A stretch of 64,000 bases of DNA from assembly GCA_016929195.1 (NCBI GenBank), contig JAFGJG010000024.1:1-64000 (forward strand), given 5' to 3'. A program made the translations under genes and the position numbers. Each line of letters starts with the position of its first letter. Position 1 is the first letter of the stretch. Shown here in pieces: positions 1 through 64,000 of the stretch. This stretch comes from Thermoleophilaceae bacterium (GTDB lineage: Bacteria > Actinomycetota > Thermoleophilia > Solirubrobacterales > Thermoleophilaceae). The notes under the pieces are model-generated. The model was not told the origin of the DNA. It saw only the letters and a list, made by a program, of their open reading frames with translations, and did not search any database.

Positions 1-1
1 G

Positions 2-436
2 ATGAGGATCTCGGTGGCCGCCGACGAGCGCACGGGCGTCGCGGAGGTCGTGGTCGAGGAGCTGCGCAAGCGAGGGCACGAGCCGATCCTCCACGGCGCG
101 CTCGCGCCCGAGGAGCGCGACGACTGGGCCTGGGCCAGCGAGGCGGCGGCCCGCGACGTGGCCGAGGGCCGCGCCGACCAGGGGATCGTCTGCTGCTGGA
201 CCGGCACCGGCGCGTCGATCGCCGCCAACAAGGTGGCCGGCATCCGCGCCGCGCTCTGCGCCGACGCCGAGACCGCGCGTGGCGCGCGGCGCTGGAACGA
301 CGCCAACGTGCTGGCGCTGTCCCTGCGCACGACGAGCGAGCCGCTGCTCACGGAGATCCTGGACGGCTGGTTCGAGGGCCGCCCGAGCGGGGACGACGAC
401 GACGTGGCGAACGTGCGCCACCTCTCCGAGATCTAG
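2..436 (+). CDS. RpiB/LacA/LacB-family sugar-phosphate isomerase
   Basis: 144 residues, about the family length. RpiB-type enzymes interconvert aldose and ketose phosphates (ribose-5-P/ribulose-5-P in the pentose phosphate pathway). The family signature is clear: a phosphate-binding GTG-A-SIAANK segment at residues 68-77 just after Cys64-Cys65, and an RRWNDANVLALS helix near residue 100. The GTG loop is slightly shorter than in canonical RpiB (GTGIGMSIAANK), so the true substrate may be another sugar phosphate. The ATG is the second base of the window, so upstream signals and a longer start cannot be judged. Its stop overlaps that of the convergent MFS gene by 4 bp. Confidence 0.85.
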   Translation: MRISVAADERTGVAEVVVEELRKRGHEPILHGALAPEERDDWAWASEAAARDVAEGRADQGIVCCWTGTGASIAANKVAGIRAALCADAETARGARRWNDANVLALSLRTTSEPLLTEILDGWFEGRPSGDDDDVANVRHLSEI

Positions 437-1662
437 GCCGGGATCCTGGTGTCCGGCAGCGGCTCGGACTCCGGGTCGCGGACCCCGGGGATGAACAGCA
501 GCCCGCCCGCGAGCGCTCCCAGCACGCCGGCGCCGATCAGCGTGGCCTCGGTGCCGATCAGCTCCGCGATCGGCCCCGTCAGCGCGAACGAGACGGGGAT
601 CAGCCCCGCCGAGACGAACCAGTCGAGGCTCGACACGCGGCCGAGCATCTCCGACGGCACGCGCGTCTGCATCAGCGCGTTCCACACGATCATCCCGACC
701 GTGTTGAGGGCGAAGCCGACGAAGGAGAACACGAACAGCTGCCAGGGCGCCCCGGCGATCGCGAACCCGGCGGTCGTGAGCGAGCTGAGCGCCCATGCGA
801 CGTACATCGCGGTCACGTGGCGGCGCGGGGCGCCGAAGCGGCTCATGAGGAGAGCCACCGTGATCCCGCCGAGGCCGCCCGCGGACATGATCGCCCCGAA
901 GGTCGCGGCCCCGCCGCCGAAGTCGTTGCGGATCAGGTACGGCACGAGCACCTCGAACGGCCCGTAGCTCACGAGCAGGAACATCGCCGCGCTCGCGAGC
1001 GTCGCCCACAGCCACGGCCGCGCCCGCACGAACGCGAAGCCCTCGCGCAGCTCCGCCCACGCCGACGCTCCCACTCGCCCCACTCCGGGCTGCGGCGACA
1101 TGAAGCTGACGGCGAGCGCCGAGGCCGCGAACGTCGCCGCGTCGACGACCAGGGCCGCCCCCACGTCCAGCCCGGCGATCAGGAAGCCGCCGAGCGCCGG
1201 GCCGGCGAAGCGCAGGCCCACGGGCTCCATCAGCTCCTTGAGGGCGCTCGCCTGGAGGATGTCCTCCTGGGGCACGACGTCGGGCACGATGGCCGTGAAG
1301 GCCGGGGCGAACAGCGCGTCACCCACCCCGTAGATCACGACCAGCGCGACCACGTGCCAGAGCTCGATCGACCCGGCCAGGGCCAGCGCGGCCAGGCCGC
1401 CGACCGCCACGACGCGCAGGACGTCCGCGACGATCATGAGGAGGCGGCGGTCGTAGCGGTCGCTCAGCACGCCGGCGCCGAGCAGCGTCAGGACCATGGG
1501 CAGCGTCCAGGCCACGCCCACCAGGCCGAGCGCGCCGGGCGAGTTCGAGATGTCGTAGACGAGCCACGCGATCGCGACGAGGTAGATCCCGTCGCCGATC
1601 AGCGATACGGCCTGCCCGGTCCAGAGCAGGCGGAAGTCACGATGCCGGAGGGGCCGCAGCAT
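433..1662 (-). CDS. MFS transporter, drug/metabolite exporter type
   Basis: 409 residues with about 12 hydrophobic segments. The N-terminus (HRDFRLLWTGQAVSLIGDG) is typical of MFS_3-type exporters of actinobacteria, and the loop between helices 2 and 3 carries the MFS motif A variant GVLSDRYDRRLLM. It probably exports a small molecule by proton antiport across the inner membrane; the substrate cannot be read from sequence. It converges with the isomerase gene and is not visibly part of an operon. Confidence 0.85.
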   Translation of the reverse strand: MLRPLRHRDFRLLWTGQAVSLIGDGIYLVAIAWLVYDISNSPGALGLVGVAWTLPMVLTLLGAGVLSDRYDRRLLMIVADVLRVVAVGGLAALALAGSIELWHVVALVVIYGVGDALFAPAFTAIVPDVVPQEDILQASALKELMEPVGLRFAGPALGGFLIAGLDVGAALVVDAATFAASALAVSFMSPQPGVGRVGASAWAELREGFAFVRARPWLWATLASAAMFLLVSYGPFEVLVPYLIRNDFGGGAATFGAIMSAGGLGGITVALLMSRFGAPRRHVTAMYVAWALSSLTTAGFAIAGAPWQLFVFSFVGFALNTVGMIVWNALMQTRVPSEMLGRVSSLDWFVSAGLIPVSFALTGPIAELIGTEATLIGAGVLGALAGGLLFIPGVRDPESEPLPDTRIPA

Positions 1663-1689
1663 GCGACCTTCCAGCCTAGGCGGCCGGGG

Positions 1690-2796
1690 CTACTCGAAGC
1701 CGAGCGGCAGCTGTGCGGAGAGCCCGTGGAGACGGCCCTTGCGGGCGAGCGCGCTGAACCGGCCCGGCAGCGCCAGGCGCACCCGCACGGTGGCCTGCCC
1801 CCGCCGGTTCGTGCGTGCGCTGAACCCGGCGAAGCTCACCCTCGCGCCGCGCACCGGACGGCCGTGCCGGCGAACGCTCACGCCGACCGCGCCGCGGCCG
1901 CCCTCGTACGTCCACCCGCCGAGCCTCACCTTCAGGCCCTGCCTGCCCGGGCGCCGGACGAAATGGAGCAGTGCGCTCGTCGGCGGATACGTCAGCCGGC
2001 AGTCGTCGATCGGCGAGAGCAGCCAGTGGAGGTCGCCGCCGAGCGTGCGGATGTCGTCGAGCCCCTCGGCCTCGCCGCACATCTCGGTCTCGAACTCGAG
2101 CCGGCGCTTGCCGGTCTTCGTGTCGACGGACCAGATCTGGTAGCGCTCGCCCTCGCCCGCCAGCAGCAGCCTGCCGCCCACGAAGACCGCCCCGGTGATG
2201 CCGGACGGCGGCACGGCGCCGATGAGCCTCCGGACCGAGCGGATCGGCCCGCGACCCGCCCGCACGTCGCTCGCGCGGTAGGCCAGCAGGTCGTCGCCGC
2301 TGCTCGTCCAGATCAGCTTCCCGCCGGGCGAGGCCTCGGCCCACATCGCCTTCGGGATCTCCGCCGGGTCGAGCTTCACGTAGTAGCGCCACGCGAGCGT
2401 GCGCGGATCGGCCACCCCGAAAGACCCGGTGCCGCAGGTGTTGCCCTGACCGGGGGTGTAGCACTCGAGCGGCAGGATCACGCGGCCGCCCTCCGCCCGG
2501 TCCCAGGTCGGGTCGCCGATGTGGTTGTAGCCCTCCGACGCGAGCACCCCGGCCGGGATGGCCTGCGGCACGCCCGCGGTCTGCCCGAGCGAAGGCGTCG
2601 TCCTCCAGAGGCCCTGGAAGAGGCCCGTGAACCAGACCGCCGAGCCGCTCGGGCTGGACGTGAGCCCCTGGAAGTAGTCGTTGGGGACGGAGCTCGCCCC
2701 GGTGACGATCCAGCGGCCGGGATCCCCGGCGCTCGCTGCCGCCGGCACCGCGGCGAGCGCCGCGAGGACCGCGAGCAGCAGCGACGCGCGCCTCAC
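1690..2796 (-). CDS. secreted hypothetical protein, beta-propeller-like
   Basis: 368 residues. There is a clear signal peptide (MRRASLLLAVLAALAAVPAAASA, cleaved after about residue 23). The middle is rich in Gly/Trp/Asp and has repeated strand-like blocks (SAVWFTGL, GKLIWTSSGDD, GGRLLLAGEG, GGDLHWLLSP), suggesting a WD40/YVTN-like propeller. A C-terminal Arg-rich all-beta segment follows (about residues 285-368). It has no catalytic motif I recognise. It lies 4 bp downstream of the cupredoxin gene's stop on the same strand and may be co-transcribed with it. Function unknown. Confidence 0.7.
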   Translation of the reverse strand: MRRASLLLAVLAALAAVPAAASAGDPGRWIVTGASSVPNDYFQGLTSSPSGSAVWFTGLFQGLWRTTPSLGQTAGVPQAIPAGVLASEGYNHIGDPTWDRAEGGRVILPLECYTPGQGNTCGTGSFGVADPRTLAWRYYVKLDPAEIPKAMWAEASPGGKLIWTSSGDDLLAYRASDVRAGRGPIRSVRRLIGAVPPSGITGAVFVGGRLLLAGEGERYQIWSVDTKTGKRRLEFETEMCGEAEGLDDIRTLGGDLHWLLSPIDDCRLTYPPTSALLHFVRRPGRQGLKVRLGGWTYEGGRGAVGVSVRRHGRPVRGARVSFAGFSARTNRRGQATVRVRLALPGRFSALARKGRLHGLSAQLPLGFE

Positions 2797-2800
2797 GGCG

Positions 2801-3397
2801 TCAGCCGACGCCGGCGGTCGCCTTCTTGGTCGTCTTCCTGTCGAAGGCGTCCTGCGCCGTGACCGTCGTCTTGTAGGTGCCCGCCTTGAGCTTCTTGACG
2901 GTGAGGGTGCGCTTGCCCTTCTTGAGGGACTTCGTGACGCTCTTCTTCTTCGGGCCCTTGACCGAGAGCGTGACCTTCGCGTCCTCCTTCAGCGTGAGCG
3001 CGACCTTCACGCTCGACGCGCCGCCGCTGACCGCCGCCTTCGTGAAGGACTTCGCGACCGCGTCCTTGCCGACGGTGATGACGCCCTTCATGAAGTCCTC
3101 GTGGGGGCGGCAGAAGTACTGGTACTTGCCGGGCTTGTCGAACGTGTGCGCGAACGTCCCGCCATCGGCCTTCAGCCCCGAGTCGAACTTGTCCGGCTGC
3201 CCCTTGTAGCTCGTGGCCGTGTGCTCGACGGAGTCGGGGAAGGTCCACGTGACCGTGTCGCCGACGGCTATCGACGTGCTCTTCGGCGCGAACTCATAGT
3301 CCTTCGTCGTGTCGACCGTCTTGTCCTCGGCGACGGCGGGGGCCGCGAGGGCGAGGGCGGAGATCAGGGCTGGGGCAATCAGGCGGGTCTGTCGCAT
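2801..3397 (-). CDS. secreted cupredoxin (plastocyanin/azurin-like)
   Basis: 198 residues from the ATG at 3397, chosen because it starts a good signal peptide (MRQTRLIAPALISALALAAP, about 23 residues); the frame stays open further upstream only because of high GC. Residues 25-110 are a blue-copper domain with candidate ligands His59 (SVEHTAT), Cys96, His99 and Met103 (YFCRPHEDFM). A Lys/Thr-rich C-terminal beta domain follows. Cupredoxins carry single electrons or bind copper outside the membrane. It is divergent from the phosphotransferase gene across about 60 bp. Confidence 0.85.
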   Translation of the reverse strand: MRQTRLIAPALISALALAAPAVAEDKTVDTTKDYEFAPKSTSIAVGDTVTWTFPDSVEHTATSYKGQPDKFDSGLKADGGTFAHTFDKPGKYQYFCRPHEDFMKGVITVGKDAVAKSFTKAAVSGGASSVKVALTLKEDAKVTLSVKGPKKKSVTKSLKKGKRTLTVKKLKAGTYKTTVTAQDAFDRKTTKKATAGVG

Positions 3398-3458
3398 CGG
3401 CGGAACATTAGACACACGCTGCCCGCGATCGATTCGGTGCCCGTAGGATGCGCGCCCG

Positions 3459-4544
3459 ATGGCCGTGCCGGACCTCGTGGACACACAGCGGGAGGCCGCG
3501 TCGATGGAGCTCGCGCCGCTGCTGGTGCGCGAGCCGCTCGAGGCGTTCCTCGACGAGCACGGCCTCGGCTCCGGCCGGCTGGAGGCCGAGCGCATCGGCG
3601 AGGGGCACTCGAACATCACGTTCCTGATCCGGCGCGGTGACGCGCGCGCGGTGCTCCGCCGCCCTCCGCGTCCCCCGCTGCCGCCGTCGGCGCACGACGT
3701 GCTGCGCGAGGCGCGGCTCTTGCGCGCGCTCGAGGACACCCCGGCCCGCGCGCCGCGCGTGCTCGCCGTGTGCGACGACGAATCGCTCCTCGGCGTGCCG
3801 TTCTACGTGATGGAGGAGAAGGTCGGAACGGTCATCACCACCGCGGTCCCGCCCGCGCTCGACGACCCGGCCGGGCGAGCGGGCATCGCGAGCGACCTGA
3901 TCTCGGCCCTCGCGGAGGTGCACGCCGTCGACTGGCGGGCCGCCGGGCTCGAGGGCTTCGGCAAGCCGAGCGGCTACTGCGAGCGCCAGCTGCGCCGCTT
4001 CAACGGCCTCTGGGAGGTGAACAAGACGCGCGAGGTGCCGCGCGTCCAGCAGGTCGCCGAGTGGCTCGCCTCGAACCTTCCCGAGTCGCCCGAGGCGACG
4101 ATCGTCCACGGCGACTACCGGCTCGGCAACACGATGGTGGCCGACGACCCACCGGCGCGGCTCGTCGCGATCTTCGACTGGGAGCTCGCCACGATCGGCG
4201 ACCCGCTCGCCGACGTGGGCTACCTCACCGTGAGCTGGACCGAGCACGACGACCCCTCGGACACCATGTTCAGCAGGATGTCCGCCGTGACCCGCCAGGA
4301 GGGCTTCCCCACGCGCGACGAGCTGATCGCGCTCTACGAGGACGCGACCGGCCGCTCGGTCTCGAACCTGCGCTGGTACCAGACGCTCGCGATCTGGAAG
4401 GCCGCGGTGTTCATGGAGGGCAACTACAAGCGCTCGCTCGCCGGCACCACCGACGACCCGTACCTGAAGCTGTTCGACGAGGGCGTGCCGGCGCTGGCCG
4501 AGGCGGCGTGGGCCGCCGCGAACGCTCCGGCGCCCGGCTCGTGA
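3459..4544 (+). CDS. APH/choline-kinase-fold phosphotransferase
   Basis: 361 residues. It has the aminoglycoside-phosphotransferase fold: a Gly-rich loop (IGEGHSNITFLI), the catalytic-loop Brenner motif VHGDYRLGNTM with Asp as base, and IFDWELATIGDPLADVGYL carrying the metal-binding Asp. Its closest named relatives are the ACAD10/FadE36-type phosphotransferases associated with acyl-CoA metabolism rather than antibiotic-resistance enzymes. The substrate is unknown. Its stop overlaps the GTG of the next gene, so translation is probably coupled to the HAD hydrolase; kinase-like and HAD domains also occur fused in ACAD10, which supports a joint role. Confidence 0.85.
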   Translation: MAVPDLVDTQREAASMELAPLLVREPLEAFLDEHGLGSGRLEAERIGEGHSNITFLIRRGDARAVLRRPPRPPLPPSAHDVLREARLLRALEDTPARAPRVLAVCDDESLLGVPFYVMEEKVGTVITTAVPPALDDPAGRAGIASDLISALAEVHAVDWRAAGLEGFGKPSGYCERQLRRFNGLWEVNKTREVPRVQQVAEWLASNLPESPEATIVHGDYRLGNTMVADDPPARLVAIFDWELATIGDPLADVGYLTVSWTEHDDPSDTMFSRMSAVTRQEGFPTRDELIALYEDATGRSVSNLRWYQTLAIWKAAVFMEGNYKRSLAGTTDDPYLKLFDEGVPALAEAAWAAANAPAPGS

Positions 4545-5146
4545 AAGGCCTGCTCGTCGACTTCGGCGGGGTGCTCACCACCAACGTCTTCGATTCCTTC
4601 CGCGCGTTCTGCGTGAGCGAGGGGCTCGACCGCGACGCGATGGGGAGGCTGTTCCGCCACGAACCCGAGGCCCTGCGACTGGTGCGCGGGCTCGAGACCG
4701 CGGCGATCACCGAGGACGAGTTCGGGGAGCGCTTCGGCGAGCTGCTCGGCGTCGAGGAGCGTGTGGGCCTGGTGGAGCGCATGTTCGCGGGCATCGAGCC
4801 CGACGACGCGATGCTCGGCGCGCTGCGCGCTGCGCGCGCCGCCGAAATCCGCACGGGGCTGATCTCGAACTCGATGGGCGCGGGGCGCTACGACCGCGAC
4901 AGCTTTCCGGAGCTGTTCGACGGCGTCGTGATCTCGGGAGACGTCGGGCTTCACAAACCTCAGCCCGAGATCTTCCTGCTCGGATGTGAGAGGGTCGGGC
5001 TCGACCCGGGAGAGTGCGTGTTCGTGGACGACCTGAAGGAGAACTGCGCCGGTGCGGAGGCCGTGGGGATGACGGCGATGCTGCACCGGGGCGCCGAGAC
5101 GACGATCCCGGAGCTCGAGCGGCTGCTGGGGACCGGGCTCTCGTGA
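4541..5146 (+). CDS. HAD-superfamily hydrolase
   Basis: 201 residues from GTG 4541, which overlaps the preceding stop (GTGA). HAD motifs are in order: I, LLVDFGGVLTTN; II, LISNS; III, Lys in GLHKPQPEIF; IV, CVFVDDLKENC. In motif I the second catalytic Asp is replaced by Gly (DFGG), as in the epoxide-hydrolase N-terminal and ACAD10-type HADs, so phosphatase activity may be weak or altered. It is translationally coupled on both sides, to the phosphotransferase and to the secreted glycosidase. Confidence 0.85.
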   Translation: MKGLLVDFGGVLTTNVFDSFRAFCVSEGLDRDAMGRLFRHEPEALRLVRGLETAAITEDEFGERFGELLGVEERVGLVERMFAGIEPDDAMLGALRAARAAEIRTGLISNSMGAGRYDRDSFPELFDGVVISGDVGLHKPQPEIFLLGCERVGLDPGECVFVDDLKENCAGAEAVGMTAMLHRGAETTIPELERLLGTGLS

Positions 5147-6159
5147 AGCTGCGCCTGGCCCTGATCGTCGTCCTGGCCATCGCGCTGCTCGCCCCCGCCG
5201 GCGCCCGCGCGGCGGCCTTCCTGCCGCCAGGGAACAAGGTCTTCTGGGGCGGCATCGGCGGCTACGAGAAGTCGAACATCCGCGACTTCACGAAGCAGTC
5301 GGGCAAGCACCCGGCCGTCTACGGGTTCTTCGTGAAGATGAAGGCGGGCAAATCCGACCTTCACTGGCTCGGCTTCCGCTTCGAGTACGCGGCCGCGCTG
5401 AAGTCGCGCGTGATGCTGAACGTGGAGCCGGCCGGGAAGAGCATGGGCTCGATCGCGCGCGGCGGAGCCGACGGCTGGCTCACCGCGATGACGCGCTTCC
5501 TGACCCAGTACGACCAGGTCACCTACCTGCGGCTCTGGTCGGAGATGAACAACGCGGTGAACCCCTACTCGCCCTACGACCTGAGCGGGCGCTCGCGCGG
5601 CCCCGACTACAGCGCGAGCGCCTTCAAGCAGGCGTGGCGGCGGGCGGCGATCGTGCTGCGGGGCGGCTCGGTGGCGAAGATGAACCGGAGACTCAGGCGC
5701 CTGCGGCTGCCGAAGGTGAAGACGGGCGCCGACACTCTGCCGAAGCCCAAGGTGTCGCTCTTCTGGGTGCCGCTGTCGTTCGGCAACCCCGAGTCGGAGC
5801 GCCTCCACCCGAAGCACTTCTGGCCCGGCGCCGGCTACGTCGACTGGGTCGGCACGACCTGGTACTCGCCGCACCCGAACTCGGGCGCGATGTCGAGCTT
5901 CTACAACTACCCGAAGTGGCGCCGCAAGCCGTTCGCGTTCGCCGAATGGGGCGTGTGGGGCGCCGAGTCGCCCGGCTTCGTCCACCAGTTCTTCGGCTTC
6001 CTGAAGTCCCACCCGCGCGTGCGGATGGCGATCTACTACCAGTCGGCCACGCTGAAGTCCGAGTTCCGGCTCTCGACGCACCCGCGCTCCCGCGCCGCGC
6101 TGCGCCAGCGGACCGACTGGTCGCGGCTCACGGGCCTGGCGCCCGAGTTCGGCGGCTGA
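5143..6159 (+). CDS. secreted TIM-barrel glycoside hydrolase-like protein
   Basis: 338 residues from GTG 5143, overlapping the HAD stop. It begins with a signal peptide (LRLALIVVLAIALLAPAGARA). Two Glu motifs look like the acid/base and nucleophile of clan GH-A enzymes such as GH26: YLRLWSEMNNAVNP on one strand and KPFAFAEWGVWG near the C-terminus, with WVGTTWYSPHPN between. It probably acts on an extracellular polysaccharide. Coupling to intracellular phosphotransferase and HAD genes is odd for a secreted enzyme and may be positional only. GH assignment is by motif; the subfamily is not certain. Confidence 0.7.
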   Translation: MKLRLALIVVLAIALLAPAGARAAAFLPPGNKVFWGGIGGYEKSNIRDFTKQSGKHPAVYGFFVKMKAGKSDLHWLGFRFEYAAALKSRVMLNVEPAGKSMGSIARGGADGWLTAMTRFLTQYDQVTYLRLWSEMNNAVNPYSPYDLSGRSRGPDYSASAFKQAWRRAAIVLRGGSVAKMNRRLRRLRLPKVKTGADTLPKPKVSLFWVPLSFGNPESERLHPKHFWPGAGYVDWVGTTWYSPHPNSGAMSSFYNYPKWRRKPFAFAEWGVWGAESPGFVHQFFGFLKSHPRVRMAIYYQSATLKSEFRLSTHPRSRAALRQRTDWSRLTGLAPEFGG

Positions 6160-6215
6160 TCGCGGCCGCCTGACGCGAACCGGCGGCCGTCGCCGTAGGG
6201 GCAGTCTGGACTTTC

Positions 6216-6251
6216 GGTTGCATAACAACCACCAGGCAAGATTGCCTCTGG
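6216..6251. terminator. hairpins between convergent genes
   Basis: Two inverted repeats lie between the glycosidase stop and the convergent coiled-coil gene: GGTTG/CAACC with loop CATAA (6216-6230), and AGGCAA/TTGCCT with a 2-base centre (6234-6247, with outer CC/GG at 6232-6251). The location suits a bidirectional terminator, but there is no clear T-tract. Confidence 0.4.
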
Positions 6252-6258
6252 CGGGAAG

Positions 6259-6525
6259 CTAGATCCCGGGGATGCGGTCCCGGAGCTCCCGGATCTCGGC
6301 GTGCAGGGCCTCGATCGTCGCCTTGACCGCCTGAACGTCGGCGCGCAGTCGCACGATCTCGGCCGACAGCTCGTCCTCGACGGTGGGCAGCACCCGGACG
6401 GACTCGAGCAGGTCGTTCAGGTCGCCCTCGCGCTCGGTCAGCCGGCGCACGCCCTCCGCCAGGGTGTGGAGGTCGTCGAGGGCGCGCAGGGCGAGCTTGG
6501 GCGGGACGGAGAGGGCGTCGAGCAC
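6259..6525 (-). CDS. small coiled-coil protein
   Basis: 88 residues. After a short helix (residues 1-30) the sequence has heptad-like Leu/Val/Ile spacing (ESVRVLPTVEDELSAEIVRL, then VKATIEALHAEIRELRDRI), so a parallel coiled coil is likely. There is no signal peptide or catalytic motif. It is divergent from the HAD gene only a few bases away. Function unknown; it may be a scaffold or cell-envelope adaptor. Confidence 0.6.
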   Translation of the reverse strand: MLDALSVPPKLALRALDDLHTLAEGVRRLTEREGDLNDLLESVRVLPTVEDELSAEIVRLRADVQAVKATIEALHAEIRELRDRIPGI

Positions 6526-6533
6526 GACGCGGA

Positions 6534-7223
6534 GTGTGCCACGCTCGAAGCGTGCTCCTCGTGCTCTGGGACATCGACGGGACGCTCGTGGACGGCGCGG
6601 GCCACGGCCGACACGCCTTCGACGACGCGTACCGGGCCGTCACCGGCCGCGAGCCGGCCGGCCAGGTCCAGATGGCCGGAAGGACCGACCGCATGATCGC
6701 GATGTCGATGCTCGATGGCGACGACACCGCGGTCACCCCGATGCTCGCAGAGCTGGAGCGCGCCCTGGCCGAGCGCGAGGAGCGGATCCGCGCGGAGGGC
6801 CGCGCGCTCCCGGGAGCGGAGGCGGCGCTGCAGGCGCTCGCGAGCCGCGAGGGCACGGTCCAGTCGCTCCTCACCGGCAACCTGGCCGCCAACGCGGCCC
6901 TGAAGCTCGGCGCCTTCGGCCTCCAGCGCTGGCTCGACCTCGAGGTGGGCGGGTACGGCTCCGACCCGCACGAGCGGCGCTCCGATCTCGTGGCGGTGGC
7001 CCGCGACCGGGCGGCGGCGAAGTACTCGCCCGCGGTCGACACGGTGCTGGTCGGCGACACCCCGCTCGACGTGAGCGCGGCACACGAGGCCGGCGCCCGG
7101 GCCGTGGCCGTGGCGAGCGGGCCCTATGGCGTGGACGAGCTGCGCGCGGCCGGCGCGGACAGCGTGCTGCCCGGGCTCGCCGACACCGCGCAGGTGCTGG
7201 CCGCGGTCACGCGCGCCACTTGA
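6534..7223 (+). CDS. HAD-superfamily phosphatase (phosphoglycolate-phosphatase-like)
   Basis: 229 residues from GTG 6534; GTG 6552, which starts directly before the first strand (LLVLWDIDGTLVD), is equally possible and would give 223. Complete HAD motifs are visible: DIDGT with both catalytic Asp, LLTGN, the motif III Lys/Arg region, and VLVGDTPLDVSAA. The helical cap between motifs I and II (residues about 20-90) makes it a C1-type phosphatase of the Gph/PGMB group. It likely hydrolyses a small phosphate ester in the cytoplasm. It converges with the thioredoxin-like gene, overlapping it by 17 bp. Confidence 0.85.
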   Translation: MCHARSVLLVLWDIDGTLVDGAGHGRHAFDDAYRAVTGREPAGQVQMAGRTDRMIAMSMLDGDDTAVTPMLAELERALAEREERIRAEGRALPGAEAALQALASREGTVQSLLTGNLAANAALKLGAFGLQRWLDLEVGGYGSDPHERRSDLVAVARDRAAAKYSPAVDTVLVGDTPLDVSAAHEAGARAVAVASGPYGVDELRAAGADSVLPGLADTAQVLAAVTRAT

Positions 7224-7731
7224 CGCTGCAGCCGACCGGCTCGGTCTCGGGCCGGTCCGGCTCCCCGCCGGCCAGGATGGCGTCCAGCGCCTCGCGCAGC
7301 CAGGCGGCGTTCTGCGACGCGTCCATGTGGTCCGCGTCGGCGGCACCGCGATAGCGCAGCCTGCCCTCGCCGTCGAAGACGAACACGTCGGGCGTGGTCC
7401 TGGCGCCGAGCTCGCGCGCGGCCTCCTGGCTCTCGTCGCGCAGGTAGGGAACCGGCCACCCGCCGTCCCCGCGCACGCGCTCCCGCATCGCCTCGTACGA
7501 GTCGGCCGGGTAGCGCTCGGCGTCGTTCGGGTTCACGAGCAGGAAGCGTGCGCGGCCCGCGTAGTCGCCGGCCGCGTCGAGCAGACGGTCGTGCCAGGCG
7601 AGCGCATACGGGCAGTGGTTGCAGGTGAAGACGACGACGCTCGGCGTCCCGCTCGCGTGGAGGGCGTGCTCCTCGCCTTCGGTGTCCGGCAGCGCGATGT
7701 CGGGTGCGGGCTCACCGAGGGCGATGCTCAT
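7207..7731 (-). CDS. AhpC/TSA-like thioredoxin-fold protein
   Basis: 174 residues, no signal peptide. It has an AhpC/TSA-type N-terminus (APDIALPDTEGEEHAL), then VVVFTCNHCPYA, a Cys-x-x-Cys redox motif typical of a conserved bacterial family of thioredoxin-fold proteins, and later the cis-Pro loop (TTPDVFVFD). It probably works as a cytoplasmic thiol oxidoreductase or peroxiredoxin-like protein. It follows the next gene upstream with a 4-bp overlap, so the two are one transcription unit with the cyclophilin and helicase genes. Confidence 0.8.
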   Translation of the reverse strand: MSIALGEPAPDIALPDTEGEEHALHASGTPSVVVFTCNHCPYALAWHDRLLDAAGDYAGRARFLLVNPNDAERYPADSYEAMRERVRGDGGWPVPYLRDESQEAARELGARTTPDVFVFDGEGRLRYRGAADADHMDASQNAAWLREALDAILAGGEPDRPETEPVGCSVKWRA

Positions 7732-8054
7732 GCGGTTCTCTCCTTGACTCGTCTCAGCCTCTCACGCAGCTCCTCCGGATCCGGCACCGGCGAGATCCTG
7801 CCGTCACGCAGGCGGTAGACACGGCAGGTCAGCCCGAGCGGCTCGCCCGGCCCTGGCGGCGACACGTCCTCGCCGTCGATCCTGATGGTGGGCGAGCCGG
7901 GGAAGCCGGCCTCCTCGGCCTCCGTCTCCGTGGCTATGTGCCGGACCTCGAGGGCCTCCTCCGGGATGCCCTCTTCGCGGAGCGCCTCACGCAGGTCGGC
8001 GAGCGCCTGCGGGTGCGAGGGGCAGCCCTCCCACCACAGGAGCTCAACCCTCAT
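7728..8054 (-). CDS. small thioredoxin-fold protein
   Basis: 108 residues. It begins with a beta strand and [14 protein letters not shown], resembling small thioredoxin-like proteins annotated near alkylmercury-lyase or glutaredoxin families, but with only one Cys in the active-site position (GCPS), so it would act as a monothiol. A cis-Pro segment ([12 protein letters not shown]) is present. It overlaps the cyclophilin stop and the next thioredoxin-like start (4 bp). Confidence 0.7.
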
Positions 8055-8505
8055 GCACCTCCACCCGCTCGATGCGGGCGTCCTCGACCGGGCGGTCCTG
8101 GGCGCCGGTCTCGAGGCCCTCGATGGCGTCCACCGCCTCCATGCCGGAGCTGACCTGGCCGAACACGGTGTGCTTGCCGTCGAGCCACGGCGCCGCGCCG
8201 GTCGTGACGATGAAGAACTGGCTGCCGTTCGTGTCAGGCCCCCGGTTGGCCATCGCGAGGGCGCCGCGCTCGATCTTGTGGTCGTTGATCTCGTCCTCGA
8301 ACTCGTAGCCCGGGCCGCCGGTGCCGGTGCCGTGCGGGCAGCCGCCCTGGATCATGAAGTCCTTGATGACGCGGTGGAACACGAGCCCGTCGTAGTAGCC
8401 GTCGCTCGACAGCTTCACGAAGTTGTCGACCGTCTTCGGCGCGTCCTCGTCGAACAGATCCAGCTCGATCGGGCCGTGGTTCGTGTGCATCGTCGCCTTG
8501 CTCAT
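8044..8505 (-). CDS. peptidyl-prolyl cis-trans isomerase, cyclophilin type
   Basis: 153 residues from ATG 8505; the ATG overlaps the TGA of the helicase gene (8502-8505). It is a cytoplasmic cyclophilin that catalyses proline isomerisation in protein folding. Active-site residues are visible in [13 protein letters not shown] (catalytic Arg and Phe/Met/Gln) and in [15 protein letters not shown], with [12 protein letters not shown] after it. It is shorter than secreted PPIases and has no signal peptide. Coupling to the RNA helicase is notable. Confidence 0.93.
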
Positions 8506-9938
8506 CGCCTGCTCGTGACCTCCACCCGGAGCTCTGTTCCCCGGACTCGCTTTCCGGACACCTTCTCCGCCACCTCGGCGGCACGGCTCTCGGGCACCTC
8601 CACGAAGCTGAAGCGCTCCAGCACGCGCACGTTGCGCACGTCGGCGTTCTCGAGCCGCGTGTTGTCGACCACGGCCCCCACGACGTCGGCCGGCTCGAGC
8701 CCGTCGCCACGGCCGGCGCCCACCACGAGCTTGACGTAGGCGCCCTCGCGGTCGTGCGGCTTCGTGTGCCGCGGCCTGCGCGTCTCGCGGTCGGCCCGCT
8801 GCTCGCGCCGCGGCCGCGCCTGCTTCGCCCCGTCCGCGGACCACTCCTCGAGCTCCGTCTTGGCGTGGCGCTCGATCGCCTCGAGCTCGCGCCGCTGCTT
8901 CGGGGTGATCAGCGTGACCGCGCGCCCGCTCTCGCCGGCCCGGCCGGTGCGGCCGATCCGGTGCACGTAGATGTCGGGCGAGTTCGGGATGTCGTAGTTG
9001 ATGACGTGGCTCACGCCGGTGATGTCGAGCCCGCGCGCGGCCACGTCGGTGGCGACCAGCAGCCGCTCGCGCCCCGACTTGAAGGCGATCATCACGCCGT
9101 CGCGCTGGCCCTGCGACATGTCGCCGTGAAGCGCCTTCACGCGCACCCCGGCGTCGCCGAGCCGGCGCGCGAGCCGGTCCACGCCGATCTTCGTGCGCGC
9201 GAAGACGATCGCCTGGCGCGGACGCTCGTCGCGGAGGACGCGCACGAGCGCCTCCGGCTTCTCGCGGTCGGCCACCTCGACGAAGAACTGCTCGACCGTG
9301 TCGATCGTGAGCGTCGCGGCGCGCACCTTGATCTCCACGGGGTCGTGCATGAACGTATCGGCGAGCCTGCGGATCTCGGGCGGCACGGTGGCGCTGAAGA
9401 GCGCCGTCTGGCGGCCCATGGGCGCGCGCCGCAGGATCGTCTCCACGTCCTCGAGGAAGCCGAGGTCGAGCATCTCGTCGGCCTCGTCCAGCACCACGTA
9501 GCGCGTCTGGTCGAGGAAGAGGTGGTGGCGGTTGATCATGTCGAGCACGCGCCCGACGGTGCCGACCACGATCTGCGAGCCGGCCTTGAGGCGGGACGCC
9601 TGCTCGCGGATGGGGGCTCCGCCGAAGATCGCCGTCACGTCCAGGCCGTGGCCCTCCCCGTAGGCGCGCAGCGCCTGCGTGACCTGGATGCAGAGCTCGC
9701 GGGTCGGAGTGAGGACGATCGCCTGCACGTCGGGATCCGACGGGTCCACGTAGTCGACCATCGGGAGGCCGAAGGCGGCCGTCTTGCCGGTGCCGGTCTG
9801 CGCCTGGCCGATCACGTCGCGCCCCTCGAGCAGCAGCGGGATCGTCTGCTCCTGGATCGGGGTGGGTTGCTGGTACCCGAGGTGGGCGAGCGAGTCCAGC
9901 GTGGTCTTGGAAAGGCCGAGGTCGGCGAAGGACGCCAT
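8502..9938 (-). CDS. DEAD-box ATP-dependent RNA helicase with DbpA-like RNA-binding tail
   Basis: 478 residues. The helicase core is complete: Q motif ([10 protein letters not shown]), Walker [18 protein letters not shown] box [12 protein letters not shown], and motif [13 protein letters not shown] basic linker (about residues 370-400) and a C-terminal RRM-like DbpA RNA-binding domain follow ([15 protein letters not shown] through ELRVEV), as in CsdA/DbpA-type helicases for ribosome assembly or cold-shock RNA unwinding. It is divergent from the M28 peptidase and first in a run of four overlapping genes. Confidence 0.93.
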
Positions 9939-10024
9939 GCGGCGGTTGAGACTACTCGCGCGAGGGTGTTGCCTGACGGCGACCCGGGTAGGTCTCGAAG
10001 CCGGTACTCCAAAAGGGGGAAAGA

Positions 10025-11683
10025 GTGAGACGAATCATCGCCGTCGTGGCCGGGATGGCCGCGGCGCTCCTGCTGGCGCCTACCGCGATCGCCGTCGACG
10101 ACGTGGGCACGAAGAAGCTCCGCAAGGGGCTGACGACCGGCGGGATCCTCGAACACATGCGGTCGCTCCAGCGCATCGCGAACGCGAACGACGGCAACCG
10201 CGCCGCCGCGAACCCCGGCTACGACGCGTCGCTCGCCTACGCGGAGAAGCGCTTCAAGAAGGCCGGGCTGAAGGTCACGCGCGACGAGTTCACCTTCGCC
10301 GACTGGGAGCAGCTCGGTCCCGCCACCCTCCAGCGCGAGGGGCAGCCGGCCTACGCCGAGGGCACCCCCGAGGCGCCCGGCGACTACCTCGTGGCCGAGT
10401 TCTCCGGCCCCGGCAACGTGACCGCTCCGGTCGTGACGACGAACGACATCGTCATCGCGCCGGAGGGCGACCCCGGCAGCGGCACGAGCGGCTGCGAGGA
10501 GGCGGACTGGGCCGGCCAGGACCTCGCCGGCAAGGTCGCTCTGGTCGAGCGCGGCACCTGCACGTTCGTGGAGAAGATCGAGCTCGCCAAGCGGCTCGGC
10601 GCCGCCGCCGTCCTGATCTTCAACGACGGCTACGCCGACCGCACGGACGCGTTCCAGCCCCCCGCGCCGCCGTTCATCGGCATCCCGGTCGCCGGGATGA
10701 GCTACGCGGCCGGGTCGGCCCTCTACAACGCGGTCAGGGCCGGGGCGGTGAACGTCACGTTCAACGTCCAGACCTCGACCGAGGAGGTCCCGCAGTACAA
10801 CCTGATCGCCGACACGAAGAAGGGCGATCCGGAGCGGACGATCGTCATCGGCGCCCACCTCGACTCGGTCGACGAGGGTGCCGGGATCAACGACAACGGA
10901 TCCGGCTCGGGGACGGTCATCGAGATCGCCGAGCAGGTCGCGAAGCTGAAGAAGCAGCCTCGCAACCGGATCCGCTTCGCGCTCTGGGGCGCGGAGGAGG
11001 CCGGCCTCGTCGGCTCGACCGCCTACGTGGCGGACCTGATCGAGTCGGGTGAGATCGACGACATCGAGGCCAACCTCAACTTCGACATGCTCGCCTCGCC
11101 GAACTTCGTGCGCTTCGTGTACGACGGCGACAACTCCACGGGCGAGGGTGCCGAGGGGCCGCCCGGGTCGGCGCAGATCGAGCAGGTCTTCCTGCGCTAC
11201 TTCGCCTCGAAGGGGCTGGCCGTCGAGCCGACCGCCTTCGACGGCCGGTCGGACTACGGGCCGTTCATCGCGGCGGACGCGCTCGTGCCCGCGGGCGGGC
11301 TGTTCTCCGGCGCCGAGGGCGTGAAGACCGAGGAGCAGGCCGCCGTCTACGGCGGGTCGGCCGGGTCGTGGTACGACCCGTGCTACCACCAGGCGTGCGA
11401 CAGCCTCCAGACGGTGCTCGGCACGCCGCCGTTCCCGGACGCCACCGGCCTGGAGACGGCCGAGGACGCGGCCGCGCTCGACGGCAACGGCGTGACCGGG
11501 CTCGACCAGCTGTCCGACGCGGCGGCGCACGCCACGTGGACGCTGGCGCGCTCGAAGAGCTCGCTGCTCGCCCCCGCGGTCGCGAAGCGGGCCGGCACCG
11601 CCAAGGCGGTCAAGCGGGCCAAGCGCGCGGCCAAGCGGGCGAGCCGGACCCGCGCCTGGAAGGGCGGGCTGGGCGTCCGCTAG
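10025..11683 (+). CDS. secreted M28-family metallopeptidase with PA domain
   Basis: 552 residues from GTG 10025; a strong purine run AAAGGGGGAAA just upstream fixes this start. It has a signal peptide (residues 1-23), a helical segment, a PA (protease-associated) domain at about 110-255 (GKVALVERGTCTFVEK), and an M28 aminopeptidase domain at about 260-480. Two-zinc ligands are seen in GAHLDSVDEGAGINDNGSG, WGAEEAGL, FDMLASPN and CYHQACDS. The Lys/Arg-rich tail (residues 515-552) may bind the cell wall. It is probably an extracellular aminopeptidase for peptide uptake. Confidence 0.9.
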   Translation: MRRIIAVVAGMAAALLLAPTAIAVDDVGTKKLRKGLTTGGILEHMRSLQRIANANDGNRAAANPGYDASLAYAEKRFKKAGLKVTRDEFTFADWEQLGPATLQREGQPAYAEGTPEAPGDYLVAEFSGPGNVTAPVVTTNDIVIAPEGDPGSGTSGCEEADWAGQDLAGKVALVERGTCTFVEKIELAKRLGAAAVLIFNDGYADRTDAFQPPAPPFIGIPVAGMSYAAGSALYNAVRAGAVNVTFNVQTSTEEVPQYNLIADTKKGDPERTIVIGAHLDSVDEGAGINDNGSGSGTVIEIAEQVAKLKKQPRNRIRFALWGAEEAGLVGSTAYVADLIESGEIDDIEANLNFDMLASPNFVRFVYDGDNSTGEGAEGPPGSAQIEQVFLRYFASKGLAVEPTAFDGRSDYGPFIAADALVPAGGLFSGAEGVKTEEQAAVYGGSAGSWYDPCYHQACDSLQTVLGTPPFPDATGLETAEDAAALDGNGVTGLDQLSDAAAHATWTLARSKSSLLAPAVAKRAGTAKAVKRAKRAAKRASRTRAWKGGLGVR

Positions 11684-12630
11684 GCGCTCGGGTCCAGCAG
11701 CAGCTTGCCGGTGGTCCGGCGCGCCGCGAGGTCCTCGTGAGCGCGCCGGACCTCCGACAGCCCATAGGTCTCGCCGACCTGCGGCACGAGCACGCCCCGA
11801 GCCGCCAGGTCGAACAGCTCGGCCAGCGGCTCGTCCATCATGTCCCGCCGGCCGAGGCAGTGCATGAGCCAGAAGCCGACGACCGCGCGGCTCTTTCGCA
11901 TCAGGCGGCCGGTCTGGACCTCGTTCTGCTCGCGGCCCGCGATGCCGTAGGCCACGATCCGCCCGAACGGGGCCAGCGCCTCGATGGCCGCGTCGAACAT
12001 GCGCCCGCCCGACATCTCGAGCACGACGTCCACCTGACGGCCCTCGTTGGCCTCGAGGATCGCCGCGGTCAGGTCCTCGGCGCCCGGGTCCACCGCGGCG
12101 TCCGCGCCCAGCTCGAGCGTCTTCGCCCGCTTCTCCTCGGAGCTCGCGGTCGCGATCACGCGCGCGGCGCCGAAGGGCTTGGCCAGCTGCACGGCCAGGC
12201 TCCCGACCCCGCCGGCGCCGGAGACCACGACCACGCTCTCGCCCTCGCCGAGCTTCGCCGAGGTGCGGTAGAGGTGCCAGGCGGTCAGCCCCTGGATCAG
12301 GAGCGCCAGCGCGGCGCCGTCGTCCACCCCGTCGGGGATCGGGAAGGTCTGGTCCTCCCGCGCGACCGCGTGCTCCGCGTAGCCGCCCGAGCGCAGCAGC
12401 GAGATCACTCGGCGCCCGTCCCGGTCGGTGCCGGCCACCTCTCCGCCGATCACGAGCGGCAGCTCGTACTTGGCGAGGTAGGAGTTCTCGCGCTGGTGGG
12501 TGTCGGCGAAGTTGAGCCCGGCGGTGGTCACGTCCACGAGCAGCTCGCCCTCGCCGGGCTCCGGCACCGGGAGGTCCACCAGCTTCAGGACCTCGGGGCC
12601 GCCGAACTCGTCGATCTGGACCGCGCGCAT
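11680..12630 (-). CDS. quinone oxidoreductase-type MDR family NADPH dehydrogenase
   Basis: 316 residues from ATG 12630. It is a zinc-free medium-chain dehydrogenase/reductase of the QOR class: N-terminal GroES-like fold (VQIDEFGGPEVLKL), no structural zinc Cys cluster, and a Rossmann cofactor motif SGAGGVGSLAVQLAK. The C-terminus ARRTTGKLLL is the usual QOR ending. It likely reduces quinones or enones with NADPH in the cytoplasm. It converges with the M28 gene (4-bp overlap). Confidence 0.9.
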   Translation of the reverse strand: MRAVQIDEFGGPEVLKLVDLPVPEPGEGELLVDVTTAGLNFADTHQRENSYLAKYELPLVIGGEVAGTDRDGRRVISLLRSGGYAEHAVAREDQTFPIPDGVDDGAALALLIQGLTAWHLYRTSAKLGEGESVVVVSGAGGVGSLAVQLAKPFGAARVIATASSEEKRAKTLELGADAAVDPGAEDLTAAILEANEGRQVDVVLEMSGGRMFDAAIEALAPFGRIVAYGIAGREQNEVQTGRLMRKSRAVVGFWLMHCLGRRDMMDEPLAELFDLAARGVLVPQVGETYGLSEVRRAHEDLAARRTTGKLLLDPSA

Positions 12631-12643
12631 CGCGGCGGGAACC

Positions 12644-13402
12644 CTACGCGGCGGGCCGCGCCGCCGCGTCGGCGACCTCGCCCAGCACCCGCGCGGCGAT
12701 CCTGCGGGTGGCGTCCAGCAGGTAGGTGAGGTTGCCCTCGTCGCTGAGGCTGCGGTCCACGTAGACCACGAGCATCCCGGCGCGCAGCTCGAAGCCCGGC
12801 ACGAGCGGGTGCTCGGCCAGCCAGACCACGAGGCTCGGGGAGAGCAGCTGGCGCGCGACGACCTCGTCCTGATCATCGGCCACGAACAGCTCGTAGCGCT
12901 CGGAGAAGGCCGTGCTCTCGACCTGGATCGCGCGGGTCGTGCCGCGCCGGATCCAGTTCGGCACCGGCGCGATCAGCCCGCGCCGCGGCCGGAGGAACAC
13001 GCCGTGAAAGCGCCTGATCGAAGCCTCGAGGTCCGCCACGCAGATCGTGAGCCGGTAGCGCGCCTTTCGCTTGTCGTCCTCGCGCTCCTCGAGCACCAGC
13101 TGGCCGATGCCCCCGCCGATCTCCGGCTCGCCGGACAGCGCTCCCTGCATCCAGTGCTCGATCCAGCGCCGGTCGGCGGCGCCGAGCAGCGGCGTGAGCG
13201 CGGGGAGGCTCGAGCGCGGCCAGTAGACGAGCCCGAGCGACTGCGCGTAGTGGCGGTAGAAGCGCGTGGCCGCGCCGCGGTCGGCGAGCACCCAGCAGGC
13301 GATCACGGCCGCGAGCACGACCACGGCGGGGCCGCCGGCCATGATCGCGAGCGACCGCTGCGAGGCTCCGTAGACGAACGTCCCCGCGGCGCCGAGCACC
13401 AT
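12644..13402 (-). CDS. membrane protein paired with LemA (DUF3137-like)
   Basis: 252 residues if it starts at ATG 13402; the frame is open upstream through the end of lemA but holds no ATG/GTG/TTG there, so I take this one. Two hydrophobic segments near the N-terminus (MVLGAAGTFVYGA; AVVVLAAVIACWVLA) are followed by a soluble domain of about 190 residues (FYRHYAQSLGLVYWPRSS ... LVVYVDRSLSDEGNL). The lemA neighbour and layout resemble proteins with DUF3137-type soluble domains encoded next to LemA. Function unknown. Confidence 0.65.
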   Translation of the reverse strand: MVLGAAGTFVYGASQRSLAIMAGGPAVVVLAAVIACWVLADRGAATRFYRHYAQSLGLVYWPRSSLPALTPLLGAADRRWIEHWMQGALSGEPEIGGGIGQLVLEEREDDKRKARYRLTICVADLEASIRRFHGVFLRPRRGLIAPVPNWIRRGTTRAIQVESTAFSERYELFVADDQDEVVARQLLSPSLVVWLAEHPLVPGFELRAGMLVVYVDRSLSDEGNLTYLLDATRRIAARVLGEVADAAARPAA

Positions 13403-13476
13403 GCACCAGACCGCGCCCCGGCCGCCCAGCTGGGCGCGGAAGAGGTCGGCCTGGCCGCTGTCCGCGTTCCTCGGGG

Positions 13477-14031
13477 TCAGAACGCGACCTGCGGGACCGC
13501 GCGCTCGGCGGCCACCTCGATCTCGAAGAACTCGCGCGGGCTGAACGACATCGGGCCCGCGATGAGCAGCGTCGGGAAGACCTGGATGCGCGTGTTGTAC
13601 GCCTGGACGTTCGCGTTGTAGATCCGGCGCGACGCCTGGATCTCGTCCTCGATCTCGGCCAGCTCGGCCTGGAGGCGCTGGAAGTTCTCGGAGGCGCGCA
13701 GCTCCGGGTAGGCCTCGGCGAGCGCGTTCACGGCGCCGAGCGCGGACGTGAGCCGGGCCTCCGCCCGCTCGACCGCGTGCGGCTCGCCGGCCGCCTCGGC
13801 CGCGCCGCGGGCCTCGGTGACGGCCTCGAGGGTCGAACGCTCGTGCGCCGCGTAGCCCTTCACCGTCTCGACGAGGTTCGGCACGAGGTCGTGGCGGCGC
13901 TTCAGCTGCACGTCCACCCCGCTCCAGGCCTCGTCCACCTTGTTGCGGGTGCTCACGAGGGCGTTGTAGGCGAGCACCGCCCACAGGGCCACGAGCACCA
14001 GCACACCGATCACGACGTACATGGCGGTCAT
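13477..14031 (-). CDS. lemA: LemA family protein
   Basis: 184 residues from ATG 14031; an internal ATG at 14022 is the alternative. It has one N-terminal membrane helix (YVVIGVLVLVALWAVLAYNA) followed by the long LemA antiparallel helical domain: STRNKVDEAWSGVDVQLKRR, HDLVPNLVETVKGYA, and RIYNANVQAYNTRI with FPTLLIAG. All hallmark blocks are present and the length is normal. LemA proteins are membrane-anchored with the helical domain outside; their biochemical role is unsettled. The gene for a membrane partner follows. Confidence 0.92.
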   Translation of the reverse strand: MTAMYVVIGVLVLVALWAVLAYNALVSTRNKVDEAWSGVDVQLKRRHDLVPNLVETVKGYAAHERSTLEAVTEARGAAEAAGEPHAVERAEARLTSALGAVNALAEAYPELRASENFQRLQAELAEIEDEIQASRRIYNANVQAYNTRIQVFPTLLIAGPMSFSPREFFEIEVAAERAVPQVAF

Positions 14032-14091
14032 GCGCCCTATATCGGCCCGCCGGCCCGCTCCCCTGAGCTTGCCACTACCCTGTCCGGCCCT

Positions 14092-15015
14092 ATGAGCCTG
14101 GTGGTTGTGGGATCCATCGCCTTCGATGCCGTCAAGACGCCGTTCGGCGAGCGCGAGCGCATGCTCGGCGGCTCCGCCGTGCACTTCTCGATGGCGGCCA
14201 GCTTCTTCACCGACGTTCGCGTGGTCGGCCCGGTCGGCGACGACTTCGGCGACGAGGAGTACGCGGTGCTCCGCGACCGCGGCGTGAACACCGACGACAT
14301 CGAGCACGTGGCGGGCGGGAAGACCTTCTTCTGGAAGGGCGAGTACGAGTGGAACCTCAACATCCGCCACACGCACGACACGCAGCTCAACGTGTTCGGC
14401 GAGTTCCAGCCGAAGGTCTCGGACGCCTCCGCCTCGGCCGACGTCCTCTTCCTGGCGAACATCCAGCCCGACCTCCAGCGCGAGGTCCGCGAGCAGTGCT
14501 CGGGCGCGAAGCTCGCCGGCCTCGACTCGATGAACCTCTGGATCGACACGGCGCGCGAGTCGCTCGTGCGGACGATCGGAACCGTCGACGTCGTCCTGAT
14601 GAACGACGACGAGATCCGGATGCTCACCGAGCAGCCCACGCTGCTGCGCGCCGCGCGCGACATCATGGACATGGGTCCCAGCACGGTCGTGGTCAAGCTC
14701 GGCGAGTACGGCGCGTCGCTGTTCACGGGCGACGGCTTCTTCTCCCTGCCGGCGTACCCGCACGAGACCGTGATCGACCCGACCGGGGCGGGCGACTGCT
14801 TCGCGGGCGGCTTCCTCGGCTACCTGGCGTCCGAGGGCTCGCCGAGCGACGACGCCTCGCTGAGGCGCGCGATGACGTTCGGCTCCGTGGTCGCGTCGTT
14901 CAACGTCGAGCAGTTCGGCACGGAGCGCCTCCAGGCCCTCACGCGCGGCGAGATCGACGAGCGCTACGAGGACTTCCGCCGCATGACGGCGATCGATCAG
15001 GTTCCGGCGCTTTAG
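14092..15015 (+). CDS. PfkB-family carbohydrate kinase
   Basis: 307 residues from ATG 14092. It begins MSLVVVGSIAFDAVKTPFGE, has the first PfkB signature LGGSAVHFSMAAS and the second, VIDPTGAGDCFAGGF, which carries the catalytic Asp and anion hole. Members phosphorylate sugars or nucleosides with ATP; the substrate (ribose-, adenosine- or fructose-type) is not clear. It is a single gene with no visible operon partner, divergent from lemA. Confidence 0.9.
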   Translation: MSLVVVGSIAFDAVKTPFGERERMLGGSAVHFSMAASFFTDVRVVGPVGDDFGDEEYAVLRDRGVNTDDIEHVAGGKTFFWKGEYEWNLNIRHTHDTQLNVFGEFQPKVSDASASADVLFLANIQPDLQREVREQCSGAKLAGLDSMNLWIDTARESLVRTIGTVDVVLMNDDEIRMLTEQPTLLRAARDIMDMGPSTVVVKLGEYGASLFTGDGFFSLPAYPHETVIDPTGAGDCFAGGFLGYLASEGSPSDDASLRRAMTFGSVVASFNVEQFGTERLQALTRGEIDERYEDFRRMTAIDQVPAL

Positions 15016-15065
15016 GCGCGAACGCCCGCTGGTAGCGGCCCACCGTCCCGGGTACGATCACTCCG

Positions 15066-15338
15066 ATGAGCGGCTTCTGGGCGGTCTTCTGGCTCGCGGT
15101 GATCATGAAGATCCCGATCTGCCTGCTCCTCTACATCGTCTGGTGGGCCGCGAAGGACCCGCCAGACGAGTGGGTCGCCGGGGATGACGAGGGCGGCAGC
15201 CACCGCGACGGCCCGCACCCGCGCCTGCGGCCCCCGAATCCCCCGCGCCGCGGGCCGCACGCCGACCCGGCCCCCTCCGCTCCCGCGCGCGTGCGCGTGA
15301 GCGGGCGCCCGGCGCGAGAGCCCGAGCGCCCGGCCTAG
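15066..15338 (+). CDS. small membrane protein with disordered Pro/Arg tail
   Basis: 90 residues. One hydrophobic helix (FWAVFWLAVIMKIPICLLLYIVWWAA, residues about 4-30) is followed by an acidic stretch and a long Pro/Arg-rich disordered tail. It has no motif I recognise. It converges with the small zinc-finger-like gene (4-bp overlap). Function unknown. Confidence 0.55.
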   Translation: MSGFWAVFWLAVIMKIPICLLLYIVWWAAKDPPDEWVAGDDEGGSHRDGPHPRLRPPNPPRRGPHADPAPSAPARVRVSGRPAREPERPA

Positions 15339-15526
15339 CGGCGCTGGGCGCCGTCGCGGCGCCTGCGCATGTCGTACGTGGCGCAGCCGCGGTGGACCAG
15401 CGCTCCGCCGCGGAGCCGCATGCGTTCGTCGCCCTGCCCGACCGCGCGCCCGCATACGAGGCAGACGGGCCGGCCTCCGCGGGGCGCCGCCATGGCCCGC
15501 CGGACGCTGTCCATCAGATCGACCAT
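15335..15526 (-). CDS. small Cys-containing protein, possible zinc knuckle
   Basis: 63 residues. It has CLVCGRAVGQGD near residue 22 and HRGCATYDMR later, so a C-x2-C plus H-x2-C zinc site is plausible. The rest is basic. Its small size and Arg-rich tail suggest nucleic-acid binding. No family recognised. Confidence 0.5.
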   Translation of the reverse strand: MVDLMDSVRRAMAAPRGGRPVCLVCGRAVGQGDERMRLRGGALVHRGCATYDMRRRRDGAQRR

Positions 15527-15611
15527 CTCTGTGATTCAGGATCGGCATCCGGCGGACGGAACCCGTGATTTGTCGGTGAACCTGCATGGTCGGTCCGGTA
15601 CGGTTCCGCGC

Positions 15612-15851
15612 GTGAACGCCTTCCACGTATGCGGCATCGTCCTGGCCGCGTGGGCCGTGATCGTCTCGTTCCTCGGGATCACTCGCGAGAGCTTCCCGGG
15701 GAACGACGGGTCCGCCCGGATCGTCGGCGCGATCTCGGTGATCCTGGTCGTCGCGGCGATCGGGACGGCGATCTACACCTCTGCCACGGAGGAGCACGAG
15801 GGCGGCGAGGCCGGCCACGAGGAGGCCGCCGTGCTCGCGCTCCCCGGCTAG
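15612..15851 (+). CDS. small two-helix membrane protein
   Basis: 79 residues from GTG 15612. There are two hydrophobic helices (CGIVLAAWAVIVSFLGI; IVGAISVILVVAAIGTAIY) and an acidic, His-containing C-terminus (TEEHEGGEAGHEEA). The layout resembles small cytochrome-oxidase-associated membrane proteins, but no oxidase genes are nearby. The next gene starts 2 bp after its stop. Confidence 0.6.
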   Translation: MNAFHVCGIVLAAWAVIVSFLGITRESFPGNDGSARIVGAISVILVVAAIGTAIYTSATEEHEGGEAGHEEAAVLALPG

Positions 15852-15853
15852 CC

Positions 15854-16177
15854 GTGACGCCCGCGGACGACGGCCACGCCGTCCACTACACCGCCGTCAA
15901 GAGGGGCACGCCGGTGTACGGGTCCGACGACGTCGAGGTCGGGAAGGTCGTGGAGGTCCTCGACAACTACCGCGAGCACATCTTCGACGGCCTGGTGATC
16001 GAGACCCCCGACGGCGCGCGGCACTTCGTGGACGCCCCCGAGGTCGCCCGCACGGCCGAGCTGGCGGTGACGCTCACGATCCCCGCCGCCGAGGCCGCGG
16101 CCCTCCCCCCGCCCGACTCGGGGCCCGGCCCCGCGGACTCCGCCAAGAAGCTGTTCCGCGGCTTCCGGCGGCGCTAG
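15854..16177 (+). CDS. PRC-barrel-like small protein
   Basis: 107 residues from GTG 15854. Residues 10-75 look like a PRC-barrel (RGTPVYGSDDVEVGKVVEVL, then DGLVIETPDGARHFVDAPEV), a small beta-barrel found in RimM and in stand-alone actinobacterial proteins. A Pro-rich linker and a basic tail follow (KLFRGFRRR). It is in tandem with the membrane protein gene and converges with the PHP-glycosyltransferase gene. Confidence 0.65.
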   Translation: MTPADDGHAVHYTAVKRGTPVYGSDDVEVGKVVEVLDNYREHIFDGLVIETPDGARHFVDAPEVARTAELAVTLTIPAAEAAALPPPDSGPGPADSAKKLFRGFRRR

Positions 16178-18441
16178 GCGGCCCGCGCCGCCGGCTGCTC
16201 GCGCGCCGTCAGGGCGCGCCCGTACCCCGCGCCGAGCCGGGCGAGCGCCCGCTCCCAGTCGCGCTCCCGCACCGCGGCCAGGGCCCTGGTGGCCATGGCG
16301 TGGGCCAGGGCGGGCGCGGCGACCAGCTCGGTGATCGCCGCCGCCAGGGCGTCCGCGTCCGGCGGCGCCAGCCGGCCCGTGCGGCCGTCCTCGATCAGCT
16401 CGAGCGGGCCCCCGTCCGCCACGGCCACCACCGGGAGCCCACTGGCCTGGGCCTCGAGGATCACCTGGCCGAAGGTGTCCGTCCGGCTGGCGAACAGGAA
16501 CAGGTCGGCGCTGGCATACGCGCGGGCCAGCCGCTCGCCGTCCAGCCACCCGAGGAAGGTGGCGTGCGGGCCGAGCCGGGCCTCGAGCTCCGCCCGCTCC
16601 GGCCCGCCGCCGGCCAGCACGATATGCAGGCGCGGGTCCCGCTCGCGGGCCCGGAGGAATGCGTCCGCCAGCAGGTCCGCGCCCTTCTCCCTCGTGAGCC
16701 GTCCCGCGTACAGCACGGTCACCTCACCCGGGAGGAGCGACTCGTCGCGCAGCCCCGGCCGGAAGCGCGCGGTGTCCACGCCGCGGTCCCAGCGGCCGAT
16801 CCGCCCTCCGTCCACCCCGAGCGCGCGCAGCGAGGCGTCGGCCGGCGCGCTCGGCGAGAGCACCACTTCGCAGCGCCCGTAGAACGCTGCCAGGGCGGCC
16901 TCCACACCGGCCTGAAGCGTCCCGTCTCCGGAACGCAGGCCCGCGTAGGCGCCGAGCTCCGTGTGGTAGGAGCCCACCACCGGGGTGCCCATGATCCAGG
17001 CCGTCAGTGCGCCCGCGATCCCGGCGGGGCCTGGCGAGCACACGTGCACCAGGTCGTAGCGCCCGTCGGCCAGGGCCTCCACCGTGGCCGGCAGGCTCGG
17101 CACGCCCACGGACAGCCCGTCGTAGAACGGGATCTCCACGTCGGCCACCGCGGGCAGCCGCCGGTCGACGTTCGCATCGGTGCCGATGACCTCGACCTCG
17201 AAGCCCGGCACGCCGCGCTCGCGGATCTCGTCGAGGGTGTGCGTGACACCGTGCATGCCGCCGATGCCGTCCGCCACGAGCCCCACCCGGCGCGGCTCGC
17301 CCTCACGGCTCGCCAGCCGCGCCGTCTCGTTGCCCAGGAAGACGGTGGCCGGCAGGTAGGGCACCACCGGGACGCAGGAGGCGAAGAGCTCTGCTGCCGC
17401 CGCGCGGTATCCCCGGCCGGCGGCGGCCGCCTCGAGCCCCCGGCCGACCGCGGCGCGGAGCCGGCGCTCGTGCACGCGGCGGGCGCGGCGATACAGCCCC
17501 GCGTGGCTGAAGCCCTCGGCCTGCATCTCGGCGAGGAGGTCGCACTCCCCCGCGTCGAGCTCGAGCGAGTCCAGCCAGCTGCGCATGAGCGCGCGGGCAT
17601 CGTCCGGGCCGAGGTCGCGCTCGACGCTCCCGGAGCGCGCCGCGCCCTGGCTCACGATCCGCTCGGCCATGCTCAGGATCGCGCGCGGGTCCGGCTCGCA
17701 CGCGGAGTCCGGCTTCCCGAGCGCACGCACCGCCAGGCCGAGCGCGGCATGGGCCCACTTCTCGGGGCTTCCCTGGTCGCCCTGGGCGGTCACCTCGCCA
17801 CGGCGAAGGCGGCGCACGAACTGGTCCGGTGTGGACGCCGGCGGCGTCTCCGTCCAGGTGCGCCCGATGTCGATCCCGGCGTGGTCGTCCGACCCGCCGA
17901 CCCCCGCGCCGCCGTGGGTCTCGATGTAGATGGCCGCCGGCAGGTTGAGCGCGCGGGGGCGCGAGCCGTTGCGCGTCTCCCAGACCGGGAACAGCTGGGC
18001 CAGCCGGCGCCGGTGCCGCGCGGTGAGCGGCGCGGCCACCGTGTAGAAGGGATGGGCGAGCGCGCAGGCGATGCCCGCCGCGTGCAGGAACTCGGCGCAC
18101 GCCTCCACGTCGCCCGAGTGCGCCTGGAGCCACTCGTGGTCCTCGGGCTCGATCCCCCAGCAGAGCACGTGGACCGCCTGAGCCTCGCCCTTGAACCAGG
18201 CCGTGAGCTCCTCCGAGACGAACACGTCCGGCAGGTGGGCGATCTCGAGCACCCCGGCGATCGTGTCGTGGTCGGTGATCGTCACGAAGTCCATCCCGCG
18301 GCTCTTGGCGAGCTCGTAGACGGCCTCGGGCGGGGTGGCGCACTCCGGAAGGCCGAGCGCCCGCTGGACCCCGAGGCGCGACTCCTCGGAGGCGGTCGAG
18401 TGACAGTGCAGGTCGGCCCGGCTGATCGGTGTGGGAGTCAT
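16174..18441 (-). CDS. PHP-domain / GT4 glycosyltransferase fusion
   Basis: 755 residues from ATG 18441, set by a Shine-Dalgarno AAGGAG about 7 bases upstream. Residues 8-300 are a PHP metal-dependent hydrolase domain: ADLHCHS with His12/His14, TITDHDTIAG, CALAHPFYT and GGSDDHAG. Residues about 395-740 are a GT-B, GT4-type glycosyltransferase: acceptor half with DLVHVCSPGP and YHTELGAY, donor half with VLYAGRLTREKG and EAQASGLPVVAVADGGPLELI (E-x7-E type). The N-terminal half may hydrolyse a phosphate ester and the C-terminal half transfer a sugar. It is divergent from a GH31 glycosidase across 126 bp. Confidence 0.85.
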   Translation of the reverse strand: MTPTPISRADLHCHSTASEESRLGVQRALGLPECATPPEAVYELAKSRGMDFVTITDHDTIAGVLEIAHLPDVFVSEELTAWFKGEAQAVHVLCWGIEPEDHEWLQAHSGDVEACAEFLHAAGIACALAHPFYTVAAPLTARHRRRLAQLFPVWETRNGSRPRALNLPAAIYIETHGGAGVGGSDDHAGIDIGRTWTETPPASTPDQFVRRLRRGEVTAQGDQGSPEKWAHAALGLAVRALGKPDSACEPDPRAILSMAERIVSQGAARSGSVERDLGPDDARALMRSWLDSLELDAGECDLLAEMQAEGFSHAGLYRRARRVHERRLRAAVGRGLEAAAAGRGYRAAAAELFASCVPVVPYLPATVFLGNETARLASREGEPRRVGLVADGIGGMHGVTHTLDEIRERGVPGFEVEVIGTDANVDRRLPAVADVEIPFYDGLSVGVPSLPATVEALADGRYDLVHVCSPGPAGIAGALTAWIMGTPVVGSYHTELGAYAGLRSGDGTLQAGVEAALAAFYGRCEVVLSPSAPADASLRALGVDGGRIGRWDRGVDTARFRPGLRDESLLPGEVTVLYAGRLTREKGADLLADAFLRARERDPRLHIVLAGGGPERAELEARLGPHATFLGWLDGERLARAYASADLFLFASRTDTFGQVILEAQASGLPVVAVADGGPLELIEDGRTGRLAPPDADALAAAITELVAAPALAHAMATRALAAVRERDWERALARLGAGYGRALTAREQPAARAA

Positions 18442-18567
18442 CGGCGCTCCTTCTCGTGGACTCTGTCTCGCCACAAGATTCGGCTGCAAACGGACCGCTT
18501 TCGTTACGGAGCCGTGGCTTCACCCGATCGCAACAGGTCCGCGCGCCGCGGCTGGAAGAAAGGTGCG

Positions 18568-20760
18568 ATGCCGGAGCCGCTGGTCCTGGAGCGTGGCCCG
18601 GTGCGCGTGACCGTGCGCCTGGATCCGTTCGGGATCGAGGTGCGGCGCGGCCGCCGCCTGATCCGCGAGCTGCGCGCCTGGGCCGCCGCGGGCGAGTCGC
18701 GCGACCAGTTCGTGCAGCTGACCGAGGGCGTGATCGCCGCCGAGGAGCTCGAGCGCCCGCGCACGCTCGAACGGGCCGCCGCGGTCGCGCCCGGCCTGCT
18801 GCACGGTGAGCTGCCGGGCGGCGGGACGCTCGACGTGGGCGTCGAGCTGCACGACGAGCGCCTCGTCGTCGAGCTGCGCGCGCAGCCCACCGAGTTCCGG
18901 CTCGGCGTGCGCTGGGAGGCGCGGCCGGGCGAGCGGTTCACCGGCCTCGGCGCCCGTCACGGGGAGCAGCTCGACCAGACCGGGCGCCGGGTGCGCCCGG
19001 GCGCCGACCGCCGCTACACGGGGCCCGACTGCCCGCCCGACATGCTCGAGCTGGGCGGGATCCCGCAGGGCGACTACGCGCCGGTGCCCTGGCTGCTCGC
19101 GAGCCGCGGGTACGCGCTCTGGATCGAGACCGGGGGCGGCGGCGTCGAGCTCGACCTCGGCCACCTCATCTCCGTCTCCACGCGCGGCGACGCCGGCGCC
19201 TTCAGGCTCCACGTGCTCACCGACCCCACGCCGGCCGCGCGCCTGCGCCGCTTTCTGCGGATGACCGGCACGCCCGCGCTGCTGCCCGAGTGGGCGTACG
19301 GACACTGGAAGAGCCGCGACGTGTACCCGCACCAGCGCGACGTCGAGGCCGACCACGACGGCTACCGGGACAACGCGATCCCGCTCGACGCGCTCGTGCT
19401 CGACTCGCCCTGGGAGACGCAGTACAACACCTGGGAGCCGAACCCCCATCAGTTCCCGGACTTCCGCGGGATGGTGGAGCGCTTCCGCCGTGACGGCGTG
19501 CGCACGGTCGTCTGGGTCACCCCGTGGGTCAACCTCGACTCGGGCGACGGGCAGTATCCGCCCGACCCCGAGTCCGAGCGGCTCCACCGCGAGCCGGCGC
19601 CGAACTACGAGCCTGCGGCCCGCGCGGGCCACTTCGTGAGGGCCGCGGGTGGCGAGCCGCTCGTCGCGCGCTGGTGGATGGGCACGGGGTCGCCGGTGGA
19701 CTTCACCTCCCCGGAGGCGGAGCGCTGGTGGCGCGAGCAGGCCGAGGCGGCGCTCCGGCTCGGGGTCGAGGGGATCAAGGCCGACGACGGCGAGGGCTAC
19801 TACTTCCCGGCCGGCGCGCGCTTCCACGACGGGCGCACCGGCGCCGAGGCGGCGTGGGACTACGGGCTCCTGTACCGGCGCTCCCTCCAGGCGGCGCTCG
19901 ACGCCGCGCATCCCGGCCGCGGCGTGCTGTTCGGACGCCCCGGCTGGGCCGGCCAGCAGGCGCTCGGCATGACCTGGGGCGGCGACCAGGTCTCCGACTT
20001 CTGGTCGCTCGCCACGCTCGTGACCGCGACGCTCACGGCGGCGGCGAGCGGCTTCTCGAACTGGTCGCACGACGTGGGCGGCTACCTCGGCGAGCGGCTC
20101 GTGGCGCGCTGCCCGCGCGAGCTGCTCGTGCGCTGGGCGCAGTTCGGCTGCTTCACCCCGCTGATGCAGGCGCACGGGCGCTTCCAGCAGGAGGCCTGGA
20201 CCTACGACCCCGAGACCCTGCGGATCTACCGCGACGCGGTCCTCCTGCACGAGCGGCTGGTCCCGTACGTGCGCGCCGCAGCGGCCACGGCCGCGCGCAG
20301 CGGCCTGCCGATCATCCGGCCGCTGCTGCTGGCGGATCCGGAGGACCCGCGCGGGTGGACGCTGTCGGACCAGTACGGCTTCGGGCCGGCGCTGTGGGTG
20401 GCTCCGGTGCTCGAGCGGGGAGCGCGCGAGCGCGAGGTGGCCCTGCCGCGCGGCGACTGGATCGACTTCTGGACACGTGAGCGGGTTTCCGGCGGCGGCG
20501 AGCTGCTCGCTCCCGCGCCGCTCGACCGGATCCCCGTCTACGTCCGGAGCGGCTCCATCCTCGTGACCCATCCCGCCGGCCACGTGGCCGCGGGGCTCGG
20601 GGACGTGCCCGAGCGCGGGCGACCGCTCGAGGCCACGCTCTGGGGAGAGCCCGCGCTGGGACGGGCCGCGGCCCGGCTGGCGGACGGCACCTCGATCCGC
20701 TGGCACGCGGGCGTGTGGTCCATCGACCGCCCGAGACAGGTGGACTTCGCAACCATCTGA
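18568..20760 (+). CDS. GH31-family alpha-glycosidase
   Basis: 730 residues from ATG 18568 (purine run GAAGAAAGG upstream). N-terminal beta domain to about residue 225, (beta/alpha)8 barrel about 235-600, C-terminal beta domains after that. The GH31 catalytic nucleophile is Asp406 in GIKADDGEGYY and the acid/base is Asp473 in TWGGDQVSDFW; HDVGGY (substrate loop) and WAQFGCFTPLMQAHG also match. It has no signal peptide, so it acts in the cytoplasm on alpha-glucosides, -xylosides or sulfoquinovosides; the specificity is not readable. It is divergent from the PHP-GT4 gene. Confidence 0.92.
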   Translation: MPEPLVLERGPVRVTVRLDPFGIEVRRGRRLIRELRAWAAAGESRDQFVQLTEGVIAAEELERPRTLERAAAVAPGLLHGELPGGGTLDVGVELHDERLVVELRAQPTEFRLGVRWEARPGERFTGLGARHGEQLDQTGRRVRPGADRRYTGPDCPPDMLELGGIPQGDYAPVPWLLASRGYALWIETGGGGVELDLGHLISVSTRGDAGAFRLHVLTDPTPAARLRRFLRMTGTPALLPEWAYGHWKSRDVYPHQRDVEADHDGYRDNAIPLDALVLDSPWETQYNTWEPNPHQFPDFRGMVERFRRDGVRTVVWVTPWVNLDSGDGQYPPDPESERLHREPAPNYEPAARAGHFVRAAGGEPLVARWWMGTGSPVDFTSPEAERWWREQAEAALRLGVEGIKADDGEGYYFPAGARFHDGRTGAEAAWDYGLLYRRSLQAALDAAHPGRGVLFGRPGWAGQQALGMTWGGDQVSDFWSLATLVTATLTAAASGFSNWSHDVGGYLGERLVARCPRELLVRWAQFGCFTPLMQAHGRFQQEAWTYDPETLRIYRDAVLLHERLVPYVRAAAATAARSGLPIIRPLLLADPEDPRGWTLSDQYGFGPALWVAPVLERGAREREVALPRGDWIDFWTRERVSGGGELLAPAPLDRIPVYVRSGSILVTHPAGHVAAGLGDVPERGRPLEATLWGEPALGRAAARLADGTSIRWHAGVWSIDRPRQVDFATI

Positions 20761-20808
20761 GCGAATTCGTCAAACTCTCGGGTGAACCACAGACCCGGGA
20801 GAGAACGA

Positions 20809-22193
<1,385 letters not shown>

Positions 22194-22197
<4 letters not shown>

Positions 22198-24713
22198 CCT
22201 CCCTGGATCTCAGTGGCGGTCGAGCCCGCCACGGCGAAGATACGCAGGCGCTCGCCCGCCTTTCGAGCCAGGTCCACGTCGACTGCGAAGCTGAAGCCGA
22301 GGCGGGCTGCAGACGGGAGCGAGTAGGCCTCGGCCACGTCCGGCCGATCCAGCGCCGGCGCGCCCGCGTAGACGAGGCGGTTGCCGGTGAACGCGAGGAT
22401 CCGGTCGGCCGGGCGGCGGTCCGCCGAACGGAACGCCCACCCGCTGACGCCGGTGGCGCCATCCTTCGTGGATACCGGGTCCCGGCGACCCGTCACGGCT
22501 TTCGGGTCGATCCTGATCGCGCCACGGCCGGCCGCCCGGATCTCATCACCGCGAAGGGTGTACCGCCCGGTCTGCGACCGCACGGTCGCAAGCGGTGCGA
22601 GCGCGCCGGCCGGCGTGACCGCCAGCAGCTGCACCTCGTCCGCTCCGTGGAGCAACGGCGCCTCGGGCACGATCGCCGAGAAGCGCAGAGCTTCCGAGCC
22701 AGGCACGCGCGTGGTTCGCGCCGTGGCCTGAACGACGCCGTTGATGGCGATCGCCAGGTCCTTCGGCGTATCCGAGCCGGCGCCGGTCACGTCGCCCGTC
22801 AGGTGCGCAGGCACGAAGGTCGATCGCGGGTCCGCGGTCAGCAGCAGCTCCGTCCGTTCGATGTTTCCGCGCAGCCCACCCGCGGGCACGGCGGGAAGCT
22901 CCTCGACGCGCCGCCCGAGCAGCTCGGGGCGCGGCCCGATGCCGAAGAGGCCATCGAATCCGTCGCCCCGGCCGAACAGCGCCAGCTTCTCACGCAGCGC
23001 CTCGGCCAGCGCCGCATGCGAGGCGGCGAACGTGAACGGCAGCGGCTCCTCGCCGGGGTGGTGCATCAGGCCGTCGCGACGGTTCGCGCCCGGGCCGAAT
23101 GCCGAATGCCCGTCGAGCTTCCAGGGCGGCTTCGTCCCGAGCAGGTCGGCGATCGTCGGGAGGATGTCGATCGTTTGGATGTTGGTGTCGACGGTGCGCC
23201 CCCGCTCCTCCCCCGGGGCCTTGATGAAGAGCGGGACGGGCATGATGGTCGGCAGGTCGCGCCCGGACCATCCCAGCAGCCTGTGATCGGGTCTGAAGGT
23301 CGCTCCGTGGTCCGCCGTGACGACGAGCAGCGACTTGTCGTAGATGCCGATCTCCTTGAGGTGGCGGACCAGCTGCCCGACCAGGCGATCGACGAACGCG
23401 ACCTGGAGCAGGTGCCGCTGGTAGCCCCGCGCGACGTCCTGGCGGTTATCGGTCCACCTCAGCCCCTCGAGCCCCGGCAGCTGCTCGAACATGCCGTAGT
23501 TCCTGCCCGACGGCATGTACTCGAACGGGTAGTGCGGGACCATCGAGTGGAGGAAGTGGAGCGGCGGCCGTCCCTTCCCGCCGTCCTCGATGGAGCTGGC
23601 GAACGCCGAGAACGTCTCCCGTCGGTTGTCGAACGCGCGTTGGGCATCGGCCAAACGCTCGAGGTTCGACGGTGCCTCATCGGCGCCGGGGGCCTGCTTC
23701 TTGCCGAAGTCCTGCCATTGGTAGGCGATCGACGGCAGTCCCCTCCGCATGTCCTCGGGGAGGATCATGTGCCGCGCGACGACCGAGAGGTCAGAGGTCA
23801 GCGAGCGCATCCGGCTCGAGAAGCCGGGCGTCCGCACCGCGCAAAGATCCTGGGGACAGAGGTGCGTCGTGGCCTCGGTGGCGTGGAGCGTGTGGCTTCC
23901 GCCGAACAGCGTGAAGAGGTTGTGGGGATTGTCGCGCAGGATCGGCAGGTCGGTGGGCGCGGGCCGGTTCCCGGTGAGGATCGCCGGCACCGCCAGCTCG
24001 GTCATGTCGCTCGTGGTCGCGGCGTTGCGGAACCAGTAGGCGTCCTTGGAGAGCGCTGCGAAGTTCGGGTAGAGCTCCGGGTCGATGCGCCCGTCCTCGG
24101 CGAGCAGCGAGGCGAGCGGCATCTGATCGAACACGACGACGATGACCGGTGCCCTCGCCTTCACTCCGCTCGCCACGGCGACGCCTTCGTCGCTGTCGAG
24201 CACGAGCTTCGTGACGGGGGAGAAGAACAGGAAGGCGACCAGGAAGAACAGCGGCGCGGGGGACACCGCGGTCATGAACGAGCGGACGAAGCCCACGCGC
24301 CAGTAGGCAAGGGCGGCGAGCCCCCCGGCCACCAGCGCGGCCGGGACGAGCACCGCGCCGCTCCCGCCGGGTGAGACCTCCAGGAGGATCTGCAGGCAGA
24401 TCAGGGCGCCGAGGGCGCCGACGAACACCAGATGCAGGACGCGGCTCGCGCTCTCGCTGAACAGGTCGGCGAGCGCCTCCAGCGCCAGCAGGACGAGCGG
24501 CACCACCGTGACCAGCGCGACCGCGAAGACCACGATGTCCACCGGCTCGGACCCGCGGATCGCGAAGAAGGCCGCGTTGCCCTCGAGGACGTCGAAGAGG
24601 GGCTGTGCGAACCCGGCCGCCCAGAGCGCGCCAAGGTGGAGGCCCCGGATCGCCAGCGATCGCGGCGCCGTACGGAGCCGCAGCCTGCGGAGGTTCGCGA
24701 GCGGAGCGGGCAC
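22194..24713 (-). CDS. membrane-anchored sulfatase/alkaline-phosphatase-fold hydrolase
   Basis: 839 residues. The N-terminal ~170 residues hold four or five hydrophobic helices. The sulfatase-fold domain is at about 185-500: VIVVVFDQMP (metal Asp), AATTSDMTELAVPAILTGN at the nucleophile position, and LLVVTADHGATF. The formylglycine C/S-x-P-x-R motif is absent; a Thr (TTSD) may be the nucleophile, as in LtaS/EptA-like phospho-transferases. C-terminal beta domains follow (600-839). It may move a phospho-group in the envelope or hydrolyse a phosphodiester; this is inference. It is a single gene, convergent with gltA. Confidence 0.8.
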
Positions 24714-24752
24714 AGCGTGAGGCTACAGCCGCGGGACGACTCGGAAACCCGC

Positions 24753-25538
24753 TCAGATCCGGAAGACGGGCACGAGCCGCTTCTCGTGCTCGGCCTCGAT
24801 GCTGGCGACCACCTCGAGGTGCTCCTCGATGCCGGAGCCGCGCAGCTTGGTCGCGAGCAGCTCGTCCACCTGGAAGAGGCCGGAGGAGTTGTTCATCGCG
24901 ATCTCGATCCGCACCGCGCTCTCCTCGCCGGGGTCGATCGACACGGCGTCGATCGCGGCGGCCGACAGCGAGTGGATGTTGGGCCGGCGCGTCTCGAAAG
25001 GCACCCGTGAGCGGCCGGAGGCCATGTCGAGGGCGTCCGCCACGCGCACGACGCCGGCCTCGATCGTGAACGGGTCGCCGCGGCGGCGGTGGCCGATGAT
25101 CGCGTGGAGCGTCTCGGCCATGACGACCGTGCGCTCCGGCTCGTCGTAGATCCCCTCGAGCAGCAGCGGCAGCCGGTCGGCGGCCAGGAAGAGGCTGAAC
25201 TCCTCGTGGTCGGTCCGGTGGATCGACATCCCGGTGTCGTGGAACATGCAGGCGGCCGCGATCACGACCTCGGCGTCGCGGCGGCCCATGCCGTGCTGCG
25301 TGACCATCGCCGGCTCGAGGCCGGAGCGGCTGAGCAGCCGGAACAGGCGGAGCGCGATGTTGAGCACGATCCGGACGTGGACCCAGGAGTGGTCCGACAT
25401 GCCGAGCCGCTCCGCGTTCACCTGCTGCATGTGCCACCAGCCGTGCAGGCGCTTGTCGTCGCCCGCCGCGGCGAGCAGCGCCTCGAGCTTGCGATTGCCG
25501 CGCGTGGGGGCGCTGATCTCCATCGCAGGCAGCTCCAT
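24753..25538 (-). CDS. HD-domain metal-dependent phosphohydrolase
   Basis: 261 residues from ATG 25538; alternatives are GTG 25559 (only 2 bp from moaA) and ATG 25523. HD motif residues are seen in SWVHVRIVLNIALRL, CMFHDTGMSIHRTDHEEFS (the HD pair) and VRVADALDMASGRSRV. Such proteins cleave nucleotides or phosphodiesters using bound metal. The substrate is unknown. It is divergent from moaA, so the two may share a promoter region. Confidence 0.85.
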   Translation of the reverse strand: MELPAMEISAPTRGNRKLEALLAAAGDDKRLHGWWHMQQVNAERLGMSDHSWVHVRIVLNIALRLFRLLSRSGLEPAMVTQHGMGRRDAEVVIAAACMFHDTGMSIHRTDHEEFSLFLAADRLPLLLEGIYDEPERTVVMAETLHAIIGHRRRGDPFTIEAGVVRVADALDMASGRSRVPFETRRPNIHSLSAAAIDAVSIDPGEESAVRIEIAMNNSSGLFQVDELLATKLRGSGIEEHLEVVASIEAEHEKRLVPVFRI

Positions 25539-25561
25539 CGCTGGGAGGTACGCTTGCACAC

Positions 25562-26557
25562 GTGTCAGTCGAGCCCCTCATGGACGGACACGGGCGCCGG
25601 ATCGGCGACCTCAGGGTGTCGGTCACCGACCGCTGCAACTTCCGCTGCCAGTACTGCATGCCGGCGGACGGGCTGCCCTGGCTCGACCGCGAGGAGATCC
25701 TGCGCTTCGAGGAGATCGAGCGCGTCGTGCGGGTGTTCGCCGCGATGGGCGTCGCTGACGTCCGGCTGACCGGCGGCGAGCCGCTCGTGCGCCGGGACTT
25801 CCCGCGCCTCCTGGGCATGCTCGCGACGGTGCCCGGAGTCGAGGACCTCTCGCTGACGACGAACGGCTACCTGCTCGAGCGCGACGCCGAGGCCCTCGTC
25901 GGGGCTGGGCTCAAGCGCGTCAACGTCTCCATCGACTCGCTTCAGCGCGACCGCTTCTTCCAGCTGACGCGGCGCGACTCCCTGCCGCAGGTGCTGCGCG
26001 GCCTGGAGGCGATCGCCCGCTTCCCCCAGGTGCGCCCGATCAAGGTCAACGCCGTCGCGCTCCGCGGCTTCACCGAGGAGGAGGCGCTCCCGTTCGCCGA
26101 GTTCGCGCGCTCCACCAGCTTCCAGGTGCGTTTCATCGAGTTCATGCCGCTGGACGCCGACCACGCCTGGAGCCGGGACCAGGTGCTCAGCGGCGAGGAG
26201 ATCCGCGCGATCGTTCACGCGGTCCACCCCCTCGAGGAGGTGCCGCGCGAGCCGCACTCGACCGCACGCGTCTACCGCTTCGCCGACGGGCGCGGCGAGA
26301 TCGGGTTCGTGAACCCCGTCTCGGAGCCCTTCTGCGGCGACTGCAACCGCGTGCGGCTCACCGCGGACGGGAGGCTCCGCACCTGCCTCTTCTCGCTCGG
26401 CGAGACCGACCTGCGCGAGGTCCTGCGGAGCGGGGCGTCCGACGCGGAGGTGGAGCAGGTGATCCGCGACGCGGTCTGGCGCAAGGAGCTGAAGCACCAC
26501 GTCGGCGAGGCGGGCTTCCAGCAGCCGCCGCGCACGATGAGCGCGATCGGCGGCTGA
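25562..26557 (+). CDS. moaA: GTP 3',8-cyclase MoaA (molybdenum cofactor synthesis)
   Basis: 331 residues from GTG 25562; ATG 25580 is a possible later start. This radical-SAM enzyme converts GTP to 3',8-cyclo-7,8-dihydro-GTP, the first step of molybdopterin synthesis. The N-terminal 4Fe-4S cluster Cys25, Cys29 and Cys32 (CNFRCQYC), LTGGEPLVRRDF, the C-terminal cluster C-x2-C-x13-C (CGDCNRVRL ... LRTC) and the required C-terminal Gly-Gly are all present. No other moa/moe gene is in the window. Confidence 0.95.
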   Translation: MSVEPLMDGHGRRIGDLRVSVTDRCNFRCQYCMPADGLPWLDREEILRFEEIERVVRVFAAMGVADVRLTGGEPLVRRDFPRLLGMLATVPGVEDLSLTTNGYLLERDAEALVGAGLKRVNVSIDSLQRDRFFQLTRRDSLPQVLRGLEAIARFPQVRPIKVNAVALRGFTEEEALPFAEFARSTSFQVRFIEFMPLDADHAWSRDQVLSGEEIRAIVHAVHPLEEVPREPHSTARVYRFADGRGEIGFVNPVSEPFCGDCNRVRLTADGRLRTCLFSLGETDLREVLRSGASDAEVEQVIRDAVWRKELKHHVGEAGFQQPPRTMSAIGG

Positions 26558-26568
26558 CGACCGCGGGC

Positions 26569-26904
26569 GTGTACGCGGTCACGGTGCGCACCCGCGGGAA
26601 GGTCGTGCGCGAGCGCCACGAGTCGCTGCGCGAGGCGCTCGTGGCCATGGGCCGACAGGCCTATCTTCTGGAGCACGCCGACCACACGAGCACCGTCGGC
26701 GGCCGGGTCCTGCGGCGGATCGAGCCGGTCGCCCAGGTGGTCGGGCGCATCGAGCTCCGGGGGCCGCGGCGCCTGCGCGCCGGCCTCGACGTGCGCGGCG
26801 ACGGCTCGACGGAGGCCTTTCGCGGCCGCGTCCGGCGCAGCCTGATCGTGCAGCGCCGGGGCGAGAGCGCGTTCCACGCGCTCGAGCGGGAGCTGACCGC
26901 GTGA
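26569..26904 (+). CDS. conserved small protein, function unknown
   Basis: 111 residues from GTG 26569, 11 bp after moaA. It has a beta-strand start (YAVTVRTRGKVVRERH), a helix (SLREALVAMGRQAYLL), then basic beta-rich sequence (RIELRGPRRLRAGLDVRGDG). It has no Cys cluster or known motif. Stop and next start overlap (GTGA), so it forms a pair with the following gene and probably an operon with moaA. Confidence 0.6.
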   Translation: MYAVTVRTRGKVVRERHESLREALVAMGRQAYLLEHADHTSTVGGRVLRRIEPVAQVVGRIELRGPRRLRAGLDVRGDGSTEAFRGRVRRSLIVQRRGESAFHALERELTA

Positions 26905-27191
26905 CCCCGGTCTGGCGGGTGCCCCTGCCCGAGGGCGCGCAGCCGCCCTACAAGGTGTTCGTGAACGGCGTGCCGCAGCGGGAGGGGGACGACTACGTCG
27001 TGCGCTCGAACGAGCTGCACTTCTCGAAGCCGCTCGAGAAAGAGCGGCTCGGCGTCGGGCGCTGGACGGCGATGTTCCTGGGGCTCTGGGGCAGCTACGG
27101 GAAGAACGACTCCGTGGACGTCCAGTTCCGGCGCGCCGGCCGCGACAACCTCGCCACGGGGCTCGACATCATCGGTCCCGACCAACCTTGA
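26901..27191 (+). CDS. conserved small protein, function unknown
   Basis: 96 residues from GTG 26901, overlapping the previous stop. The sequence is beta-strand rich: PYKVFVNGVPQREGDDYVV, RSNELHFSKPL, then a hydrophobic GRWTAMFLGLWGSYG and SVDVQFRRAG. The first half resembles short beta-sandwich modules that precede a carbohydrate or peptide-binding surface; this is only a shape-level impression. Its stop is 33 bp before metF and it ends inside the metF operator region. Confidence 0.6.
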   Translation: MTPVWRVPLPEGAQPPYKVFVNGVPQREGDDYVVRSNELHFSKPLEKERLGVGRWTAMFLGLWGSYGKNDSVDVQFRRAGRDNLATGLDIIGPDQP

Positions 27192-27216
27192 CACGATTAT
27201 GTCAAGGTTCTAACCT
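27184..27216 (+). promoter_or_regulatory. metF promoter overlapping a perfect inverted repeat
   Basis: Arms AACCTTGACA and TGTCAAGGTT (10 bp each, 6-base spacer CGATTA, 27184-27209) are perfectly complementary. Inside the left arm lies a consensus -35 box TTGACA (27188-27193), and 17 bp later TAACCT (27211-27216) fits an extended actinobacterial -10. A bound dimeric repressor would block the promoter. Transcription would begin about 27223, next to the metF ATG (27225), so the mRNA is probably leaderless; no Shine-Dalgarno is present. Confidence 0.6.
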
Positions 27217-27224
27217 CCGCCGCC

Positions 27225-28121
27225 ATGCGAATCGACCGCGTCCTCTCCAACCGCCGGCCGGTCTTCTCGTTCGAGTTCTTCCCTCCCAAGACCGACGAGG
27301 GCCAGCGCACGCTCGAGGGCACGCTCGAGGTCCTCAAGGAGGACACGCCCGACTACGTCTCCGTGACCTACGGCGCCGGGGGCACCACGCGCGAGCGCAC
27401 CGTCGAGATCACGAAGTGGATCAAGCAGACGCTCGGCATCGAGTCGATGGCGCACCTCTCGCTCGTGGGCGAGCCGAAGGAGCGGCTCGTCGAGATCCTC
27501 CAGGAGCTCCAGGACGCGGGCATCGAGAACGTGCTCGCGCTGCGCGGGGACCCTCCGCGCGGCGAGACCGACTGGAAGCCCCACCCGGGCGGGCTCCACT
27601 ACTCGATCGAGCTGATCCGGCTGATCCGCGAGCGGTTCGACTTCTCGGTCGGCGCCGCCTGCTTCCCCGAGGTCCATCCCGAGGCGCCCGACCTGCAGAC
27701 CGACCTCCGCTACGCGCGTGAGAAGGTCGAGGCCGGCGCCGGGTTCCTGATCACCCAGCTCTTCCTCGACAACGAGATCTACTTCGAGTTCGTCGAGCGC
27801 GCCCGCGAGGCCGGCATCGACGTCCCGATCATCCCGGGGATCATGCCGATCACGAACGTCAAGCAGATCAAGACGATCACCGGGATGTGCGGCGCCTCGA
27901 TCCCCGCGGAGCTCGAGCGGGAGCTCGAGGGGCGCGCCGACGACCCGGAAGCGGTTGCGGAGCTCGGAGTCGCCTACGCGACTCTCCAATGCTCCGATCT
28001 CCTGGCGCGAGGCGCGCCCGGGATCCACTTCTACACGCTGAACAGGTCGCCGTCCACCCGCGCGATCCTCGCCGCCCTGCGCGCCGCGCATCCGTGGACG
28101 CGGGCGAAGGCGCCGGTCTAG
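27225..28121 (+). CDS. metF: 5,10-methylenetetrahydrofolate reductase
   Basis: 298 residues. It reduces 5,10-methylene-THF to 5-methyl-THF, the methyl donor for methionine synthesis. Family blocks: FSFEFFPPKTDEGQ, SVTYGAGGTTRERT, ENVLALRGDPP, AACFPEVHPEA, and FLITQLFLDNEIYFEFVERA with GIMPITNVKQI. Length fits bacterial MetF (FAD-binding TIM barrel without a regulatory domain). The promoter overlaps an inverted repeat, pointing to methionine- or SAM-linked control. Confidence 0.95.
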   Translation: MRIDRVLSNRRPVFSFEFFPPKTDEGQRTLEGTLEVLKEDTPDYVSVTYGAGGTTRERTVEITKWIKQTLGIESMAHLSLVGEPKERLVEILQELQDAGIENVLALRGDPPRGETDWKPHPGGLHYSIELIRLIRERFDFSVGAACFPEVHPEAPDLQTDLRYAREKVEAGAGFLITQLFLDNEIYFEFVERAREAGIDVPIIPGIMPITNVKQIKTITGMCGASIPAELERELEGRADDPEAVAELGVAYATLQCSDLLARGAPGIHFYTLNRSPSTRAILAALRAAHPWTRAKAPV

Positions 28122-29122
28122 GCGGCCGCCTCCCAGCGGTCGTGCTCGCCGTCGTTCGAGCGCGTCGCCTCCCCCAGCAGCTCGAGGTGGTCCAGGTAGC
28201 TGAGCGCCTGCGACAGGCCCCAGCTCATCGCCATACCGCCTGAGGCCTCCGGGCCGACGAGCTCGGGCACGATCTCGAACGGCGTCCTCGGGCCCGCCGC
28301 GATCTCCGTGCGTACGACCTCCAGCTGCCGGTTCACCTCGCGCCGGTTCGCCGCCACCAGCGCGTGCGCGTCGCGGACGGGCCGGCCGTGGCCGGCCAGG
28401 ATCAGCTGCACGTCGAGCCCGTCGACCACGTCGAGGCTCGAGAGGAACTCGCCGGCCGGGTCGGGCGACCAGCCGTAGTCGTAGAAGAGCGAGACGCGGC
28501 CGAGCAGGTGGTCGCCCGAGAGCAGCAGGCCCCGGTCGGGCTGGTGGAGCACCACGTGCGAGGGCGCGTGGCCGGGGGTCTCGTAGACGTCGAAGCGGCC
28601 GAGGTCGGTGTCCACCGTCACGCCCGGGACCAGCTCGCGGTCGGGCAGCACGATCTCGGCGATGCCGTAACCCTGGCCCTCGCGCTCGGCTCGGTAGCGC
28701 TCAAGCGCCTCGGGCGGGACGCCGCTCTGGCGCGCCACCTCGAAGCGCCGCTCGAAGGCGCGCTTCGGGTCGGCGGCCGCGCGCGTCATGTGGCGGTGGT
28801 TCGGGTGCATCCAGAGCTCGCAGCCCGAGGCCTCCATGATCGGGGCGGCCAGGCCGTAGTGGTCCGAGTGCGCGTGGGTGCAGACCAGCAGGCGCACGTG
28901 CTCGAGCCTGAGGCCGGCCTGGTCGAACGCCAGCTCGAGCTGGCGCAGCGCGCCGGGCTCGTAGAGCCCCGTGTCCACCAGCACGACGCCGCTGCCGGCG
29001 GCGATCGCGAACGCGTTCACGTGCGGCACGCCCGGCCAGGGGAGCGGCAGCCGCAGCCGCCAGAGGCCGGGCAGCACCCGGTCCGCGCGGGCCAGCTCGC
29101 GCCGTCGTCTCGTCTCGCTCAT
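28118..29122 (-). CDS. metallo-beta-lactamase-fold hydrolase
   Basis: 334 residues. The MBL metal-binding motif is intact: CTHAHSDHYGLA (H-x-H-x-D-H), TPGHAPSHVVLH, LLLSGDHLLG and LILAGHGRPVRD. The helical C-terminal ~90 residues (LVAANRREVNRQLEVVRTEI onward) resemble LACTB2/ketoacyl-CoA-linked MBL hydrolases of actinobacteria, which cleave thioesters or nucleic-acid ends. No signal peptide. Substrate unknown. It converges with metF (4-bp overlap). Confidence 0.9.
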   Translation of the reverse strand: MSETRRRRELARADRVLPGLWRLRLPLPWPGVPHVNAFAIAAGSGVVLVDTGLYEPGALRQLELAFDQAGLRLEHVRLLVCTHAHSDHYGLAAPIMEASGCELWMHPNHRHMTRAAADPKRAFERRFEVARQSGVPPEALERYRAEREGQGYGIAEIVLPDRELVPGVTVDTDLGRFDVYETPGHAPSHVVLHQPDRGLLLSGDHLLGRVSLFYDYGWSPDPAGEFLSSLDVVDGLDVQLILAGHGRPVRDAHALVAANRREVNRQLEVVRTEIAAGPRTPFEIVPELVGPEASGGMAMSWGLSQALSYLDHLELLGEATRSNDGEHDRWEAAA

Positions 29123-29167
29123 GCCGGCGCGCCGGTCCCCATGGGTGGGGCATCATCTCAGTGAGCG

Positions 29168-29353
29168 ATGCGCGCCCTTCCCCAGCTCCGCCCCGTCCGC
29201 CTGGACGAGCGCGCCCGCCCGGGCGCCGCGCCGTCCCCGCGCCGCCTGCGCGAGCTGCGCTGGGAGCTCGCCCGCGGGCGCTACCGCGTCGAGCCGCGGC
29301 TCGTGGCCGAGGCCGTCCTCAGCGCGCCGGATCCAGAAGCACGCCGGGATTGA
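29168..29353 (+). CDS. orphan FlgM-like small protein
   Basis: 61 residues. The C-terminal half (RRLRELRWELARGRY, then RVEPRLVAEAVL) matches the FlgM-family helix-turn-helix pattern 'I..aIa.GtY.vD...vA..ml', which in flagellar bacteria binds and inhibits sigma-28. The N-terminus is short and Arg/Pro-rich. No flagellar gene is in the window, so it could be an anti-sigma factor for another sigma factor. It converges with the AGPS-like gene (35-bp overlap). Confidence 0.5.
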   Translation: MRALPQLRPVRLDERARPGAAPSPRRLRELRWELARGRYRVEPRLVAEAVLSAPDPEARRD

Positions 29354-30923
29354 GGATCCCGGCCGGGTCCACGGCCCCCTTCGCCGCGCGCAGCGCGGCC
29401 GCGAAGGGGCCGGGACGCTGCCGGTCGTACCAGGGACGGTGATCGCGCCCCACCGCGTGGTGGTGGGTGATCGTCCCGCCCGCGGCCAGGATCGCCTCCG
29501 ACGCGGCCGCCTTCACCTCGGCCCACTGCTCCAGCTCCGCGCCGCGGCGGGCCGGCGCGAGGACCGTGAAGTAGGGCGCCGCGCCGTCCGGGTAGGCGTG
29601 CGTGAGCCGGCAGGTGAGCAGCCCGTCCCCGAGCGCGGCCCGCGTCCGCTCGCGGACCCCTGCGACGAACGCTCCGAAGCGGTCCCAGGTGATCGCGGTC
29701 TCGAAGGTCTCGGCGAGGATCCCCGCGGCCACGAGCGTGTCGCGGAGATACGGCGCCTGAACGAAGGCGCTTCGCCAGGCGCCCTCCGACTCGCCGCGCT
29801 CGCCGTGGGAGGGCTCGCCGTGCACCTCGCCGCCGTGGTCCGCGCACAGCTCGAGCCCGCGGCGAAGCCACGCGTCCAGCGGGTGGTCGTCCGACTCGAA
29901 GCCGAGCACGAGCAGCGCGCGCCCCGCGGGCGCCGCCTGTGTGAGCGCCGCCTCGCCCGGGTCCAGCAGCCGGCAGTTGGACGGGTGGAGGCCGGACTGA
30001 GCCAGCGCGCGCACGGCGAGCGCACCCGTCTCGAAGCTCCCGAACAGGACGCCGGCGGAGGCCTTGAAGCGCGGCCGCGGGCGCACCCGGACCCAGGCCT
30101 CGGTGATCACGCCCAGGATCCCCTCGGAGCCGATCAGCATCCGGTCGGGGCTCGGCCCCGCGCCCGACGCCGGCAGGCGCCGGCTCTCCCAGGCCCCGGT
30201 GGGCGTGAGGGCGCGCACCGACTCCACGAGGTCGTCGATGTGGGTCGCGAGCGTCGCGAAGTGGCCCCCCGCCCGGGTGGCGATCCAGCCGCCGAGCGTC
30301 GAGTACTCGAAGGACTGGGGGAAGTGGCGCAGCGTGATGCCGTGCCCGCGCAGCTGCTCCTCGAGCGCCGGGCCGGTCGTGCCCGCCTGGATCCTGGCCG
30401 CGCGCGAGCTCTCGTCGATCTCGAGCACGCGGTCGAGCGCCCTCAGGTCCACGCTCACCGCGCCGGCGTAGCCCTCCGGCAGCGCGGGCTCCACGCCGCC
30501 CACCACACTGGTGCCGCCGCCGAAGGGGATGGCGGCCGCCCCGGCGTCCGCACACCAGGCGAGCACGGCCTCCAGCTCGGCCTCGTCGCGCGGGTGGGCG
30601 ACCACGTCCGGCGGGTGGTCGAACCGGCCCCGGAAGGCGCGCACGACGTCCCGGTAGGACTTGCCATAGGCGTGCGAGGCACGCTCGTAGACGTCCTGGC
30701 GGCAGATCCCCGCGAGCGACGGCGGCGGGCCGAGCCGCGGCTCCGGCAGCTCCACGCTCTCGAGCGGCACCGGCCGCTCGGCCTCCGCCGGGGCGAAGCC
30801 GAGCTGCTCGCGGGCGGCGCGCGCGGCGGCGCCCACCTGCTCGTGGCTCGGCTGCTGGTCCTCGAACCCCCAGCCCCAGTGCTTCAGCCTGCGCTCGGTC
30901 ACGGTCGCCCAATCCTGCCTCAA
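29319..30923 (-). CDS. FAD-linked oxidase, alkyldihydroxyacetonephosphate-synthase-like
   Basis: 534 residues. It is a PCMH/FAD-binding type 4 oxidase: DVVAHPRDEAELEAVLAWC, PFGGGTSVVGG, the glycine-rich FAD loop and SEGILGVITEAWVRV. The C-terminal TITHHHAVGRDHRPWY (His-His-His) is the signature of AGPS and relatives, which make ether lipids from acyl-DHAP. Whether it does so here or oxidises another hydroxy-acid is not decided by sequence. It is divergent from kgd by only 36 bp. Confidence 0.85.
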   Translation of the reverse strand: MRQDWATVTERRLKHWGWGFEDQQPSHEQVGAAARAAREQLGFAPAEAERPVPLESVELPEPRLGPPPSLAGICRQDVYERASHAYGKSYRDVVRAFRGRFDHPPDVVAHPRDEAELEAVLAWCADAGAAAIPFGGGTSVVGGVEPALPEGYAGAVSVDLRALDRVLEIDESSRAARIQAGTTGPALEEQLRGHGITLRHFPQSFEYSTLGGWIATRAGGHFATLATHIDDLVESVRALTPTGAWESRRLPASGAGPSPDRMLIGSEGILGVITEAWVRVRPRPRFKASAGVLFGSFETGALAVRALAQSGLHPSNCRLLDPGEAALTQAAPAGRALLVLGFESDDHPLDAWLRRGLELCADHGGEVHGEPSHGERGESEGAWRSAFVQAPYLRDTLVAAGILAETFETAITWDRFGAFVAGVRERTRAALGDGLLTCRLTHAYPDGAAPYFTVLAPARRGAELEQWAEVKAAASEAILAAGGTITHHHAVGRDHRPWYDRQRPGPFAAALRAAKGAVDPAGILNPGVLLDPAR

Positions 30924-30959
30924 ATGGCGAAATCACCGATGTAGAGTTGGAGGGGCCTG

Positions 30960-33900
30960 ATGGCAACACAGATGACGACGGTCCAGATCACGATGCCCGC
31001 GATGGGCGAGTCGGTGACCGAGGGAACGGTCCTCGAATGGCTCAAGCAGGTGGGTGACGCCGTCGCCGCCGACGAGCCCCTTGTCGAGGTCTCCACCGAC
31101 AAGGTGGACGCCGAGGTGCCCTCCCCCGCCACCGGCACGCTGGTGAAGATCCTCGTGGAGGCCGACCAGACCGTGCAGGTCGGCGCCGCGCTCGGCGAGA
31201 TCGAGGTTGGCGGCGAGCCGGCGGCCCCGCCCGCCGCCGCGCCCACCGAGGACGCCGAGCTCGTCGATGTCGCGTTCCCCGAGATGGGGGACTCGGTCGC
31301 CGAGGGCACCGTGCTCGAGTGGCGCAAGCAGGCCGGCGACGCGGTGTCGGTCGACGACATCCTCGTCGAGATCTCGACCGACAAGGTCGACGCCGAGGTG
31401 CCCTCGCCGGTGGCCGGGACGCTGAGCGAGATCCTGGTTCAGGCCGACGAGACGGTCGCGGTCGGCACGACCCTGTGCCGGATCGCCGCGGGAGCCGGCG
31501 CGGCGCCGGCCGGGAACGGGCCCGTCGCCCCGGCCGCCGAGCCGAAGACGCCCGCACCCCCGGCACCCGCAGGCTTCGCGACGCCCGTCGCCGGGCGGAT
31601 GGCGAGCGCCCACGGGCTGGACGTGACCAGCATCAAGGGCAGCGGGCCGCGCGGCCGGGTCACGAAGGAGGACGTGCTCACGGCCGTCCAGGGCAACGGC
31701 ACCCCGGCGCCCGCCGTCCCGCCGCCCGAGGGCGCCACCGCGATCCCGATCCGCGGCCCGGCGGCCACGCTCGCCCGCTTCATGGACGAGAGCCGTGCGA
31801 TCCCGACCGCCACGAGCTTCCGCACGCTGCCGGTCGACGCGCTCGACGCGCGCCGCAAGGAGCTGAAGGCCGCCGGCAGGAAGCTCTCGTTCACCCACCT
31901 GATCGCCTGGGCGATCGTCAAGGCGGCCGCCGACTGGCCGGTGATGGGCCATTCGTACGCCGAGCAGGACGGCAAGCCCCAGCGCGTGGTCCCCGAGTCC
32001 CTCAGCCTCGGCCTGGCCGTGGACGTGGAGCGCAAGGACGGCACGCGCTCGCTCGTGGTGCCGGTCATCCACGGCGCCTCGGCGCTCGGCTTCCAGGAGT
32101 TCGCCGCGCGCTACGACGAGCTCGTCGCCGGGGCCCGCGACAACAAGCTGCCCCCCGACGCCTACCAGGGCGCCAACGTGACGCTCACGAACCCCGGCGG
32201 CCTCGGCACCGTCGCCTCCGTGCCGCGCCTGATGCCGGGCCAGGGCACGATCGTCGCCACGGGCGCGATCGGCTACCCGCCCGGCATGGGTGCCGTCGAC
32301 CCCGCGCGGCTGCGCGACCTCGGCGTCCAGAAGGTCACGACGATGACGAGCACCTACGACCACCGCGTCATCCAGGGCGCGGAGTCCGGCTCGTTCCTGC
32401 GGCGGATCGACCAGCTGCTCCAGGGCGAGGACGGCTTCTACGACGAGGTCTTCGAGTCGCTCGGGCTGGACGCGCGCGTGGAGGGCACCGAGCCGGCCGC
32501 TCCCGTGACCGCGCACGACCCCGTCCCGCCCGCCGCCACGCCGGCCGCGGGGATGGTCGCCGACGAGGCGCTGCTCCAGGCCGTGCAGGCGGCCACGTCG
32601 CTCGTCAAGGCGCACCGCATGCACGGCCACCTGGCCGCCCGCCTCGACCCGCTCGGCTCGGAGCCGCCCGGCGATCCGGCGCTCGACCCCGGCACGGTCG
32701 GCCTGACGCCGGAGCTGATGGCCCGCATCCCGGCCTCGATCCTGCGCGTGGCGGTGCCCGGGGAGACCTTCGCCGAGGCGCTACCGAACCTGCGCGAGAC
32801 CTACGCCGGCACGATCGCGTACGAGATCGAGCACATCTCCGACCACGAGCAGCGGATCTGGCTGCGCCAGGCGATCGAGTCGGGCACCTATCGCACGCCG
32901 CTCACGCCCGAGGAGAAGCGGCGGCTGCTCGAGCGGCTGTCGAGCGTCGAAGCGCTCGAGAGCTACCTGCACAAGGCGTTCCTCGGGAAGAAGCAGTTCT
33001 CGGTCGAGGGCCTCGACGCGCTCGTTCCGATGCTCGACGAGGCGGTCGAGCTGGCCGCCGGCGTGGGCGGGCGGGAGGTCGTCTTCGGGATGGCCCACCG
33101 CGGGCGGCTGAACGTGCTCGCCCACACGATCGGGCGGCCGTACGAGACGATCCTCGCGGAGTTCGAGGGCGAGCAGACGCTCGGCGTGGAGACGGCCGCC
33201 CCGGCCGGCGGCACCGGCGACGTGAAGTACCACTACGGCGCCTCCGGCACGTACCACACGCTCTCCGGCAAGGGCGTGACCGTCACCCTCTCGCCCAACC
33301 CGAGCCACCTCGAGTACGTGAACCCGGTGATCGAGGGCCGCACGCGGGCCGACCAGACCTCGCGCAAGGCGCGCGAGCTCACGCACGACCCGCACGCCGT
33401 GCTGCCGGTGCTCATCCACGGCGACGCCGCCTTCCCGGGCCAGGGGATCGTGGCCGAGACGCTCAACCTCCAGTCGCTGCCCGGCTACTCCACGGGCGGC
33501 ACGCTGCACCTGATCGCGAACAACCAGCTCGGCTTCACCACCGACCCGCAGGAGAGCCGCTCGACGCGCTACGCCTCGGACCTCGCCAAGGGCTTCGACG
33601 TCCCGATCATCCACGTGAACGCCGACGACGTGGAGGCCTCGATCGCCGCCATCCGGCTGGCGCTCGCCTACCGCGAGCGGTTTGGCCGCGACGCGATGGT
33701 CGACCTGATCGGCTACCGCCGCTTCGGTCACAACGAGACCGACGAGCCGGCCTACACGCAGCCGCTGATGTACGAGCTGATCAAGTCGCACCCGCCGGTG
33801 CGCAAGCTGTACGCGGACCGGCTGGCGGCCGAGGGGACCGTGACCCCGGAGGAGGCCGAGCAGATCGCGGCCGCCGCCTACCAGCGGGTGGCCGACGCGC

Positions 33901-35222
33901 ACGAGGAGCTCAAGCGCTCGATCGGCGCGCCGCCCGAGACGGGCGAGCACGAGCTCGACCGCACGATGAGTCGCGAGCCGCGCACGACCCTGCCGGAGGA
34001 GACGCTGCGCGCGCTGAACGAGCAGCTGCTGCGCGTGCCCGACGAGTTCGAGGTGCACCGCAAGCTGCGCTCGTTCCTCGAGCGCCGGCGCACGAGCTTC
34101 GAGGAGGGCCGGGGAGTGGACTGGGCCCACGCCGAGGCGCTCGCCTTCGCGTCGCTGCTGGCGCTGGGCGTGCCGGTGCGCCTCACGGGCCAGGACACGG
34201 AGCGCGGCACGTTCAGCCAGCGCCACGCGGTCCTCCACGACCCGAGCACCGGCGCGCGCTGGTGCTCGCTCCAGGAGCTGCGCGACGCGGTGGCTCCCTT
34301 CGAGCTGCACAACAGCCCGCTCTCCGAGCAGGCCTGCCTCGGCTTCGAGTACGGCTACAGCGTCCAGGCGCCCGACGCGCTCGTCCTCTGGGAGGCCCAG
34401 TTCGGCGACTTCGTGAACTCCGGGCAGGTGATCGTGGACCAGTTCCTCGTCTCGGGCCTCGCCAAGTGGGGCCAGACCTCGCGGCTCACGCTCCTCCTGC
34501 CGCACGGATACGAGGGCTCGGGGCCGGAGCACTCGAGCGCGCGCCTCGAGCGCTTCCTCCAGGGCGCGGCCGAGGGCAACATCCGCGTCGCCAACTGCAC
34601 CACGCCCGCGCAGTACTTCCACCTGCTGCGCCGGCAGGCGCTGGTCTCGAAGCCGCGGCCGCTCGTGGTCATGACGCCCAAGAGCCTGCTGCGCCTGCCC
34701 GAGGCCACCTCGACCGTCGCGGAGCTGGCCGAGGGCCAGTTCGAGCGCGTGATCGACGATCCGCGCTTCGAGGCCGGCGGCGACCGCAGCCGCGTCACGA
34801 AGCTCGTGCTCTGCTCGGGCAAGGTCTACTACGACATCGCCGGGCACGAGCAGCGCGAGGCCGCCGAGCACATCGCGGTCGCGCGCGTGGAGCAGCTCTA
34901 TCCGTTCCCGGAGGCCGAGCTGGGCGAGCTGATGGAGAGCTACCCGTCGCTCGAGCGGATCGTCTGGGTGCAGGAGGAGCCGCGCAACATGGGCGCGCGC
35001 GCATTCATGCGCCGCCGGATGGCGGGCATCCTCCCCGAGCGGCTCGACTACGACTACGTCGGCCGCCAGCTGCGTGCCGCTCCCGGCGAGGGCTATTCGG
35101 CGGCCCACAAGCGCGAGCAGTCCCGGATCGTGCGGGTCGCGCTCGACCTCGAGGACGACAAGCTCGAGCCGGACGCGAGCGCGCGCCGGCCGATCCTCCG
35201 GGCGACCCGCGCGGACGACTAG
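30960..35222 (+). CDS. kgd: single-chain oxoglutarate dehydrogenase E2-E1 (Kgd) with two lipoyl domains
   Basis: 1420 residues from ATG 30960 (GGAGG upstream). Order: lipoyl domain 1 (residues ~5-80, lipoyl Lys48 in STDKVDAEV), lipoyl domain 2 (~100-178, Lys142), E3-binding domain (~205-242), E2 succinyltransferase (~260-500, His468 in STYDHRVIQG), then full ThDP-dependent E1 (~535-1420; HRGRLNVL, GDAAFPGQG, RFGHNETDEPAYTQP, EAQFGDFVNSGQV). It converts 2-oxoglutarate + CoA to succinyl-CoA in the TCA cycle. Mycobacterial Kgd is ~1230 residues and lacks lipoyl domains; the ~190 extra residues here are exactly these. Confidence 0.93.
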   Translation: MATQMTTVQITMPAMGESVTEGTVLEWLKQVGDAVAADEPLVEVSTDKVDAEVPSPATGTLVKILVEADQTVQVGAALGEIEVGGEPAAPPAAAPTEDAELVDVAFPEMGDSVAEGTVLEWRKQAGDAVSVDDILVEISTDKVDAEVPSPVAGTLSEILVQADETVAVGTTLCRIAAGAGAAPAGNGPVAPAAEPKTPAPPAPAGFATPVAGRMASAHGLDVTSIKGSGPRGRVTKEDVLTAVQGNGTPAPAVPPPEGATAIPIRGPAATLARFMDESRAIPTATSFRTLPVDALDARRKELKAAGRKLSFTHLIAWAIVKAAADWPVMGHSYAEQDGKPQRVVPESLSLGLAVDVERKDGTRSLVVPVIHGASALGFQEFAARYDELVAGARDNKLPPDAYQGANVTLTNPGGLGTVASVPRLMPGQGTIVATGAIGYPPGMGAVDPARLRDLGVQKVTTMTSTYDHRVIQGAESGSFLRRIDQLLQGEDGFYDEVFESLGLDARVEGTEPAAPVTAHDPVPPAATPAAGMVADEALLQAVQAATSLVKAHRMHGHLAARLDPLGSEPPGDPALDPGTVGLTPELMARIPASILRVAVPGETFAEALPNLRETYAGTIAYEIEHISDHEQRIWLRQAIESGTYRTPLTPEEKRRLLERLSSVEALESYLHKAFLGKKQFSVEGLDALVPMLDEAVELAAGVGGREVVFGMAHRGRLNVLAHTIGRPYETILAEFEGEQTLGVETAAPAGGTGDVKYHYGASGTYHTLSGKGVTVTLSPNPSHLEYVNPVIEGRTRADQTSRKARELTHDPHAVLPVLIHGDAAFPGQGIVAETLNLQSLPGYSTGGTLHLIANNQLGFTTDPQESRSTRYASDLAKGFDVPIIHVNADDVEASIAAIRLALAYRERFGRDAMVDLIGYRRFGHNETDEPAYTQPLMYELIKSHPPVRKLYADRLAAEGTVTPEEAEQIAAAAYQRVADAHEELKRSIGAPPETGEHELDRTMSREPRTTLPEETLRALNEQLLRVPDEFEVHRKLRSFLERRRTSFEEGRGVDWAHAEALAFASLLALGVPVRLTGQDTERGTFSQRHAVLHDPSTGARWCSLQELRDAVAPFELHNSPLSEQACLGFEYGYSVQAPDALVLWEAQFGDFVNSGQVIVDQFLVSGLAKWGQTSRLTLLLPHGYEGSGPEHSSARLERFLQGAAEGNIRVANCTTPAQYFHLLRRQALVSKPRPLVVMTPKSLLRLPEATSTVAELAEGQFERVIDDPRFEAGGDRSRVTKLVLCSGKVYYDIAGHEQREAAEHIAVARVEQLYPFPEAELGELMESYPSLERIVWVQEEPRNMGARAFMRRRMAGILPERLDYDYVGRQLRAAPGEGYSAAHKREQSRIVRVALDLEDDKLEPDASARRPILRATRADD

Positions 35223-35223
35223 C

Positions 35224-36021
35224 TCAGCGCTTGTCGCGCTGGCCCCTGGCCAGCGCGTCCGCGACCTTGAGAGAGCCGAGCCTGCGCTGCACCAGGCCCA
35301 CACCGGCCGGGGACAGGCCCCAGAGGCGCGCTCCGAGGCGCAGCCCGAGCGGCGCGACCTCGAGCTCGCCCTTGTTCTGCTCGATCCCCCGGACCACGGC
35401 GTCGGCCACCGCCTCCGGCGTCCGGGTGCCCACGCCCGGCGGGAGCTTCACCTCCGCCTCGGCGAACATCCCGGCGTCCGAGATGAAGCCCGGGTAGACG
35501 GTGGTCACGCCCACTCCGCTGCCGAGCAGGTCCTCTCGCAGCCCGGCCGCGAACGCGCGCAGGCCGAACTTCGTGGCGGAGTAGATCGCCGAGCCGCCGG
35601 TCGCGATCTTCCCGGACAGCGAGGAGACGAAGACCATGTGGCCGCGCCCGCGCTCGACCATGCCGGGCGCAAGGGCGCGGGCGAGCTGGATCGGAGCGCG
35701 CAGGTTCACGTCGAGCGCCCTGTCGATCTCGCCGGGCGAGAAGCTGTCCACGCGGCCGCTCGCAGGCAGCGCCGCGTTGGCGACGAGCGCATCGATCGGG
35801 CCGACCCGGCCGGGCAGCTCGCGGACGGCCGTCGCGTCGGCCAGGTCGGCCTCCACCACGGACGCATCGCCGCCCAGCTCGGCGCGCAGCGACTCGAGCA
35901 CGTCCGCGCGGCGGCCCGTGAGGATCACGCGGGCGCCGCGCGCCGCCAGCGCCCTGGCGATCGCCTTCCCGATGCCGCCGCTCGCCCCGGTGACGAGCAC
36001 GGTCCTGCCGGCCAGGTCCAT
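35224..36021 (-). CDS. short-chain dehydrogenase/reductase
   Basis: 265 residues. It is a classical SDR: cofactor motif TGASGGIGKAIA (Gly-x3-Gly-x-Gly), basic residue in TGRRAD favouring NADP(H), structural NAA region (VANAALPAS), catalytic Ser (VFVSSLSG) and YSATKFGLRA (Tyr-x3-Lys). The C-terminal tail is typical of membrane-associated SDRs that act on lipids or ketones. Substrate unknown. It converges with kgd. Confidence 0.9.
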   Translation of the reverse strand: MDLAGRTVLVTGASGGIGKAIARALAARGARVILTGRRADVLESLRAELGGDASVVEADLADATAVRELPGRVGPIDALVANAALPASGRVDSFSPGEIDRALDVNLRAPIQLARALAPGMVERGRGHMVFVSSLSGKIATGGSAIYSATKFGLRAFAAGLREDLLGSGVGVTTVYPGFISDAGMFAEAEVKLPPGVGTRTPEAVADAVVRGIEQNKGELEVAPLGLRLGARLWGLSPAGVGLVQRRLGSLKVADALARGQRDKR

Positions 36022-36071
36022 TGCGCCGAGAAGGTATCCGACGGAGCGCCAGCTATACAGGTAGGAGGCCC

Positions 36072-36854
36072 ATGGCGAGCAGAGCAGAAGAGAAGCGCCG
36101 TCTGCGGGCGGAGCGCGAGGAACGCGAGGCCGCCGCGGCTGCGGCCGACCGGCGGCGCCGGCGGCTGATCCTGCTGATCGCGTCCGCGGTGGCGGCGGTG
36201 GCCGTGGTCGGCGTGCTGATCGCGGTGAGCCAGGGCGGTGGCGACGACGAGTCGGGGCTCGGCGGCGGCGAGTCGATCATCGGCGTGAAGGACGTGGCCC
36301 AGCGCTTCCGCGGCATCCCGCAGGAGGGCGCGCGCCTCGGCGACCCCGACGCCCCCGCGACGATGCTCGAGTTCGTCGACATGCAGTGCCCGTTCTGCGC
36401 CGAGTACACGCGCGACGCGCTGCCGACCGTGATCGACCGCTACGTCCGCACCGGGAAGATCAACATCGAGCTTCGGCCGATCTCGATCATCGGCCCCGAC
36501 TCGAGCACCGCCGCCGCCGGCGCGGCCGCCGCGGCCGAGCGCAACCGCATGTGGCAGTTCGTCGACCTCTTCTATCTCAACCAGGGCCAGGAGAACGGCG
36601 GCTACGTGACGGACGACTTCCTGCGCCAGATCGCCCGCGGCTCGGGTGTCCCGGCGGCCACCGTGATCAGCGCCTCGCAGTCGCCGGACTCGATCCCCCT
36701 GCTCCGCCAGTCGGCGGCCGAGGCTCAGCGCGACGGCATCAACAGCACGCCGTCGTTCCTGCTGCGGAAGGACGGCGAGCTGCAGGGCATCGCCGTGTCG
36801 AGCTTCGAGCCGGGCGAAGTGACCGCAGCGCTGGACGAGGCCCTCGCGAAGTGA
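36072..36854 (+). CDS. membrane-anchored DsbA-like thioredoxin-fold oxidoreductase
   Basis: 260 residues from ATG 36072 (AGGAGG Shine-Dalgarno just upstream). A basic N-terminus and one membrane helix (LILLIASAVAAVAVVGVLIAV, residues about 32-52) anchor it, with the catalytic domain outside. Residues 90-255 are DsbA-like: MQCPFCAEYTRD (Cys-Pro-Phe-Cys active site), inserted helical part, and cis-Pro loop STPSFLLRKDG. It introduces disulfides into exported proteins. The next gene, VKOR, overlaps it and should reoxidise it. Confidence 0.92.
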   Translation: MASRAEEKRRLRAEREEREAAAAAADRRRRRLILLIASAVAAVAVVGVLIAVSQGGGDDESGLGGGESIIGVKDVAQRFRGIPQEGARLGDPDAPATMLEFVDMQCPFCAEYTRDALPTVIDRYVRTGKINIELRPISIIGPDSSTAAAGAAAAAERNRMWQFVDLFYLNQGQENGGYVTDDFLRQIARGSGVPAATVISASQSPDSIPLLRQSAAEAQRDGINSTPSFLLRKDGELQGIAVSSFEPGEVTAALDEALAK

Positions 36855-37282
36855 GCGACGGTCAGCTGCGGGCGGCCGCCGCGGCGGCCGCCGGGCTCGG
36901 TCTCGCGATCGCGATCTACCTCACCTACGTCCACTACGCCGGCATCGAGCCGATCTGCGCGACCTCCGGAGGCTGCGAGCGCGTGCAGACCTCGAGCTAC
37001 GCGAAGGTCGCCGGCGTGCCCGTGGCGGTCATGGGGCTGATCGGCTACACGGCGATCCTCACCGCCACGCTTCTCCCCGGCGAGTGGCCGCGGCTGGCGG
37101 CGAGCTGGCTGGCGCTCGTGGGCTTCGGCTTCAGCCTCTACCTGACCTACCTCGAGCTCTTCGAGATCGACGCGATCTGCCAGTGGTGCGTCGCGAGCGC
37201 CGTGCTGATGAGCGTGCTCGCCGTCCTGACCACGATCAGGGCGATTCGCAGCGAGTCGTATACGGGTAACCGGGCCGCATGA
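36851..37282 (+). CDS. vitamin K epoxide reductase (VKOR) family protein
   Basis: 143 residues from GTG 36851 overlapping the DsbA-like stop. Four hydrophobic helices. The loop pair Cys36/Cys42 (ICATSGGCERVQ) and the quinone-side motif CQWCVASAVLM are the VKOR catalytic Cys sets; the Ser between them (TSSYAKVAGVPVAVMGL) also matches. In actinobacteria VKOR replaces DsbB: it passes electrons from DsbA to menaquinone. The two genes form a complete oxidative-folding operon. Confidence 0.93.
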   Translation: MSDGQLRAAAAAAAGLGLAIAIYLTYVHYAGIEPICATSGGCERVQTSSYAKVAGVPVAVMGLIGYTAILTATLLPGEWPRLAASWLALVGFGFSLYLTYLELFEIDAICQWCVASAVLMSVLAVLTTIRAIRSESYTGNRAA

Positions 37283-37340
37283 GCGGCGCGTCGAGGGCCC
37301 GCTTCCGCTAGCCCGCACCGGCTATCCTCGTCCGTCCCTA

Positions 37341-37416
<76 letters not shown>

Positions 37417-37429
37417 AGACGTTTCCACA

Positions 37430-37457
37430 CGAAAGCCCCGCAATGACGGGGCTTTCG
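37430..37457. terminator. hairpin after tRNA-Asp, carried by the element
   Basis: An 11-bp perfect stem CGAAAGCCCCG / CGGGGCTTTCG with loop CAATGA. There is no T-tract, but a strong GC stem is common in this lineage. It lies inside the left boundary of the element (attL core ends 37416), so the element supplies the terminator for the tRNA gene it re-forms. Confidence 0.65.
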
Positions 37458-37497
37458 CGCGCTGAGGGCTCCTCGTGCACCGGTTGCCGGCGGTGGT

Positions 37498-37518
37498 GGT
37501 GGCAACGAAAGTGGCAAC
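37498..37518 (+). repeat. putative integrase arm site, left
   Basis: Two copies of GGCAAC in a block GGTGGCAACGAAAGTGGCAAC, 82 bp right of the attL core. A block identical at 19/21 positions lies at 54688-54708, 106 bp left of the attR core. In the circular form they would flank the core in the same orientation, as arm-type integrase sites do. Confidence 0.5.
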
Positions 37519-37524
37519 CCATGC

Positions 37525-37556
37525 CGCCCAGATAAAGCCCTTCCAGCGCCCAGATA
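37525..37556 (+). repeat. CGCCCAGATA direct repeat (2 copies)
   Basis: Perfect copies at 37525-37534 and 37547-37556, 22 bp apart (two helical turns), between the putative left arm site and the tape-measure start. It could bind an excisionase or be a promoter operator; nothing else explains it. Confidence 0.4.
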
Positions 37557-37566
37557 GTCGGCCTGT

Positions 37567-40500
37567 GTGGCCGGGGAGAGGATCCACATCGAGATCACGG
37601 GCGACGCCCGGGACCTCAAGCAGGCCGCCACCCAGGCCGTGCTCGCGATCGGCGGCGTGTCCGCCGCGACGCGCCGGGCCGACGTCAACTCCCGGCGCTC
37701 GGCCATCGGGTTCAACTCGCTCGGCGGGGCGATCGGCGGCGTCAACCAGCGAGCGACGCTGCTCCGGAACACGATCGCCACGATGAGGTTCCCTGCGCTC
37801 GCGACGGGGGCCGGGTTCGCTGCCCAGGGGCTGTCCGCCGCGGCCGCCGGCGCTGCGGCGTTCGCCGGTGCGCTCGGCCCGCTGACGGGGCTGCTCGCGG
37901 CGGTCCCGGCAGGCCTTGCCGCGGCAACCCAGGGCGCAGTGACGTACATGCTCGCCACCCAGGGAATCGGCGACGCGATCCAAGCGTCGCTCGCGGCCGA
38001 GGACGCCCGGGCCGCCGGCGCGGCCACCTCGCTCGGCCGGCAGGCGGACATGGCCGGCCAGGTCGCCGCCGCGGAGGAGGCGCTCGCGCGGGCTCACCGC
38101 GACGAGGACGACGCCCAGCGCCAGCTGACCGACACGCGCCGGGACGCCGAGCGCCAGCTGGATGACCTGCGGGTCGCTGTACGCCGGCAGCGGCAGGAAG
38201 AGGAGGCCGGGCTGCTGTCGCTCGAGGAGGCGCAGGCGCAGCTGCGCGCGATCCGGGCGGACCCGACCGCGTCGAACTTCGAGGTCGAGGAAGCCCGCCA
38301 GCGGGTGGCCCAGGCGCGCGGGGAGCTCGCGGACACCCGCCGCGAGCATCTGCGGGAGCGGGAGGACCTCGACCGGATCCGCCGCCGAGGGGGCGTGGCC
38401 GGGATGCCCCAGGTGGTGGCGGCCCGTCAGCAGCTCGCGGACGCGAACCACCAGGTCGTCGCGTCGACGCGCGCGCTAGCCGACGCCGAGAAGGCCGCCG
38501 CCACGGGAGCCGATGCGGGCGCCGCGGCGGCCGGCAAGCTCGCGATGGAGATGGACAAGCTGCCACCGGCCGGGCAGCGGTTCGTCCGCTTTCTGCTGAC
38601 ACTCCGCCCGCGACTACGTGAGCTGCGGGAGCTCGCCGCGGACGGGATCCTGCCCGGCGCCGAGGGCGGCATCCGCTCGGCGCTGGCCAACTTCGACGTG
38701 GTCAAGCGCACCCTGCGCGACACGTCGAGCGAGCTCGGCCGCCTCGCCCGGGATACCGGCCGGCTCGTCGGGTCCAGGGCGTTCGGCCGCGACCTCGCCG
38801 TGATCGGACACCGCAACGCGGAGGCCGTAGACGCGATGGGCCACTCCGGGCTGTTCTGGGCGTCCGCGCTGCGGCACCTGATGGTCGCCGCCGACCCCTT
38901 CCTGTCCTGGCTCTCAGACACCACGGTCGGGCTGTCCCGGCAGGTCGACGAGTGGGCGCGCGCATCGCGCGAGTCCGGGCGGTTCGCCGGGTTCTTCGCC
39001 CACACGCGCGAAGCGCTCGAGCAGGCGGGCCCGCTCGCCTGGGACTTCGCACGCGCGCTCTTGAACATCGGCGCCGCGGGCAGGCCGCTCGGAATGGACC
39101 TACTCGGATCGCTGCGCGACTCCGCCCGCGAGTTCCGCGCCTGGACCGAGTCAGTCGAGGGCCGCAACCAGCTCGCCGCCTACTTCGAGCAGGCCCGCCC
39201 CGCCATCTACGAAACGGGCCGCCTCATTCACGACCTCGCCGGGGCGTTCTTCCGGCTGGGCACACAGCCCGGCGTGACCGACCTGATCCACGACCTCCGC
39301 GTCGACCTGCTCCCGGTCCTCGAGCAGGTGATCGGCACCACCACCGAGGCGTTCGGGCCGCACCTCATCGCGCTACTCAGGTCGCTGACCGTGCTGCTCG
39401 GCGACCTCGCCGGCCAGACCGGGCCGCTGACGGTCCTCGCCCAGTCGCTCAAGCTGCTCGCCGACGCCCTCCACTTCCTGCTCAACCTGCCGCTGGCGCA
39501 CCAGGGGATCACCGCGTTCCTGTCCGGGCTGGCGCTGCTCAAGGTCGGGTCGCTCGCCGCCAAGGTCCTGTGGCTCCACAAGCTCGCCGCGTCCATCCGC
39601 GGCGTCACGGCCGCGAGCGCGGCATCCGCAGTTGTCGCCCCGGCCGCAGGCGCCGCGCGTGCCGCTGCCAGTGGCGCGGTCGCGGGCGGGGTGGCGGCCC
39701 GGGTGTCCGCGAACGTCACCGGCAGGGGCGCCGCGTCCGGGGTCGCCCAGGCGGCGAAGGGCGGCATGCTCGCCGGGCTCGCCACGAAGCTCGGGCCGGT
39801 CGCGAAAAGGGCCGGGCTCGTCGGCATCGGCCTGTCGCTCATCTCCGGTGCGTCGGCGGCGTTCGGCGACAAGTCGAAGGCCGCCGGCCTGGGCGGCCGA
39901 ATAGACAACTTCCTCAGGGGGGCGATCGGGCTCAAGGCCGAGGACTACGCCGCCCGCGGCCGCGACATTCGCGACCAGATCGTGAAGGGCGTCTACGAGC
40001 CGCCGAAGCAGCCGGGCAAGATCCTCTGGGCCGGCAAGGGCGTCGCGCGCGTCCCCGACGACGACGCCAACCTGTCCGAGGTCGAGAAGCGCGCGAAGAA
40101 GGAGGCTGAGCGTGTCTCCGAGGTGTACCGGAAGGTGTTCGGCAAGCGGATGCTCAGCCCGGCGCTGCTCGGGCTCGACGCCAAGGCGTTCCTGAGGCAG
40201 CTGCCCGCCGTCGAGAACGTGCTGTATCGGGTCAAGGAGGGCTTCGCCGACCTCAAGACCGGCACGTTCTTCTTCGACGACCTCGCCCGCTCCGCGAAGA
40301 GGAACTTCGCCCTGATCGCCCAGGCCTCGGACATCACAAAGGGCGGTGGGCTCGAGGCGACCGAGCGGAACTTCAAGGCGACGATCGGGGCGCTCAGCCG
40401 GTCGATGCGCGCCGGGTCGATCGACGTCCAGCAGGGCATGCGTCTCATGGCACTCGCGATGCGCACCCACTCGCAGGCGGGCAAGCAGGCCGTGGCCACC

Positions 40501-43338
40501 AACTTCAGCGCCGCGGTCGGGCTGATCAGGCGCACGATGCGGGACGCGAGCGGCGTCACGGCCCAGGGCATGAAGCTGATCCACCAGGCCATGCGCGAAG
40601 CGCTCGCTTCGTTCGGCATTCGCGGCTCGAGCGCCCGCTTCGTGATTAACCAGTACGGCGCCCGCGGCGTCCGGAACATCGGCTCCGGCCGATCGGCCTC
40701 CGGGCTCAACCTCTCCGACCAGCACGGCGCCGAAGCCGCCCGCGGCGGCCTGTTCCAGTTCGGCCGGGAAGGCGAGAAGGGCCGCGACAACATTTCTGCC
40801 CGCATCGGGCACGACAACGTGGTCGTCGGCGCCGGCGAGGTCGCCGCGGTTCTGAACTCCCACCAGCAGGCCGACCTCGCCGCCAGGCTCCACGCAACAG
40901 GGGTCCGCGGGGGCCTCAAGGGCTACTTCTCCAAGGGCAAGGCCTGGGCCAAGCACTACGCCGCCGGCGGCGGCCTCTTCGGCGATCGACCGCCGGTGTC
41001 GGACACCGCCAGTCGCCTCGCAACCGGCATCGCAGCCGCCCGTAACGGAGGGGTGGCAACGCCGGGGCATGGGCCCGAGATGGCCCGTGGCGGGCTGCCG
41101 ACGTCGAACATCGTGGCGCTCGGCCGCCAGCTGCAGAAGATGGGCTACCAGGTCGGCGAGCACCCCGCGTTCGGCGGCGTCGCCCCCGTTCACACCGGCA
41201 CCTCCTACCACTACCGGGGCATGGCGCTGGACGTGAACGCCGACGGCAAGCCCGGCGGCGAGGCCGCCTGGCTCGACCGGCTCTACAGCCAGCTCGTCGG
41301 CAAGCCCGGTGTGGTCGAGCTGCTGTGGCGGGTGAAGGACCACTTCGACCACCTCCACGTTGCGATCTCCGGCGGCGCCTCTGGGCTGATCCAGGCGCTC
41401 GGGCAGATCCAGGTGCCCGACCTGCCGAAGCTGAAGGTGAAGGGCGGCGGCGCCGTTGGGGCGATGGTCCAGGCGGCGCTCGACATCGCCCGCGGCGGCG
41501 CCCAGGAGAAGCTGAAGGACGCCGCCGGTGTCGCCCCCGGCGGCCAGGGGTCCTACACCCCCGTCGACGGCGCGACCGGGTCGACGTCGAGTGCCCGCAA
41601 CCGCCGGGTCGCGCAGCGGATGGCCGCCTCCCAGTTCGGCTGGACCGGCGAGCAGTGGCAGGCGCTCGACGACCTCTGGGGTCGGCTCGAGGGGTCGTGG
41701 GACGAGAACGTGTCCAACTACGAGGGGTCCGGCGCCTACGGGATCGCGCAGGCGCTGCCCGCCTCGAAGTATCCGCCCGCGGGCCGTCCGGAAGCGCCCC
41801 CGGGGGTGGCGAAGGCGATCGCCCAGATCCAGTGGGGTCTCAACTACATCAAGTCCGGGAACAGCGGGGCGGCCCCGTTCCGGGATCCTGTCGGCGCCCG
41901 TGCGTTCCGGCTCGCGCACGGCTGGTACGCGCGGGGCGGACTCGTTGGCACGGACGGCGCGTCGATCGCCGACCACCCGATCTTCGCCGCGGCGGGGCTC
42001 CCGCCGGCGACAGCTGTCGTGGGCGCCGGCGAGGTCCGGGCCGCCGCGAAGGACGTGAAGGACGCCAAGGCCAAGGCCGACAGGGACGAGAAGTCGAAGG
42101 CCGCGAAGCGCGAGCTCGCTAAGGCCCGGGCCCGGCTGGCCCGGCTGAAGAAGAAGCGCAAGCGTGGCCTGGCCGCCCAGGGCCGCCGGGACCGGCGGGT
42201 CAACCGGCTGGTCGACCACCTGCGGCTCGAGCCGACCTACATCAGCTCGATCGCCGGCCAGGACCGCCAGATCGAGGACGCCGCCGCGCTGTACGAGATC
42301 GCCGACGGCAAGGCGAACCGTGACGACACGATCACGCCGGCGGAGCTGACAGACCTGAAGGCGAAGGCCGAACTGGCGCGGAACCTGATCGGCGGCGACC
42401 CCTACGGCCAGGCGGGGATGGCGAAGCTGATCCAGCAGATCGTGCTGCCGAGGATCGGGACCAAGACGAAGACCGCCCGCACGCTGATCGGCCAGCTCGA
42501 GCGCAGGGTACGGCGCAACAACGCCCAGCTCGACAAGAAGGACGACCGGCTCGACAACGTCGAGAAGCGGCTCAAGCAGCTGCGGGCGGCCAAGAAGAAG
42601 ACCCCGGCGCAGCGGGCGTCCATCCTGCGGCTCGAGCGGGAGCAGCGGACGCTCAAGCGCGAGATCCCCGGCATCGAGCACGACAACCGCAACGTCACCG
42701 GCCAGGCCCACCCGAGAAGCATCGGCCGGGTGACCGAGCCGGCGACGCTACTCGGCGGCGCGAAGGCCATCCTCGGCAGCGCCACCGGGACGGGGGCGCT
42801 GATCGACGAGACCAGCCTGCTCGAGCTCCGCCAGCAGCTGCTCGAGCGGCTGCGGCCGGGCGACCTGCCGTCCGCGTGGGAGGGATGGAACAACACGATC
42901 GCCGGCCTCGTGAGGACCGGTGCCGACCCCGACGGCACGGCGGCTGACCGCCTACGGGAGCTGCTCGACCTGACCAAGCAGCAGCTCGCCCAGTCCCAGC
43001 GTGCGCTCGCGGTGTCGGGCGCCCAGTTCGTGGCGCTCCGGTCGACGGGCCAGCTGGTCATGGGGCGCTTCTCGCACGGCACCGAGTACGTGGACCGGAC
43101 CGGCATGTACGTGCTCGAGCGCGGCGAGCGCGTCGAACCGGCCCGCGACGGACCTTTCCCGCGGAGCAACCGTGCCGCCGGCGGCGGCGATCGTCCGATC
43201 AACGTCACCGTGAACATCTCCGGCGACGGGATGTCGCGTCCCCAGGTCGAGGTGCTCGTCGACGGCAAGATCACCAAGCGCCAACAGGTCACCGAGCGGC
43301 GCAGCCGCACGCTGTCTACAGCCCCCGGCCGACGATGA
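37567..43338 (+). CDS. phage tape-measure-like protein with two peptidoglycan-hydrolase domains
   Basis: 1923 residues from GTG 37567. N-terminal Ala/Gly-rich membrane-active stretch (residues 75-150), a coiled coil (~165-310), helical body to ~1000, Gly-rich 'ARGG' hinges with VVGAGEV repeats. Residues ~1175-1275 resemble an M15-type peptidase (HYRGMALDVN, DHFDHLHVAI). Residues ~1350-1450 resemble a lytic transglycosylase/APF-type domain (DLWGRLEGSW, SGAYGIAQALPASKYP). A second coiled coil spans ~1490-1720. Tape measures set tail length and often help DNA cross the wall. No tail neighbours are present. Confidence 0.82.
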   Translation: MAGERIHIEITGDARDLKQAATQAVLAIGGVSAATRRADVNSRRSAIGFNSLGGAIGGVNQRATLLRNTIATMRFPALATGAGFAAQGLSAAAAGAAAFAGALGPLTGLLAAVPAGLAAATQGAVTYMLATQGIGDAIQASLAAEDARAAGAATSLGRQADMAGQVAAAEEALARAHRDEDDAQRQLTDTRRDAERQLDDLRVAVRRQRQEEEAGLLSLEEAQAQLRAIRADPTASNFEVEEARQRVAQARGELADTRREHLREREDLDRIRRRGGVAGMPQVVAARQQLADANHQVVASTRALADAEKAAATGADAGAAAAGKLAMEMDKLPPAGQRFVRFLLTLRPRLRELRELAADGILPGAEGGIRSALANFDVVKRTLRDTSSELGRLARDTGRLVGSRAFGRDLAVIGHRNAEAVDAMGHSGLFWASALRHLMVAADPFLSWLSDTTVGLSRQVDEWARASRESGRFAGFFAHTREALEQAGPLAWDFARALLNIGAAGRPLGMDLLGSLRDSAREFRAWTESVEGRNQLAAYFEQARPAIYETGRLIHDLAGAFFRLGTQPGVTDLIHDLRVDLLPVLEQVIGTTTEAFGPHLIALLRSLTVLLGDLAGQTGPLTVLAQSLKLLADALHFLLNLPLAHQGITAFLSGLALLKVGSLAAKVLWLHKLAASIRGVTAASAASAVVAPAAGAARAAASGAVAGGVAARVSANVTGRGAASGVAQAAKGGMLAGLATKLGPVAKRAGLVGIGLSLISGASAAFGDKSKAAGLGGRIDNFLRGAIGLKAEDYAARGRDIRDQIVKGVYEPPKQPGKILWAGKGVARVPDDDANLSEVEKRAKKEAERVSEVYRKVFGKRMLSPALLGLDAKAFLRQLPAVENVLYRVKEGFADLKTGTFFFDDLARSAKRNFALIAQASDITKGGGLEATERNFKATIGALSRSMRAGSIDVQQGMRLMALAMRTHSQAGKQAVATNFSAAVGLIRRTMRDASGVTAQGMKLIHQAMREALASFGIRGSSARFVINQYGARGVRNIGSGRSASGLNLSDQHGAEAARGGLFQFGREGEKGRDNISARIGHDNVVVGAGEVAAVLNSHQQADLAARLHATGVRGGLKGYFSKGKAWAKHYAAGGGLFGDRPPVSDTASRLATGIAAARNGGVATPGHGPEMARGGLPTSNIVALGRQLQKMGYQVGEHPAFGGVAPVHTGTSYHYRGMALDVNADGKPGGEAAWLDRLYSQLVGKPGVVELLWRVKDHFDHLHVAISGGASGLIQALGQIQVPDLPKLKVKGGGAVGAMVQAALDIARGGAQEKLKDAAGVAPGGQGSYTPVDGATGSTSSARNRRVAQRMAASQFGWTGEQWQALDDLWGRLEGSWDENVSNYEGSGAYGIAQALPASKYPPAGRPEAPPGVAKAIAQIQWGLNYIKSGNSGAAPFRDPVGARAFRLAHGWYARGGLVGTDGASIADHPIFAAAGLPPATAVVGAGEVRAAAKDVKDAKAKADRDEKSKAAKRELAKARARLARLKKKRKRGLAAQGRRDRRVNRLVDHLRLEPTYISSIAGQDRQIEDAAALYEIADGKANRDDTITPAELTDLKAKAELARNLIGGDPYGQAGMAKLIQQIVLPRIGTKTKTARTLIGQLERRVRRNNAQLDKKDDRLDNVEKRLKQLRAAKKKTPAQRASILRLEREQRTLKREIPGIEHDNRNVTGQAHPRSIGRVTEPATLLGGAKAILGSATGTGALIDETSLLELRQQLLERLRPGDLPSAWEGWNNTIAGLVRTGADPDGTAADRLRELLDLTKQQLAQSQRALAVSGAQFVALRSTGQLVMGRFSHGTEYVDRTGMYVLERGERVEPARDGPFPRSNRAAGGGDRPINVTVNISGDGMSRPQVEVLVDGKITKRQQVTERRSRTLSTAPGRR

Positions 43339-43829
43339 TCGAACCCGGCTCACCCCAAGCCGCCGCGGCCGAGCTCGTCAAGGCCCTCCACCGCCACGAA
43401 GCGCTAGTGGCGTGGCGGCTGATCACCCGCGACTACCGGCAGGCGCTCGCCAGCCGAGCGATGGACCACCTCGAGCGTGAGGGACACCTTGCCGAGAGCG
43501 ACGACGTGCTCGCGATCATCGAGGCGATCGCGACCGACACCCCGGACGAGGCGCACCTACCGCTCGTCGAGACGCTCACGCTCTACTTGCTCGACCTGCT
43601 GCCCTCGGCAGGCGAGCCCTGGGGCTGGGCGGCCAACCCGCGGCCGATCGAGCCGGACCTCGAGCTCGCGCTGCTGGTGCGCGTGGACGACGCGGCCGCG
43701 CGGCCATCGGACGTGCCGGCGACGATCGTGAACGGCTACGGGTTCAGCATGCGTCGCTGCGAAGGCCGCTGGCTGCTCGCCGGGCTCGACATGCTCGAGG
43801 GCGAGCGCGGGTTCGCCCCGGCCTCCTGA
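43335..43829 (+). CDS. hypothetical protein coupled to the tape measure
   Basis: 164 residues; its ATG overlaps the tape-measure stop (ATGA), so translation is coupled. The sequence is acidic and helix-rich (EGHLAESDDVLAIIEAIATD), with a terminal strand pair (GFSMRRCEGRWLLAGLDML). It resembles no family I know. Position right after a tape measure suggests a tail chaperone or tail-tip role, but this is inference. Two strong hairpins follow. Confidence 0.65.
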   Translation: MIEPGSPQAAAAELVKALHRHEALVAWRLITRDYRQALASRAMDHLEREGHLAESDDVLAIIEAIATDTPDEAHLPLVETLTLYLLDLLPSAGEPWGWAANPRPIEPDLELALLVRVDDAAARPSDVPATIVNGYGFSMRRCEGRWLLAGLDMLEGERGFAPAS

Positions 43830-43831
43830 CT

Positions 43832-43936
43832 GCCGGTCTCCGGAACCGGCGAGCGGCCACCGTGGCGCCCGCAGGGTGGCGTCGCGGGGCCCGTGGCAAG
43901 CGGGTGGGAGATGCCGGGGACCGAAGGTCCCCGGCA
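43832..43936 (+). terminator. two hairpins ending the tape-measure transcription unit
   Basis: Hairpin 1: GCCGGT/ACCGGC with loop CTCCGGA (43832-43850), directly after the stop. Hairpin 2: 11-bp perfect stem, TGCCGGGGACC with GGTCCCCGGCA and loop GAA (43912-43936). No T-tract. They probably end the unit. Identical hairpin arms recur at 45268-45286. Confidence 0.6.
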
Positions 43937-43973
43937 CCGCAAGCGCACGTGCAGACCTAGCTATCATCCAAGG

Positions 43974-44021
43974 GGTGGCGATACTGGTGGTGAATCTGGT
44001 GGCGGAACAGGTGTCTAGACC
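43974..44021 (+). repeat. four 12-bp units upstream of the toxin-antitoxin operon
   Basis: Units starting GGTGGCGATACT, GGTGGTGAATCT, GGTGGCGGAACA and GGTGTCTAGACC follow each other without gaps, about 100 bp before the antitoxin start. The last contains the palindrome GTCTAGAC. The rest of 43937-44119 holds no gene. A repeated operator for antitoxin autoregulation is a natural reading. Confidence 0.45.
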
Positions 44022-44119
44022 GGCGCATTCCGGGTAACACTCCGGTTAGTCTGTCCCGACCAAGGGCTCAGGCCCGGCCTGCCGCCCCGACAGCCACCAA
44101 CAGACGAAGGAGGTAATCC

Positions 44120-44494
44120 ATGCCGAAGCTTCGAGACGCCTCGGTGGAAGCGCACCGGACGACCGTCGAATCGACGATGGCCGACGTTGCCGCCTTCCTC
44201 CAGGACGCTCTCGGACAGAAGCTCGTGGCCTACATGGCGGGCGTTGCCGACGCGAAGGCCGTAGGGAGGTGGGCGAGCGGAGAGCGCTCCCCACGGGCCG
44301 AAACCGAACGACGCCTGCGAGATGCGCAGTACATCTTCCGCCTGCTCGTAACCAAGGAGAGCCCGTACACCGTGCGGGCCTGGTTTGTCGGGCTCAACCC
44401 GCAGCTCGACGACGAGTCACCGGCAGCGGCGATCCGCGAGGGACGGACCCGTGATGCCGTGGTTGCCGCGAAGGCTTTTCTCGCAGGGGGATGA
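44120..44494 (+). CDS. Xre/MbcA-ParS-type antitoxin
   Basis: 124 residues from ATG 44120 with a near-perfect Shine-Dalgarno (AAGGAGGT). N-terminal helical part includes an HTH-like stretch (VAGVADAKAVGRWASGERSP), and the C-terminal part is the DUF2384 toxin-binding domain (VRAWFVGLNPQLDDESPAAA, then IREGRTRDAVVAAKAFL). It neutralises the RES toxin encoded next and probably represses its own promoter. Its stop overlaps the toxin start (ATGA). Confidence 0.85.
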   Translation: MPKLRDASVEAHRTTVESTMADVAAFLQDALGQKLVAYMAGVADAKAVGRWASGERSPRAETERRLRDAQYIFRLLVTKESPYTVRAWFVGLNPQLDDESPAAAIREGRTRDAVVAAKAFLAGG

Positions 44495-45192
44495 GCGTCA
44501 AGGTCGTTGAGGCCCCCGAAGCGGGGGTGTGGCGAGTGGGCCGGTCGCCCGACCCACTCGCCCTCAACGACCCGCTTCCACCATCGGACCTGGACAAGCC
44601 CCACACCGGCAACCGGTTCGACAGCCCAACCGGTGCCTATCGGGTCCTGTACTTCGCCACGAAACTCGAGGGCTGCTACGGCGAGACGCTCGCTCGCTTC
44701 CGACCGGACAGCGAACTGGCGGCTCTGCTCGCCGACGAGTGGGAGCGCCTCGGCTGGATGAACCTGGGCGACGTGCCGGCGGCGTGGCGACAGCGCCGGA
44801 TCGCAGTCAACGTGCGCATCCAGCCGACCGGCAGGTTCGAGCACGGCGCACGCTTCCTCGACGTAGAGAACCTCGGGACGCGCGAGTTCCTGAAGCAGCA
44901 GCTCGGCGAGCTGCTTGCCTACTGGGGCCACCCCGACCTCGACGTCGCGACGGTACGGGGCGGCGACCGCCGCGTTACCCGGCTGATCGGACAATGGGCA
45001 TACGACCAGGCCGACGAGAACGGGCGTCCGCTGTACGCCGGAGTCCGTTACGTCTCGCGCCTGAGCTCTGGTTGGGAGTGCTGGGCTGTCTTCGAAGACG
45101 TCGAGCTGGAGGAACTGTCCCGCGAGTCAGTCCTCCCTAGCGACGCTGCCCTTCAGAAGGTCGCCCGCGCCTACGGGCTGACGGTCTTCTAG
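44491..45192 (+). CDS. RES-domain toxin (MbcT-like)
   Basis: 233 residues, translationally coupled to the antitoxin. RES-fold landmarks: VWRVGRS, GNRFDSPTGAYRVLYFATKLEGCYGETLARF (Arg, Tyr and Glu positions), and RYVSRLSSGWECWAVFED with the conserved Ser. RES toxins degrade or phosphorolyse NAD+ and arrest growth. At 233 residues it is a little longer than MbcT. A toxin-antitoxin pair in a mobile element usually serves stability or anti-phage defence. Confidence 0.85.
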   Translation: MSVKVVEAPEAGVWRVGRSPDPLALNDPLPPSDLDKPHTGNRFDSPTGAYRVLYFATKLEGCYGETLARFRPDSELAALLADEWERLGWMNLGDVPAAWRQRRIAVNVRIQPTGRFEHGARFLDVENLGTREFLKQQLGELLAYWGHPDLDVATVRGGDRRVTRLIGQWAYDQADENGRPLYAGVRYVSRLSSGWECWAVFEDVELEELSRESVLPSDAALQKVARAYGLTVF

Positions 45193-45235
45193 AGAGCGGC
45201 CGCCCGCTTGCTTCGGTGTTCCCACCCCCGGTCGC

Positions 45236-45286
45236 TTCGGGATCGAAACCGGGGTTCTGGTCCCGCTGCCGGTCCACCAAACCGGC
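45236..45286 (+). terminator. hairpins after the toxin gene
   Basis: CCCCGGT/ACCGGGG pair with an 11-base-plus loop (45236-45254), and GCCGGT-N7-ACCGGC (45268-45286), which has the same arms and loop length as the hairpin at 43832-43850. Position suits termination of the toxin-antitoxin unit. Confidence 0.45.
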
Positions 45287-45324
45287 GGTCGCGCGGCTCT
45301 GAAGCTGGGCGTAGGATCGGCGAC

Positions 45325-45567
45325 ATGAAGTACGAGGTGTGGGGACCAGAAGGCAGGCTCGCCCAACCCGGGCACGACATCGAACGCGCCGCCGACTGCG
45401 TGGCCGACCTGCTCGAGCAGGGCTTCCAGAAGGTGGAGGTACGGAAGGTCGACGCTCGCGGCCGCCGCATCAGGGTCACGCCCCGCGAGTGGCGAACGCT
45501 TGACCGCATCATCGGCGACCGGATCAACTCCGAGGTCGACTACGGAGAGCGGATGGTGGCGCGCTGA
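45325..45567 (+). CDS. small hypothetical protein
   Basis: 80 residues from ATG 45325; the open frame extends further upstream but only into the hairpin region. Sequence: short beta start (KYEVWGPEGRL), helix (IERAADCVADLLEQGFQKVEV), then basic helix (TPREWRTLDRIIGDRI). It could be a small DNA-binding or regulatory protein. No family recognised. Confidence 0.55.
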   Translation: MKYEVWGPEGRLAQPGHDIERAADCVADLLEQGFQKVEVRKVDARGRRIRVTPREWRTLDRIIGDRINSEVDYGERMVAR

Positions 45568-45597
45568 TGGAGGACGTCTGCGAGCTCGACGTGCGTG

Positions 45598-45804
45598 ATG
45601 GCTGAGCTCGACCGCCTGGTGCGCGACCCTGCGACGGGCGAGGTCCTGGGCACGCTCGGGGAGCTCCTCGAGCGCAAGCGCAACGATCCCGAGTTCCGAG
45701 CGCGGCTCGACCGACTGATGAAAGAGAACGCCGAGCTGCTCAGGCTGCTCGCCCGCGGACCCGGCGACGACGACCCGCCCGCGCCGGACGAGCCAGAGGC
45801 GTAA
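45598..45804 (+). CDS. small coiled-coil protein
   Basis: 68 residues from ATG 45598. It is a single amphipathic helix (ELLERKRNDPEFRARLDRLM, then KENAELLRLLARG) with an acidic disordered tail. No motif beyond the coiled-coil pattern. It lies 30 bp downstream of the previous gene, probably in one unit. Confidence 0.5.
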   Translation: MAELDRLVRDPATGEVLGTLGELLERKRNDPEFRARLDRLMKENAELLRLLARGPGDDDPPAPDEPEA

Positions 45805-45814
45805 AATTAGAGGC

Positions 45815-45991
45815 ATGGAAGAGCGCAAGGGCCCGTCGATCGAGATCCCCGCCGACGTCGACTTCCTCGACAGCCCGGGCGCCGCCTACGAGGACGGCAA
45901 GCCGCTCGACCTCGGGGAGCACGGCACCCAGGACCCTGCCGCGCGGTCGCCGTTCGACGACGACCGCACCGAGCGGCCTGCTTCGGGCTAG
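45815..45991 (+). CDS. very small acidic protein
   Basis: 58 residues from ATG 45815. A short AT-rich run and AGAGG lie 6 bases upstream. The sequence is acidic and probably disordered (IPADVDFLDSPGAAYEDG, KPLDLGEHG). It is only 10 bp after the previous stop and in the same direction. Acidic small phage proteins often mimic DNA to block host enzymes; here this is only a guess. Confidence 0.5.
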   Translation: MEERKGPSIEIPADVDFLDSPGAAYEDGKPLDLGEHGTQDPAARSPFDDDRTERPASG

Positions 45992-46023
45992 CACCGCCGA
46001 CTGGTCAGCATTAGTGTCGGCAT

Positions 46024-46482
46024 GTGGGCCTTCGGGAGTGGCTCCTCAGGCAGCCTCGCGAGCCGGACCTGGTCCAGCTCAAAGCCGTCGAGTTCGAAGG
46101 CGACGAGCTCGTCGCCGCCGTTGGTGAGGCCCACTACCAGCCGGCGCTGCGTGCCCTCTGCGGCTCGGACCGGTGGGAAGACGTCAGGTGCGACGTGCGC
46201 GCCGTGCTCGTCCCCGAGCCGGACAACCCCCACGATCCCAACGCGGTCATGGTCCAGGTCGACCAACAGCACGTCGGCTACCTGTCGCGAGGCGACGCGA
46301 TCGACTATGGCGACGCGATCGCGACCCTCTTCTCCTACGGCTGGGTAATCGTGTGTGACGCCCGCATCTCCGGAAGAGGGCCGGGCAGCGAGACACCGAA
46401 CCTCGGCATCTTCCTCCAGATGTTCTCGCCAGACGAGGCCCTCGACCGGGCCTTGGCCTGGCTCCAGCAGCAGCCGTCCTGA
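46024..46482 (+). CDS. HIRAN-domain-like protein
   Basis: 152 residues from GTG 46024. Residues 25-95 follow the HIRAN pattern: AVGEAHYQPALRAL, VLVPEPDNPHDPNAVMV, and QQHVGYLSRGDA. HIRAN domains bind 3' DNA ends or damaged DNA in helicases and phage/MGE proteins. It stands alone here. It may sense DNA ends during element replication or protect them. Confidence 0.65.
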   Translation: MGLREWLLRQPREPDLVQLKAVEFEGDELVAAVGEAHYQPALRALCGSDRWEDVRCDVRAVLVPEPDNPHDPNAVMVQVDQQHVGYLSRGDAIDYGDAIATLFSYGWVIVCDARISGRGPGSETPNLGIFLQMFSPDEALDRALAWLQQQPS

Positions 46483-46628
46483 CCGCCGCCTAGTACGCCG
46501 GCCTCGCAGACCGCCCGTCGCGTCGCAGGCCGCGTCCGGCGCGGCCCACTGAGCGGGTGGCAACCCGGTGGACCACGCCCGGCTCTCAGCGAGATGGCGT
46601 AGCGTGCGCTCGCCGACCGGGGGAGACG

Positions 46629-46793
46629 ATGGCGAAGAAGAAGATCACGACAGCCGAGCTGCACCAGCTGCTCGCCAAGCCCGGCGTCCGGATCGGGACG
46701 TTCGTGTCGCTCCGCTCCGGCGAGGCCCGGGTCGAGGTCGTGACGCCCGACCGGACGTTCACGGTGACCGTGGTCGACCCGCGGTCTCGGTAG
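46629..46793 (+). CDS. small basic protein
   Basis: 54 residues from ATG 46629 (GGGGGAGA 4 bases upstream). N-terminal Lys run and helix (MAKKKITTAELHQLLA) followed by a beta pair (VRIGTFVSLRSGEARVEVV; TFTVTVVDP). It could be a small nucleic-acid-binding protein. No family recognised. Confidence 0.5.
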   Translation: MAKKKITTAELHQLLAKPGVRIGTFVSLRSGEARVEVVTPDRTFTVTVVDPRSR

Positions 46794-47067
46794 CCGCGGT
46801 TCGGTCGGAGGCGCGGTGGCCGCAGAGCGCCGCGCGCGTGTCGGCTGACAACGCCCGCCAGATCGCCTGTTCCCGCCGACGGCTCTCGAGTCGGGCCAGT
46901 GCCGCCGGCGGCAGGCGAGGACGGGTGCGGGGCAAGGCCACGCGCTTACGAATGGTACGTGGCGAGGCGGCGCGCGCCGCTCGGCGGGAGGACAGAACGG
47001 CGCGCCAGAGCCTCCCCGACGAGTGTCGCAGCCCGCGTCCGAGACGCATGCAACGATCCGCCCCACG
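46794..47067. other. 274-bp gap with no convincing gene
   Basis: GC-rich and open in several frames on both strands, but every reading is Arg/Ala-rich low-complexity sequence without a start signal, so I call no gene. It probably holds the promoter of the Cys-rich protein gene that follows. No hairpin or repeat stands out. Confidence 0.4.
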
Positions 47068-48387
47068 ATGTCAGCATGGACCGACGTCCCGCCCGGCGTA
47101 GACATCGACGAGCCGCTCTCCCCGCCCAAGCTCGCCGCACTCTTCCCGTGGCTCCGCCCGCGAGCCCTGGACGACGCGCTCCGGCACGGCCCGCGTGGCG
47201 AGAAGCCGAGGGTCACATCAACTCAGGGACCACGTCCCCGGGACCGGCGGCTGACGCCCCGCTCTTTCCTCGACGACTGTCGCGCCCTGCCGACCTGCAC
47301 GGCCTACGGGTGCGAGCTCCCCGCGCTACGCCACAACAACGCCTGCGGCATCAAAGGGCACGGTCACCTCGGGCGCACACACGAGGGGGCCAGCGAGAGG
47401 ATCTCGGCCGCCAAGGCCGGCGTTCGTCAGGTCGCGCTCGAGCCGGATGAGCTCACGCTCACCGAGGCGATCGCCGAGACCGGCCACAGCCACCAGGCCC
47501 TGACCGCCGGCTGCGGCAGCGGCAAGCTCCGTCACCGGATCATCGCCCGGCCCGGTGGACAGTCCGACGTGATCGTGTTCCGACGCGGGTGGCTGGCCGA
47601 GGACCTCGCGAACTGCCCGTGCATCGTCGCGGACTGCGAGAACGCCGCTCCCGGCAAAAGCGACCGCTGCGGCGACCACGCTGCGCGCGGCAAGCCGGCG
47701 GTCTGGCGTGTGTGCTCGTACCGACAGTGTCGGTCCCCGATCCTGGTTCACGTCTCACGACTGCGCGAGCGCGCAGTGCTCCCCGGCGACGTGGCCGTGG
47801 AGTTCGAGCGGGGTCACTACTGCAACGCCGAGTGCCGGAATCTCGAAATGGACGAGGCCTATGGGCCCGACTACCTCGCCGGCCTGAACCCCGACGGTGC
47901 CACCGAGCATTTCAATGCGATCGCGGCCGGTGCAAAGGCCGAAGGAAAGGTCGGGACCGTTCGGGCTGCTTGGGCAGCTGGCGTCGTGAAGTCGACGGTT
48001 GACGCTGCGTATCGCCGAGGGGAGATCGAGGGCGACCTGGTGAGTCGCGCGGGTGGCTCCGGATCGTCCGAGCGGATCGAGTTCGATGCGGCCACCATCA
48101 TCGCGTGGGATAAGGGGCGGCCCGGAGACAACAACGCCTCGCGCCGTCTCAACGCGGAGCGCTCCGCAGCGAAGGGCACCACGATGGGTCCCCACCGAGT
48201 TCTGAGAGACGCCGAAGTAGTCGTGGCCCACCGATTGCAGAGCGAGAAGGGGCTCGGATATCGGCGGATCACGAACGCTCTCAACAGCAAGCGACACCCC
48301 GACCACCAGGTGTCCTTCATGGCGGTTAGGGATGCTCTCCACCGCTATGAGCGCGAAGCGGCCGTAAGAAAAGCTCGCGAACCGTAA
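47068..48387 (+). CDS. Cys-rich element protein with C-terminal HTH-like part
   Basis: 439 residues from ATG 47068; a GTG at 47023 would add 15. Cys/His clusters suggest several zinc sites: TCTAYGCELPALRHNNACGI, CPCIVADCENAAPGKSDRCGDH, and CSYRQCRSP ... YCNAECRNLE. The C-terminal ~110 residues (VVAHRLQSEKGLGYRRITNAL, MAVRDALHRYER) look like a recombinase-type helix-turn-helix. No catalytic motif is visible. It may be a DNA-binding regulator of the element; it precedes the replication pair. Confidence 0.6.
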   Translation: MSAWTDVPPGVDIDEPLSPPKLAALFPWLRPRALDDALRHGPRGEKPRVTSTQGPRPRDRRLTPRSFLDDCRALPTCTAYGCELPALRHNNACGIKGHGHLGRTHEGASERISAAKAGVRQVALEPDELTLTEAIAETGHSHQALTAGCGSGKLRHRIIARPGGQSDVIVFRRGWLAEDLANCPCIVADCENAAPGKSDRCGDHAARGKPAVWRVCSYRQCRSPILVHVSRLRERAVLPGDVAVEFERGHYCNAECRNLEMDEAYGPDYLAGLNPDGATEHFNAIAAGAKAEGKVGTVRAAWAAGVVKSTVDAAYRRGEIEGDLVSRAGGSGSSERIEFDAATIIAWDKGRPGDNNASRRLNAERSAAKGTTMGPHRVLRDAEVVVAHRLQSEKGLGYRRITNALNSKRHPDHQVSFMAVRDALHRYEREAAVRKAREP

Positions 48388-48431
48388 GAAAAGCTGGGAT
48401 GAGGCTCTAGCTAGCCCCATTCTGCGGCGCC

Positions 48432-48977
48432 ATGAACGGCGCCTTCGCTCGTCTCGCCCTCGCACCCGTGGGACGGATCCTCGAGCGCTACCCGGTCGAG
48501 ATCGACGACAACGGGACCCTGATCGCCGCGAACCGGGAGCGGACCACGGCCCTGGCCGTCTATGCCGCACTGACGCTCACGGCCAACGAGCGGCGGGAGC
48601 GAACCGAGTTCGAGGCCTCCCGCCAGGGACTCGCTGCTGTCGGAGGCACGACCGATCGGACGGTCGACAAGTACGTTGCCGTCTTCGAGGAGCTGGGGAT
48701 CCTCGAGGTCGCCCGCCGGCCCCGCGGCGGTCTCCACCTTCCCAACCTGTGGACGCTGGTTGACGCCGGCGACCCGAAGCAGGTTCGCCTCGAACTGGAA
48801 GCCGCTTCGCCTCCAGAGGCGAAGCAGATCGCGGACGCCTTACAGAAGAACGAAGGCCAAGAAGTGGTCTCTCTTCATTCGAGAGGTGGTGGTCGCGGGC
48901 GCGCGCAGCTCGCGGCCCTCCCCGGGGGCCGGCAGGGCGGGGACACGTCCCAGTACGACCCACCGACGATGCGATGA
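48432..48977 (+). CDS. winged-helix protein, probable replication initiator
   Basis: 181 residues. A winged-helix domain spans about residues 40-115 (LAVYAALTLTANERRERTEF, TDRTVDKYVAVFEELGILEV, then the wing RPRGGLHLPNLW), like phage replisome-organiser N-domains. The tail is Gln/Gly-rich. The next gene encodes a DnaC-like loader with a 4-bp overlap, a standard phage/plasmid replication pair. It likely binds origin repeats in the element; see 50611-50867. Confidence 0.65.
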   Translation: MNGAFARLALAPVGRILERYPVEIDDNGTLIAANRERTTALAVYAALTLTANERRERTEFEASRQGLAAVGGTTDRTVDKYVAVFEELGILEVARRPRGGLHLPNLWTLVDAGDPKQVRLELEAASPPEAKQIADALQKNEGQEVVSLHSRGGGRGRAQLAALPGGRQGGDTSQYDPPTMR

Positions 48978-49741
48978 CCGCGAGGCGCCTCTGTCCGAGC
49001 TGCGGCCGCGAGATGGACTCGCCACCGCTGCCGCAGCTGAAGGGCAGTCCATCGAGCAAGACGGAGAGGACCTTCGAACAGATCCTGCAAGCAATCGCCG
49101 AGCAGATGCCGTGCGAGGACTGCGGCCTGAAGGCTGACGCCGAGCGCGACGCGGAGAACGAGCGCGCCGAGGCAGATCGCCAGGCTGATGTGCTCGCACG
49201 TCGGGTAGCCCGCTCCGGTCTGCCGCGGATGCTCCAGGGGAACTCGCTCGACACCCTGGACGATCAGGTCCGCGAGCTGATGCGGGCGTTCGCCGAGCGG
49301 CAAGTGGACGCCGTCGCGCTGTACGGCTCGTTCGGGGTCGGCAAGACCCACGCGGCGGCCGCCGCCTTCCAGGCCCGGCTCGAACACGGACCGGGCCGCT
49401 GGTTTTACTTACCGACGCTGTTCGCCCGGCTCGCCGCCGGGTTCGACAGCCCGGCGCGCGAGGAAGCACTGGCGGCCCTAGCGAGTAGGCGAGGCGCCTT
49501 GGTGCTGGACGACATCGACAAGGCCCGGCCCACGGAATACGGCGCGGAGATCATCCTCACTGCCGTCGACGAGGCCGTCACCAACGGCGACGCGCTGATC
49601 ATCACCACGAACCTGAAGTTCAGCGAGCTCGCGAAGAAGTGGCCGGAGCCCTACGGCGACGCGATCGCCTCCCGACTCGCCGGGTACTGCCAGGTCCTCA
49701 CCATGACGGGTGCCGATCGTCGCCTCGCGAGGCCGGCGTGA
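48974..49741 (+). CDS. DnaC/IstB-like AAA+ ATPase (helicase loader)
   Basis: 255 residues. An N-terminal zinc-like segment (CPSCGREM; CEDCGLKA) precedes the ATPase: Walker A GSFGVGKTHAA, Walker B GALVLDDIDKA, sensor 1 LIITTNLKFSEL. It would load the host replicative helicase on the element's origin. GTGA overlap couples it to the arm-binding protein gene. Confidence 0.85.
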   Translation: MTARRLCPSCGREMDSPPLPQLKGSPSSKTERTFEQILQAIAEQMPCEDCGLKADAERDAENERAEADRQADVLARRVARSGLPRMLQGNSLDTLDDQVRELMRAFAERQVDAVALYGSFGVGKTHAAAAAFQARLEHGPGRWFYLPTLFARLAAGFDSPAREEALAALASRRGALVLDDIDKARPTEYGAEIILTAVDEAVTNGDALIITTNLKFSELAKKWPEPYGDAIASRLAGYCQVLTMTGADRRLARPA

Positions 49742-50073
49742 CCAACAGCGAGCGCACCAAGCATCCGGGGATCCGCCGGCGCGGCGATAAGTGGGTGGCC
49801 CAATGGCTCGAGAACGGCAAGCAGCGCTCGCAGACCGTTGACACCCTGGAGGACGCGGAGCGGCTCCGAAGAGAGCGACGCGACGCGCCTCGTTACCGCC
49901 CTCCCGTCATCTCGCCAGCAAACGCCGCCCGCAAGGCCGCCCGTGAGCAGGAACAGCGGCAGGCGCGCAAGCTGGCCCGGGTTGAGGAGGCGCTCACCCG
50001 ACGAGCAGACCAGATCATCAACGAGTTCCGCGAGCGCCGAGAGGGCAACCCTCAAGCTGGAGTCGAGGGATGA
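49738..50073 (+). CDS. free-standing integrase-arm-type DNA-binding protein
   Basis: 111 residues from GTG 49738. Residues 8-45 (HPGIRRRGDKWVAQWLENGK, then QRSQTVDTLEDAERLR) align with the N-terminal arm-binding domain of the element's own integrase (residues about 10-45), 13 of 36 identical by eye. No SAM-like or catalytic domain follows; the rest is a charged helix. It may compete for integrase arm sites and control integration direction. Coupled to the excisionase-like gene (ATGA). Confidence 0.65.
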   Translation: MTNSERTKHPGIRRRGDKWVAQWLENGKQRSQTVDTLEDAERLRRERRDAPRYRPPVISPANAARKAAREQEQRQARKLARVEEALTRRADQIINEFRERREGNPQAGVEG

Positions 50074-50336
50074 CGGGAATCGAGATCCCGTTGTCCGACG
50101 AGCTCGTCGACGCGATCGCCACCCGGGTCCTCGCCCGCCTCGACCAGGGCGGTAGTCACGACGACGAGGACCCGTGGATGGGGGTGCCCGCCTCCGCCGC
50201 CTACCTCGACTGCGGCAAGCGACGGATCTACGACCTCGTCGCCCAGGGGCGCCTGCCCCGGCAGAAGGAAGGCGACCGGCTCGTGTTCCGCCGCTCCCAG
50301 CTCGACGCCCTAGTCGCCGAGGAGCCGCTCACGTGA
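50070..50336 (+). CDS. excisionase-like MerR/HTH_17 protein
   Basis: 88 residues. The HTH_17 (Xis-type winged helix) pattern is clear at residues 40-85: GVPASAAYLDCGKRRIYDLVA, then QGRLPRQKEGDRLVFRRSQL. Such proteins bend attachment-site DNA and push tyrosine integrases toward excision. The N-terminal half is an acidic helix. It is coupled to the gene before it and overlaps the next open frame (GTGA). Confidence 0.8.
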   Translation: MTGIEIPLSDELVDAIATRVLARLDQGGSHDDEDPWMGVPASAAYLDCGKRRIYDLVAQGRLPRQKEGDRLVFRRSQLDALVAEEPLT

Positions 50337-50878
50337 CCGTGCAGGATCGCCACCCCGTTGCCACCCCCACCGAGACCCCGGTTCTGAAACGGCGCCGTGG
50401 GCGAGCGGCGGTGTACCGGACCGGCGTTCCACAGGCCTCGCGCGCGCGTTTTTTAGGTGTCCGACGTGTCCGGTTCCAGACTCCGAAGCGTCTCCTCGAC
50501 GCGGCCCGCGTCCGCGAGAACCTCAGTGCCCAATTGGGCACTGAGGGGCTGAGCGAGAGCAAGGCTCGTGAGTTGGCGCCGCTGCCGCCGGCGAACACCT
50601 GGGCGGCGAATCGGGTGCTATCGGGTCTGTTCGGGTCCCCACAGGCGCGCGCGGGCGCGCGCGAGGGCGGCTCCGAGAACTCCAGAAACTCGCCCCTGGC
50701 CGGGCGACCCAAACCGCGTCGAACCGCACGAAACCGCGTCGCTCCACCGCCACCCCCCGTCCCCCGGGGCGGCGAAGAATCCCATGTAATCCCGTCTTAT
50801 CCCGTGACAGGCGGTACCCCCGATGGGGTAGTCGAAGCCTGGCTTATCCTGGCTTTTCCTGGCTCTCGCCATGGCTGA
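50333..50878 (+). CDS. doubtful gene across the repeat region
   Basis: 181 residues from GTG 50333, which overlaps the previous stop in the style of the cluster. The first ~90 residues (RRRGRAAVYRTGVPQASR; LLDAARVRENLSAQLG) could be a small basic protein. But the second half crosses four tandem 10-bp repeat families, whose period is not a multiple of three, and reads as Pro/Arg low complexity. It also overlaps the next ATG by 8 bases. I think at most the first part is coding. Confidence 0.25.
   Translation: MTVQDRHPVATPTETPVLKRRRGRAAVYRTGVPQASRARFLGVRRVRFQTPKRLLDAARVRENLSAQLGTEGLSESKARELAPLPPANTWAANRVLSGLFGSPQARAGAREGGSENSRNSPLAGRPKPRRTARNRVAPPPPPVPRGGEESHVIPSYPVTGGTPDGVVEAWLILAFPGSRHG
50521..50546. 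repeat. 26-bp perfect palindrome
   Basis: Centre at 50533/50534; left arm CCTCAGTGCCCAA, right arm its exact complement. No spacer. It could bind a dimeric regulator or form a cruciform at an origin. Confidence 0.85.
50611..50640 (+). repeat. 10-bp tandem repeat family A, 3 units
   Basis: Consensus TCGGGTnnnn, three units without gaps, six bases invariant and four variable. Confidence 0.75.
50711..50740 (+). repeat. 10-bp tandem repeat family B, 3 units
   Basis: Consensus RAACCGCRYS; units 1 and 3 are identical (AAACCGCGTC), unit 2 is GAACCGCACG. Confidence 0.75.
50779..50808 (+). repeat. 10-bp tandem repeat family C, 3 units
   Basis: Consensus ATCCCRTnnn, three units without gaps. It is more AT-rich than its surroundings. 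Confidence 0.75.
50838..50867 (+). repeat. 10-bp tandem repeat family D, 3 units
   Basis: Consensus CCTGGCTnnn, three units without gaps, ending 3 bases before the ATG of the next gene. It must overlap that gene's promoter or leader. Confidence 0.75.
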
Positions 50879-51170
50879 CTACGGCAAGATCAGCCTCAAG
50901 GCGGGCCCGCCGGCGGCGACCTGGCGCGACATCAAGGCCGCGCTCCGGCTCGGCTTTCCCCGATTCGCCTACTTCTACCGCCACCACCGCTACCTCGTGC
51001 CCGAGGTCGAGGAGGAGCTGCTCCGCGAGGGTGGCCTGGCGTTCATCCGCGCCGGCGAGGAGATGATCGCGCTGGCCGACTACATCAGCGCGAGCCGCCG
51101 CGAGGCCCTCGACCGGATGCCCCACCGCCGTGAGAGTTGCGCAGATGGCCGTTCGAGGGTGCCGAGATAG
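50871..51170 (+). CDS. small hypothetical protein
   Basis: 99 residues from ATG 50871, directly after repeat family D, with no room for a normal Shine-Dalgarno. Sequence: ATWRDIKAALRLGFPRFAYF, then an aromatic/basic YRHHRYLVPEVEEELLREGG, helix LAFIRAGEEMIALADYI. It has no known motif. It precedes the protease and may be a packaging or scaffold partner. Confidence 0.55.
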   Translation: MADYGKISLKAGPPAATWRDIKAALRLGFPRFAYFYRHHRYLVPEVEEELLREGGLAFIRAGEEMIALADYISASRREALDRMPHRRESCADGRSRVPR

Positions 51171-51254
51171 TCGCCCGTGATGATCCATCGGCGGTGCCGG
51201 CGTCGGTCAACAGCGGCGTCGGCATCGCATCTTCTCCGACCCGAACGAGGTTCC

Positions 51255-52661
51255 GTGACCGTTAGCAGCCCCGACCGACTCGCCTTCTTCAACGACCTGC
51301 CGCGACTCACCGGCGCCGCCTTCCCGGACGGGGCACCCGAGGACATCCCTGCCGAGGAGCCCAAGCTCACCTCGACGATTCAGCTCGGCAAGACCGGCCG
51401 GTTTCGGCACCCGCGGTACGGCGACTTCACGGTGTCGACGAGCACGTTTGAGGCGATGGTCGCGAACTTCGAGAAGCACGTGCCGATGAAGGAGCTCCCG
51501 GTCGACTACGACCACACGCCGGATCTCGGTGGCCCGACTCGTGCGTGCGGTTGGATCAAGTCGATCGCCGTCGAGGGTCAGAAGTTGATGGGCGAGGTTG
51601 AGTGGACGTGGTCGGGTGCTTACTCGATCAAGGAGGGCGAGTACCGGTTCATTAGCCCCACGTGGCAGATGGAGTACACCGACGACGAGGGCAACGAGCA
51701 CGGCCCCACGCTGCTCGCGTGCGCGCTCACGAACCGGCCGTTCTTCGAGGGGATGGCCGTCGTCCAGCTCGCCCAGAACTTCTCCCGCGACCAACTGCCG
51801 GCCGGCTTCCAATTGGCCAGCGAGCAGCCTGCTGTCGGACAGACGTTCGACGCCCACTGGACGGAGGCCCTAGCCGCCGGGATCCGGCCGGAGTTTCGGC
51901 CCCTCTACGAGGACAAGTGGCGCGTTAACGCCCACTTGCGTAAGACCGCCACCGGCCGCGAGTTCCTCCTCGAAACCGGTCTGTTGCTCCAGCGGCTCGT
52001 CTGGGACGACAATGAGGCGGACGAGCCCACGATCACCCTGGGCCGCGTCTCGTTCGCCAAGCCGTCCGGGCTGACCCCGGTAGGCGAGGCCCTGGCCGAC
52101 CGGATCGAGGCGGTAGGCGCCGAGCACGGCATCCGCAGCTTCGACGCCGCGCTCGCCCGCATGGCGGGTCGGGCCGCGCCGCCGCGGGCGTTCGCGACCG
52201 CGGTCGAGGACGGCGCCGCCGGCGTCGACCCCAAGCGGGCGGCGCTCGCCCGGCGCGCGGAGCGGATCGCCGACGACGAACAGGTCGGGCTCGATGACGC
52301 GCTCGAGCTGGCCGCGTTCGACGTTGAGATCGCCGAGCTGCGCGCGGACGACGGGTCCTCGCCGGTGGAGTGGGAGGACACCTCCCAGCCGTTCTCGGCG
52401 TCACCGTGGAACGACGAGGACTGGGAGCGTGACCGGCGGCGCGCGGCAACGGTCGGAATGGAGCTCACCAGAGAGTCGTGGGAGGCCCACCTTGCGCGTG
52501 GCGGCGATCCGGTCTTCGAGTTCGCGAAGGCACTGCGGAAGCGCCAGGTCGATCCGCTGGAGCGGGCGCGCGAAACGAAGCTGCACGCCGCCCAGGACCA
52601 GGAGGGCCAACGGCGCCGCGAGGCGATCGAGAAGGAGCTGGAACGACGGACCGGCCGCTGA
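51255..52661 (+). CDS. Mu-I-like phage prohead protease/scaffold protein
   Basis: 468 residues from GTG 51255 (GAGG 5 bases upstream). Residues 35-180 match Mu gpI-type proteases: STIQLGKTGRFRHPRYGDF, ELPVDYDHTPDLGGPTRACG (catalytic His), EYRFISPTWQMEY (Ser), and LLACALTNRPFFEGM. The rest is acidic helical scaffold-like sequence. In Mu-like phages it processes prohead scaffold and is followed by the capsid gene. Here no capsid gene follows, so its partner proteins are missing or come from a helper phage. Confidence 0.85.
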   Translation: MTVSSPDRLAFFNDLPRLTGAAFPDGAPEDIPAEEPKLTSTIQLGKTGRFRHPRYGDFTVSTSTFEAMVANFEKHVPMKELPVDYDHTPDLGGPTRACGWIKSIAVEGQKLMGEVEWTWSGAYSIKEGEYRFISPTWQMEYTDDEGNEHGPTLLACALTNRPFFEGMAVVQLAQNFSRDQLPAGFQLASEQPAVGQTFDAHWTEALAAGIRPEFRPLYEDKWRVNAHLRKTATGREFLLETGLLLQRLVWDDNEADEPTITLGRVSFAKPSGLTPVGEALADRIEAVGAEHGIRSFDAALARMAGRAAPPRAFATAVEDGAAGVDPKRAALARRAERIADDEQVGLDDALELAAFDVEIAELRADDGSSPVEWEDTSQPFSASPWNDEDWERDRRRAATVGMELTRESWEAHLARGGDPVFEFAKALRKRQVDPLERARETKLHAAQDQEGQRRREAIEKELERRTGR

Positions 52662-52675
52662 TTTCTGAAACGGGC

Positions 52676-52888
52676 TCAGCCCGTGAGGTAGCGCTCGACC
52701 TGCTGAAGGTCCCAGCGCTCGTCTCCACCCCCGGCCACGGTGTCGCCCGTGGCGGCGCTGGTCAGCCACCAGCGGCCGTAGTCGAGCGCCCGCGGGTCTC
52801 GGGTGCGGGACTTGTGGAGCTCGAGGCCCTGCCGTTTGGCCGCTCGCCGGAGCCGGTTTTCTCTCACCTTCTCGGGGCCGGTGGCCAT
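52676..52888 (-). CDS. small basic protein
   Basis: 70 residues from ATG 52888, the only confident minus-strand gene in the element. Sequence: basic helix (VRENRLRRAAKRQGLELHKS), RDPRALDYGRWWL, then acidic beta segment (DERWDLQQVERYL). Similar small basic proteins are common in actinobacterial genomes and phages; function unknown. It lies between protease and the zinc-ribbon gene, in opposite orientation, so it may be expressed in the lysogenic state. Confidence 0.65.
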   Translation of the reverse strand: MATGPEKVRENRLRRAAKRQGLELHKSRTRDPRALDYGRWWLTSAATGDTVAGGGDERWDLQQVERYLTG

Positions 52889-53000
52889 CGATGGCACGGT
52901 ACCACAAGGTGTACTGGACGTGATACTCTAACCGACGACCACATTAGGCGCCCCGGGTCGCCGAAACGACCCGGGGCTGGACAAAGGAGCGGTACCTCCA

Positions 53001-53423
53001 ATGCCCGATCGCGAAGCTACTGACGGCCCCGGCCGTCCCCGCTGCACCATGTGCGGAGGCCACGAAGGCCTCCCAGCCGGCGCTAAGAATCTCGAGTCGT
53101 ACTGCCTCGCCTGCCGGATCTACGAGGCCGGAGTGGCCGAGGCCAGGGCGATCGCCGCCGTCGAGGCGCTGGAGGGCGTCATGGAGTGGGTCGCGGGTGC
53201 GGCCCACCCAGATGAGCTGCGTGAGGTGTTCGAGGCGGCTCTCAAGGGCGAGTGCTACGTCAGTCCTAACCGTCTGCAGCGCGAGATCACAGACGTGCTG
53301 GGAGCCGGCCAGTCGCCGCTGAACTTCGAAGAGCGTCAGAACCACCGGTCGCAGCTCATGGACGAGTTCCAGGGCGAAGGCAAGCACGACGTGTCGCGCG
53401 TCCCGCCGACCGAGGCGAGCTGA
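53001..53423 (+). CDS. zinc-ribbon protein upstream of integrase
   Basis: 140 residues from ATG 53001 (AAAGGAG 13 bases upstream). Two Cys pairs (CTMCGGHEG; YCLACRIYEAG) form a likely zinc ribbon, then a helical body (AIAAVEALEGVMEWVAGAA). The TGA overlaps the integrase ATG, so it is co-translated with it and may modulate integration. No family recognised. Confidence 0.6.
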   Translation: MPDREATDGPGRPRCTMCGGHEGLPAGAKNLESYCLACRIYEAGVAEARAIAAVEALEGVMEWVAGAAHPDELREVFEAALKGECYVSPNRLQREITDVLGAGQSPLNFEERQNHRSQLMDEFQGEGKHDVSRVPPTEAS

Positions 53424-54805
53424 TGGCCGCTCCGATGGTCCGAACATCAGTGCCGGGGGTGTACAAGCGCGGCTCCCGCTACGTCGTCGTCTACACGGCC
53501 GGCGGCAAGCAGCGGAAGGAGTCCGCGCGCACGCTCGCGGAGGCCCGCAAGCTGAAGGCCGTGCGACAGGCTGACGTCGCGCGCGGCGAGTTCCAGGCCG
53601 CGTCGAAGCTCACGTTCAAGGAGTACGCGACCGAGTGGATCGAGCGGTACGCCGGCAAAGGCAAGGGGTTCCGGGAGTCGACCCGGGACGATTACCGGCG
53701 GGACCTGGCGCTGTACGCCTTCCCGTTCTTCCACGACCGCCACCGCCGCCGGCTGACGGAGATCACCCCGCGCGACATCGCGAACTTCGTCGGCTGGCTC
53801 GCCGACGACCAAGCCCAGGCCGACCACGAGCACCAGCTGCGCAAGTGGGCGGAGCAGGACTGGATGACACGCCGGCGGGCCGAGCAGCAGGCCGCCGGCC
53901 GGGAGGGTCGGCGGGTCCGCGAGGAGCGTCGGCCGCCACGACCGAACCGACGGGAAGCGAAGCGGCTGTCCGAGTCCCGGATCCGGTCGATCCTGAACCC
54001 GGTCAGAGCTTGCCTCGGCACGGCGGTCGAGGAGGACCTGATCCGTCGCACACCGGCTTCACGGGTGTCCATCCCGCGGCGACGGGTGCCCGGCGAGCCG
54101 GGAGTCCGCAAGGCCCGGGCGCTCAGCCGCGAGCAGCTGGCCACCATCCTCGAGCTCGTCCACCCCTCGCACCGGCTGCTGTTCGCGTTCCTGGCGTCGA
54201 CTGGGCTGCGGATCGGCGAGGCGATCGGCCTCCAGTGGAAGCACCTCCACCTCGACGGGTCAGAGCCCCACGTCGACGTACAGCGGGAGATCTACCGGGG
54301 CCGGGTCGATCTGCCGAAGACCGAGGCCGGCGTGCGGCAGGTGCCCCTGCACCATGACCTGGTGCTCGAGCTGCGGTCAGCGCGGGCCGAGTCGGCCTGG
54401 CCGGGTGACGAGGATCCCGTGTTCGCGTCACGGCGGGGGACTCCGCTGTCGCCGGACAACCTGCGCCGCCGGGTGCTCGCCCCAGTCGCCGAGGAGGTGG
54501 GTGTGCCGTGGGCGGGCTTCCATGCGTTCCGGCACACGTTCGCCTCGCTGATGTTCGAGCGCGGTGCGAACCCAAAGCAGGTGCAGCGCGCGCTCGGCCA
54601 CGGATCGCTGAAAGTCACGCTTGACGTGTACACCCATTTGCTCTCCGACCGGCTCGACGAGCCGCTCGACCTGGCCGCCGAGCTCGGGGTGGCAACGAAA
54701 ACGGCAACAGACCCGACAGCACACACCCGTAACGGATCCGACGGGCGCCCCGACGGATTCGGCTTGGACAGCGGAATTGCCGGACTGGCCGGTACGCTCC
54801 CGTAG
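53423..54805 (+). CDS. int: tyrosine recombinase (integrase)
   Basis: 460 residues. N-terminal arm-binding domain (residues ~10-55: GVYKRGSRYVVVYTAGGKQ), SAM-like core-binding domain (~60-220) with a long basic insertion, and catalytic domain (~230-420). Catalytic residues: Arg263 (STGLRIGEAIGLQW), Lys in the beta hairpin, His367/Arg370 (HAFRHTF), His in LGHGS, and Tyr403 (LDVYTHL). It inserts the element at tRNA-Asp. The gene ends 8 bp before the attR core, and its 3' end contains a putative arm site. Confidence 0.95.
   Translation: MAAPMVRTSVPGVYKRGSRYVVVYTAGGKQRKESARTLAEARKLKAVRQADVARGEFQAASKLTFKEYATEWIERYAGKGKGFRESTRDDYRRDLALYAFPFFHDRHRRRLTEITPRDIANFVGWLADDQAQADHEHQLRKWAEQDWMTRRRAEQQAAGREGRRVREERRPPRPNRREAKRLSESRIRSILNPVRACLGTAVEEDLIRRTPASRVSIPRRRVPGEPGVRKARALSREQLATILELVHPSHRLLFAFLASTGLRIGEAIGLQWKHLHLDGSEPHVDVQREIYRGRVDLPKTEAGVRQVPLHHDLVLELRSARAESAWPGDEDPVFASRRGTPLSPDNLRRRVLAPVAEEVGVPWAGFHAFRHTFASLMFERGANPKQVQRALGHGSLKVTLDVYTHLLSDRLDEPLDLAAELGVATKTATDPTAHTRNGSDGRPDGFGLDSGIAGLAGTLP
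54688..54708 (+). repeat. putative integrase arm site, right
   Basis: Block GGTGGCAACGAAAACGGCAAC, 19/21 identical to 37498-37518. It lies inside the integrase coding region, 106 bp left of the attR core. Confidence 0.5.
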
Positions 54806-54813
54806 CGTCAGAG

Positions 54814-54861
54814 CGGCCTGTCACGCCGGAGGTCGCGGGTTCGAGTCCCGTCGCTCGCGCT
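54814..54861 (+). repeat. attR core, remnant of the original tRNA-Asp 3' half
   Basis: Repeats 37369-37416 with two changes. It keeps a G-C pair in the T-stem where the functional tRNA has A-U. Without a 5' half it cannot be a tRNA gene now. It marks the right end of the element. Confidence 0.9.
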
Positions 54862-54892
54862 GTTCGTCGTCCCGGTCAGAGGGCCGGGGGCA

Positions 54893-56062
54893 TCACGCCG
54901 GCGGCACCGGGGCCGTCTCGGTCGCCTCCGGTTCGCCCTCGCTGGAGTCCAGCTCGGGGGCGCCGGGGAAGCCGGCGGGCAGGTCGTCGGACGGCGTGCA
55001 GCGCTCGACGTCACCGCTCGTCCCGTACTGGAACGCAGCGATCCGCTGGAGCCCGGAGCCGTGGGCGCCGGGGTCGAACCACTCGGAGCCCGCCGGGTCC
55101 CTGAACTTGAACAGGGGGTCCACAACCTCGTCGAGGGAGGTGGACCGCAGGCCCTGCTGCTCGAGGCTCGGCGCCGCCTTGGCCCACGCGCCCGCGAGGC
55201 AGTCGGCGTTCAGCTCCGCGTAGATGGACATCGGGAACTCCCACCCGAGGCGCGCCTGGATCGCGTGGCCCCACTCGTGCGCCACGACCATGGCGGGCGC
55301 CATGTCCCCGAAGCGGTTGTAGAAGGGGAACATCAGCCGCGGCTCGTCCCAGGCGATGTAGTCGCCCGGGATGCAGTAGAAGGCGTTGTTGAGCGCCGCC
55401 GGGGCGTCGCCGCATGCCGGCGCGTCCGTCTCCGAGGAGTACGCGCCCTTGACCTCCGGAGGGCTGTACTCCGTCCCGAAGTGCTCGGGGAGCGCGGCGG
55501 CCCAGTACGAGTCGACTCCGCGCACGACGTCCTGGGTCAGCTTCCTGTACGCCGCGACGACCTCCGGCGAGGGGCCGACGTCGACCTGCGGCGCAGGCGT
55601 GCGGAAGCAGGCCGAGCCCTGACTGCTCGGCGCGTCCTTCAGGTCCCAGATCCGGGCCATGGCCTCCGGCAGGGGGTCGCACGCGGTGCCGCCGGTCTGC
55701 GCGCGCACCTCCCAGGCGCCGCCCGCCCGGCGCGACAGGATGAGCGGCTGGCCCTCCACCCCGTGCTCCGGGTGGCGGAAGCTCGCGATCGCCCAGAAGC
55801 GATCGCCCCGGCGTCCGAAGTAGGTCCCGGGCAGCGGCCCTGCGATGGCGTCGCAGTCGCCGGCCTCGTCGGCCTCACAGCTCGCGACGGCGCTCTCCCG
55901 GAGCGCCTGCTTGTCGGCCGGGCTGATGAAGAGGTTCTCGGCCTTGACCACCGCCACGCGCCGCGGGGGCGGGTCCGGATCGTCGCTGACGACGCATCCG
56001 GCGGGGCCGGCAGCGACCGCCACCACGGCAAGGCCGACGGACGTGCGAGCAAAGCGGGCCAA
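54893..56062 (-). CDS. lipoprotein zinc metallopeptidase (YpfJ-like)
   Basis: 389 residues. The signal peptide ends in a lipobox (AAGPAGC, Cys23), so it is anchored in the membrane outside the cell. The HEWGHAI zinc motif (H-E-x-x-H, in MVVAHEWGHAIQARLG) and the third-ligand region ELNADCLAGAWA match the putative neutral zinc metallopeptidase group. The acidic/Pro-rich C-terminus (residues 370-389) is disordered. It is host backbone: the original neighbour of tRNA-Asp, convergent with it. Confidence 0.85.
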   Translation of the reverse strand: MARFARTSVGLAVVAVAAGPAGCVVSDDPDPPPRRVAVVKAENLFISPADKQALRESAVASCEADEAGDCDAIAGPLPGTYFGRRGDRFWAIASFRHPEHGVEGQPLILSRRAGGAWEVRAQTGGTACDPLPEAMARIWDLKDAPSSQGSACFRTPAPQVDVGPSPEVVAAYRKLTQDVVRGVDSYWAAALPEHFGTEYSPPEVKGAYSSETDAPACGDAPAALNNAFYCIPGDYIAWDEPRLMFPFYNRFGDMAPAMVVAHEWGHAIQARLGWEFPMSIYAELNADCLAGAWAKAAPSLEQQGLRSTSLDEVVDPLFKFRDPAGSEWFDPGAHGSGLQRIAAFQYGTSGDVERCTPSDDLPAGFPGAPELDSSEGEPEATETAPVPPA

Positions 56063-56181
56063 GGATGGGCCTTTCTCTCGAAATGATCAGCGAGTCCAGA
56101 ACGATCGAGAGTCACTTAACCGTCGCGCCCGGAGATCCTGCCTTTGGGATCTGGTGTGCAGCGAGGTTTAATACGGCCTGG

Positions 56182-56550
56182 ATGGAAGGCGGCTCTCCCT
56201 CTCAGCGGATCGACGCGAGGATCGCGGAGCTGGGCGACTGGCGCGGCGAGCTGCTCGCCCGCATCCGGGACCTCGTCAAGCAGGCCGACCCCGAGGTGGT
56301 CGAGGAGTGGAAGTGGAGAGGGGTCCCGGTGTGGGAGCACGACGGGATTATCTGCACCGGTGAGACCTACAAGAGCATCGTGAAGATGACGTTCGCCAAG
56401 GGCGCCTCGCTGGACGACCCCGCGGGCCTCTTCAACTCCAGCCTCGAGGGCAACACCAGGCGCGCAATCGACTTCCACGAGGGCGACGAGATCGACGAAG
56501 AGGCGCTCAAGGCCCTCATTCGCGCCGCCGTGGCGCTCAACACGTCCTAA
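56182..56550 (+). CDS. DUF1801-family protein
   Basis: 122 residues from ATG 56182. It matches DUF1801 (YdhG-like) by ELGDWRGELLARIRDLVKQA, EEWKWRGVPVWEHDG and VKMTFAKGASLDDP ... FNSSLEG. The fold is a small alpha/beta iron-chaperone-like domain; molecular role uncertain. It is divergent from the metallopeptidase and converges with the small membrane gene (4-bp overlap). Confidence 0.85.
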   Translation: MEGGSPSQRIDARIAELGDWRGELLARIRDLVKQADPEVVEEWKWRGVPVWEHDGIICTGETYKSIVKMTFAKGASLDDPAGLFNSSLEGNTRRAIDFHEGDEIDEEALKALIRAAVALNTS

Positions 56551-56678
56551 CGGTCGCGCTGGCGGCGCTCCCTGATCTGCACCACCGCCAGCCACACGAG
56601 GAAGCCCACGACCGGCAGGAAGTAGGCGACCGAGGTCAGCCAGTGGCCGGCGTGCGCGTACACGATCACGTCGCTCAT
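56547..56678 (-). CDS. 43-residue single-helix membrane protein
   Basis: From ATG 56678. One membrane helix (WLTSVAYFLPVVGFLVWLAV) with a basic C-terminus (QIRERRQRDR). It lies 16 bp after the large membrane protein gene on the same strand and ends the operon. The short length explains why automatic callers may miss it. It may be a small subunit of the membrane complex. Confidence 0.6.
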   Translation of the reverse strand: MSDVIVYAHAGHWLTSVAYFLPVVGFLVWLAVVQIRERRQRDR

Positions 56679-56694
56679 GTTCGCAGGGCCCGGG

Positions 56695-58065
56695 TCACTG
56701 GTTCGACTGCGACAGGAGCCACAGAGCGAGGCTCGTGAACCCGACCATCACGGCCAGCATCCAGTACTGGGAGCGGACCGCCTCCCTGGCGTCGCGGTAG
56801 AGCGCGAGCGCCCGGTCGTGCGCGAGCGCGAGCGCCGTCACGTGCCCGGCGACCACGAAGCCCACCTGCCAGTACCAGGTGGCGTTGGCGCCGATCACCG
56901 TGTAGTCGATCGTGTGGTCCGCCGTCCCGAACAGATCGGAGCCGTGGCCGAGCGGGTCCGACGCGAGGAACACGATCGCCTGCCCCTGGAAGAGCAGCAG
57001 CGTGATGTAGTGAGCGGCCACGTAGGCGAGCGCGATCGGCACGAGCGTGTGGACGAACGCGCGCGCCAGCTGCTCCTGGCCGAAGCCGCCGCCAACGCTC
57101 CGCGCCCCCCGGATGCCCAGCATGTAGAAGCCGTAGACGAGCGCCACCGTTCCGAACAGCCCGATCAGGAACGTGAGCTCGAGCGCGTTGCGCGGCGACA
57201 GCCCGGCATCTCCGAACCAGCTCGCCATGTCGGGGGCGATGCTGGTCCACGGCGCGCCCTCCGAGCCGCCGTCGAAGGTCACGCTGCCGATCATCACCGC
57301 CAGCAGCGGCACCGTGCCCGCCACCGGCTTGAACGAGGGCAGCCCGGTGAGGAAGCCGCGGATGCCGGCCTCGCCGTCACGCGTCGCGAACGGGGCCAGC
57401 CGCGAGAACAGGTTGAAGTAGACGGAGAACGCCTCGCCGCGGCGGATCCACGGCTCGACGCCGTAGAGCGCCATCCCCACGAACGTGAACGCCGAGTAGA
57501 CGAGCGTCGCGATCGCGAGGTTCTCCGGCTTGTCCCCGTCCGACGCGACGAGCTCCAGCGCCGCGAACGCGAAGATGCCCGCGGCGGCGGGCCAGTTGCC
57601 GAGGCGCTCCGGGTAGGCGAGCGGCGCGGGGAGCTCGCTCCGCGCCGCCTGGCGGGCGACCCACGACACGGCGTTGCCGATCGCCCGCCACGGGTTGAAG
57701 GCCTTGAACACGTCGCCGAACAGCACGCTGGCCGGCACGAGGCCGAGCCAGAAGATCACGTAGATGAACGTGGGCGCGAAGTTGGCCGTCGAGCTCTGCG
57801 TGCCGCGCAGCCCGCTGTAGACGACGACGCCGAGGAGGAAGACGCCGATCGCCCCGCAGAGGATCTGCGCGGGGCGACCGGCCACGAAGCGGCCCACTCC
57901 CCCGGGCAGGGGCCGCCATCTCTCCTCCTGGAGGCGCTGGTCGGGCCAGAGCACGGCCAGCGCCACGAACGACACCACGAGCACCATCGCGGCAGCCCAC
58001 CCGAAGAGCCATTCCGGGATCGGAAGGTCCGAGCGCGAGACCAGCCCGTGGGCGATGAGGGTCAC
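56695..58065 (-). CDS. polytopic membrane protein, 'fenitrothion hydrolase'-type family
   Basis: 456 residues with about 10-11 hydrophobic helices, e.g. WAAAMVLVVSFVALAVLW and VIFWLGLVPASVLFGDV. Conserved-looking FKAFNPWRAIGNAV and LVPIALAYVAAHYITLLLF fit a family often labelled fenitrothion hydrolase in actinobacterial genomes, a label based on one activity and probably not the native role. Buried His/Trp residues and the cupredoxin partner suggest a metal- or electron-linked membrane function. Its start overlaps the cupredoxin stop. Confidence 0.7.
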   Translation of the reverse strand: MTLIAHGLVSRSDLPIPEWLFGWAAAMVLVVSFVALAVLWPDQRLQEERWRPLPGGVGRFVAGRPAQILCGAIGVFLLGVVVYSGLRGTQSSTANFAPTFIYVIFWLGLVPASVLFGDVFKAFNPWRAIGNAVSWVARQAARSELPAPLAYPERLGNWPAAAGIFAFAALELVASDGDKPENLAIATLVYSAFTFVGMALYGVEPWIRRGEAFSVYFNLFSRLAPFATRDGEAGIRGFLTGLPSFKPVAGTVPLLAVMIGSVTFDGGSEGAPWTSIAPDMASWFGDAGLSPRNALELTFLIGLFGTVALVYGFYMLGIRGARSVGGGFGQEQLARAFVHTLVPIALAYVAAHYITLLLFQGQAIVFLASDPLGHGSDLFGTADHTIDYTVIGANATWYWQVGFVVAGHVTALALAHDRALALYRDAREAVRSQYWMLAVMVGFTSLALWLLSQSNQ

Positions 58066-58532
58066 GACGGCTCCACGACCAGGCTCGCAACCGTCGGGTC
58101 ACGGCCGGCGTCCTCGGCCACGTGGCTCTCCATCTCGAACTGACCCTCGAGGTTCGCCTTGAAGTCGAACCTGGCCGGCCGGCCCGGCTCCACCGGCTTC
58201 TCGATGTCGTAGCCGTGCAGGTGCATGTCGTCGTGGGCGTCCGCCGTCACGACGATCCGGACCCGGTCGCCCTTCGTGACCGTGATCGTCTTGGGCCCGC
58301 CCGCGACCTCGCCGCCGCGGACGGCGATGCGCGTGACCGCCGGCTCCGCCGGGGTCTCGGGGGTGGCCGTCTCGTCAGTGCTCGGCGCCGGCTCGCTCGA
58401 CTCGGTCGTCGTCGTCTGGGCGGCCTGGTCGGAGTCGTCGTCGTCGCCACCGCCCGGGTTCGCGATCACGAACGCGACCACGGCCACGAGCAGCGCTCCG
58501 ATCACGAGCGCGATCCGCTGGTTCCTGCTCAT
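58062..58532 (-). CDS. membrane-anchored cupredoxin-like protein
   Basis: 156 residues from ATG 58532 (AAAGGAG, 8 bases upstream); an upstream GTG/ATG would add 7. N-terminal helix (IALVIGALLVAVVAFVIA), acidic/Thr linker (residues ~28-70), then a cupredoxin-like domain: ITVTKGDRVRIVVTADAHDD, MHLHGYDI, and GQFEMESHVAED. The blue-copper Cys is absent; His/Met/Glu could bind Cu(II) as in EfeO/CusF-like domains. It probably delivers copper or reads metal for the membrane protein next to it. Confidence 0.75.
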   Translation of the reverse strand: MSRNQRIALVIGALLVAVVAFVIANPGGGDDDDSDQAAQTTTTESSEPAPSTDETATPETPAEPAVTRIAVRGGEVAGGPKTITVTKGDRVRIVVTADAHDDMHLHGYDIEKPVEPGRPARFDFKANLEGQFEMESHVAEDAGRDPTVASLVVEPS

Positions 58533-58581
58533 CTCAGATGCTCCTTTCCGCATGGGCGCGCCGCGGGGCGCGCCCCCTGGA

Positions 58582-59178
58582 CTACGTCAGGGGACGGAGG
58601 GCCGGGGGAGCTCGGCCGGCGAGGTTGCGCGCGATGAGCGCGCGCCTGACACGAACCGGCGCCGACGGCCGGAGGGCGCCGCCACGGGCGGGGCGCAGGC
58701 GAGACGGGCGGGCGCGCCCCGCCGCGGCCGCCACGGCCCGGCTGGCGCCCTTCAGCAGCAGCGCGGCCGCGGCGCCGAGTGCGAGCGCCAGCGGAATCGC
58801 CGACCAGCCGCCCTCGGCGAACGGCACCGCCGGGCCGAGCTGCTGGCCGCGGGTGAGGAGCGCCTCGAGCAGCTCCTGCCCGCTGTAGACGAGCAGGAGC
58901 ATCGCCGCCAGCCCGAGCCACAGCCGCGCGAAGCTCGGCGGCCGCTCGCCGCGCGCGGTCCGGCGGGCGCGCTCGATCGCCGTCAAGAGCTGCGCGCCGG
59001 CGAGCGCGAGCAGCAGGCCGGCCAGCCCGCCGGCGAACGGCAGGTAGGCGTGCCCGCGGGCCGCCAGCGCCTCGCCGGCGTGGTCGCCGAACCCGATCAG
59101 GTAGCGGAGCTCGTGGAGGGCGAGCGCGGCGGCGGCGATCACCGCAGCAAGCCGGACTGTCGGCGTGCCAGGCCGCAT
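58582..59178 (-). CDS. four-helix membrane protein heading the cupredoxin operon
   Basis: 198 residues from ATG 59178. Helices: VRLAAVIAAAALALHEL, LPFAGGLAGLLLALAG, LWLGLAAMLLLVYSGQE, and IPLALALGAAAALLL, then a long Arg/Pro-rich tail. The LHELRYLIGFGDHA motif with two His in the first helix/loop may bind metal. It lies upstream of the cupredoxin-like gene (49-bp gap). Function unknown. Confidence 0.6.
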   Translation of the reverse strand: MRPGTPTVRLAAVIAAAALALHELRYLIGFGDHAGEALAARGHAYLPFAGGLAGLLLALAGAQLLTAIERARRTARGERPPSFARLWLGLAAMLLLVYSGQELLEALLTRGQQLGPAVPFAEGGWSAIPLALALGAAAALLLKGASRAVAAAAGRARPSRLRPARGGALRPSAPVRVRRALIARNLAGRAPPALRPLT

Positions 59179-59313
59179 CGAAGCCGGAGTATTGCAACGT
59201 GGCCCGGGCGAATCGCTCACGACCGAGTGCCCCCGGCTGTTCACCACCCGGCAACGCCACGGTCACCGGACCGTCACGTCAACGAGCGCACATGCGCGCA
59301 GACTCGGCCGCAG

Positions 59314-60063
59314 ATGACGTACGCGGACATCCACTTCCACCTCCTCCCCGGCGTCGACGACGGGCCCGAGACGCTCGACGACAGCGTCGAGCTCGCCCGC
59401 GCCGCCGTGGCGGACGGGACCCGGACCGTCGTCTGCACGCCTCACGTGAGGACCGACTTCGTGACCGACACCCTCGAGCTCGCCGAGCGCGTGCGCGAGC
59501 TGCGCGAGGCACTGGCCCGCGCCGACGTGGCGCTCGAGCTCCGCTGCGGCGGAGAGCTGGGTCACGACCTCGCAGGGACCCTGGACCAGCCTCGGCTCGA
59601 GGCGATCGCGCAGGGGCCCGCGGGGAATCGCTGGCTGCTCGTGGAGGCCCCCTTCGAGGGACTCACCGAGGAGTTCCATGCCGCCACGGGGGAGCTGCGT
59701 GACCGCGGCTTCGGCGTGGTCATCGCCCACCCGGAACGGGTGGCATACGCGGACACGAAGGGGCTCGCCGACATCCGGCACGAGCTCGACCGCGGATCGG
59801 TGGCGCAGCTGAACGCCCAGTCCCTCCTGGGCGAGCACGGCGCCGACGCCAAGCGAGCCGCGCGCGCCTACGTCGCGCTTGGAATGGCCGGGCTCGTGGC
59901 CTCGGACGCCCATGGACCGCTGCGGCCACCGTCGCTCGGGGCCGCGTGCTCCGCATTGCTCGACGCGCGCGCCAGCGCGCGCATGGCCTGGCGCCTCACA
60001 CGCGAGCAGCCGGGGCGGCTGCTCGACGCGGGCATGCCGGCGCCGATGGCCCTCGTGGCCTAG
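59314..60063 (+). CDS. PHP-domain tyrosine phosphatase, CpsB/CapC-like
   Basis: 249 residues from ATG 59314. Metal-binding motifs: YADIHFHLLPGVDDGP, CTPHVRTD, VIAHPERVAY and VASDAHGPLRPP, all in the CpsB/YwqE order. Such enzymes dephosphorylate bacterial tyrosine kinases that control capsule or exopolysaccharide. No kinase or capsule gene is near. It converges with the response regulator (4-bp overlap). Confidence 0.88.
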   Translation: MTYADIHFHLLPGVDDGPETLDDSVELARAAVADGTRTVVCTPHVRTDFVTDTLELAERVRELREALARADVALELRCGGELGHDLAGTLDQPRLEAIAQGPAGNRWLLVEAPFEGLTEEFHAATGELRDRGFGVVIAHPERVAYADTKGLADIRHELDRGSVAQLNAQSLLGEHGADAKRAARAYVALGMAGLVASDAHGPLRPPSLGAACSALLDARASARMAWRLTREQPGRLLDAGMPAPMALVA

Positions 60064-60935
60064 CGGACGGTGGCGGCGTGCTCGCCGGGCTGGGGCGGCT
60101 CGGCGGCCAGGCCGTCGTCGAGCAGCGCGAGCTCGTCCGCGGCCGGCTCCTCCGGCAGCCCGTGGTCCACGGCGGGCACCTCGCGCTCGGGCGGATCCGA
60201 GACGAGCGCGCCATCGTCGCCGCCGGCCCGCTCGGGCTGGAAGCGGTAGCCGACGCCGAAGTGCGTATGGATGTAGTTCCAGTCCGGCGACGCCTTCTCG
60301 AGCTTCTGCCGGACCTTCCGGACGAACACGTCGACCGAGCGGTCGCCGTGCGCCATCGCGTAGCCCCAGACCGACTGGTAGATCTCCTCGCGCTGGAGCA
60401 CCTTGCCCTCAGTCTGCGCGAGCAGCTGGAGGACCTCGAACTCGCGCCGCGTGAGGTCGACGCTGTTGCCGCGCGCGAAGGCCTGGAACTGGTCGGCCCG
60501 GATCTCGAGCTCACCCGCGACGAGCGGGCCGGTCTCCACCCGCGCCGACGCCTGCTTGCGCCGGCGCACTACCGCCTCAACGCGTGCGAGGACCTCCTCG
60601 GGGTGCGCGGGCTTCGTGACCCAGTCGTCCGCGCCGGCGCGCAGGCCGCGCACCCGCTGGGCGACGCTCGAGCGGCCGGTCACGACAACCACGCCCAGCG
60701 ACGGCAGCACCTCGGTCAGGCGGTCGAGGAACGCCCATGCGTTCTCCCCGAGCACGGCGAGGTCCACCACGAGGGCGTTGACTCTCATGGCGACGAACTC
60801 CTCAACCCTTGGAGCGGCCTCGAGACGGCGGTACTGCCAGCCGAGATCATCGGCGCGCTTGACCAGCACACGCACGAATCCGGAGTCCAGGTCGAGGATC
60901 GCCAGTCGCACGGGACCGAGTTCCGTGGCGGTCAT
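60060..60935 (-). CDS. OmpR/PhoB-type response regulator
   Basis: 291 residues from ATG 60935. Receiver domain: acidic pair Asp15/Asp17, phospho-acceptor Asp58 (LVVDLAVLG), Thr in VVVTGRSS, Lys in VTKPAHPEE. Winged-helix DNA-binding domain at about 140-230 (LTRREFEVLQLLAQTEGKVL, RSVDVFVRKVRQKLE, HTHFGVGYRF). An unusual acidic tail of ~55 residues follows. No histidine kinase is adjacent. With PHO-box-like repeats 5' of it, it may be the phosphate regulator. Confidence 0.88.
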   Translation of the reverse strand: MTATELGPVRLAILDLDSGFVRVLVKRADDLGWQYRRLEAAPRVEEFVAMRVNALVVDLAVLGENAWAFLDRLTEVLPSLGVVVVTGRSSVAQRVRGLRAGADDWVTKPAHPEEVLARVEAVVRRRKQASARVETGPLVAGELEIRADQFQAFARGNSVDLTRREFEVLQLLAQTEGKVLQREEIYQSVWGYAMAHGDRSVDVFVRKVRQKLEKASPDWNYIHTHFGVGYRFQPERAGGDDGALVSDPPEREVPAVDHGLPEEPAADELALLDDGLAAEPPQPGEHAATVR

Positions 60936-60976
60936 CGAGTGCAAGTGTACGAGAGGGAACCCCCGGACGCGCCTGC

Positions 60977-61020
60977 ATTTACAGCTTTTTCACAGGTCGA
61001 CAACGGGGACGTAACGGACT
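60977..61020 (+). promoter_or_regulatory. PHO-box-like block A
   Basis: Can be read as four 11-bp units (ATTTACAGCTT, TTTCACAGGTC, GACAACGGGGA, CGTAACGGACT). The 40 bases 60981-61020 match 61395-61434 at 33/40 without gaps. It lies between the divergent response regulator and winged-helix genes. Confidence 0.6.
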
Positions 61021-61050
61021 TTCCGCACTTGCCTGGCATTTTCGTCCTCA

Positions 61051-61386
61051 GTGGAGGCCGCGATCCAGAACGGCATCTTGCACGCGGATGAGATCGAGAT
61101 CCGTCCGGGCGAGTTTCTCGCGCTCGCCGGCGGCAAGCCGCTGGACCTGACAGTGCGCGAGCTCGAGCTCCTCACGGCGCTCGTGGAGCGGCGTGGGCGC
61201 ATCGTGAGCCGCGAGGAGCTGTACCGCGTCGTGTGGGGCGAGAGCTACCGGAAGGCCGACCGCTCGGTCGACGTCTACATAGGCAAGCTGCGGCACAAGC
61301 TGGCGCGGGCGGTGCCCCAGCGGCGCTTCATCCACACCCACTTCGGCTTCGGCTACCGGTTCGCGCCCGACCGCGAGCCCACCTGA
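61051..61386 (+). CDS. receiver-less PhoB-type winged-helix regulator
   Basis: 111 residues from GTG 61051. It is only the DNA-binding domain: DLTVRELELLTALVERRGRI, SREELYRVVWGESYRKADRS, VDVYIGKLRHKLARAV, HTHFGFGYRFAP. No phospho-acceptor domain precedes it, so it cannot be switched by phosphorylation. It is very similar in layout to the C-domain of the neighbouring response regulator, and the two could compete for or share sites such as blocks A and B. Confidence 0.8.
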   Translation: MEAAIQNGILHADEIEIRPGEFLALAGGKPLDLTVRELELLTALVERRGRIVSREELYRVVWGESYRKADRSVDVYIGKLRHKLARAVPQRRFIHTHFGFGYRFAPDREPT

Positions 61387-61390
61387 CGGC

Positions 61391-61434
61391 CTTCACATCT
61401 TTTTCACAGGGCGGCGACAGGGCCGTAACAGACT
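61391..61434 (+). promoter_or_regulatory. PHO-box-like block B, before pstS
   Basis: Units CTTCACATCTT, TTTCACAGGGC, GGCGACAGGGC, CGTAACAGACT. The TTCAC-N6-TTCAC core fits the 11-bp direct repeats of actinobacterial PHO boxes. Start codon of pstS is 60 bp further. Confidence 0.65.
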
Positions 61435-61494
61435 GACCCTGTGCCCCGTGCGAGCGTCCGTTCCGGCAATGGAACGACCAAGGAGAAGACCTGC

Positions 61495-62463
61495 ATGAGG
61501 AAGCTCCTCGCGCTCGCCATCTGCGGCGTGCTGGCCCTCGGGGCTGCTGCGTGTGGCGATGACGACAACAGCGACAGCTCAGGGGGCGGCGGCGACAGCG
61601 GCGGCAACCTGTCCGGCTCGATAGCCATCGACGGCTCGAGCACCGTAGCGCCCTTCGCCCAGGCGGCCCAGGAGGCCTTCCAGGCGGAGAACCCGGACGT
61701 AAAGATCACGGTCGGCACGTCGGGCACCGGCGGCGGCTTCGAGAAGTTCTGCGCCGGCGAGACCGATATCTCGGACGCCTCGCGCCCGATCAAGGACGAC
61801 GAGGAAGTGCCCGTCTGCGAGAAGAACGGCGTCGTCTACGACGAGGTGCAGGTGGCCAACGACGGCATCGCCGTGGTGACCAACACCGCGCTGAAGGTCG
61901 ACTGCCTGACGACCGCCGAGCTCAAGAAGGTCTGGAACAAGGGTTCGAAGGTCAAGAGCCTGAGCGAGGTCAACCCGAAGCTCCCGGACACCCAGCTCGA
62001 CCTGTTCGGACCCGGCACGGACTCGGGCACGTTCGACTTCTTCACCGATGTGATCAACGGTGAGGAGGGCGTCTCGCGCGAGGACTACCAGCCCTCGGAG
62101 GACGACAACATCCTCGTCCAGGGCGTCGAGGGCTCGGACGGCGGACTCGGTTACTTCGGGTTCTCCTACTACGAGCAGAACGCGGACAAGCTGAACCTGG
62201 TCGGCGTGGACGGCGGCGACGGCTGCGTCAAGCCGAGCACGGAGGCGATCCAGGACGGCAGCTACACGCCGCTCTCCCGGCCGCTGTTCATGTATCCGAG
62301 CGAGAAGTCGCTCAAGCGTCCCGAGGTCAAGGCGTTCATGGACTACGTGATCGCCAACTACACGGACATCGCCACGAACTCTCAGATCGTGCCGATGACC
62401 GAGGCTCAGGCCGCGAAGGGCAAGAAGGCGCTCGACACCGCGGAGTCGAACGCCGGCGCCTGA
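61495..62463 (+). CDS. pstS: phosphate ABC transporter substrate-binding lipoprotein PstS
   Basis: 322 residues from ATG 61495 (AAGGAG 9 bases upstream). Lipobox Cys20 ([10 protein letters not shown]), short disordered linker, then the PstS fold: [33 protein letters not shown] (phosphate loop), [11 protein letters not shown], and [14 protein letters not shown]. It captures phosphate outside the cell and feeds PstC/PstA. Its stop overlaps pstC. PHO-box-like repeats precede it. Confidence 0.95.
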
Positions 62464-63407
62464 TGGAAGCCGGAAGCACCACCGCAGCAGGCGCGCGCGC
62501 CGTCCCCAGTCTGGGGGCGGCGCGCCGCCGCTACGGCGAGGACGTGGTCAAGGGCATCCTGATCCTCGCCACGTTCCTGTCGATCCTCACCACCACGGGG
62601 ATCGTGGTCGCGCTGCTCGTGCCGACGATCGAGTTCTTCGGCGACGTAGGCGTCTGGGAGTTCCTCTCCGGAAGCAAGTGGACCCCGCTCTTCGAGCCGC
62701 CGAGCTTCGGCGTGCTCCCGCTGCTCGTGGGCACGCTGCTCACCACCGGGATCGCGATGCTGGTGGCCACCCCGCTAGGCCTGGGCGCCGCGATCTACCT
62801 GAGCGAATACGCGCGGCCGCGCGTGCGGAAGACGATCAAGCCCGCCCTCGAGATCCTCGCGGGCGTGCCGACCATCGTCTTCGGCTACTTCGCTCTCACG
62901 TTCTTCACCCCGGAGATCCTGCGCGGCCTCTTCAACGCCGACGTCAACATCTTCAACGTCCTCGCGGCCGGGATCGTCATGGGCTTCATGATCGTGCCGA
63001 CGGTGGCCTCGGTGGCCGAGGACGCGATGTCGGCGGTGCCCCAGTCGCTGCGCGAGGGGGCGTTCGGGCTCGGAGCGTCGAAGCTGAGCGTCTCGCTGAG
63101 GGTCGTGTTCCCCGCGGCCCTGTCCGGGATCGTCGCGGCGATCGTCCTCGGCGTCTCGCGCGCGATCGGCGAGACCATGATCGTCCTCATCGCCGCCGGG
63201 CAGATCGCGAGCAACTCGATCGACCCGCGCGAGCCGCACTACTCGCTCGCGTCCTTCATCGGGGCGACGGCGAAGGGCGACGTGCCCACCGGCAGCACCG
63301 AGTACAAGACGATCTTCGCCGTGGGGATGCTGCTGTTCGTCCTCACGCTCGTCATGAACCTGATCTCGATCCGCTTCGTGCGGAAGTACCGGCAGGTGTA
63401 CGAATGA
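62463..63407 (+). CDS. pstC: phosphate ABC transporter permease PstC
   Basis: 314 residues, start overlapping the pstS stop. Six hydrophobic helices. The EAA loop for the ATPase is in SLREGAFGLGASKLSVSLRV; further PstC marks are LAGVPTIVFGYFALTFF and SRAIGETMIVLIAAGQ. Stop overlaps pstA. Confidence 0.95.
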   Translation: MEAGSTTAAGARAVPSLGAARRRYGEDVVKGILILATFLSILTTTGIVVALLVPTIEFFGDVGVWEFLSGSKWTPLFEPPSFGVLPLLVGTLLTTGIAMLVATPLGLGAAIYLSEYARPRVRKTIKPALEILAGVPTIVFGYFALTFFTPEILRGLFNADVNIFNVLAAGIVMGFMIVPTVASVAEDAMSAVPQSLREGAFGLGASKLSVSLRVVFPAALSGIVAAIVLGVSRAIGETMIVLIAAGQIASNSIDPREPHYSLASFIGATAKGDVPTGSTEYKTIFAVGMLLFVLTLVMNLISIRFVRKYRQVYE

Positions 63408-64000
63408 GCGCACACGGAGGCGCCATCGGCAAGGCGCCCGCCTCGCAGCGAGCGAAGGACACCGGGTTCCGGCTGACGATGCTGGCCTGCCTGGGGCTGT
63501 CGGTCGGCCTTCTGGCCCTGCTGCTCTACGACGTCGTCAAGGACGGCGCCTCGCACCTGACCATGGACTTCCTGACGAGCTTCGGCTCGATCAGCGCCGA
63601 CAAGGCGGGCGCCGAGGCGGCGATCTGGGGAACGATCTGGATCATGGTCGTCTGCGCCGCGTTCATCGTGCCGGTCGGCGTGGCCACCGCGATCTACCTG
63701 GAGGAGTACGCGGACCACTCCCGCTGGTGGAACCGCCTCATCGAGGTGAACATCCAGAACCTGGCCTCCGTCCCGTCGATCGTCTACGGCATCCTCGGCC
63801 TCGCCTTCCTGGTCCGCGGGCCGCTCTCGCTCGGCCCGGTCGTGCTCGCCGGCGGGCTCTGCCTCGGGCTGCTCGTGCTGCCCGTCGTGATCATCGCCTC
63901 GCGCGAGGCCATCCGCGCGGTGCCGCCCTCGATCCGCGAGGGCTCGCTGGCCCTCGGCGCCACCCAGTGGCAGACGATCCGCCGGCAGGTGCTGCCCGCC
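63404..64000 (+). CDS. pstA: phosphate ABC transporter permease PstA (cut by window end)
   Basis: First 199 residues, open at the window edge. ATG 63404 overlaps the pstC stop (ATGA). Helices LTMLACLGLSVGLLALLLYD and AIWGTIWIMVVCAAFIVPVG; EEYADHSRWWNRLIEVNIQN, LASVPSIVYGILGLAFLV, and the EAA loop begins SIREGSLALGATQWQTIRRQ. pstB and perhaps phoU should follow. Confidence 0.95.
   Translation, partial: MSAHGGAIGKAPASQRAKDTGFRLTMLACLGLSVGLLALLLYDVVKDGASHLTMDFLTSFGSISADKAGAEAAIWGTIWIMVVCAAFIVPVGVATAIYLEEYADHSRWWNRLIEVNIQNLASVPSIVYGILGLAFLVRGPLSLGPVVLAGGLCLGLLVLPVVIIASREAIRAVPPSIREGSLALGATQWQTIRRQVLPA

Follow-up and report, generated by a model that had tools for sequence, protein, structure and literature searches.

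Four different sets of tandem 10-bp repeats within 257 bp of a prophage-like element: a candidate multi-operator control region ahead of an integrase

Four arrays of direct repeats, each with its own motif and each composed of three units spaced 10 bp apart, were found within 257 bp of a prophage-like element in a Thermoleophilaceae bacterium (contig JAFGJG010000024.1, positions 1 to 64,000, the 64-kb stretch of DNA analyzed here and called the window). The interpretation that we favor, tentatively and with a probability of roughly 0.45, is that the segment carrying them is a multi-operator region that controls the p99-protease-integrase segment and is bound cooperatively by small winged-helix proteins. 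This reading is based on the positions of similar arrays in integrase loci, on a triplet in the attP of a homologous integrase (that of genome G053), and on the operator layouts described for RDFs, Apl, RdfS, and BldC.

Results

The four arrays and the palindrome that precedes them are as follows.

50521 to 50546, no strand assigned: perfect, spacerless palindrome of 26 bp, CCTCAGTGCCCAATTGGGCACTGAGG, a candidate dimeric operator
50611 to 50640, forward strand: array A, three units of TCGGGTnnnn starting at 50611, 50621, and 50631
50711 to 50740, forward strand: array B, three units of RAACCGCnnn (core (A/G)AACCGC) starting at 50711, 50721, and 50731
50779 to 50808, forward strand: array C, three units of ATCCCRTnnn (core ATCCC(A/G)T) starting at 50779, 50789, and 50799
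50838 to 50867, forward strand: array D, three units of CCTGGCTnnn starting at 50838, 50848, and 50858, separated from the start codon of p99 by 3 bp

An exact scan for period-10 repeats (six or more consecutive columns identical across three tandem units) gave three matches in the 64 kb, all of them inside the four-array region, and a tolerant scan at the same period (seven columns, score of at least 18/21) gave the four arrays and nothing further, all within 50611-50867. These results confirm the four repeat families and the 26-bp palindrome at the positions given in a preliminary description of this DNA. The number of tolerant-scan matches expected in order-3 Markov sequence is 0.4 per 64 kb, compared to the four found here within 257 bp, which is far beyond chance. 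No spacerless palindrome in the window is longer than this one, the next being of 22 and 18 bp. In each of the four arrays, the conserved columns are contiguous (5 to 7 bp) and the 3 to 4 spacer columns are variable, a pattern that would favor selected sites over recent slippage.

Coding constraint through the arrays, which the preliminary description had named as evidence against its own reading, was not seen: coding log-odds were negative in all six frames across 50600-50840, demonstrating that the arrays are not coding. An open frame at 50333-50878 overlaps both flanking genes and has a weak coding signal at 50420-50540 only. No match to a sigma-70 promoter was found in the array region, no Rfam family passed for the array segment, and its RNA folding was no better than that of shuffled sequences (z = 0.84). 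Comparison of the array segment with phage and plasmid collections by blastn gave no homologues, and tblastn among phages gave no match for p99 or for the open frame that spans the segment. A possible second copy in the same genome was rejected, as the sole further match was a chance similarity inside a coding gene.

The element that carries the arrays is approximately 17.4 kb long, is located in tRNA-Asp, and is bounded by 48-bp att repeats. It resembles a reduced prophage or a phage satellite, and no terminase, portal, or capsid gene was recognized among the element genes scanned. Its ends and the genes that concern us here are the following.

37369 to 37416, forward strand: attL, the 3' part of an intact tRNA-Asp gene (37341-37415), a 48-bp direct repeat that differs from attR at 2 positions
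48432 to 48977, forward strand: winged-helix, replication-initiator/DnaD-like protein (PHROG 8102/186; weak HTH_Crp_2 match)
48974 to 49741, forward strand: DnaC-like helicase loader
49744 to 50073, forward strand: AP2-like arm-binding domain standing alone, a homologue of the N-termini of integrases (PF00847 at E = 0.003, which does not reach the curated cut-off)
50070 to 50336, forward strand: winged-helix protein of the HTH_17 family, similar to excisionases/regulators and a candidate binder of the arrays (PF12728, PHROG 66)
50871 to 51170, forward strand: p99, an orphan protein with four predicted helices and no family
51177 to 52661, forward strand: Mu I-like head maturation protease (PF10123, PHROG 328), which may start at 51258
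53423 to 54805, forward strand: tyrosine integrase (PF00589, PHROG 1)
54814 to 54861, forward strand: attR, a 3' fragment of tRNA-Asp that immediately follows the integrase gene, the right end of the element

The HTH_17 gene ends 275 bp before array A. Its homologues adjoin related integrases, and no arrays were found within 1.5 kb of HTH_17 homologues elsewhere. The gene for the AP2-like arm domain lies just before it (window 49744-50073), and its stand-alone product could be a competitor of the integrase at arm sites. The p99 protein has no recognizable family or fold, its structure model being uninformative (pLDDT 68.7), and no clear relative of either p99 or the protease was found in the order. 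The DnaC gene was rejected as a marker for related elements because it is too generic.

Close pairs of the integrase (Int) arm motif were found in three places in the 64 kb, at attL, at attR, and at 50346, with none elsewhere of such quality. These pairs, and a leader upstream of the integrase gene, are as follows.

37499 to 37518, forward strand: Int arm-type pair GTGGCAAC-N4-GTGGCAAC on the attL side; the motif is also present at the att of loci L065 and L067
50346 to 50364, reverse strand: third Int arm-type pair, inverted (ATCGCCACCCCGTTGCCAC), 10 bp past the HTH_17 stop codon
52907 to 53000, forward strand: leader of int containing hairpin GCCCCGGGTCGCCGAAACGACCCGGGGC; it can be aligned with the pre-int leaders of L067, L069, L071, and L072
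54689 to 54708, forward strand: Int arm-type pair on the attR side, GTGGCAAC-N4-ACGGCAAC, lying within the 3' end of int; a pair occupies the same place in L067

Paired direct repeats 11 to 12 bp apart adjoin att in close integrase relatives, as is typical of arm-type sites. The pair at 50346, 250 bp from the arrays, shares its motif with both att arms, as an integrase arm-type site should, and the four arrays do not; no copy of any of the four array motifs scored well near the element's own attL or attR. An inverted pair directly after the HTH_17 stop codon is also kept in three other genomes (L067, L072, and L071), the positional conservation looked for in an integrase-control site at this place. 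In these three, the arm pair is followed by a hairpin-bearing leader and then by int. Because the pair occupies the same place within an uninterrupted hth17-int module there, we take it to be an int-control site in these relatives.

The leaders of the relatives lie at L067:12395-12480, L072:1686-1771 (reverse strand), L071:2927-3007 (reverse strand), and L069:5125-5205; like the hairpin-bearing stretch at 52935-53003 of the window, they have the pattern GCCCCGG...CCGGGGC upstream of int, often followed by GGCACCGG. A possible role for the hairpin-bearing leader is that of an attenuator of integrase expression. The leader-like hairpin of the window is located at about 52950, and the approximately 2.5 kb between it and the arm pair hold the palindrome, the four arrays, p99, the protease, and a small minus-strand frame, indicating that the arrays were inserted into a conserved integrase-control region. 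The preliminary description had held that homologous elements without the repeats would count against its proposal, and this is what was found, as homologous integration modules lacked the arrays. Since the segment was found only here, the arrays may belong to the p99/protease cargo and not to the integrase system.

We then compared the format of the arrays with that of repeats in other loci. In a sample of 97 loci centered on related integrases, all 10 of the 3x10-bp arrays detected lay no more than 700 bp downstream of int, in stretches that total 48 kb, and the remaining 794 kb contained none. In three of these loci (L065, L077, and L165), the array lies beside a tRNA-like core and inside 11-bp Int arm pairs, the position that Xis sites have in lambda. 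The attachment region of L165 is especially clear: across 5540-5850 it has an Int arm pair (TTGGTCACAC), the tRNA-like core, a 3x10-bp ATGATT array, and a second arm pair. Among 232 genomes of the order, non-coding TCSGGT triplets other than simple repeats were found only in the window and in the attP of the homologous integrase of G053; triplets in G168 and G194 were rejected because they lie inside coding genes, and the remaining ones were simple repeats.

The preliminary description had suggested a composite nucleoprotein site, serving excision control or as a multi-operator promoter. This suggestion gains indirect support, since the arrays are phased, non-coding, and beside both an Int arm pair and an excisionase-like HTH_17 gene, and since their format is confined to attP in integrase loci.

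A TCGGGT scan of viral contigs was dominated by (TCGGG)n pentamers, which were filtered out. One-turn triplets in these contigs also occurred beside initiator, primase, Mu-like transposase, portal, and terminase genes, in loci that were chosen by motif and hence are unusable for frequencies. The format alone therefore leaves function unfixed. A 3x10-bp array was present beside phage primase/helicase-like genes in L421, L431, and L420, and weakly so in L225, and a 10-bp-spaced array lies inside an O-like initiator gene in L352; those of L421, L431, L420, and L352 are probably iterons. Three different 10-bp repeat families stand in a row in L259 (7510-7690) and two in L277 (7400-7640), each time upstream of a terminase/portal operon. 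L231 has an array that is almost the same as array C, close to the gene for a CI-like repressor at a contig end. This locus has no genes in common with the element, and the likeness was treated as convergence.

Discussion

The preliminary description held that no element with this format had been described, which is incorrect. The operators of Apl, lambda Xis, and other RDFs (PMC7498355) and those of BldC (PMC5859096) are known, and iterons and the SPP1 pac boxes (PMC4737164) are looser precedents; several of these precedents have repeats one turn apart. RDF sites are direct repeats spaced by one turn, and Apl operators, which are 6 bp long and of which at least three adjacent copies are needed for binding in vitro, occur both at att and at early promoters (PMC7498355). 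The arrays resemble the sites of phage 186 Apl (att and pR-pL) and of lambda Xis (X1-X1.5-X2) in having at least three short direct repeats one turn (10 to 11 bp) apart, the standard for such sites, and in being linked to the gene for a small winged-helix excisionase or regulator, here HTH_17, a candidate cognate binder (PMC7498355). They differ in having four motifs instead of one and in their location, since the Apl and Xis sites are at att, between the core and the Int arms, or between early promoters, whereas the arrays in the window are 4 kb from attR.

RdfS of ICEMlSym is a MerR-like wHTH RDF, and in that element, as in the window, Int arm sites lie near the int control region; RdfS and IntS control their own promoters in addition to excision (PMC11963761). 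RdfS has no consensus motif, however, and the motifs in the window are crisp. BldC, also MerR-like, binds head-to-tail to direct repeats at Streptomyces smeA-sffA and whiI, with each protomer taking up one helical turn at smeA-sffA (PMC5859096), but it is a chromosomal developmental regulator whose repeats are AT-rich and whose sites are about 9 bp.

Under the multi-operator interpretation, the order of features between 50340 and 50870 (the Int arm-type pair after the HTH_17 gene, the palindrome, and four phased arrays, with p99, the protease, p140, and the integrase downstream) would be read as follows. Each array would be an operator of three 6- to 7-bp sites on one face of the helix, to which small monomeric winged-helix proteins would bind cooperatively, head-to-tail. 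The HTH_17 product is the first candidate for such a binder, and the arm-domain protein and p99 are candidates for the other arrays. Once bound, these proteins would bend the DNA, and they and the Int bound at the arm pair might jointly switch transcription of the downstream segment, in parallel with Apl at pR-pL and with RdfS and IntS at their own promoters. The four motifs could reflect several proteins or one protein of loose specificity. Several points speak against this interpretation: the arrays are away from the element's own att, HTH_17 homologues elsewhere have none nearby, the segment was found only here, a single RDF normally has one motif, no sigma-70 match was found, and arrays of this format also adjoin primase, initiator, and terminase genes in other viral contigs. 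It is possible but less likely that the arrays act directly in an excision complex 4 kb away.

The preliminary description also raised the possibility of a replication origin. On such a reading, the winged-helix initiator would bind the arrays as iterons, and its gene adjoins that of the DnaC-like loader. The initiator and loader genes are indeed 1.1 to 2.1 kb upstream, and the viral arrays of L352, L421, L431, L420, and, weakly, L225 provide a likeness to lambda-type iteron origins, whose direct-repeat arrays are found in or near O-like or primase genes. Iterons of one origin normally share a single motif. The arrays have four and lack the AT-rich unwinding element that should accompany copies of one motif, as there is no strongly AT-rich stretch in the segment (GC content of 0.69, and 0.59 in the part with arrays C and D). 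A more classical candidate lies within the initiator gene:

48776 to 48880, forward strand: candidate lambda-like origin, made up of repeats GAAGCnGnTTCGCCTC 22 bp apart, a further copy in inverted orientation, and then the 40 bp with the highest AT content in the element

With this better candidate at 48.8 kb, we consider it unlikely that the arrays themselves are an origin.

We regard as quite unlikely a role for the arrays as a pac/cos-like packaging site or a late-operon operator, in which a late activator or a ring resembling a small terminase would read them. They do precede p99 and the Mu I-like protease, which on this reading would be a remnant head operon, p99 directly follows array D, and p99 and the arrays co-occur in this element only. 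At SPP1 pac, three direct-repeat sets span the promoters and the start of the small terminase gene, so that several different direct-repeat sets stand ahead of the first packaging gene in SPP1 and SF6, a possible likeness to the arrays; in SF6, the DNA-binding domain of the small terminase showed little sequence preference for the repeats (PMC4737164). The repeat families of L259 and L277 likewise lie just upstream of terminase/portal operons, but they have 5 to 8 units each instead of 3 and were retrieved by a search with a motif from the window. Moreover, the small and large terminase genes that adjoin a pac or cos site, and the portal gene, were not recognized among the annotated element genes scanned, and p99, as noted above, has no recognizable family or fold.

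A variant of the multi-operator interpretation, which appears distinctly unlikely, is that of a multi-input hub, in which each of the four arrays is read by a different small winged-helix protein and the arrays jointly set how strongly a defective prophage or satellite expresses its protease-integrase segment. Its binders could be the element's own or come from co-resident elements, whose excisionases the hub might sense or titrate.

It is improbable that the segment is an attachment-site relic, with attP-like arms and no core, derived from another element or from a rearranged integration module. Such a relic would account for an Int arm pair and excisionase-type arrays together in one 500-bp segment, and the boundaries of the insertion adjoin the ancestral int-control site. 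However, the segment showed neither a core nor a second arm pair, the arrays are well preserved, and the arm pair has the same place in relatives whose hth17-int module is uninterrupted, where it is an int-control site. Finally, simple drifted 10-bp tandem repeats do arise in other contigs (L259 and L341), but functionless chance or slippage repeats are a highly improbable explanation here, given the excess of arrays over the Markov expectation and the conserved core with variable spacer in all four.

The layout seen here is already known for small viral proteins that govern excision and gene expression by lining up head-to-tail on DNA, and four different sets side by side are the unusual part. 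In integrase-centered loci, exact one-turn triplets are a nearly background-free sign of attP-type control sites, and the triplets could therefore locate excisionase sites from sequence alone. The four-motif region of the window would allow one to test how several head-to-tail operator arrays combine in one control region.

Several other features of the element were recorded. A 454-aa upstream protein was considered as a multi-HTH_17-domain protein and rejected, as neither the HTH_17 model nor Pfam supported this assignment. A 1923-aa frame reads like a tape-measure protein, and the element also encodes a HIRAN-domain protein (window 46024-46482). A gene for a 124-aa protein without a family match is followed by a RES-domain gene (window 44120-45192), and the two are likely to be a toxin-antitoxin pair.
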